The position numbers and the translations under genes are program-made. From a virus, in IMG/VR virus record IMGVR_UViG_3300009130_000106, positions 1 to 28,112 of that record: a stretch of DNA of 28,112 nt; one strand, written 5' to 3'. How positions within the stretch are numbered: position 1 is the first letter of the stretch; every line of letters begins with the position of its first letter. Below the pieces are notes generated by a model. That model searched no databases. It worked only from the letters and a program-made list of their open reading frames with translations, and was not told the origin of the DNA. Below, piece after piece: positions 1 to 28,112 of this stretch.

Positions 1-4
1 ATAA

Positions 5-12
5 TATTTATA
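5..12 (-). promoter_or_regulatory. Candidate T4-type late promoter (perfect TATAAATA)
   Basis: The minus strand reads TATAAATA, identical to the T4 late promoter consensus recognised by gp55 sigma with gp33/gp45. It lies 21 bases past the uvsW stop and would drive a leftward gene outside the window. The motif is short and the DNA is AT-rich, so chance is possible; the exact match and the position in an intergenic gap favour a real site. Confidence 0.45.
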
Positions 13-32
13 AAAATTATGTCTGGAAGTTA

Positions 33-1538
33 TCATAACTGCACTTTCTTAATTTTATATGGGAACTGCTGTTCATCGTATATTTTCTGTCTTGCTTTAC
101 CATGAAAATAAAGCATGTTCTTTTTATTAGAACTTAGAACATCTACATAATCAAATACGTGTAATATAGACTTGTCTTTATGTTGTCTTAAACCTCTACC
201 AAGACTTTGTCTGATAATTACATCACTCTTAAAACTTTCTACTAAGTGAATGTAATGTATGTTTTTGATACTTACACCTGTAGATAATGTACCATAAGAA
301 GCAACAAGTATTTTATTATTGCCTTCTTCCATGAGATGCTTAATCTCATTTCTACGATCTTTATCTACGCTACCTGAAATGTAATATACTTCTTTATCTG
401 TATGTTCCTTAATATATTTATAAAGCTCTTGCCCATATGAAGTTCTATGAAAGAGTATCAATTGGTTATTATTCAACTGATTAGCAAGCTTAGCAATAAG
501 AGCAACACGTTTTGAATGCTTAATGATAAAGTCCTGCTCCATTTTAAGTAGCTTTCCATTATCACCAATACCCATTATTACATTGTCGAATGATTCTAGT
601 GTACTTGCATCGTAATTAAGTTCTAGAGTAGTAATTGCTAATTTAGAAATGAATCCACGATCTTGTAATGTCTTAGCTTTAATTTCAGTAACTCTTGGTC
701 CTAAATAAGCTTGTAGTGTAAGCCAATCAAGAGTACCTTTCTTGGGTACAGTACCAGTTACACCAAATCTTCTTTTAGCATTATGACATTTACTTAAAAT
801 ATCTTGAATAGATTTTGCTTTTGCTTTATGAGTTTCATCAACAGCAACAGTATCAAAATAAAGTAAAAACTTATCGTTGAAATTTACTAAACTTTGGAAT
901 GTACCAATGAATATATTTTGATCTGTTTTAAAGTCCTTAGATTCTCCACCATGAATTTGTTTGATATTCATGTTAGTTTTATTCTCTGGCTTTAATGTGC
1001 TATTGTACTCTGTAAAATCTTCAAAACCTTGAATTACTAAGTTAATAGTAGGAACAATCATTAAGCATCTTTGAGATAACCCTTTATCTATAAGATATGA
1101 GAATACTAAAAAGATAATTAATGATTTACCTGCAGATGTTGCTAATTCACTTATTGATAACTTATTTCTAAGAATCTTATAAGCAGCTTCAATTTGATAA
1201 TCTCTTGGTTCAAATTTACTACCATCGAATTTATTCTCTACATATTCAGTGAATTCAAATTCATCTATGTCAAAGAATAATTGGTTAAGACCATTAATTT
1301 CTATTTGGTATTTGTATTTCTTAGCTATTTCATAAAGTTCTAGCCAAAGTCCAGAAGGAACGTATTTGTTTTGGTGGAAATATGTAATAATTCCGTCCCA
1401 GCCTCTTTTTACGTTCTGTGGTAAGAAGTTGTAATATTCTAACTTCTTTGTTAGAGACTTCTTTAATTGTCTCTTTTCTTGTGGTGTACTCTCAGCGAGA
1501 GTAAGAATTCTACCATCGTGTGTTAAATCAAATTTCAT
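33..1538 (-). CDS. uvsW: UvsW-type superfamily 2 DNA/RNA-DNA helicase
   Basis: 501 residues, the size of T4 UvsW. Superfamily 2 helicase motifs appear in order: a Q-motif-like segment PRDYQ near residue 111, Walker A ATSAGKS at 133-139, DETH (motif II) at 234-237, TGT (motif III) at 261-263, a motif IV/V region around 360-425 (ILFHR, STGVSIKN), and the arginine-finger motif VI RQSLGRGLRQ at 443-452. The N-terminal ~100 residues match the small substrate-binding domain expected for UvsW. In T4 this enzyme unwinds R-loops and branched recombination intermediates and switches replication from origin-dependent to recombination-dependent. It follows uvsY by 38 bases, and AAGG lies just upstream of the ATG. 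A late-promoter-like box sits 25 bases upstream, matching the late expression of T4 uvsW. Identity is seen from motifs, length and neighbours. Confidence 0.93.
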   Translation of the reverse strand: MKFDLTHDGRILTLAESTPQEKRQLKKSLTKKLEYYNFLPQNVKRGWDGIITYFHQNKYVPSGLWLELYEIAKKYKYQIEINGLNQLFFDIDEFEFTEYVENKFDGSKFEPRDYQIEAAYKILRNKLSISELATSAGKSLIIFLVFSYLIDKGLSQRCLMIVPTINLVIQGFEDFTEYNSTLKPENKTNMNIKQIHGGESKDFKTDQNIFIGTFQSLVNFNDKFLLYFDTVAVDETHKAKAKSIQDILSKCHNAKRRFGVTGTVPKKGTLDWLTLQAYLGPRVTEIKAKTLQDRGFISKLAITTLELNYDASTLESFDNVIMGIGDNGKLLKMEQDFIIKHSKRVALIAKLANQLNNNQLILFHRTSYGQELYKYIKEHTDKEVYYISGSVDKDRRNEIKHLMEEGNNKILVASYGTLSTGVSIKNIHYIHLVESFKSDVIIRQSLGRGLRQHKDKSILHVFDYVDVLSSNKKNMLYFHGKARQKIYDEQQFPYKIKKVQL

Positions 1539-1562
1539 TGTACCTTATTTTACTTTATGATA

Positions 1563-1570
1563 TATTTAAT
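1563..1570 (-). promoter_or_regulatory. Candidate late promoter for uvsW
   Basis: ATTAAATA on the minus strand, 6 of 8 matches to TATAAATA, 25 bases before the uvsW ATG and in the only sizeable gap between uvsY and uvsW. In T4 uvsW is expressed from a late promoter, so a box here makes sense. Evidence is motif and position only. Confidence 0.35.
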
Positions 1571-1576
1571 ATGGTA

Positions 1577-2059
1577 CTAGAATGCTCCACTTAAAAATTT
1601 GTGCTGATCTATAGTATATTTTATCATGAACCCTACTTTGTCTAGAGTCTCTATACTTCGTTTACAGAATTCAATTTGGTTCTCTAAGGCCATCTTGTAA
1701 TGGCTATGGTGTTCTAAATCAGCATCAATATGTTTGTTTATCTCTGTATCGTTAAGCCCTAGATTGTGCTTAGTACGATAGAGATAGAATAGTTTCTTTC
1801 TGTTATGAAGAATTTGTTTAGCTTTTTGTCTCATATCAGTTTTAAGTGATGCAGACATATCTACTAAACGTTGTCTTTGTGAAGCAACTTGTACTTGAAC
1901 TTCTGGAATAGCTCTAATATCACTAAGTTTCTTAGAAATATCATTACGGATTATTCCGTTTACTTCATCTCTAAATTTCTCAAAAGTATTCTCAAGCTCT
2001 TCAATAGATGCATAGTATTCTTCATTTGCATAAGCTTTGTTCGGATCGAATTTACTCAT
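1577..2059 (-). CDS. uvsY: UvsY-like recombination mediator
   Basis: 160 residues, slightly longer than T4 UvsY (137). The C-terminal ~35 residues align well with T4 UvsY: ALENQIEFCKRSIETLDKVG corresponds to the FCSGALDAIKSRG stretch, followed by F-MIKYTID in place of FAIKHIQD, and a terminal F-x-x-G. The middle is charged and helical, as expected for a protein that forms a ring and loads the UvsX recombinase onto gp32-coated single-stranded DNA. The ATG overlaps the stop of the upstream small gene as TAATG, implying translational coupling. It lies between primase and uvsW, next to gp32, its functional partner. The N-terminal half is divergent, so the call rests on the C-terminal match and the gene order. 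Confidence 0.8.
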   Translation of the reverse strand: MSKFDPNKAYANEEYYASIEELENTFEKFRDEVNGIIRNDISKKLSDIRAIPEVQVQVASQRQRLVDMSASLKTDMRQKAKQILHNRKKLFYLYRTKHNLGLNDTEINKHIDADLEHHSHYKMALENQIEFCKRSIETLDKVGFMIKYTIDQHKFLSGAF

Positions 2060-2286
2060 TAGAATAACTGGTTTTTCTGTTTACGAATAGGTTTCTCAGA
2101 TACTTTGTTATCTACTTTGTCTTCTGTTTCATCAGCTTCTTTAATTTCTTCAACTTCCATTTGTTGCATTTTAAGTTGGAATTTATTTAACTTAGTCATC
2201 CAACCACTCCATACCCATTTATAACCACTTGGTTTCTTTTCTGGTAATGGTTCATTAAAGAAAGATTCGTCTTTTAAATCACACAT
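2059..2286 (-). CDS. Small hypothetical protein between primase and uvsY
   Basis: I do not recognise this protein. With the start chosen here it has 75 residues, beginning MCDLKDESFFNEP, with a Trp-rich patch (YKWVWSGWMTK) and a charged, lysine/glutamate-rich C-terminal half. An upstream ATG at 2313 would add nine residues (MVKQNMIFT) but overlaps primase by 35 bases; the ATG at 2286 gives an 8-base overlap (ATGTGTGA), more like other junctions here. Its stop overlaps the uvsY start as TAATG, so it is probably translated with primase and uvsY and may belong to the recombination machinery. No signal peptide or membrane segment is seen. Confidence 0.6.
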   Translation of the reverse strand: MCDLKDESFFNEPLPEKKPSGYKWVWSGWMTKLNKFQLKMQQMEVEEIKEADETEDKVDNKVSEKPIRKQKNQLF

Positions 2287-3361
2287 AGTAAATATCATAT
2301 TTTGTTTTACCAAAGTACTTAGACAAGTTATTTATAGAACTTGATAATTCACGATTTTCATATACATGACTTATAAGTTCATTCAAATCCTTAAGTCTCT
2401 TGTTCTTGTACTTATTTTCCTGAAAGAATTTCTTCCATAAGAATGCAGGTAATCCTTTCTTAAGTTTTTCCATTGCATTCTTTTTACCTGTCTGATCATT
2501 ATCATAGAAATAGCGAATATTATCCAGATCATCAAAGAATTCTTTAATTTTAGTTGCTCCTGCTGTTGCTACACTATTTCTGAAGAAGAATGAATCTATA
2601 GGCCCTTCGAACACAGTGACAGGTGCTTCAAGATTTACATTAAAAATATTGAAAATAAGAGATAAGTTGTCGCAGACTCCTCTAAATGTCTCATCTGTGA
2701 ATTCTGTATCATATCCTAATTCTTCATGTAACTTTGAAAAATCTTTAGTTAAGTATTTTGGTCCACCATCCATGTTTTTAATTTGTAGACCTACTACTTT
2801 ATCATCACCAATAGTATTTAAAATCCATACTTCTCGCTTCTTCCATTTATTTACTCTAAAATACAATTCATCTTTTTTATTAGAAAGAAGTCTATCTTTA
2901 ATGAATTGTTTAGACCAATCATATGAATTCCATTTTCTAAGACCATAAGATTTTATTATCTTATCTAGTCTTATAGAATTATCATGAAGAAATTTAAAGT
3001 ATTCACTACTATTTTGAAGTGTCATATGAGCTCTACTCCTACGAGTATTTTTCATAATTTCTCCAATTTCTTTAATGTGATCTGTATTTCCTACACTAAT
3101 TCCAAGTCTTTTAAAGAAATACAAAGCTCCCCAGTATTTTGCTATACAGTCTCCATTGAAACAGTGATACTTCATAGTATCGAAATAGAAATACCCTCTT
3201 TGTTTTGTATGATCTTTATGAGAGTCACCACATATTGGACATGCCATTAATAAATGATTACCCTTATCTCTTACTTGTCTTTTAGTGGGATGAGTAAACT
3301 CCTCATGTAGTACATCAGAAAGTTTAAGTTTTATATTTTCCTTAAGTGTCTGTGAGCACAT
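2279..3361 (-). CDS. 61: DNA primase, T4 gp61-like
   Basis: 360 residues, close to T4 gp61 (342). A zinc-binding domain at 41-72 has CPIC (C41, C44) and C67/C72 in YHCFNGDC. A TOPRIM domain follows at about 248-300: the conserved acid is E252 in FEGPIDSFF, and the DxD is D287/D289 in YDNDQTG. It should make RNA primers for lagging-strand synthesis with a gp41-type helicase, which is not in this window. The ATG at 3361 is the only ATG ahead of the zinc finger. It lies just past a terminator that follows gp32, leaving only 14 bases for a leader, so expression probably needs read-through. The 3' end overlaps the next small gene. Confidence 0.9.
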   Translation of the reverse strand: MCSQTLKENIKLKLSDVLHEEFTHPTKRQVRDKGNHLLMACPICGDSHKDHTKQRGYFYFDTMKYHCFNGDCIAKYWGALYFFKRLGISVGNTDHIKEIGEIMKNTRRSRAHMTLQNSSEYFKFLHDNSIRLDKIIKSYGLRKWNSYDWSKQFIKDRLLSNKKDELYFRVNKWKKREVWILNTIGDDKVVGLQIKNMDGGPKYLTKDFSKLHEELGYDTEFTDETFRGVCDNLSLIFNIFNVNLEAPVTVFEGPIDSFFFRNSVATAGATKIKEFFDDLDNIRYFYDNDQTGKKNAMEKLKKGLPAFLWKKFFQENKYKNKRLKDLNELISHVYENRELSSSINNLSKYFGKTKYDIYYV

Positions 3362-3375
3362 AAATGTTTTAAGCT

Positions 3376-3402
3376 AAAAAAAGAGGCAGAATTAACTGCC
3401 TC
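3376..3402 (-). terminator. Rho-independent terminator after gp32
   Basis: On the minus strand a perfect 7-bp stem GAGGCAG/CTGCCTC with a TTAATT loop is followed directly by seven T residues. It begins 24 bases after the gp32 stop and ends 14 bases before the primase start. This should make a short, abundant gp32 message while allowing partial read-through into primase, uvsY and uvsW. Confidence 0.88.
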
Positions 3403-3425
3403 CTCTTATGATTGAACAAGAAATT

Positions 3426-4391
3426 TTATACGTCTAAATCAAGATCTCCTAAGAAATCGTTGATGTCTTCAGCATTTCCAGCTTCTTCAGCAGGTGCTTC
3501 AGTACTTGTAGGCTGTGCAATTTCTTGAGCAACAGCATCAACTTCATTAGATGCACCTGGGACAGCACCCATATCGATGTCTAAATCATTTGAAGCAGCA
3601 ACAGTTTTAGTACCTCCGATACTTAATCCTGTTTTCTCAGCGATGATTGAGTGTAATAAAGCAGTTCTTTCAGCAGACATTGGCTTGTACACGTACGGCT
3701 CCATTAAAGCATCACCTGATTTTACTAAGTCAGCGAATGCAGGCTTATCAGCTTCAGCAATATCAGCACCATTGTATGAGATTGGACCTTTTTCTCCCCA
3801 CTCACAACCATCGTAGTTCCAGAATCTGTTGATGGATACGTTAACTTCGATACTTCTTCCAGAGAAAGGATTAAAGATATCTTCTGCTTTCTTTCCTAAT
3901 TTAAGAGCTTTTTCATCAGGATTAACTTTTCCTTCAATTAACTTGTGAATTTGGATAGGAGCTTTCCATACCATAACTTTCCCTTCGTTTTCAGGAGTAG
4001 TTAAATCTTTTTCTACATAAACTAAGTAGAAGAAACTAGATTTTGGCTTGATTTCATTAGCTAAATCTTCAGCAGATGCATCTTGTTTCCCTTCTTTTTT
4101 CAATTTGAAGAAAGCAGACATTGCTTCACATTTCTCACCGATTGAAAATGGAGAATCGAAATAACCACCTTCTTCAGCTGCATTCTTTAAATAGAATGTC
4201 TTCTTGCTAATGTAGTTTTGTTTAGGATTGAAACCGTTTGGATTACCTAACCAGTAGATCGGTCTTACTACTGCAGAATAAACTTTATCTCTTGATAAGT
4301 TTGGGTCAGGTTTGAATAAGTTCTCAGATTGATTAGAACCTTGTGTTGGAGCGCTAAAGTCCTCCATGTTTACATTGAATAAATCTTGCAT
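3426..4391 (-). CDS. 32: gp32-like single-stranded DNA-binding protein
   Basis: 321 residues (T4 gp32 has 301). The core (about 35-260) includes the segment YVEKDLTTPENEGKVMVWKA, which matches the T4 gp32 stretch VVKDPAAPENEGKVFKY in the OB fold. The C-terminal ~45 residues are an acidic tail ending DINDFLGDLDLDV, like the T4 tail that contacts other replication proteins. An odd point: T4 gp32 holds zinc through three Cys and one His, but the equivalent region here has only one Cys (in EKCEAMS), so the zinc site appears absent, as in some other T4-like phages. AAAGG lies a few bases before the ATG, one of the better ribosome sites in the window. It is the first gene of the leftward replication block and is followed by its own terminator. 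Confidence 0.87.
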   Translation of the reverse strand: MQDLFNVNMEDFSAPTQGSNQSENLFKPDPNLSRDKVYSAVVRPIYWLGNPNGFNPKQNYISKKTFYLKNAAEEGGYFDSPFSIGEKCEAMSAFFKLKKEGKQDASAEDLANEIKPKSSFFYLVYVEKDLTTPENEGKVMVWKAPIQIHKLIEGKVNPDEKALKLGKKAEDIFNPFSGRSIEVNVSINRFWNYDGCEWGEKGPISYNGADIAEADKPAFADLVKSGDALMEPYVYKPMSAERTALLHSIIAEKTGLSIGGTKTVAASNDLDIDMGAVPGASNEVDAVAQEIAQPTSTEAPAEEAGNAEDINDFLGDLDLDV

Positions 4392-4429
4392 AATTTACCT
4401 TTTTTATTTGTTTTTAAATTGTTACGATA

Positions 4430-4446
4430 TAGTCAAAACTTGACTA
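4430..4446. repeat. Perfect inverted repeat, candidate operator
   Basis: TAGTCAA-AAC-TTGACTA is a perfect inverted repeat with 7-base arms and a 3-base spacer, 39 bases upstream of the gp32 ATG. Its size and symmetry fit a dimeric regulator site, and the right arm forms the -35-like element of the rightward promoter candidate. No regulator gene is visible in the window. Confidence 0.4.
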
Positions 4447-4468
4447 GTACATTTGTTTATAGTATATA
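4440..4468 (+). promoter_or_regulatory. Candidate sigma70-like rightward promoter
   Basis: TTGACT at 4440-4445, a 17-base spacer, then TATATA at 4463-4468, each one mismatch from the bacterial -35 and -10 consensus. It would transcribe toward the 54-residue gene and guanylate kinase with a leader of roughly 350 bases. If the host is a Bacteroidetes, its own promoters differ from this consensus, which lowers confidence. Confidence 0.3.
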
Positions 4469-4725
4469 TAATAGAATACTTGTGAAAATCTTGTACAGAA
4501 TCAAGTTTTTTAGAAAGTTTTTTTAGTAATAAACTTACAATAGTTAAAGATAATTAATACCCAAAAAGTTTAAATTAGATTATTTTTTATTTTTTTCTAA
4601 GTTTCTTCAGAATTCTTAAACAGATTTACAGAATCTGGATTTAAACTATTGTATAGTATTTTAAAGTGGTTAAGAAGCTCTAAGCATTACATTGGAATCT
4701 GAGTCTACTTAAACATCTGGAGAGA

Positions 4726-4783
4726 CTAAGTTAATCTGAAGAGAAATTACCTAAAGAATTTCTCTTCTTAAGTTAAACTTTAG
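4726..4783 (+). repeat. Long imperfect palindrome with perfect 11-bp stem
   Basis: GAAGAGAAATT (4738-4748) and AATTTCTCTTC (4757-4767) pair perfectly around an 8-base loop. The arms extend imperfectly outward, CTAAGTTAA on the left against TTAAGTTAAACTTTAG on the right. No T run follows, so it is not a typical terminator. It lies about 40 bases before the 54-residue gene and may be a leader hairpin, an RNA-processing site or a protein-binding site. Confidence 0.5.
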
Positions 4784-4821
4784 TATATAGATATCTATTA
4801 AACTAATAAAAGTAAAACAAT

Positions 4822-4986
4822 ATGTCGCTAGAACAAGGTAAAACGTATGTTATTGAAAGTCCAATCTTTGACTTTGAGTTCACTCACGGTAGAACTTTAA
4901 AAGGGAAGATCTTAAATGACAAAGGTCAGTTTATCTGTAATGTAAGTTCAATTAAAAAACACAAAGCACTAATTTATGAAAAGTAG
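4822..4986 (+). CDS. 54-residue hypothetical protein ahead of guanylate kinase
   Basis: A short rightward gene starting MSLEQGKTYVIESPIFDFEF and ending with TAG at 4984-4986. The protein is mildly basic and its hydrophobic/polar alternation suggests a small beta-rich fold. I do not recognise it. It is likely real because it has the first ATG after 430 ATG-free bases, follows an A-rich ribosome region (AGTAAAACAAT), and overlaps the kinase start by 11 bases (ATGAAAAGTAG), implying coupled translation. It contains one Cys and has no signal or membrane segment. Confidence 0.65.
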   Translation: MSLEQGKTYVIESPIFDFEFTHGRTLKGKILNDKGQFICNVSSIKKHKALIYEK

Positions 4987-5452
4987 AATTATTATTGTAG
5001 GTGCAGGTGGATCTGGGAAAGATCATCTGAAAGAAAGGTTTATCAAGAAAGGTTTTAAACCAAGCGTATCATTTACTACAAGACCACCAAGAGAAGGTGA
5101 AGTAGATGGGCAAGATTACTTATTTGTGTCTCATAGAACATTTGATAAGATGGTAGGAGAAGGAGAATTCTATGAGCATAAAGTATTCAATCGTTGGTGT
5201 TATGGTACTCATGTATCTGATTTTGATTGCGCAGATGTTTTTATTATGACTCCACCTGCAATAGATGAAATGAGTCAAGAACTTAGAGATAGTTCTGTTG
5301 TAATTTTTATAGATGTGGATGAAACTGTAAGAGCTAAAAGATTATCTGCTCGCCGTGATGCTGATGATGTCAAAAGACGTATCGAAGCTGATAGAGAAAT
5401 GTTTGATTGTTGGACGAATTATGACCTTAGAGTCACTAGCCCAGTATTTTAA
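4976..5452 (+). CDS. gmk: Guanylate kinase (GMP/dGMP kinase)
   Basis: 158 residues. A P-loop GAGGSGKD at 9-16 is followed by the guanylate-kinase signature SFTTRPPREGEVDGQDYLF at 32-50, with the nucleotide-binding residues R36, R39 and Y48; E67 and Y76-G77 (CYGTH) match the GMP-contact positions of cellular enzymes. A lid-like arginine cluster (RLSARRDADDVKRR) lies near 122-135. It should convert GMP or dGMP to the diphosphate to feed phage DNA synthesis. It is shorter than cellular guanylate kinases (about 190-210 residues), mainly at the C terminus, but the visible catalytic residues are kept. It is not related to T4 gene 1 dNMP kinase by this signature. It is the last rightward gene, followed by a shared terminator. 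Confidence 0.9.
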   Translation: MKSRIIIVGAGGSGKDHLKERFIKKGFKPSVSFTTRPPREGEVDGQDYLFVSHRTFDKMVGEGEFYEHKVFNRWCYGTHVSDFDCADVFIMTPPAIDEMSQELRDSSVVIFIDVDETVRAKRLSARRDADDVKRRIEADREMFDCWTNYDLRVTSPVF

Positions 5453-5459
5453 ATAAAAG

Positions 5460-5482
5460 AAGGGAAGATCATTTCTTCCCTT
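5460..5482. terminator. Bidirectional terminator between convergent genes
   Basis: A perfect 8-bp stem AAGGGAAG/CTTCCCTT with a 7-base loop lies between the guanylate kinase stop (5452) and the convergent 82-residue gene, whose stop codon is inside the loop. T-rich stretches follow the stem in both directions (CTTTATATTCTTTCT rightward, CTTTTATTT leftward), so it can end both transcripts. Confidence 0.8.
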
Positions 5483-5717
5483 TATATTCTTTCTCCATTT
5501 TTTCTAGTTCAGTTATACTAGCATCTACTGGTGCTAATGCATTCTGTAATTTCTCAGCAAAATTACTATCGCCTTCTTTGTCTGCTTTAACAGCAGCATT
5601 TATAGCATCTATAATTGTAGATGATAATTTTTTCTTAAGATCTTTCAATACAGCCATTTCATCTTTAGCTTCATTAATAGATTCTGAATTTAATTCTTTT
5701 AATGTTTTCATAGTCAT
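5469..5717 (-). CDS. Candidate capsid-targeted internal protein, 82 residues
   Basis: Function unknown. The protein starts MTMKTLKEL; the second Met (5711) gives MKTLKELNSESINE|AKDEM, matching the leader shared by its neighbours, so that start is likely the real one. INE|A fits the T4 prohead protease rule (L/I)-x-E before A/G/S. The remaining ~65 residues are helical and highly charged, with heptad-like hydrophobic spacing (AVLKDLKKKLSSTIIDAINA) and the end EKMEKEYKGKK, like the small basic T4 internal proteins. It is the last gene of the leftward block and its stop lies within the terminator hairpin. Family membership is inferred from the leader only. Confidence 0.6.
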   Translation of the reverse strand: MTMKTLKELNSESINEAKDEMAVLKDLKKKLSSTIIDAINAAVKADKEGDSNFAEKLQNALAPVDASITELEKMEKEYKGKK

Positions 5718-5724
5718 ATTTATT

Positions 5725-6000
5725 TTACCAACCAGTACCTTCTGGTCTAATCCATTCTCTATTGCTAATTAATTGCTTTTCTGTATAAGTGAATGGTTTT
5801 GATTTTTTATCATCTAGATCGTTAAATGTGAATTTATCACCCTTGATATCTATTAATGTGAATGGGCTTGATACACTTCTTACATCACCATCTTCGTCTA
5901 CTGTATGTAATTCGTATTTATCACCTACACGTAGGGTATGACCCATCAAAAATTTACTTTTTGCTTCATTTAAAGCTTTAATTTCATTTAATGATTTCAT
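5725..6000 (-). CDS. Candidate capsid-targeted internal protein, 91 residues
   Basis: Function unknown. The N terminus MKSLNEIKALNE|AKSKF carries the leader common to this cluster, with an LNE|A prohead-protease-like site after residue 12. The following ~75 residues have alternating polar and hydrophobic segments (RVGDKYELHTVDEDGDVRSV, TLIDIKGDKFTFNDL), suggesting a small beta-barrel such as an SH3-like fold, and the end is WIRPEGTGW. The start is the first ATG, one base after the upstream gene. It lies in the middle of the cluster, so co-expression with the other candidate internal proteins is likely. Confidence 0.62.
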   Translation of the reverse strand: MKSLNEIKALNEAKSKFLMGHTLRVGDKYELHTVDEDGDVRSVSSPFTLIDIKGDKFTFNDLDDKKSKPFTYTEKQLISNREWIRPEGTGW

Positions 6001-6001
6001 A

Positions 6002-6487
6002 TTATTTAAAATATTTGTAATAAGGTTCTCCGCCTTTAAAGAAATTTACATCGAAGCATTTTTTCGATTGTAATATTTCATCTATTAGTTTGTCATCTCC
6101 TATAATTCCTGCGTAAGCATACGGAATAGAATCTAAAGGAGTTCTTTCAATATGAGTTTTAGTTAAGCTATCATATATCCACCAATGCTCAACTGGAGTT
6201 AATGACTCAGTAAACATATATCCTGCTACTGGATAATATCTAGTAGGTTCTTCCATTAGATCATTATAATCTGCTTCAGACTTAGCATATTTCCATGCAT
6301 TAGTTTCACAGCTATTCTTATCACCCGCTGGACTATATTTGTACTTATCAACTCCTGGAATAACAAATGCAAAATTAGGTAATCTAGATGCTTTCTTGAG
6401 AAGGTTTTTATTCTTCTTATTGATATCTTGGATTACTTGATTCTTATTTACTTTTGCTTCAGTTAAATATGATGATAAACTTTTCAT
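6002..6487 (-). CDS. Candidate capsid-targeted protein with cysteine-hydrolase-like motif
   Basis: 161 residues. The leader MKSLSSYLTE|AKV aligns without gaps to the T4 capsid-targeting sequence MKTYQEFIAE|AKV, with the cut site at the same place (after residue 10). The body has C60 followed by ETNAWKYAK at the start of a helix, a strand-rich part RYYPVAGYMFTES, then H101 in EHWWIYD with D106 shortly after. This C...(about 40)...H-W...D layout resembles papain-like or transglutaminase-like hydrolases that pair CxxNA at a helix start with H[AFW]W and a following acid. If right, it is an enzyme packaged in the head and delivered with the DNA. It overlaps the upstream gene as TAATG. The leader match is seen; the enzyme class is inference, and a non-catalytic relative is possible. 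Confidence 0.65.
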   Translation of the reverse strand: MKSLSSYLTEAKVNKNQVIQDINKKNKNLLKKASRLPNFAFVIPGVDKYKYSPAGDKNSCETNAWKYAKSEADYNDLMEEPTRYYPVAGYMFTESLTPVEHWWIYDSLTKTHIERTPLDSIPYAYAGIIGDDKLIDEILQSKKCFDVNFFKGGEPYYKYFK

Positions 6488-7011
6488 TAATATTCGTCAG
6501 TCTCATTTTGGATAGATACTTCAATATCTACATTCTTAGGCTTAGCATTTTTGATTTTGCTCATAGCATCTTGAAAGTCAAGATAACCATCACCAGAAAT
6601 ATCAAAATCTTGCTTAAACACTCCCTTATCGTCTGTATATTCATCAGTCATTGTATCTGGAGTTAAACTAAAGTCATTATTAAGAATTCTAACAGCTTTC
6701 TTAACATCATTCTTTTTACCTTTTACTGAGATATATTCGTTAGCATCAACATCATATCCACTAGCTTCATTTACTCCCCAATCATCTGGTAATAAATCAG
6801 TCTTATTTAATTCTCCAGCTCTTTTGATAATCCATTTTTTACTCTTATCATAATCTTTAGCTCTACCTACTGATTGAATAGCATTCTTTAAATCCTCTTC
6901 ATTTTCGATAGGGTAACTTCCATCTGGCATAGCTTTACCAGAATCTGCAAGCTTTTCTCTTTCTTCTTCAGAGAATTCTTTTTCTACTAAGTAATATTTA
7001 AGTGATTTCAT
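6487..7011 (-). CDS. Candidate capsid-targeted protein with MPDGSYPI head-protein domain
   Basis: 174 residues. The leader is MKSLKYYLVE|KEF, with the Glu at position 10 as in its neighbour but Lys after it, so cleavage is less certain. Residues 12-78 hold a recognisable phage domain: EREKLADSGKAMPDGSYPI, then NEEDLKNAIQSVGRAKD, IIKRAGEL and LLPDDW. I have seen this pattern in proteins annotated as phage structural or head-maturation associated, but its biochemical role is not known to me. A second domain (about 90-170) looks like an alpha/beta sandwich with DISGDGYLDF. VNE|A at 80-83 between the domains is a weaker protease-like site. It overlaps the downstream gene by one base (TAATG). Confidence 0.65.
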   Translation of the reverse strand: MKSLKYYLVEKEFSEEEREKLADSGKAMPDGSYPIENEEDLKNAIQSVGRAKDYDKSKKWIIKRAGELNKTDLLPDDWGVNEASGYDVDANEYISVKGKKNDVKKAVRILNNDFSLTPDTMTDEYTDDKGVFKQDFDISGDGYLDFQDAMSKIKNAKPKNVDIEVSIQNETDEY

Positions 7012-7017
7012 AAAAAT

Positions 7018-7521
7018 TTATTTTTTATATTCAGGAGTAATCCCGTATTTATCAAATAGCTTCTGTAAAGCTTTAGTCATTCTACCTCTACTATATTCAG
7101 GGCATTTCTGTTTACCTGCAATAGCTTTATGAAGTTTATTCCAACTACTCTTCATAAGAACAGGAGCTTTAGGCTTCTCAGATGGATGGATAAGCAATTC
7201 ATCTTCTGTATGCTGTCTATTCTCTTCAAGATAATCAGCAAGATTTCTCAAAGCAGATATAAGATCTGTATGCTTTTCAAGTCCTAGTCTTTTAAATGAA
7301 TTAGTTACTTTACCTTCCCATGCATTTGCTTGGAAGTTAATAGCACCTCTTACACAACCTTTCCCAGTTTCATCAGCAACTTCAGCTTTTAACTTATGCT
7401 GATGATCTATACAAAATTGATCTAAATCATAATACTTCTTAAGAATAGGGCAAATACCATCTTGTTCTTGCCACCATTGCTCTCTTAATATTTTTAAATC
7501 TTTACTTTGTAATTGTTTCAT
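7018..7521 (-). CDS. 49: Endonuclease VII-like Holliday-junction resolvase (gp49-like)
   Basis: 167 residues (T4 gp49 has 157). The His-Me core is clear: CIDHQHKL with D39, H40 and H42 matches T4 DHDHEL (D40, H41, H43), and GCVRGAINFQANAWEG aligns to T4 GKVRGLLCNLCNAAEG, keeping the catalytic Asn (N66) and the Glu (E69). The role would be cutting branched DNA before packaging. Oddly, of the four zinc cysteines in T4 (CLIC and CNLC) only C24 remains (CPIL, and NFQA in place of CNLC), so the structural zinc site appears lost. The C-terminal half is helical and includes KLHKAIAGKQKCPEYSRGRM. The start MKQLQSKDLK resembles the neighbouring leaders only superficially and lacks the E|A site. Confidence 0.82.
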   Translation of the reverse strand: MKQLQSKDLKILREQWWQEQDGICPILKKYYDLDQFCIDHQHKLKAEVADETGKGCVRGAINFQANAWEGKVTNSFKRLGLEKHTDLISALRNLADYLEENRQHTEDELLIHPSEKPKAPVLMKSSWNKLHKAIAGKQKCPEYSRGRMTKALQKLFDKYGITPEYKK

Positions 7522-7561
7522 TTAATATATGTTTACTCGTACTCGTCTTCTTTAATATATG
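7521..7561 (+). repeat. 11-base direct repeat flanking a short spacer
   Basis: TTTAATATATG occurs at 7521-7531 and again at 7551-7561, exactly 30 bases apart, in the only gap of the small-gene cluster. The spacer contains a doubled ACTCGT. On the minus strand the copies read CATATATTAAA, and one abuts the endonuclease VII start codon. It may be a remnant of a local duplication. Confidence 0.5.
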
Positions 7562-7593
7562 GCCAAGGATATATAATGAAGTAAACTCTTCAT
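7552..7593 (-). pseudogene. Orphan 13-residue leader, likely remnant of a targeted-protein gene
   Basis: The stop of the 135-residue gene overlaps an ATG as TAATG, as at several junctions here, opening MKSLLHYISLAIY followed by TAA. MKSLLHYI closely matches the leaders MKSLSSYL and MKSLKYYL of nearby genes. In another frame the same DNA ends YPWPYIKEDEYE before a stop; a one-base change in the TATATAT run would join the two. Either a decayed gene or a very small peptide. A hairpin AATGAAG/CTTCATT (7575-7594) overlaps its start. Confidence 0.35.
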
Positions 7594-8000
7594 TACATTT
7601 TACCTTCCTTTTTATAATTCTTGATAGCTTTAGTATACATACGCTTAATCATTTTAAGCATTTCAAAACCATCATCATATTGCCAGTACTGCTCTGAATC
7701 ATCACCTTTTTCTAAGTAATCATTCATATCGAAAGTTTCTTCTTTCTTCTCCCATTTATAACCGTTACCCATTTCTTTGTACTTGATTTTAAGTACATTG
7801 TCTTTGAACTCGATTGGTTCATAAACCATAGGAGCTTCCCAAGTAGATGTAGAATCAATAACCTCTACTGGATCACCATCTTTATCTACTGCAGATGCAA
7901 TAATCTTATTAACATCTTTTACCCACTTATCTACTTTCTTAAGATCAGACTTTGCTGATTCTAAGATTAATGATTCTTTGATTTGTTGTAAATTTTTCAT
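7593..8000 (-). CDS. Candidate capsid-targeted internal protein, 135 residues
   Basis: Function unknown. The leader MKNLQQIKESLILE|SAKSD belongs to the cluster pattern, with ILE|S after residue 14 fitting the prohead protease rule. The body is acidic in the middle and basic at both ends: KKVDKWVKDVNKIIASAV, a Trp/Glu-rich segment (STWEAPMVYEPIEF, YKWEKKEETF), then the C-terminal helix MLKMIKRMYTKAIKNYKKEG. No catalytic motif is seen. The ATG is one base past the stop of the upstream gene. The stop is followed in frame by TGA and then 18 open codons, an oddity noted under the findings. Confidence 0.6.
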   Translation of the reverse strand: MKNLQQIKESLILESAKSDLKKVDKWVKDVNKIIASAVDKDGDPVEVIDSTSTWEAPMVYEPIEFKDNVLKIKYKEMGNGYKWEKKEETFDMNDYLEKGDDSEQYWQYDDGFEMLKMIKRMYTKAIKNYKKEGKM

Positions 8001-8001
8001 A

Positions 8002-8586
8002 TTAATATGCTAATTTAACTTCAAGCTTATTTCTTTTCTTGATAAGCTTTTCGATTTGTTTTTCTATTTTGTTAAGTTCTTTACCGAACTTATTAGCTTC
8101 TTTGTCATTCCAATCATCACCTAATCTACCTGCTTCTTCTTCCATATCTCTGTAAGTTTCAGCTCTTTCAGTATATAGGTCATTTAATTCAGAATGAATA
8201 TCATCCAGATCAAGTTCAAGTTTTTTACGTTGTTTACCGTAAACTCTCTTTGATTTAGCAAGATCATCTGCTTTCTTTTGTTTTTCACGTTGCATTTTAG
8301 AATTTCTTAATGCAATCATTACTGGATCATTATAAGTCATTTCGTTTAAAACGCTTTCTAATAAATCACCATTTTCGTCGAAGAAATCTTCTACTGGTAT
8401 TTTATAATAACCCATGATATCTGCTACTATATCAGCATGATCTGAATTATTCATATCATAATTAGCTTTAACGAAATCCATAACGTCTTTATTAGACGGT
8501 TTTCCACCAATTACTTTCTTTACTTTAGCAATAGAATTATACTTATGCTTTCTTTCTTCGTTTAAATATGAATTAAGGTTTTGCAT
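8002..8586 (-). CDS. Candidate capsid-targeted coiled-coil protein, 194 residues
   Basis: Function unknown. The N terminus MQNLNSYLNE|ERK is the most diverged member of the leader family but keeps the Y-L-x-E spacing (Glu at 10). A helical domain follows (about 20-80), ending LLESVLNE, then the motif MTYNDPVMIALRNSKMQREK. From about residue 95 to the end it is a nearly continuous, highly charged coiled coil (LDDIHSELNDLYTERAETYR, IEKQIEKLIKKRNKLEVKL). Such rod-like charged proteins fit a head-core or internal protein. It sits between the glycine-zipper gene and the 135-residue gene with gaps of only 1-5 bases. Confidence 0.58.
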   Translation of the reverse strand: MQNLNSYLNEERKHKYNSIAKVKKVIGGKPSNKDVMDFVKANYDMNNSDHADIVADIMGYYKIPVEDFFDENGDLLESVLNEMTYNDPVMIALRNSKMQREKQKKADDLAKSKRVYGKQRKKLELDLDDIHSELNDLYTERAETYRDMEEEAGRLGDDWNDKEANKFGKELNKIEKQIEKLIKKRNKLEVKLAY

Positions 8587-8591
8587 GAATA

Positions 8592-9242
8592 TTATTTTTT
8601 TCCACCACCTCCGATAGCAGCACCGATAGCAGTACCTACTAATCTACTTGTTAATACATTATAAAGAGGTGAATTTTCTTTTATTCCTAAAACTCTAGCA
8701 ATAATTTTACCGATAGATTTACCAAATGCTAAACCACCAAGACCACCTAAAACAGAACCGATAACTCCTTCGTTAAGTTCATTTGTTTCTCCCTCGAACC
8801 ATTCTTCAATAGCATTAATCTGCTCTTCAGTAAATTCGATACATTCAACTAAGTGATCGCTTAAAAGTTCTGAAATTTCATTAGCAACGTCTTTAGGAGA
8901 TGTATATAGAAGTTTAGCAATTACTCTTACACTCTTTTGATCTACTTCAAGAGTTTCTTCATCATATCTAACATCTTCTAATTCATCTAATAAAATAGTT
9001 GATTTAGCACCTGATAAGTTATACGAAGATTTAAGAGTCTCCCAAATTTCTTGAAGAACGCTTATAGTATCAACTAATGTAGCCATACCATTTTTAGCTT
9101 CTTCTAATTCTTTATAGACGTCTTTAAACTTTTTAGTACCTACAGGTACATCACCGCTACCTACTTCACCATTAGCTGGCAATGAAACTTCTCCCATGCC
9201 ATTAACATTAGCAACTGTAGCATTTTCTTTTATACTTTTCAT
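8592..9242 (-). CDS. Glycine-zipper protein with a possible internal protease site
   Basis: 216 residues, function unknown. The start MKSIKENATVANVNGMGEV and a GSGDVPVG segment form a low-complexity head. A helical acidic domain follows (about 36-150). Residues 159-216 are glycine-rich and hydrophobic: GVIGSVLGGLGGLAFGKSIG, then RLVGTAIGAAIGGGGKK at the C terminus, with glycines spaced as in glycine zippers that pack or insert in membranes. LNE|G at 156-159, just before that domain, fits the prohead protease rule and could release a 58-residue membrane-active fragment. A late-promoter-like box lies 22 bases upstream, making this the probable first gene of the small-protein operon. Confidence 0.6.
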   Translation of the reverse strand: MKSIKENATVANVNGMGEVSLPANGEVGSGDVPVGTKKFKDVYKELEEAKNGMATLVDTISVLQEIWETLKSSYNLSGAKSTILLDELEDVRYDEETLEVDQKSVRVIAKLLYTSPKDVANEISELLSDHLVECIEFTEEQINAIEEWFEGETNELNEGVIGSVLGGLGGLAFGKSIGKIIARVLGIKENSPLYNVLTSRLVGTAIGAAIGGGGKK

Positions 9243-9263
9243 TTCTTTAAAGAGTTCTTTTTA

Positions 9264-9271
9264 TATTTAAC
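9264..9271 (-). promoter_or_regulatory. Candidate late promoter for the small-protein operon
   Basis: GTTAAATA on the minus strand, 22 bases before the ATG of the glycine-zipper gene and in a 32-base gap after the tail-tube-like gene. Spacing matches the other late-promoter-like boxes in the window. Confidence 0.33.
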
Positions 9272-9274
9272 AGC

Positions 9275-9838
9275 CTATCCATCTTGAAACTTCATCTCGC
9301 TTGTAGTGTAATTGAATGTCACTGTAAATGTATCAAATCCAGCAAAGTTCTCACTATAACTTAATTGAAATTCCGATATTTCACTAAATATACAGTCCTT
9401 AAAAATTCTACTAAACATGATTGTTCCATCATTATCTAGTACATGGACTGGTAAATCAAACATATAAGCCTGTTTGTTACTAAAATCATAATGCTCGAAG
9501 AAAGTGTCAAGCATAATAAAGTAATTAACATAACCATTTACCATTTTAAAAGTTATTGTTAATGACTTTTCACTTAAGTCCTGTGGGTTTATACTAGAAC
9601 GATTTTGTCTAGTAATCGCAGTAGGACTATATTTATCTTTATAGAATGGATCAACTACACTATATCCAAAACTAGGTACAGTAATTGCTTGCACTGTACT
9701 TTTAACTAGTTCTCTGGGGCTATCAATATAAGCAGGCATTCTTTTAACATAAGGCTTATAATATGCCTCTATTTCATCAGAAATGAATATTTTGGGAAAC
9801 CCTACATAAAAGAGATCCTTTCTACTTAAATCACTCAT
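9275..9838 (-). CDS. Tail-tube-fold protein (gp19/gp54-like)
   Basis: 187 residues. The C-terminal part (CIFSEISEFQLSYS..., then GFDTFTVTFNYTTSEM) has the pattern of the T4 gp19 tube end, where a helix-strand unit precedes a long strand of alternating residues ending the protein (T4 NVGELQLDWDSNNEIQTFEV). The middle (SEKSLTITFKMVNGYVNYFI) fits the first beta sheet of the tube fold. It may be the tail tube or one of the tube-fold baseplate proteins (gp48/gp54); its place beside other baseplate-like genes leaves both possible. The start is the first ATG, 14 bases after the 778-residue gene. Fold assignment is inference from weak sequence resemblance. Confidence 0.5.
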   Translation of the reverse strand: MSDLSRKDLFYVGFPKIFISDEIEAYYKPYVKRMPAYIDSPRELVKSTVQAITVPSFGYSVVDPFYKDKYSPTAITRQNRSSINPQDLSEKSLTITFKMVNGYVNYFIMLDTFFEHYDFSNKQAYMFDLPVHVLDNDGTIMFSRIFKDCIFSEISEFQLSYSENFAGFDTFTVTFNYTTSEMKFQDG

Positions 9839-9852
9839 CTATTATAATTATT

Positions 9853-12189
9853 TTATCTTGCTGTACTACCTCTTCTTCTTTGTGGAGTTGCTGTAGAACC
9901 TCTATTAGAACCAGTAGTACCTGATCTATTACCAAAGTTATTAAAGCTACTTCCTCTTACTGATGCAGAACCATTAGTTGCTTTACCAGCAGACGCAGTC
10001 ATTCCTAATTTCTTCTCTCTTAATTTAACTTGAGCAGCAACTCTTCGAGCAATTTCTCTTTCTAATCTAGCATCAAGAGTATCAACCTCTTCATTTACTT
10101 CAGCAAGTGCTGCAGATTGTTGCTCGATTACTTGAACTTGTTCAGCATTTATTGTTTCAAGTTCTTGGATTCTTTGGTTTAATAAAGCAGTTTGTCTAGC
10201 GTTATTGTCAATTGTCTGTTGAGTAGTATCAAAGAATTTACCAGAGTATAATAAAGTTTCTGCTGTATTACTTCCAACTTTAGTTGAGATATAGAAGTTA
10301 TTATCTTCTGCATTAGCAATTTGAGAATAAACGCTCTGAGTAACTTTAAAAAGAACCTGTCCTTTTTCTCTTTTTACACTTTCATTATTATCTTGTTGGA
10401 CTTTAATAATTTCATTGTTTCCAATATCAAAGTTAAGATAAATTTCACCTACTTTACTTAAATCAAAACCGATTGCTTCTTCATCAGTAAGTTCAAAAAT
10501 GTTAAATTGTACATAAGTATCAAAAGGAGTAACGTATAATCTACCATTACCTTGACCAGATACTTCTTGAGTATTTGTAGATGATTTATCTACAATTTGA
10601 TTATCTTCATTCACGATTACAGTTTTAGATGATGCTGAAATATTTACAGTTTCTTTAAATGATGTAATACTCTTATTATAAAGAGCAGAATCAGTAATAT
10701 TATTCTGCGTATTACTAGTAAAGTTGTTATTATTAATTACATTTACAGTCTTTTTATTATAGACATCAAATGATAAGATGTTATTTGCTACATCGATTTT
10801 AATTAATTCTTGTCCATAAGTTTCAGGCTCAAAGCTAATATAAGATCCTCTTATTTCAGTCATAGCATTTGTATTCACATTTAAAATCTTTAATGTATAT
10901 TGAATACTAAAACTTAACGCAGAACCACCGAATTTAAGAACTGGTCTAAATGAATTTGGTTCCCCATAATCTTCATCTTGTACATATGAAAGATCTGCAG
11001 TCTTAACAAAGTTACTTACTTCATCAAATTCACTACCATCATTTTCTACTTTTCTAATTTTAATAGCATCAGGGATAGTAGAATCATAGATTAATAAATC
11101 ACCCTTATCAATATTAAGTCCTAAAGCACTTGAGAAAGCAGTTTCAGCTGCTATCCAGTAATCTCCATCAGTAAAATTTGTTAAGAACCCGGGTGATGAT
11201 AAATTAGGAGTATCTTCAGTAGGTTTAAATCTTCCTATTAAATTGAAGTTATCAATTATACTTGGAAGTTGTTCATAAACTAATAACTCATGCATAGCAA
11301 TATAAGTATTACCACTGTTATTAAGTCTATCCATATAATCTCCAAAAATCTCCCCGTTATAGAGCCCATAGAATTCAATGTAGTCACCTTCTGTACTGTC
11401 GTTGATATATACACCTACTTCATTAAATTCATTGCTAGAAGGCATCGTAGTGGCCTCAGATAGCTGAAGAGTAGTATATATTTGGCTGTTACTCTTAGTA
11501 AATGTAGAGAACATACCTGCTTGTACTTCAATATTAGAAGAGTCATAAAAACCTACACCGTTAGTAATTTTATATGCAAGAATATCGCTATTACCACCTT
11601 GTGCATAATCTACGTTATATGAATTCTTTAAGTACTGTAAAGAAGGCACTTTAAATTCTATATAACTTGAATATTGTCTACCACCATAAATGATAGGACG
11701 ACCATTTAAAGTTATCCATTTGTCTTCAAATGTAAATACTCCAGATAATAAGTTGATTAGAACGTCTCTTTTATCTCTTGCTTTAACATTAATGAATACT
11801 CCATCATAAGCATCATCAAAAGTAAAACCTTGAATAAAATGAACTCTTACAGTATCGTAATTAATACCTTCTTCATTAGTAAACGTTAAAGGTAAATCAG
11901 CAGTATCAGTTAATTCTGAATCGGCATCATTTAAAGCAGGTCCTAATTTATTAGTAGTTAATAAACCAAAATTAACATTTTTATCATCTACATTTGCTGT
12001 AGATCTATCTCTTATGTTACCTGTTAATGTAATTCCATCTTGATTCATTACATAACGTTGGCCATTATGACCATCTTCCATAAGATAGAATGGTGCTTCA
12101 TTTGTACCAATCTTCTCTTCGTTTGATAAGTCACTGTAGATGTACTCTACAAGAATATTATTCGTCGATAAATTTAGGAAAACGTTCAT
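9853..12189 (-). CDS. Virion structural protein with coiled-coil and Ser/Gly/Arg tail
   Basis: 778 residues, not recognised as a named family. The body (1-650) is rich in beta-type sequence with many Asn, Asp, Thr and Gly, as in tail or baseplate proteins. A coiled coil follows at about 661-727 (NARQTALLNQRIQELETINA, LDARLEREIARRVAAQVKLR), suggesting a trimer or dimer stalk. The last ~50 residues are a low-complexity basic tail of Ser, Gly, Thr and Arg ending TATPQRRRGSTAR, unusual in a virion protein and possibly DNA- or membrane-contacting. Its ATG directly abuts the stop of the upstream membrane-anchored gene, so it is in the same operon as the fibre. A tail or baseplate role is inferred from context. 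Confidence 0.55.
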   Translation of the reverse strand: MNVFLNLSTNNILVEYIYSDLSNEEKIGTNEAPFYLMEDGHNGQRYVMNQDGITLTGNIRDRSTANVDDKNVNFGLLTTNKLGPALNDADSELTDTADLPLTFTNEEGINYDTVRVHFIQGFTFDDAYDGVFINVKARDKRDVLINLLSGVFTFEDKWITLNGRPIIYGGRQYSSYIEFKVPSLQYLKNSYNVDYAQGGNSDILAYKITNGVGFYDSSNIEVQAGMFSTFTKSNSQIYTTLQLSEATTMPSSNEFNEVGVYINDSTEGDYIEFYGLYNGEIFGDYMDRLNNSGNTYIAMHELLVYEQLPSIIDNFNLIGRFKPTEDTPNLSSPGFLTNFTDGDYWIAAETAFSSALGLNIDKGDLLIYDSTIPDAIKIRKVENDGSEFDEVSNFVKTADLSYVQDEDYGEPNSFRPVLKFGGSALSFSIQYTLKILNVNTNAMTEIRGSYISFEPETYGQELIKIDVANNILSFDVYNKKTVNVINNNNFTSNTQNNITDSALYNKSITSFKETVNISASSKTVIVNEDNQIVDKSSTNTQEVSGQGNGRLYVTPFDTYVQFNIFELTDEEAIGFDLSKVGEIYLNFDIGNNEIIKVQQDNNESVKREKGQVLFKVTQSVYSQIANAEDNNFYISTKVGSNTAETLLYSGKFFDTTQQTIDNNARQTALLNQRIQELETINAEQVQVIEQQSAALAEVNEEVDTLDARLEREIARRVAAQVKLREKKLGMTASAGKATNGSASVRGSSFNNFGNRSGTTGSNRGSTATPQRRRGSTAR

Positions 12190-12948
12190 TTAGAAATCTA
12201 TTATTTTATAAGAAAGACCTATACCGATTTGTGGGCTAAGTCTTAGATCAGAACCTACACCTAATCCAATGTATGGACCAACTGTAAATTTTTTACTATT
12301 TAATTTGTTATACTTTGGGTGCATTTCAGGATTCAGAACTACTGGTTCAATATTATTAAGCTTAAATCCAGGATGTTCACTTACTACACTAGCAATTAAA
12401 GTATCATTCTTTTCTGAGATAACAATTTCAGCATTAAAGAATAATTCATCTTTATCAATTCTGAATTCTTGTACTTTTATACTAGAATCTTTAGCAACAA
12501 TTTGAACTTGACCTGATAAGTATCTACCGTTGCCTTCGCTATAAATTGTGTCATTAGAAAATAAAACTACATAAGTACTATCATTAAGTTTAGTGATGTA
12601 ATTATCAACATACACAGTATCATGTACAATTTTAACTCCTTTATTTATGTAAATTACTGGTCTAGCTTCCAGTTCATCTTCAAGATAATTAACTCTATCA
12701 AATAGAGTATCATTATAAATCTCAAGATCTTCTATTGTAGTAACTAGACTAGCTTTAGTAGATACCAATTCACCATTCTTAGTCTTTACTGTCTTTATAG
12801 TATCTTTAAGAACTGTAATGTTATAATTCTTAAGATAAAGCTCAGCATCTAATTTAGCATTATTATCTCCTGTACATTTTAGCATAAGGAGCAATATAAT
12901 TATTGCTCCTCCTAAAATTATGTCTTTTAGTTTTATATTAAATTTCAT
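12190..12948 (-). CDS. Membrane-anchored periplasmic protein, candidate spanin-like
   Basis: 252 residues. A short basic start (MKFNIKLKD) leads to a hydrophobic segment at about 10-24 (IILGGAIIILLLMLK) followed by C25; the LMLKC sequence is a poor lipobox, so a signal anchor is more likely than a lipoprotein. Then a helical/coiled segment (about 50-95), a strand-rich part with IVHDTVYVDNYITKL, and a C-terminal glycine/aromatic stretch GPYIGLGVGSDLRLSPQIG ending in IIDF, resembling the last strands of outer-membrane beta proteins. Similar anchor plus DTVYV plus Y-IG-G architecture is common in phages of Bacteroidetes. A protein linking inner and outer membranes in lysis (unimolecular spanin) is one reading; no holin or endolysin is seen nearby. 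It starts two bases after the fibre stop. Confidence 0.45.
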   Translation of the reverse strand: MKFNIKLKDIILGGAIIILLLMLKCTGDNNAKLDAELYLKNYNITVLKDTIKTVKTKNGELVSTKASLVTTIEDLEIYNDTLFDRVNYLEDELEARPVIYINKGVKIVHDTVYVDNYITKLNDSTYVVLFSNDTIYSEGNGRYLSGQVQIVAKDSSIKVQEFRIDKDELFFNAEIVISEKNDTLIASVVSEHPGFKLNNIEPVVLNPEMHPKYNKLNSKKFTVGPYIGLGVGSDLRLSPQIGIGLSYKIIDF

Positions 12949-12950
12949 AA

Positions 12951-15900
12951 TTATTCATTAAAATATCCATTAGAAGTAGTGTAAGCAGCATCACTATTTT
13001 TAACAATAGTATTTGTATAGATATTTCTATAAAGTTCTGTAAGATCTTCAGTACCTTGAGTGTAAGATGCATCATCATCTGTATAAGCATATGCAGTAAA
13101 TTGATGTGAATGTGCTTCGTTTCTATAAATTGGTATAAAATCATATCCGTCTATGTCAAAAGTACTATTCCAACCAATATATGTAATATTATCAGAACCT
13201 ACATAATTATCAGTAGGCGGTATATGTGCTGTTGTTACTCTACTATAGTATGAAGTAGATAAATTACTTAAATCGTCAAGACTTCTGGATGACCACTGAT
13301 TTATCATTGCACCTGAACTATACCACGATAAATCTATTCCGCCTCTAGAACCATCTGCACCTTCAGTATTTTTATAGCCAGAAACTGGTACTCCTTGGAC
13401 AAAATCAAAATCTGGTATCAGAGTATCATTCATATTTGGATTAGTCATTCCTCTTAGATTAATAGCAAAATAAGTACCTCTAAACACTGGTTCAGCTATA
13501 CGCTGCGACCTAGCATTCATAGCATCTACTACTTCTTCTGGCCAGTACGTACTAGATCTTCTAGTACTATGATCCCAACTCAAATAATATTCATTAGGTC
13601 CGTCAATAGCTCTACTATTACCACCCCATCCAGGGAATCCAGACATATCATTATTACCAGTATCTGGTATTGTTCCACTATCAGGCATCATAACATTATA
13701 ACTACTACCACTTCCACTTTTTATAGTAATTTTATTACCTAGCCAGTGTTGATGATTAGGTAATGAATCTCTTCTTATATATGGGAAACCACCCGCAGTA
13801 AACGCTGAATTGAATACCCAACGATCATTAGGCTTAAAGTAGCCAGTACCTAATGCATCAAGCCTGTCAACAGTAGGTAATTTACGCCCTTGTGCATCTA
13901 ATGATTTTCTTGGATCTACTTGTGTATATCTTAAGTAGTTAGAAGACGGAAACTGCTGTTTAGGGAATCTACCGAAATAATTAGGTAGAATTACTCTAAA
14001 TCTAGATTCTGCTATAGAAGGTGCTAATAAAGATAGACCAGTAGATTGAGCAGATATTTCGCGAGATAAATTATTAATTCTATTAAAAAGTATATTGCGA
14101 TATTGACTATAAGTATTACCAATTTCCCATATATTACCTGCTCCAACTACCCATTTGTATCTAGTAGCAGGATTTGGACTTTCTGGTCCAAACCACTCAT
14201 ACTTATCAAAATGTTCATTTATTGATAGACCTGGTATCTGTTTATCAGAACCGAATGAGAAAACTCCTCCACCAGATCTACTAAAGAACCCACGAGCATA
14301 TATATCTCTTGTATCAGCAAGTACAGCACCACTACAAATATAATACCCAGCCCATTTATCAAATCCTTTACCAGGGAATGCACCAGACCACATATGCCAG
14401 TAACCAGTACTACCACTTCTAAATGCAGAAGAAGAAGTGTTTCTTCTTCTTCTGAATGTTATTTCGTCATATTCTGCTGCTGGTAAAGTTGGATCACCTA
14501 CTCTAATATTAGAATATGATACAAAGTTAAAACTTTCCATAGCATATTCACTTACCATAACAATAGCACCAGTAGGTACACCTACTTTAGTAGGATCTTC
14601 CCATTTAACAGCACCATACCCACCATTAACTGCAACATAGCCTTCTTTTTCGTTAGCAAGGCCATATTCTCTAATACGAACAGTACCATATAAATCAAGA
14701 GAACCAGTAGGTAATATTTTATGACCAAAATCAAGATAACTTTTTAAATTCTCTCTAGAATCTGGATCATTAGGATCAGGATTACCTTCAGCATCAACTT
14801 GTTGATTAAAGAAACCTGGGAATATACCTAATCTAGCCATTGACTTATCTCTTACTGGCTCAGTTTCACTAGCTTGACCATTTGAAATAGGGTCTAGTAT
14901 ATTATAACCTAAATAGTCAAGATCTTCAGATCTTGACGGTATAAGACTATTAGCTGAACCAGTTGCACCTAGTCCAGTAAATACGTTAGGTATTCTAAAG
15001 TTTGTAGAACTATATCCTACAATTGGAGTATCATAACCTTGACCTAAGTAGAATAAATTATCTATAGATTCTAAATTACTAGAAGATACATTTAAACGAG
15101 TTTGACCAAATTTTAATCTTAAATCAGATACGTTATTATAAATCTGAGTACTGTCCTGTATATTTGATCCTTGTCTTCCGTTATATCTACTAGTAGATAT
15201 TAACGAATCAATTCCGTTATCATTAAGAATAGCAATTTCATTAGCTACAGCATTACTAGTAGGAAAGGAATTACGACTAAACACAGTAGTATTTAAAGTA
15301 TCATAAGCTTTACCAATTTCAGGATGCTCATAATTAGATTGTATAGTAGCTCTTCCAGTATTAATGATAACTTCTTTATAAGAAGTACCTTGATTAGGAT
15401 CTTGAGTTGTATTATGATCTAATACAATATTATCACCAGATGCTAAGTTGAAATAAGTATCAACTGCAAGTCTGTTAGACCATTCATTAATATCATAATC
15501 TACTTGAATTGAATTTCTAGAATATCCTGAGCTTAATCTAAATAAATTAGTACCTCTAGATTCTAATTCAATATGACCTGGAGATTTTATATTAAAATCG
15601 AAATTTCTATTCTTAGTTCTTAATTGAGTAAATGAACTATAATCACCAAACTCTGGTACATCTTTATACCAATCAGCATAATCTGAATGAGTTAAGTTAA
15701 GACCAATAGCTAAACCATTATCAAATGTTAAGTCTGGATCAAATCCAACCACATGTTGAGGATCTTTATAGTCATTTTGTGCAACTATAAGCATCGGAAC
15801 ATCTGCTTGTTCCTTTGGCCAGTTATCAAAGAATGGTTTTAGATCTCCATTTGTGTTAAACATAGAAGCATATCTACCTAAAACCATAGAGTTATTACCA

Positions 15901-16436
15901 TGACCAACAACAATGTAATCTAAACCAGAGTTAAGATATGGTGCACCTAATGCATCATCATCAGAGTCATTATTATCATCTATTCCTACTAAGAAACTTG
16001 ATAATTTAAGTTTACTATTAACTGTCTCGTTTGGTATAATATACCCACCAACAGCAGTAGCTTCTGAATGAATTACAGCAATAGAACCATCGCCTGCATT
16101 TCCCTGTGGTCCTTGAGGACCAGTAAGATTCAATCCAGTATCAATCCACCCATTATCATAGTATTGAACTCCTCCGTCATCTTCAAGTCTAAAGTCATTC
16201 TCTCTAAGAACTCCATCAGTAGGTACATTAATTTCTCCTCCACTGCCGTTATCTGCGAACCATTGACTACCTCTAATACCCTGGATACCAGCTGGACCCT
16301 CTGGCCCGTCTGGTCCGGCAGGTCCTTCTGGACCACCGCCACCGGCTATTATCTGGTCCCAGTTAAAATTTGACTTCTCAACTAGTTCCGAAATAGTATC
16401 GCTATCATAAAGCTCTTTAATTATTATAGCTGCCAT
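12951..16436 (-). CDS. Tail fibre with collagen-like repeats and tail-collar-like tip
   Basis: 1161 residues. Near the N terminus, residues 35-56 form eight uninterrupted G-x-x triplets (GPEGPAGPDGPEGPAG, then IQGIRG), with a second short set GPQGPQGNAG at about 106-115; these would form a trimeric collagen stem. The long middle is beta-rich. The C-terminal third looks like a phage tail-collar/gp12-type tip: GAVKWEDPTKVGVPTGAIV, later LPNHQH at 892-897 and AHSHQ at 1108-1112. Paired HxH motifs bind iron along the axis of the T4 short tail fibre tip. It probably binds the host surface. It lies directly after the 1549-residue gene (17-base gap) and starts the run fibre, membrane protein, 778-residue protein. 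Confidence 0.8.
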   Translation of the reverse strand: MAAIIIKELYDSDTISELVEKSNFNWDQIIAGGGGPEGPAGPDGPEGPAGIQGIRGSQWFADNGSGGEINVPTDGVLRENDFRLEDDGGVQYYDNGWIDTGLNLTGPQGPQGNAGDGSIAVIHSEATAVGGYIIPNETVNSKLKLSSFLVGIDDNNDSDDDALGAPYLNSGLDYIVVGHGNNSMVLGRYASMFNTNGDLKPFFDNWPKEQADVPMLIVAQNDYKDPQHVVGFDPDLTFDNGLAIGLNLTHSDYADWYKDVPEFGDYSSFTQLRTKNRNFDFNIKSPGHIELESRGTNLFRLSSGYSRNSIQVDYDINEWSNRLAVDTYFNLASGDNIVLDHNTTQDPNQGTSYKEVIINTGRATIQSNYEHPEIGKAYDTLNTTVFSRNSFPTSNAVANEIAILNDNGIDSLISTSRYNGRQGSNIQDSTQIYNNVSDLRLKFGQTRLNVSSSNLESIDNLFYLGQGYDTPIVGYSSTNFRIPNVFTGLGATGSANSLIPSRSEDLDYLGYNILDPISNGQASETEPVRDKSMARLGIFPGFFNQQVDAEGNPDPNDPDSRENLKSYLDFGHKILPTGSLDLYGTVRIREYGLANEKEGYVAVNGGYGAVKWEDPTKVGVPTGAIVMVSEYAMESFNFVSYSNIRVGDPTLPAAEYDEITFRRRRNTSSSAFRSGSTGYWHMWSGAFPGKGFDKWAGYYICSGAVLADTRDIYARGFFSRSGGGVFSFGSDKQIPGLSINEHFDKYEWFGPESPNPATRYKWVVGAGNIWEIGNTYSQYRNILFNRINNLSREISAQSTGLSLLAPSIAESRFRVILPNYFGRFPKQQFPSSNYLRYTQVDPRKSLDAQGRKLPTVDRLDALGTGYFKPNDRWVFNSAFTAGGFPYIRRDSLPNHQHWLGNKITIKSGSGSSYNVMMPDSGTIPDTGNNDMSGFPGWGGNSRAIDGPNEYYLSWDHSTRRSSTYWPEEVVDAMNARSQRIAEPVFRGTYFAINLRGMTNPNMNDTLIPDFDFVQGVPVSGYKNTEGADGSRGGIDLSWYSSGAMINQWSSRSLDDLSNLSTSYYSRVTTAHIPPTDNYVGSDNITYIGWNSTFDIDGYDFIPIYRNEAHSHQFTAYAYTDDDASYTQGTEDLTELYRNIYTNTIVKNSDAAYTTSNGYFNE

Positions 16437-16453
16437 TTATTTCATTTTATTTT

Positions 16454-19400
16454 TTATACGCTTTTTAAAGTAACGATGAATGCTAAAGTAACATTCTTAT
16501 CATTTGGTAAAGTATAAGTAAAATCAAGATCATAATCATTTGCTCTGATTTTACTAGTTTCAATACCAGTTATTAGTTCAAATCCATTTTGGATAAGTTC
16601 TTGTTCAGTATATTTATTCTCGATTACTGGTGCATTATCGTTAGGCGAACTATATTTTGCATAAGTTCTGATCTCAAAATCATCATAACGAGGTAAAATA
16701 TTACTTGTGATATATCTAGATCTATCATCATCTGTAGTAGTTAGATCTTTATAATTATACCTAGAATTCACGAATTCATCATATAATGGACCAATTTCAG
16801 GTGTTATAGTATTTATCGCTTTATTCTGTACAAATATTCTACCAGTAATTTTATATACTTTTCTAGTAGCATTATTTCTTCTATATAGTCTATAAATTAC
16901 TTCAGTGCTTGGAGTAACTCCTCTTCTTATCGTTTCAACATCGATGCTATTGAACTTCTCTAATTTCTTATTATCTGGAATGTTCATTAGACTTGAACCT
17001 AAAATACTTGGTACTTCTCTAGGTTCAACATAACCAGGGTAAGAAATATAAGAATCTTTATTAATATATTTTCTATAGTAGTTATGATCCCAGTTACTTC
17101 TAAAGATATACTGGTCTTTCTTATCTATAGCAATTTCATTAATCTTCCACCATTCAGGTTTAACTTGACTCTCTTGAGTTAATTCAATAACTGTAAGAGG
17201 GTTATCAACATTAACCTTTTGTATGTAAAGTTGATTATAAAGAGCAAATCCAGGGAAGTTATAGAAGAACTGTACATTTCTATCTACTAAATATTCTCTT
17301 ATATCTTCATTGAACCTTGATCCATGATCATCATTAAAGAATAAAATATCATCTACTTTAGGAGTAAAATCACCTTTTATTCTAGTAATAGGTGTTAAAT
17401 ATGTCTTATTTAAGTTAGTTAATGTAGAACCGATAGGTTTATAATCATTACTCTTTACAGCATTAGAAACAAATGGTTCTGCTTTCAAGTAAGTTGCTTT
17501 AGCATTAATATCTCCCTTAATAAATTCGATTAAGAATTCATTTTCAGTTCTTACTTCATTACCATTCTCATCTTCGTCTATAGTGATGTAATTAATAGCA
17601 GGATCTCCGTTATTAACTTTATTAACTAAACTACCGAAACTGATATCTTGGATTACTCCATTATAAGCATTATATCCACCACCAAAATAAACTGGCGTTT
17701 CAGCAATTGATTGCTCATAAGTAGGATAGATATTAGAGAAAATAGGGTTAATATCACTAAAGTTATTACCACTACTACTATGTTGGAAACTTCTTGCTCG
17801 TATAACATTCTTAGTTACTGATAAGATTCTATCAATAGCTATAACACCTCTATCTGTTTGGATTTCTATTCTATTGTATGACCCTTCTTCATTAGGAAGA
17901 ACTTGTTGGTCAAGTATAGGAGAACTTAAATTCGCTGAGTTACGGAATGCAGGAATTTCATATGCTCCGTCAATTGGACTTAAAATCCAAGTAGGATTTA
18001 AGTTAGTATCAAAAGGAGCAAATGCACCAGATAAATTAGTATCTGCAATTTCACCATTTTCGTTATACTTATTCTGTATAGTATAAAGAGTACTTCTATC
18101 TAAATAACGTTCTCCATTATCGTCTAAAGTTAAGTAGTAATCATCGAGATTTGCTTCTATATAGAATGTTATATTCTTATGCTTTCTATTCTCAATTATT
18201 TTATATGACAGAGGAGAATTAGTATCAGTGTTTAGTACTGCTGAGAATTTATACCCGTTATATTCATCAGTTGGTGTAGTTACTATACTCTTAATGTTAA
18301 AGTTAAGATTAATATCTGTTTCGATTCTTTTCTTAACTATAATTTTCCCACCTCTAAATACAGTACCTGAATAAGTAGTATCATTTCCATTAGCAAATAT
18401 ACTATATTTTATTCTTCTCGGTACATAAGTACTAGAACTTACTCTTTCTTGGATAAATTTCTCAGTAAATCTATCTTCTGGTAAATAAGTAAGATCAGAT
18501 TCTTGAATGAAATCTTCGAAGTATGAGAATGTATCTACTTTCTCTTCATCAGTTAAATATGGTGGAAACTTACCTAAGTAGTACCACTCATGAGTATAAT
18601 ATTTTACATCATCATTTTGATGATATTCACTAGGAGCAAAAGAAGAAAACCCAAATCCTACTGATGTATTAAGTCTGTATGGATTCTCTCTTACGTCTTT
18701 TGAGTCATTATCATATACCCATTTACTAATGAAAGGTACCATTCTCCCGGGTAAACCAAGTTGTGGTAATTCATTCTCGAATAATCTATCGTATTCATTA
18801 TCTATTTTAGGGAATTCATTAGTTTGCTCATCAATATTTCCTACTAATGTAGCAAAACCACTTTCCATAAATGATGCAATTTCATTTGCTATTCTAATTG
18901 GTAATACACCACCTTTATCTATAGCATATTGTTCTTGTTTCTCGATATAACCATCTCCATCTTTTCCATAGTCACTTCTAAATTGATCTGTATCAAATTG
19001 TTTATATGGGTACATAGAGAATAATGCAACTTCATTAGTCTGTAGACCAAATATGTAACAGAAATTACCTTTAGAAATATAAATTTCTTCGTTGCTTTCA
19101 ATATCAACTGTGATGTAATTAAAAGCATCAGTATATCCTACTACTTTATTATCTACTCTTTCTGGTACATCTAGATATCTATAAACTCCTTTAATTTTAC
19201 TAAACCATTCTAGAGTCTGTAAGAAAGATTCTCCTTGGAAGAAACTATACCATTCAAAAGGTACTTTAATTCTACTTACTCCACTTGTTTTTCCTCCAAT
19301 TAAATTATATTGGATGATGTAATTATCTGGATTAGCATAAGTACCATTTACTATATCACTATATCCACGGAATTCATTTCCAGCAGTTCTGTATGTATTA

Positions 19401-21103
19401 TTATATTCATCTACTGTGATAAATTCATATTTATCTTCAAAGTTAATTCCTATAGATGGAGCAACTTGGTTATTATTATAGATAAGAATCTCATAAGTAT
19501 TAGCATAATCATTCTCTATTCTAGAAGAAATGATTAGACTTTCAGTATGTAAAGTAGCAACAAGAGCAAAAGTATCATCATTATATGCAATGTTATTAAT
19601 ACATTGTGTTAATGCATCAGCAACATTAGCAGGTGTACCAGCACTTGAAAACTTATTTGAATTGAATGTACTATGTGGTAAACTTGGATCTGCTAATAAA
19701 ACTCTATCTAATTGGAAATCAGCTGAATTCTCATTTATGCTTCTAATTCTAATTTCTATATCATTGATAAGACCTCTCATAGTAAGTTCTGTATAACTTC
19801 TACCAGGTGCATTTGATATAAATGATGGAATAACTCCAGTAGGTTGGTCAGTATATCCTTTAAAAACTGCTGTTTGAACTTCTGTATTCTTAAGAATTAT
19901 TTCATTATTACCCCAGTCCGTGTCAGTATGTATATCATAGTAGTTATCATCTACACTATAAACAAATGGGTAGTAATTTTGTTGCTTTACATCAGATGAT
20001 AGTAATGAATAGTCAGATAAAGAATCTATGAATAATTTAACTCCATTCTCATTATAAAGTTTAAAATTACTATTATCGTAAATGTCTATTGTATCTGATT
20101 TAGTAACTAATCTATTTTGAGCAAAGTTCTCAGACTTTTTAGTATAAAAGTCTTTTCCATTAAGAACGAAATTATGTAATATTTCTTTATTACAGTACAT
20201 TCCATAATATCTAGATACTGTATAATCATCATCCGTTTCATCATCGAATAAGAATTCTAGATTCAGAATGTTTGCGCATAATACTCCAGTTCTTGAGAAT
20301 CCATTAGTTATATGATTATCAAATTCAGTGATTGTTTTATCACTCACAAAAAAGTCTTCAAATGTATTTTCATTAGCTGATGCAAAACCACCTTTAGTTA
20401 ATGAAATTCCATTATATGTACTTAATTCATTCTTAGTATATTTAGCAGTTAATGGTGCTTCTGGAAAATTAGGATCATTTACATGATTTCTAATATATTT
20501 CCCAAGTACACTATCTTCTCCCATGTCAAAAACCTTATGAATTTGACTTTTCTTAAGAATAGTGTCAAAAAAGTAGTTAGATGTATTACCTTCTAAGTAA
20601 TCAGTATCATATATCTGCTTTTCTATATCTTCATCGAATGGTGTAGTAATATCTTTAGTATTTACCGATACTGGATCTGGTAATTTAAAGATAACGAATA
20701 GCTCAGGAATGTCATTCTGTTCTACCCATAACGGAGCAAAACATGCAATTTGCTCTGAGTATTCTTTTGATATTTTCTTATAAGTACTTGCAGTATATTG
20801 AGTATAATACTGAGTAGCATACTCGTTACTAATATCGTAATATTCGCTTTTCTTGTCTAATGCATAGACTAACGATGTAGGTGTTTGTCCAGAATCAAAG
20901 AATTCATATACATCAGTAGAATATTTACTTCTTTCATTAGTCTTAACAGCTTTATATCTGTTTAAACTTAATGTTTTATCTGCATCAATGGATTCTAAAT
21001 ATAGATTGTCTGTACTATCGACTACAAGCTTTATGTTACCTGTTAATTTCGGGTTAGTTTTTATAAGAGAAAAACTATTTTTCCCAGTGAAAGATCCTCC
21101 CAT
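16454..21103 (-). CDS. Very large virion structural protein (1549 residues)
   Basis: The longest gene of the window and surely a virion component, but not a named family I can assign. The N terminus GGSFTGKNSFSLIKTNPKLT followed by GNIKLVVDSTDNLYLESIDA looks like a conserved opening domain of large tail proteins in marine phages. The rest is beta-rich with many Tyr, Asn and Asp, very few Cys and no visible enzyme motif, membrane segment or long coiled coil. Its size and position beside a fibre and a tube-like gene suggest a baseplate wedge or fibre-attachment protein. A late-promoter-like box 21 bases upstream follows a terminator, so it probably starts its own transcription unit covering the fibre and downstream genes. 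Confidence 0.6.
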   Translation of the reverse strand: MGGSFTGKNSFSLIKTNPKLTGNIKLVVDSTDNLYLESIDADKTLSLNRYKAVKTNERSKYSTDVYEFFDSGQTPTSLVYALDKKSEYYDISNEYATQYYTQYTASTYKKISKEYSEQIACFAPLWVEQNDIPELFVIFKLPDPVSVNTKDITTPFDEDIEKQIYDTDYLEGNTSNYFFDTILKKSQIHKVFDMGEDSVLGKYIRNHVNDPNFPEAPLTAKYTKNELSTYNGISLTKGGFASANENTFEDFFVSDKTITEFDNHITNGFSRTGVLCANILNLEFLFDDETDDDYTVSRYYGMYCNKEILHNFVLNGKDFYTKKSENFAQNRLVTKSDTIDIYDNSNFKLYNENGVKLFIDSLSDYSLLSSDVKQQNYYPFVYSVDDNYYDIHTDTDWGNNEIILKNTEVQTAVFKGYTDQPTGVIPSFISNAPGRSYTELTMRGLINDIEIRIRSINENSADFQLDRVLLADPSLPHSTFNSNKFSSAGTPANVADALTQCINNIAYNDDTFALVATLHTESLIISSRIENDYANTYEILIYNNNQVAPSIGINFEDKYEFITVDEYNNTYRTAGNEFRGYSDIVNGTYANPDNYIIQYNLIGGKTSGVSRIKVPFEWYSFFQGESFLQTLEWFSKIKGVYRYLDVPERVDNKVVGYTDAFNYITVDIESNEEIYISKGNFCYIFGLQTNEVALFSMYPYKQFDTDQFRSDYGKDGDGYIEKQEQYAIDKGGVLPIRIANEIASFMESGFATLVGNIDEQTNEFPKIDNEYDRLFENELPQLGLPGRMVPFISKWVYDNDSKDVRENPYRLNTSVGFGFSSFAPSEYHQNDDVKYYTHEWYYLGKFPPYLTDEEKVDTFSYFEDFIQESDLTYLPEDRFTEKFIQERVSSSTYVPRRIKYSIFANGNDTTYSGTVFRGGKIIVKKRIETDINLNFNIKSIVTTPTDEYNGYKFSAVLNTDTNSPLSYKIIENRKHKNITFYIEANLDDYYLTLDDNGERYLDRSTLYTIQNKYNENGEIADTNLSGAFAPFDTNLNPTWILSPIDGAYEIPAFRNSANLSSPILDQQVLPNEEGSYNRIEIQTDRGVIAIDRILSVTKNVIRARSFQHSSSGNNFSDINPIFSNIYPTYEQSIAETPVYFGGGYNAYNGVIQDISFGSLVNKVNNGDPAINYITIDEDENGNEVRTENEFLIEFIKGDINAKATYLKAEPFVSNAVKSNDYKPIGSTLTNLNKTYLTPITRIKGDFTPKVDDILFFNDDHGSRFNEDIREYLVDRNVQFFYNFPGFALYNQLYIQKVNVDNPLTVIELTQESQVKPEWWKINEIAIDKKDQYIFRSNWDHNYYRKYINKDSYISYPGYVEPREVPSILGSSLMNIPDNKKLEKFNSIDVETIRRGVTPSTEVIYRLYRRNNATRKVYKITGRIFVQNKAINTITPEIGPLYDEFVNSRYNYKDLTTTDDDRSRYITSNILPRYDDFEIRTYAKYSSPNDNAPVIENKYTEQELIQNGFELITGIETSKIRANDYDLDFTYTLPNDKNVTLAFIVTLKSV

Positions 21104-21123
21104 TTATGTCTATTTCTTTAGTA

Positions 21124-21131
21124 TATTTATT
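21124..21131 (-). promoter_or_regulatory. Candidate late promoter for the 1549-residue gene
   Basis: AATAAATA on the minus strand, 7 of 8 matches to the T4 late consensus, 21 bases before the ATG at 21103 and directly downstream of the terminator at 21141-21167. The terminator-promoter pairing supports a real transcription boundary. Confidence 0.45.
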
Positions 21132-21140
21132 GAGAGTAAA

Positions 21141-21167
21141 AAGTAAAAGGGAGGATAAACCTCCCTT
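21141..21167 (-). terminator. Rho-independent terminator after the 1149-residue gene
   Basis: On the minus strand a perfect 8-bp stem AAGGGAGG/CCTCCCTT with a 5-base loop is followed by TTACTTTTTACT. It starts 6 bases after the stop of the 1149-residue gene. Confidence 0.85.
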
Positions 21168-21172
21168 ATTTA

Positions 21173-24100
21173 TTATTCAGAAATAGTTGGCGTAATTTGA
21201 CTTACAGTTTTTCCTAGCGAATCAGAAGTATTCTGGAATGTCAATGTAGGAATATCAGAAGAACTGATAGAGTTAGATTTATATCTTGAACTAATTTCAA
21301 CATCGAATGAGAATTTATTATTATCATCGTATGAAATATCAAAACCTAGTAATTTAGAATAATATACTTGAGTAGCATTTGTTACACCAGCAATTCTACC
21401 AGTACCATCTCTTCCTGGTCCAAAGTAATCAGTCATTCTAAATTGATATACTAACTGAATAGCAATAGAATTACTGCCGTCATTTGTAAGTTCTCTTCTA
21501 CTAGAACCATCATTTCCATCAACACGAACTGTTCCATACTCAGTAGGAGCCATATACAAGTAACAGCCACAACTTTTAGGACCAATCAAATATTTATCAT
21601 CATTAATGAATGATATTTTATTAGTGTTATCATCACCATCTCTATAAAATGGTGATTGTCTGTAGTAATTAGCAGTGTTTGTTTCTCTATCAAGAGGTGC
21701 ATATTTCGATACAGTAGTTTCAGTACTTAAGAAAGTAGGTATATTATCTATATCTATACCGCTATTAACTACTGGATGTTCAGCATGTACATATATTCCG
21801 TCATTCGGTATATCTGTACCTAGTACACCTTGGATGTTAGTAGATGTTGTAGCTTCACCTCTCCATACAAAGTAGTTACTATCTGCTGTGTAACTTTCAG
21901 TAGGGATATTATCTAGAGTAGTTGGATTAAAGATATTATAAGACCCTGTAGCTGTACCGTTATCACCTGTTGTAGTATCAGTAATATAGATATCTTTTGT
22001 TCTAGTAATATCCTGATATCTAGTATAAATGAATTGTCCTTGTACTTGACTAGACTGATACGGTAATTGCTTAGCAGTACCACCGCCAATAGAGTTAGTA
22101 ATATCTTCCTGTAGTGGATTACTTAATCCAATAGCAGGTGGTGAATAATCTCCTGTAGTAGTTCTTATGTATCTAGAACCAGGGTTAAGTGAATATAATT
22201 CAATAGCAGTTGCTGCTGAATTCTCAATTCTTAAGAAGTAGTTCTTAGATACAATTACTCCCTTAGGTTCATCTAAGTCACTTACTAAATCTTTATAGTT
22301 ACCAGCAAATAAATTTACAGTCTCATTAGCTTGTACGATTTGTTGGTTACCTAAATCATCTTCAACTTTAACAATAAGAACTCCTAATGTTTTATTTACT
22401 TGAGCTTTTAATATATCAATTTCTGCTTGCATTTTAGCAAGTAAATCGTAAACAGAAATAACATTTCTTTCTTCTGTTAATTGACCAGATGCAATATTGA
22501 ATGCTTGGTGAGCATAGAATGTATCATTTTGAGTAAATTGATCTGCTATATGTTCATCAACTCCTTTAGCAACTAAATCTTCTTGAAGCTTAATAGCAAC
22601 TTGCTCATCAGATGCTTCTTTAGCAATTGATAGAACTGATTTAGATACTCCTAAGCTATCAGGGAAATCAACTCTAATAACATCAGAATATTCAGATTCT
22701 ACTGGATTGCTTGGATAACCTGCTTCAGAAATAGATTTGATACGAATCTCTACTGCTTCATTTTCTCTAATTGGAATATCAAGTTGGTTAATATTAACAG
22801 CATCACCATTTTCATTATCTTGTGGTGCCCAGTAATAAGAACCATTAGTAGGATCATATAATCTTTCTCTTAATGGAGTTTTTGTTGGCACCCATTGGCT
22901 ATAAACTCCTTGAGTTTCTGTTCCGTCATTATTAGTTCTTTTGAACTCGTCAAGAGTATTAGCAGAACCTCCTTTAGTCAAGTATCTGTACTCAACAGCA
23001 AATTGGATAATATCTTGGATACTTCCGTCAATAGCAGTTTGTTCTAGTGGAATATTAAAGAATCCTCTAATTCTGTATTTTCCAGCAGCTGCTGTTGTAG
23101 ATTTATCATTTGCTTTAGTAATGATATCATTTACAGTAGTATTATAAAGAGTTTCAGTTGTTGCTCTTTCTTCAATTAATGATACTAACTTATTTTTATC
23201 TGTTTGTCTTTCAACATCAGTCTTATAAGTTTTAGTAGAAATATCATATCTTAAAGATTTAATATTCTCATCAAGTTGTTGGATTTCACTCTTTAATGAA
23301 TTCTTTTCTCTGTTAAGAGCTTCTATATCTTGATTACTTTGTACTTCTGTTAAGTGTTTATTGATCTGTACAACTTGTAATTCTTCTGGATTCTCAGTTG
23401 CGCTAAATTCAACTCTGTTAGGAACAACTGCTTTACTAGAAGGCGGAATATTTTCGTTTGCTATACTTAATAAGTGAGCACCGAAATCAACTACAGATTC
23501 ATTATAATAAGTATCTAAAGTTTTAATTACTCCATTATCACTTATAGTTAATTCACTAGAATAAAAACCTACTCCTGGACTCCAGTTATTAGAAGGCTGA
23601 TTTGATTCTGGATCAATTGGCTTAATGAATTGTACGATGTATTCGTTAAACCCTACTCCGATTTGTACTTCTGGTATAATTGGAGTAGTATTATAGTAAC
23701 TTAAATTATCTGCTCCTATATTAACAGAGTCATACCCCTCAGCAAGGTTTACACTTACTGTAGTAGTTTCAAAGTCAATGTTAGTGATATAATATCTAGT
23801 ATTCTTATCATTCTTATTAACTAACAAAGAATCTCCGATCTTAAGTTGTTGAGTCTCAAGTAAAGTAGAGTTCTTATCATTATAAGTTAATTTGTCTAAT
23901 TGGAATTTAAGATTCTTCTTAGTAGCAGATACCCCGTCAATTTCTACATCTTCAGTTTGCTCAAATACTCTGATTACTGAAAAGTTTCCATAGTATCTTG
24001 GTTCAACTGGTGGAAGGTCAATAACATCCTCATCTAGAGCATATTCTATGCCGTTCCCTATGATGTTATCAATAAAGTCATTATAATCAATGTTAGACTC

Positions 24101-24622
24101 TCCTTTGTAATTCTCGTTGAAGATAGATAGCTTACCATCTGTGTCTAAATTAAGAATAAATTTCTGTGAAGAAACTTTCTTAGTATAAGGATTGATTTGC
24201 TCTCCAAAGTTATATGCAACATATAAGTAAGGATTTAAGAAAGACTCAAAGAACCAGTTGTTCTTGTTATTAAAAGCAGTAGGTACATCAATGTTAGTTA
24301 AATCATCTGCTGCTTTTTCTAAACTAGATTTTGTTATAGTTCTATAAGTACCATCTGGTAATCTAACAGATGCATCAGAGTCACCTAGACCTGCTAATTG
24401 CTTAATATTTTGATCTTGTCTCTCAAGTTCTTTAAGAACAGAACCCATAGAAGGTAATGACACTGTTCTTATAGTGTCATTAGAAATATCTTCTATTTTA
24501 AGCTCTACTGTATCTGCTTCACTGTTAATTATATCAGATAACTTTGAAAGAATTTCAGAGTTATTTCTTTGTAACTTAATCAGATTATCAACTACAGAAG
24601 ATAATGTGTTTGTGCTTTTCAT
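21173..24622 (-). CDS. Large tail/baseplate protein with coiled coils and FNIII-like region
   Basis: 1149 residues, not a named family. The N terminus is helical (MKSTNTLSSVVDNLIKLQRN). A strand-rich region runs to about 420. A coiled coil spans roughly 425-505 (NREKNSLKSEIQQLDENIKS). Residues about 510-655 look like a fibronectin type III domain: the last strands read VEIRIKSISEAGYPS then YSDVIRVDFP, the usual F/G strand pattern. A short coiled coil near 720-745 (LLAKMQAEIDILKAQVNKTL) precedes a long beta-rich C-terminal part. These features fit a multidomain baseplate or tail-surface protein. Only 9 bases separate it from the upstream 692-residue gene; a terminator closes the pair. The MKS start is not the capsid-targeting leader: no Y-L-x-E site follows. 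Confidence 0.58.
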   Translation of the reverse strand: MKSTNTLSSVVDNLIKLQRNNSEILSKLSDIINSEADTVELKIEDISNDTIRTVSLPSMGSVLKELERQDQNIKQLAGLGDSDASVRLPDGTYRTITKSSLEKAADDLTNIDVPTAFNNKNNWFFESFLNPYLYVAYNFGEQINPYTKKVSSQKFILNLDTDGKLSIFNENYKGESNIDYNDFIDNIIGNGIEYALDEDVIDLPPVEPRYYGNFSVIRVFEQTEDVEIDGVSATKKNLKFQLDKLTYNDKNSTLLETQQLKIGDSLLVNKNDKNTRYYITNIDFETTTVSVNLAEGYDSVNIGADNLSYYNTTPIIPEVQIGVGFNEYIVQFIKPIDPESNQPSNNWSPGVGFYSSELTISDNGVIKTLDTYYNESVVDFGAHLLSIANENIPPSSKAVVPNRVEFSATENPEELQVVQINKHLTEVQSNQDIEALNREKNSLKSEIQQLDENIKSLRYDISTKTYKTDVERQTDKNKLVSLIEERATTETLYNTTVNDIITKANDKSTTAAAGKYRIRGFFNIPLEQTAIDGSIQDIIQFAVEYRYLTKGGSANTLDEFKRTNNDGTETQGVYSQWVPTKTPLRERLYDPTNGSYYWAPQDNENGDAVNINQLDIPIRENEAVEIRIKSISEAGYPSNPVESEYSDVIRVDFPDSLGVSKSVLSIAKEASDEQVAIKLQEDLVAKGVDEHIADQFTQNDTFYAHQAFNIASGQLTEERNVISVYDLLAKMQAEIDILKAQVNKTLGVLIVKVEDDLGNQQIVQANETVNLFAGNYKDLVSDLDEPKGVIVSKNYFLRIENSAATAIELYSLNPGSRYIRTTTGDYSPPAIGLSNPLQEDITNSIGGGTAKQLPYQSSQVQGQFIYTRYQDITRTKDIYITDTTTGDNGTATGSYNIFNPTTLDNIPTESYTADSNYFVWRGEATTSTNIQGVLGTDIPNDGIYVHAEHPVVNSGIDIDNIPTFLSTETTVSKYAPLDRETNTANYYRQSPFYRDGDDNTNKISFINDDKYLIGPKSCGCYLYMAPTEYGTVRVDGNDGSSRRELTNDGSNSIAIQLVYQFRMTDYFGPGRDGTGRIAGVTNATQVYYSKLLGFDISYDDNNKFSFDVEISSRYKSNSISSSDIPTLTFQNTSDSLGKTVSQITPTISE

Positions 24623-24631
24623 CTATATTGA

Positions 24632-26710
24632 TTATTTTATTACGTCTATTTCAAATATGTACTTGTTCTCATCTACACAGATGATTTCTATGATAGGAGA
24701 AGAATTAGATAGTTCAGTATTATTTAATTTACCTACTAACCACTTGAATGACCCTTGCTTAAAGATATTATTACCATCAGTGTAGAAATTGATGTACTTT
24801 CCATCAAGTAAAGTAATATCATCAGCAAAACTTATTCTCATAGTTTTACCCGTTTTCCACTTGTAATTTCTATCATCAAGATTTATATTAACATCATTAT
24901 CAACAGATTCAGCAGGAGTCTTATTCTTAAAATAAGATGCAAACGGTCCAATGTTAAGAATGTTATTTCTAAATGCATAGTTAGGATCATCTGGATCAGT
25001 TACTCCATTACCTTCTTCATATTGTAGATAACCACTAGAGTTATAGCATAATGAGATATTATTATAAGATTGAACTATGTTCTCGATAATTACTTTATCT
25101 GGAACTGACTTATCAATTTTAATCCCTGGTCCACCGTTGAATGGATTTAAGTCGTATGTTAATGTTTCACTTAATTCACCAGCAGCAAGAGAATTTATTC
25201 TTCTCGTGTTATTGTTTATAAGCTCAATTAATGTACTTGGGCTTTCTAAAGCAATTTGAGCATTAGCAACAGAAGTTTCTAAAGCAACAATACTTGCTTG
25301 TAATTCGTCAATAGTAGCTTGATTGAAATAGAATTTCTCTAAGTTATCAACTTGCTCTTGTAAGTCTACAATCTTTAAACTCTGAGTTTGGAAGTTCTCT
25401 AATGCATTTTGCATTTCTACCATAGCATCAGAATATAGATCCATAGAGAAAGTATTATATTCATTAATAACTTTTTCTACACCTACATTATCAGCAGAAG
25501 TATCAAATTTTACGTTTAATTTAAGACCGTATGAATTACCATTAAGTTTAGTAACTGGATTTGGTTTAAATTTATCGAATTTCTTAAGAGTTGCTCCTTC
25601 AGCAATAGTCTCTAAGAAATCATCAATGAAAAGAACTCCGTATAAGTTTCTTTTAACGTCGTTAGGGTTTGATTGGTCGTAAATGTCATAATAAACAAGT
25701 ATAACATTGAACGAGAAATCTTCTGCTAAAGCACTAGCATTTAATTCACTTAATATAGAAATATTAGGATCATCAGTAACTTTCTTATAATCAGCATCCT
25801 CCCAATCAATTACAGCACCGTCCATATTAGAACGAAGCATGTTGTATGTATTTAGTCCTGCTTCATCAGTAGCAACTTGAATAGTATCATTTGTTACTAC
25901 GCCAAATGAATTAGCAGTTTCATAGAAATCATCAGAATTATCATCAAAATATGCTCTAACAGACATTCTTTGATCTACATGTTCTGTACGACCTTCAATA
26001 TCATCTCCGTTAGTACCATACCATTTTAAAGTAGGGTTATAATTTGCATCATTTTGAATATTCCAAAGTACATCTGGTGTAGATCCATGAGATGTAGGAA
26101 TATGTAAGTAGACTTCAGTATATGCTTGTCCACCTTCTTTTACATTATTAACTATATCAATGTCTCCTAGATATTTTACTACTTGTCTGTAGTAATTACT
26201 ACCAGAAGATGATGTATTTTCAGTTTCTTCTTGGAATAAATTTGCTTGGTCTGTTGCTTCAGGTAAAGCATCTTGGTATCTAATAGCACCAATATTTACC
26301 ATCCATTTCCAGAATAATCTTTCTGTAACTGTTTGCTTTAATGTATTATCATAGAAATCACCATCGCTGTTAGCTTCATTAAGAATGATAGTTTCCATGT
26401 TAAGTACATAGTTCTGGAATGCTTTAGCAAGATAGACATTATTTTGTTGAACTCCATCTTGTAAATCTTCTAGTACTGTTGGATCCCAGTCCGAACCAGT
26501 ATTAGTGCTATTACCAATAGCTTGCCAAGAAATAGCATTGTCGTTATTTTGAGGCTGTCTTACAGTAGGTACATCAAGAGCAGCAAATTTACTAAAAGTG
26601 AATCTGAAGTTATCATCGCTAAAAGTTTTAGATATATCCAGGGCAGAAGAAGTAAATGTATAGAATGTTCCTCCCTGTACTCTCAAGGGTCTCACTAATG
26701 GTGTTGCCAT
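24632..26710 (-). CDS. Structural tail protein, 692 residues
   Basis: Not a named family. The N terminus MATPLVRPLRVQGGTFYTF followed by a hydrophilic SKTFSDDNFRFTFSKFA stretch looks like a conserved opening seen in marine phage structural proteins. Residues 1-400 are mixed alpha/beta, about 423-505 form a coiled coil (QSLKIVDLQEQVDNLEKFYF, LQASIVALETSVANAQIALE), and the end is beta-rich with a glycine turn FNGGPGIKID. It is probably a baseplate or tail component working with the adjacent 1149-residue protein, as the two share an operon flanked by a promoter-like box upstream and a terminator downstream. The start is the first ATG. Confidence 0.58.
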   Translation of the reverse strand: MATPLVRPLRVQGGTFYTFTSSALDISKTFSDDNFRFTFSKFAALDVPTVRQPQNNDNAISWQAIGNSTNTGSDWDPTVLEDLQDGVQQNNVYLAKAFQNYVLNMETIILNEANSDGDFYDNTLKQTVTERLFWKWMVNIGAIRYQDALPEATDQANLFQEETENTSSSGSNYYRQVVKYLGDIDIVNNVKEGGQAYTEVYLHIPTSHGSTPDVLWNIQNDANYNPTLKWYGTNGDDIEGRTEHVDQRMSVRAYFDDNSDDFYETANSFGVVTNDTIQVATDEAGLNTYNMLRSNMDGAVIDWEDADYKKVTDDPNISILSELNASALAEDFSFNVILVYYDIYDQSNPNDVKRNLYGVLFIDDFLETIAEGATLKKFDKFKPNPVTKLNGNSYGLKLNVKFDTSADNVGVEKVINEYNTFSMDLYSDAMVEMQNALENFQTQSLKIVDLQEQVDNLEKFYFNQATIDELQASIVALETSVANAQIALESPSTLIELINNNTRRINSLAAGELSETLTYDLNPFNGGPGIKIDKSVPDKVIIENIVQSYNNISLCYNSSGYLQYEEGNGVTDPDDPNYAFRNNILNIGPFASYFKNKTPAESVDNDVNINLDDRNYKWKTGKTMRISFADDITLLDGKYINFYTDGNNIFKQGSFKWLVGKLNNTELSNSSPIIEIICVDENKYIFEIDVIK

Positions 26711-26730
26711 AATAGATTCTTAGTTTTAAT

Positions 26731-26738
26731 TATTTAAT
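26731..26738 (-). promoter_or_regulatory. Candidate late promoter for the 692-residue gene
   Basis: ATTAAATA on the minus strand, 21 bases before the ATG at 26710 and just past the terminator at 26742-26771. Same spacing as the other boxes, but only 6 of 8 consensus matches. Confidence 0.38.
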
Positions 26739-26741
26739 CAG

Positions 26742-26771
26742 AAAAAAAGCCTACTAATTTAATAGTAGGCT
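26742..26771 (-). terminator. Rho-independent terminator after the 172-residue gene
   Basis: On the minus strand a perfect 9-bp stem AGCCTACTA/TAGTAGGCT with a 6-base loop ends in a run of seven T residues (six past the stem). It starts 17 bases after the stop at 26789. Confidence 0.9.
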
Positions 26772-26788
26772 ATAGAAGTGTAATAAGA

Positions 26789-27307
26789 TTATTGAGTAGC
26801 TAATTGTACCCAGCTAGTTCCATTATAAAGGAAGATAGCCCCTAAAGTTTGGTCATAAGCAATTTCACCTCCTACTAATTCAGTAGGATCAATTGCTAAA
26901 TAGTCATTAGATACCATGCTTGGTAACCCAAGTACTTTAAATGTAGAAAGATCAGCAGCATCATATTCTACTAAACTACTTGCATTTGTTAAGAATTTAT
27001 GTACAATTGATGCACCTTGAGTTCCCATTGAAATGCTAGTTAAATCTCCATTTAAAGAAATACTTCCAGCGTCTAGTGAAATATTCCCAGCAGTTAAATC
27101 AAGTCCACTTGATCCAGTAACAGTTATTCCTGCAGTAACAATAGTATTATCACTACCAATTTGGCTGTTATCTATTTTACCTGTAGTTATGTCAATAATG
27201 CCCAATAGGCTGTTAGTAGCATTAGTAACTATACTAAAATTATCATTAATAGTAATTCTATCACTAGCAATAGAATTAGTACCTTTAAGTTCAATTACTT
27301 CTATCAT
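26789..27307 (-). CDS. Small fibre-like structural protein, 172 residues
   Basis: Function not known. The N terminus (SDRITINDNFSIVTNATNSL) looks like an attachment segment, and the middle is an obvious short beta-repeat stretch (GLDLTAGNISLDAGSISLNG), as in trimeric beta-helical fibres. The C terminus FLYNGTSWVQLATQ matches the end style of the neighbouring fibre gene (YLYTCVATNTWVRQ) and of many tail-fibre tips. No signal peptide or enzyme motif. It stands alone between a promoter-like box 23 bases upstream and a strong terminator, so it may be expressed separately and in high amount, as for a decoration or whisker-type protein. Confidence 0.58.
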   Translation of the reverse strand: MIEVIELKGTNSIASDRITINDNFSIVTNATNSLLGIIDITTGKIDNSQIGSDNTIVTAGITVTGSSGLDLTAGNISLDAGSISLNGDLTSISMGTQGASIVHKFLTNASSLVEYDAADLSTFKVLGLPSMVSNDYLAIDPTELVGGEIAYDQTLGAIFLYNGTSWVQLATQ

Positions 27308-27329
27308 TATTTATGATTTTTTGTTTTAA

Positions 27330-27337
27330 TATTTATT
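27330..27337 (-). promoter_or_regulatory. Candidate late promoter for the 172-residue gene
   Basis: AATAAATA on the minus strand, 7 of 8 matches to TATAAATA, 23 bases before the ATG at 27307, in the 40-base gap after the truncated fibre gene. The extended sequence CAATAAATAT is shared with the box at 21124-21131. Confidence 0.42.
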
Positions 27338-27347
27338 GGCTTGGATA

Positions 27348-28112
27348 TTACCAGGTAGTATCAGGTGATTGTCTTACCCAAGTATTAGTCGCAACGCAAG
27401 TGTATAAGTAAGTACCATCCCAAGCTTGTTGACCTGCTCGTCCTGTACTAGTAGGTGTCTTTGTTGCTGTTTCTACGTTAACCATATCTTTAACTGTTCC
27501 GATACTTGGAATAATTAAATCAAATGCGACATTTTCAGGATCTACATTAATCTCAGATGCACTTGAAGCATATTTCATACCTTCACCTGCACTACAATTA
27601 AATGCTATACCTTTACTAGAGTTTATACCCGAAGAAATAGAATTGTCGTCATTATTATTCGGGTTAAAATTTCTTATAATAAAACCTTCTGTTGAGACAT
27701 TCAATGTGCTTATCAGTTGGTCATAAGAGAACGTATCAGTAAAACCGATATTAAGTTCATTTAACCCGCCAAATATAGTAGTTGTTGGCTCATTTAAGTT
27801 ACCGCCTAATCCAATATTTCCAGCATAGTCACTTAGACCATTTGTAGGTGATACACTGCCACTTGAAACATTTGCCTTAATCATTCCAATAGAAGGTATA
27901 TGATCGTTATCTGTTGACCAATCTATTGCTGAGTATTCTGAAGATGACTGGTATTTGGCACCCTTACTACTAGTATTAAATAAAGCAATCGTAGTTGGAT
28001 TTAATACAATTGAAGTTTTATTTACTGTATTACCTGTACCATCTCCACTATACGAAGACATATTAAATCCGTTGACATTTACGTTTAACTGATTTAATTT
28101 AGTCCAATCAGT
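27348..28112 (-). CDS. Fibre-like structural protein, 5' end outside the window
   Basis: Partial. An ATG at 28061 would give 237 residues, but the same frame stays open without a stop through 17 more codons to the window edge (TDWTKLNQLNVNVNGFN before that Met), and that upstream sequence looks coding, so the true start is probably beyond 28112. The visible part is rich in Ser, Asn, Gly and Thr with repeating beta elements and twice uses the phrase IPSIG-(M/T)-(I/V)-K, hinting at an internal duplication. The C terminus GRAGQQAWDGTYLYTCVATN then WVRQSPDTTW is a common tail-fibre ending. The function is likely virion surface or fibre; the partner is unknown. Confidence 0.6.
   Translation of the reverse strand, partial: TDWTKLNQLNVNVNGFNMSSYSGDGTGNTVNKTSIVLNPTTIALFNTSSKGAKYQSSSEYSAIDWSTDNDHIPSIGMIKANVSSGSVSPTNGLSDYAGNIGLGGNLNEPTTTIFGGLNELNIGFTDTFSYDQLISTLNVSTEGFIIRNFNPNNNDDNSISSGINSSKGIAFNCSAGEGMKYASSASEINVDPENVAFDLIIPSIGTVKDMVNVETATKTPTSTGRAGQQAWDGTYLYTCVATNTWVRQSPDTTW

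What the first reader, a model, noticed from the sequence alone, without database searches (positions are those of the whole stretch)
6002..6487. Possible head-delivered cysteine hydrolase
The protein with the best capsid-targeting match also has C60-x-x-N-A at a predicted helix start, H101-W-W and D106, an arrangement like papain/transglutaminase-type hydrolases. An enzyme of this type injected at time zero could modify or cleave host proteins, for example as an anti-defence effector, like T4 Alt or IPI in concept. The triad is read by eye, so the enzyme class is inference.
Basis: inference. Interest (0 to 1): 0.75.

Follow-up and report, generated by a model that had tools for sequence, protein, structure and literature searches.

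The report
Head-tagged phage cysteine-hydrolase-like protein
A small protein of an uncultured T4-like virus of bacteria carries a T4-style address tag for loading into the virus head and is predicted to fold like enzymes that cut or alter other proteins with a cysteine, so the virus may inject a ready-made enzyme into its host at the first moment of infection.

Summary
Window 6002-6487, minus strand, encodes a 161-aa protein with C60-E-T-N63-A, H101-W-W and D106. No Pfam, PHROG, NCBIfam or PDB sequence match exists, but I recovered an unannotated phage domain family: 11 distinct members, all with C60, N63, H101 and D106. A remote Vibrio-phage group (phrog_6596) also keeps these four. AlphaFold2 (pLDDT 89.6) puts C60 at the start of a helix packed on an antiparallel sheet whose strands carry H101 and the next acid. 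The structural neighbours are almost all papain/transglutaminase-like cysteine hydrolases (NTAQ1, PeiW, SseI, LapG, OspI), but weak (Z at most 4.5). The third triad residue is more likely E/D114 than D106: D106 lies on the same strand as H101. Head delivery is well supported by sequence: MKSLSSYLTE|A fits the T4 capsid-targeting tag, neighbouring genes share it, relatives lie beside the major capsid gene or in genomes with the gp21-type protease, and in related phages the same tag heads a zincin-like and a ParB-like protein. One member is fused to an ART-PolyVal ADP-ribosyltransferase, as in injected polyvalent proteins. Enzyme activity, substrate and anti-defence role remain inference. Distant jumbo-phage relatives have lost the cysteine.

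The parts
6002..6487 (-). gene of the predicted head-delivered cysteine-hydrolase-like protein (161 aa)
   Evidence: orthologue 81% identical; dN/dS well below 1
6458..6487 (-). codons 1-10, MKSLSSYLTE: T4-type capsid-targeting sequence with predicted prohead-protease site LTE|A
   Evidence: L4, Y7, L8, E10 as in T4 IPIII rules; motif kept in the orthologue (MKSLYDYITE|A) while the following linker diverges and has an indel
6308..6310 (-). C60 codon, predicted nucleophile at the N-terminus of helix 60-77
   Evidence: invariant in 11/11 family members and 4/4 phrog_6596 relatives; model
6299..6301 (-). N63 codon, invariant Asn one turn after C60
   Evidence: 15/15
6185..6187 (-). H101 codon, predicted general base on strand 98-106
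   Evidence: 15/15; model
6170..6172 (-).
   Evidence: 15/15; model
6146..6148 (-). E114 codon, acid on the next strand (E or D in all members that reach it); more likely triad acid, as in [DE]-x-T-P / D-P-T
   Evidence: 6 E and 4 D of 10 complete members; D of FDPT in the Vibrio-phage group
6487..7011 (-). neighbour with the same N-terminal tag, MKSLKYYLVE|K
5725..6000 (-). neighbour with tag-like N-terminus MKSLNEIKALNE|A
5469..5717 (-). neighbour with tag-like N-terminus MTMKTLKELNSESINE|A
7018..7521 (-). endonuclease VII-like neighbour; N-terminus MKQLQSKDLKILRE
   Evidence: PF02945 3.4e-6, phrog_423 1.1e-26
7593..8000 (-). neighbour with tag-like N-terminus MKNLQQIKESLILE|S
8002..8586 (-). 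neighbour with tag MQNLNSYLNE|E

Best explanation
The gene encodes a T4-style internal head protein. Its first ten residues (MKSLSSYLTE) load it into the prohead core and are then cut off by a gp21-type protease. The remaining 151 residues are a compact papain/transglutaminase-like Cys-His-acid domain, with C60 as nucleophile, H101 as base, and E114 (less likely D106) as the third residue. It is ejected with the DNA and most likely hydrolyses or deamidates an amide bond in a host protein at the start of infection. Steps shown by sequence or model: the tag motif, the gene context, the fold and the conserved residues. Steps inferred: packaging, cleavage, ejection, catalysis, and the host or defence target.
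For: Fold: models of two family members (pLDDT 89.6/pTM 0.84 and 83.4/0.80) share a Cys-capped helix followed by antiparallel strands carrying His and then the acid. The best VIA-align matches are nearly all clan-CA-like or TGase-like cysteine hydrolases: hNTAQ1 Z 4.5 (related entries align 55..161 on 23..183, compatible with C60 on C28), PeiW/PeiP, SseI (56..160 on 174..299, compatible with C60 on C178), LapG, NAT, SpvD, protein-glutaminase. The second model independently brings SseI, OspI, staphopains, VASH, LapG, a papain-like toxin and PLpro. Conservation: only C60, N63, G89, H101 and D106 are invariant over 15 sequences. Delivery: L4/Y7/L8/E10 match the IPIII rules and the L/I-x-E cleavage motif. 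Seven of 8 genes at 5469-9242 have [LI]xE ending at residues 8-16, against a background of 10.7%. Peptidase S77 occurs in 5 related records. Family genes follow the major capsid gene in L024 and L035. MKxLIKxxLRE tags also head a zincin-like protein in L035 and a ParB-like protein in L038, both near family genes. One member is fused to ART-PolyVal (E 2.5e-11) with a weak GNAT match; that class of protein is predicted to be injected (PMC5512222).
Against: No statistically strong match to any solved structure: Foldseek best E 0.2, VIA Z at most 4.5 and 3.4, below what the tool calls convincing. No Pfam, NCBIfam, PHROG or PADLOC match for the window protein. Fold-level relatives in jumbo phages lack the Cys, and some the His, so the fold can persist without this chemistry. 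The window fragment holds no capsid or protease gene, so the cognate protease of this phage was not seen. The Vibrio-phage relatives (phrog_6596) lack an obvious tag. No virion proteomics or activity data exist.
Confidence: 0.6

Rival explanations
1. A head-delivered protein with the papain/TGase-like fold that works as a binding protein or inhibitor rather than an enzyme, like T4 IPI*, which is injected and binds the GmrSD nuclease. The conserved Cys, His and Asp would be structural or relics.
For: The fold persists in jumbo-phage relatives that have lost Cys (PaBG) or both Cys and His (HRDY3, Lu11). T4 IPI* is a small injected non-enzymatic inhibitor (PMC3012670).
Against: C60, N63, H101 and D106 are the only residues, with G89, that survive across 15 very divergent sequences, which is the pattern of an active site. 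Fusion with ADP-ribosyltransferase and GNAT-like domains favours an enzyme.
Confidence: 0.2
2. The Cys-His hydrolase acts inside the prohead as a maturation or self-processing protease rather than on the host.
For: Family genes lie directly after the major capsid gene in L024 and close after it in L035. Polyvalent-protein peptidases are proposed to act in auto-processing.
Against: A conventional S77 protease is present in 5 related records. The family is sporadic: 9 contigs in the profile scan of viral contigs, plus L035, L038 and L081 from motif scans, none credible in the five T4-like records tested. An essential maturation enzyme would not be so rare.
Confidence: 0.1
3. The N-terminal motif is not a capsid tag; the protein is an ordinary intracellular early or late phage enzyme.
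For: The Vibrio-phage (phrog_6596) and PaBG-group relatives sit among non-structural genes and show no clear tag. The L/I-x-E motif is short.
Against: The tag is shared by neighbouring unrelated genes in the window, in L019 and in L035/L038 and is kept between orthologues while the linker diverges.
Confidence: 0.15

Closest known systems
T4 internal proteins IPI, IPII, IPIII and Alt (capsid-targeting sequence proteins)
   Same: Ten-residue N-terminal tag with hydrophobic residues at 4, 7 and 8 and L/I-x-E cleavage; cluster of small tagged proteins in a T4-like phage.
   Different: The mature domain is a Cys-His-acid hydrolase-like fold, not the IPI fold or the Alt ADP-ribosyltransferase; no virion data.
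Polyvalent proteins of phages and plasmids (Iyer et al. 2017, PMC5512222)
   Same: One family member is fused to ART-PolyVal with a weak GNAT match; zincin-like and ParB-like proteins lie near other members; predicted injection with DNA.
   Different: The window protein is a single domain. The peptidases listed there are zincin, assemblin-like, DD and LonC, not papain/TGase-like.
Human NTAQ1 (N-terminal glutamine amidohydrolase)
   Same: Best VIA-align match (Z 4.5); Cys on a helix start, His and Asp on successive strands.
   Different: About 10% identity, low Z, not recovered with the second model; no evidence for N-terminal Gln substrates.
SseI / OspI / protein-glutaminase / LapG (Cys-His-Asp/Glu deamidases and proteases)
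   Same: Recovered with one or both models; triad layout with the acid on the strand after His (+15 in SseI, +13 here to E114).
   Different: No sequence similarity; low Z; different delivery route.
phrog_6596 (Vibrio Schitoviridae phages, e.g. JA-1 gp72) and the PaBG gp086 group
   Same: Fold-level match (BFVD E 4e-4 and 2e-4, prob 1.00); JA-1 group keeps Cys, Asn, Gly, His and Asp.
   Different: No tag seen; PaBG group has lost the Cys; all uncharacterised.

Membership tests
Papain/transglutaminase-like (clan-CA-like) cysteine hydrolases | Nucleophilic Cys at the N-terminus of a helix, followed by antiparallel strands carrying His and then an acid or Asn | tested here: met
   DSSP of two models: helix 60-77 starting at C60, H101 in strand 98-106, E114 ending strand 111-114; second model helix 48-59 from C48, H79 in 75-84, D92 ending 89-92
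Papain/transglutaminase-like (clan-CA-like) cysteine hydrolases | Clear structural match to a solved member | tested here: inconclusive
   Foldseek PDB no significant hit; VIA-align Z at most 4.5 and 3.4, though nearly all rows belong to this fold
Papain/transglutaminase-like (clan-CA-like) cysteine hydrolases | Third triad residue within reach of His | tested here: inconclusive
   E/D114 conserved as acid and on the next strand; D106 invariant but on the His strand; no coordinates available for distances
Papain/transglutaminase-like (clan-CA-like) cysteine hydrolases | Cys-dependent catalysis | not testable with these tools
   needs biochemistry
Any Pfam or NCBIfam peptidase or transglutaminase family | Profile match above or near the cut-off | tested here: not met
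   no family at E up to 1 and 5 for the window protein
T4-type capsid-targeted internal protein | About 10-residue N-terminal tag, hydrophobic at 4, 7 and 8, ending L/I-x-E at residue 10 | tested here: met
   MKSLSSYLTE|A; orthologue MKSLYDYITE|A
T4-type capsid-targeted internal protein | Cognate gp21-type (S77) protease in the same genome | tested here: inconclusive
   not in the 28-kb window or the 43-kb orthologue fragment; present in 5 of 9 family records
T4-type capsid-targeted internal protein | Present, cleaved, in virions and ejected | not testable with these tools
   needs virion proteomics
Polyvalent protein | Several functionally disparate domains in one polypeptide | tested here: not met
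   the window protein is a single domain; the L006 relative is multidomain (ART-PolyVal plus weak GNAT)
T4 Alt-type ADP-ribosyltransferase | ART domain | tested here: not met
   no ART match in the window protein; no PF18760 in the window
NTAQ1 N-terminal glutamine amidohydrolases | NTAQ1 fold and specificity | tested here: inconclusive
   Z 4.5 with one model, not listed with the other; specificity untestable

The most novel reading that the evidence does not exclude
A previously undescribed family of phage Cys-His-acid enzymes is packaged in T4-like heads through a ten-residue tag and injected at time zero to cleave or deamidate a host protein, part of a modular tagged arsenal (zincin-like, ParB-like, ART, GNAT) in phages that include probable Bacteroidota viruses.
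Probability: 0.45. Interest if true: 0.75.

Novelty: new variant of a known kind. Interest (0 to 1): 0.52.

Why it matters
Only a few head-delivered phage effectors are known in mechanism (T4 Alt, IPI; P1 Dar proteins). This gives an unannotated enzyme-like family with a recognisable tag, a predicted active site and a fusion to an ADP-ribosyltransferase, so time-zero attack on host proteins by a cysteine hydrolase becomes testable. The tag (MK-x-L...L/I-x-E) could also be used to list the full injected arsenal of related phages, many of whose small genes have no annotation.

Tried and rejected
tblastn of the core against phages gave only chance-level hits, including T5 A1 at E 0.2-0.6. The Pleomorphovibrio genome hit (L027) is a chance EHWWIYD in a large 1372-aa protein. 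The 735-kb phage hit (L077, E 0.005) lies in a tail-type protein that looks related to window 21173-24622, not the family. Pattern hits L005, L009-L011, L013, L014, L016, L017, L040 and L041 are spurious reading frames. 345 Bacteroidota genomes gave no match at 1e-5, while the same profile rings at about 1e-47 or better in all 9 source phage records. hhalign of the family profile with JA-1 and PaBG single sequences was not significant by probability; their relation rests on fold, on phrog_6596 matching both JA-1 and, weakly, L006 and PaBG, and on the shared residues. PDB sequence search: none. Literature searches for a phage head-delivered cysteine hydrolase found none in this library, which does not show absence elsewhere. 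Absent from the structural lists but not excluded: any fold that Foldseek did not rank.

Full report
OBSERVATION. C60-E-T-N63-A, H101-W-W and D106 are exactly as described. An orthologue in another viral contig is 81% identical over the full length, with third-position-biased divergence (0.82/0.89/0.59) and dN/dS about 0.14/1.73, so it is a protein under purifying selection.

SURROUNDINGS. The window is a 28,112-base fragment of an uncultured virus, T4-like by its gp32-type SSB, tail tube, endonuclease VII and UvsW-type helicase. Its UvsW is closest to metagenomic huge phages, with Tenacibaculum phages PTm1/PTm5 the closest cultured ones (35%), so a Bacteroidota host is plausible but not shown. 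The gene is one of about eight small genes at 5469-9242. Seven of these eight carry [LI]xE with the Glu at residues 8-16, against 10.7% for random internal stretches of this window's proteins. This count was made after seeing the cluster. The closest copies of the tag are MKSLSSYLTE, MKSLKYYLVE and MQNLNSYLNE, and in the orthologous contig MKSLYDYITE, MKSLSYYITE, MRNLYTYLTE and MKSLKFYLEE.

THE TAG. In T4, the first 10 residues of IPIII suffice for head targeting; residues 4 and 7 matter for targeting and 8 and 10 for processing; gp21 cuts after L/I-x-E (PMC9026906). MKSLSSYLTE|A fits each point. The putative maturation site of major capsid proteins in family phages looks alike by eye: SLLTE|A in L035, TLLTE|S in L024, LINE|A in L008. 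A gp21-type protease (Peptidase S77) is present in 5 of 9 records that carry the family; the window and its closest relative are fragments without capsid genes. In L024 the family gene lies just downstream of the major capsid gene; in L035 and L008 it is within a few kilobases. In L035 a tag of the form MKQLIKRILRE heads a protein with a zincin-like HELVH motif; in L038 MKHLIKKLLRE heads a ParB-like protein beside the family gene MKSLIKKLLRE. In L019 the family gene (MKDLFNKILLE) is preceded by MQDLFKDLIKNILAE on a DUF5872-like protein, and few of about 176 ORFs in that record begin this way. A tag shared by proteins with unrelated bodies is what a delivery signal predicts.

THE FAMILY. No sequence family matches the window protein. 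DNA-pattern scans and profile searches of viral contigs gave 11 distinct members. One (L006/L012) is the N-terminal domain of a 737-aa protein that continues with ART-PolyVal (E 2.5e-11) and a weak GNAT match. Another (L015) follows a DUF5661 domain, beside a GNAT protein with a HELVHH motif seen by eye. Over the 11 members the invariant residues are N58, C60, E61, N63, P86, V87, G89, F92, H101, W103, Y105 and D106; position 114 is E (6) or D (4) in every member that reaches it. Adding four remote Vibrio-phage proteins (phrog_6596) leaves C60, N63, G89, H101 and D106 invariant. In these four the acid of a FDPT motif lies within one residue of position 114. In the PaBG jumbo-phage group, linked by fold and a weak phrog_6596 match, the Cys is lost, and in HRDY3 and Lu11 the His too.

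STRUCTURE. AlphaFold2 models of the window protein (pLDDT 89.6, pTM 0.84, 11 sequences) and of the L015 domain (83.4, 0.80) agree: a long helix starts at the Cys, a strand follows, then a strand carrying His, a short strand ending at the [D/E] of [D/E]-x-[T/S]-P, and a last strand. Foldseek finds no significant solved structure. VIA-align's second look lists mostly cysteine hydrolases of the papain/TGase type: hNTAQ1 (Z 4.5, 3.9 A over 100 residues), PeiW, PeiP, SseI, a CdiA-CT toxin, LapG, NAT, SpvD, protein-glutaminase. With the second model it lists SseI, OspI, staphopain, VASH, LapG and a papain-like toxin. The Z-scores are low and would not convince singly; agreement in kind from two models, with aligned ranges that place C60 at or near C28 of NTAQ1 and C178 of SseI, is the argument. 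NTAQ1 uses C28-H81-D97 and SseI C178-H216-D231; members of this superfamily close to SseI use Cys-His-Asp/Glu with the Cys at the end of a helix (PMC3498931).

TRIAD. E/D114 is on the neighbouring strand, 13 residues after His (15 in SseI, 16 in NTAQ1). I favour C60-H101-E114 at about 3:1 over D106. D106 may stabilise the hairpin or bind substrate.

MECHANISM. Most likely the protein enters the prohead core through its tag, loses residues 1-10 to a gp21-type protease, is ejected with the DNA, and attacks an amide in a host protein by Cys-His chemistry (proteolysis or Gln deamidation; the data do not separate these). Fusion of a relative to ART-PolyVal supports an effector role, because such proteins are predicted to be injected to modify host proteins (PMC5512222). 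An anti-defence role is possible but nothing here points to a specific defence.

KNOWN OR NEW. Head delivery by a capsid-targeting sequence and polyvalent effectors are known kinds. The 2017 catalogue lists four peptidase superfamilies for polyvalent proteins, none papain/TGase-like. This domain family is absent from Pfam, NCBIfam and PADLOC, and touches PHROGs only through weak hits of a relative to phrog_6596. I therefore rate it a new variant of a known kind.

Noticed in passing
L006:895-3108 (IMGVR_UViG_3300025438_000007): 737-aa protein with the Cys-His domain, ART-PolyVal (YHG...GFYFTD) and a weak GNAT match; neighbouring genes include a PhageMetallopep protein and, by eye, a kinase-like protein.
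   Followed up: partly
L035:5054-5794 and L038:9941-10501: Tags of the form MK-x-L-I-K-x-x-L-R-E head a zincin-like (HELVH) and a ParB-like protein near family genes: a candidate list of head-delivered proteins.
   Followed up: partly
L061, L062, L063 and NC_022096 58854-59324: In jumbo phages PaBG, NCTB, HRDY3 and Lu11 a fold-level relative lacking the Cys sits next to thymidylate kinase and, in PaBG, HRDY3 and Lu11, close to a topoisomerase I gene: a conserved but probably non-catalytic version.
   Followed up: partly
L024:664-2529 and L008:12215-14035: The S77 prohead protease ORF (623 aa, matched in two separated pieces) and a portal-like ORF appear to be interrupted by inteins.
   Followed up: no
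window 7018-7521: Endonuclease VII-like protein inside the tagged-gene cluster with a tag-like N-terminus (MKQLQSKDLKILRE); whether it is also head-delivered is open.
   Followed up: no
window 12951-16436: 1161-aa structural protein with a short collagen-like Gly-x-x stretch near its N-terminus.
   Followed up: no
window 4976-5452: Guanylate-kinase-like gene on the plus strand, opposite to all neighbours and conserved in the orthologous contig.
   Followed up: no
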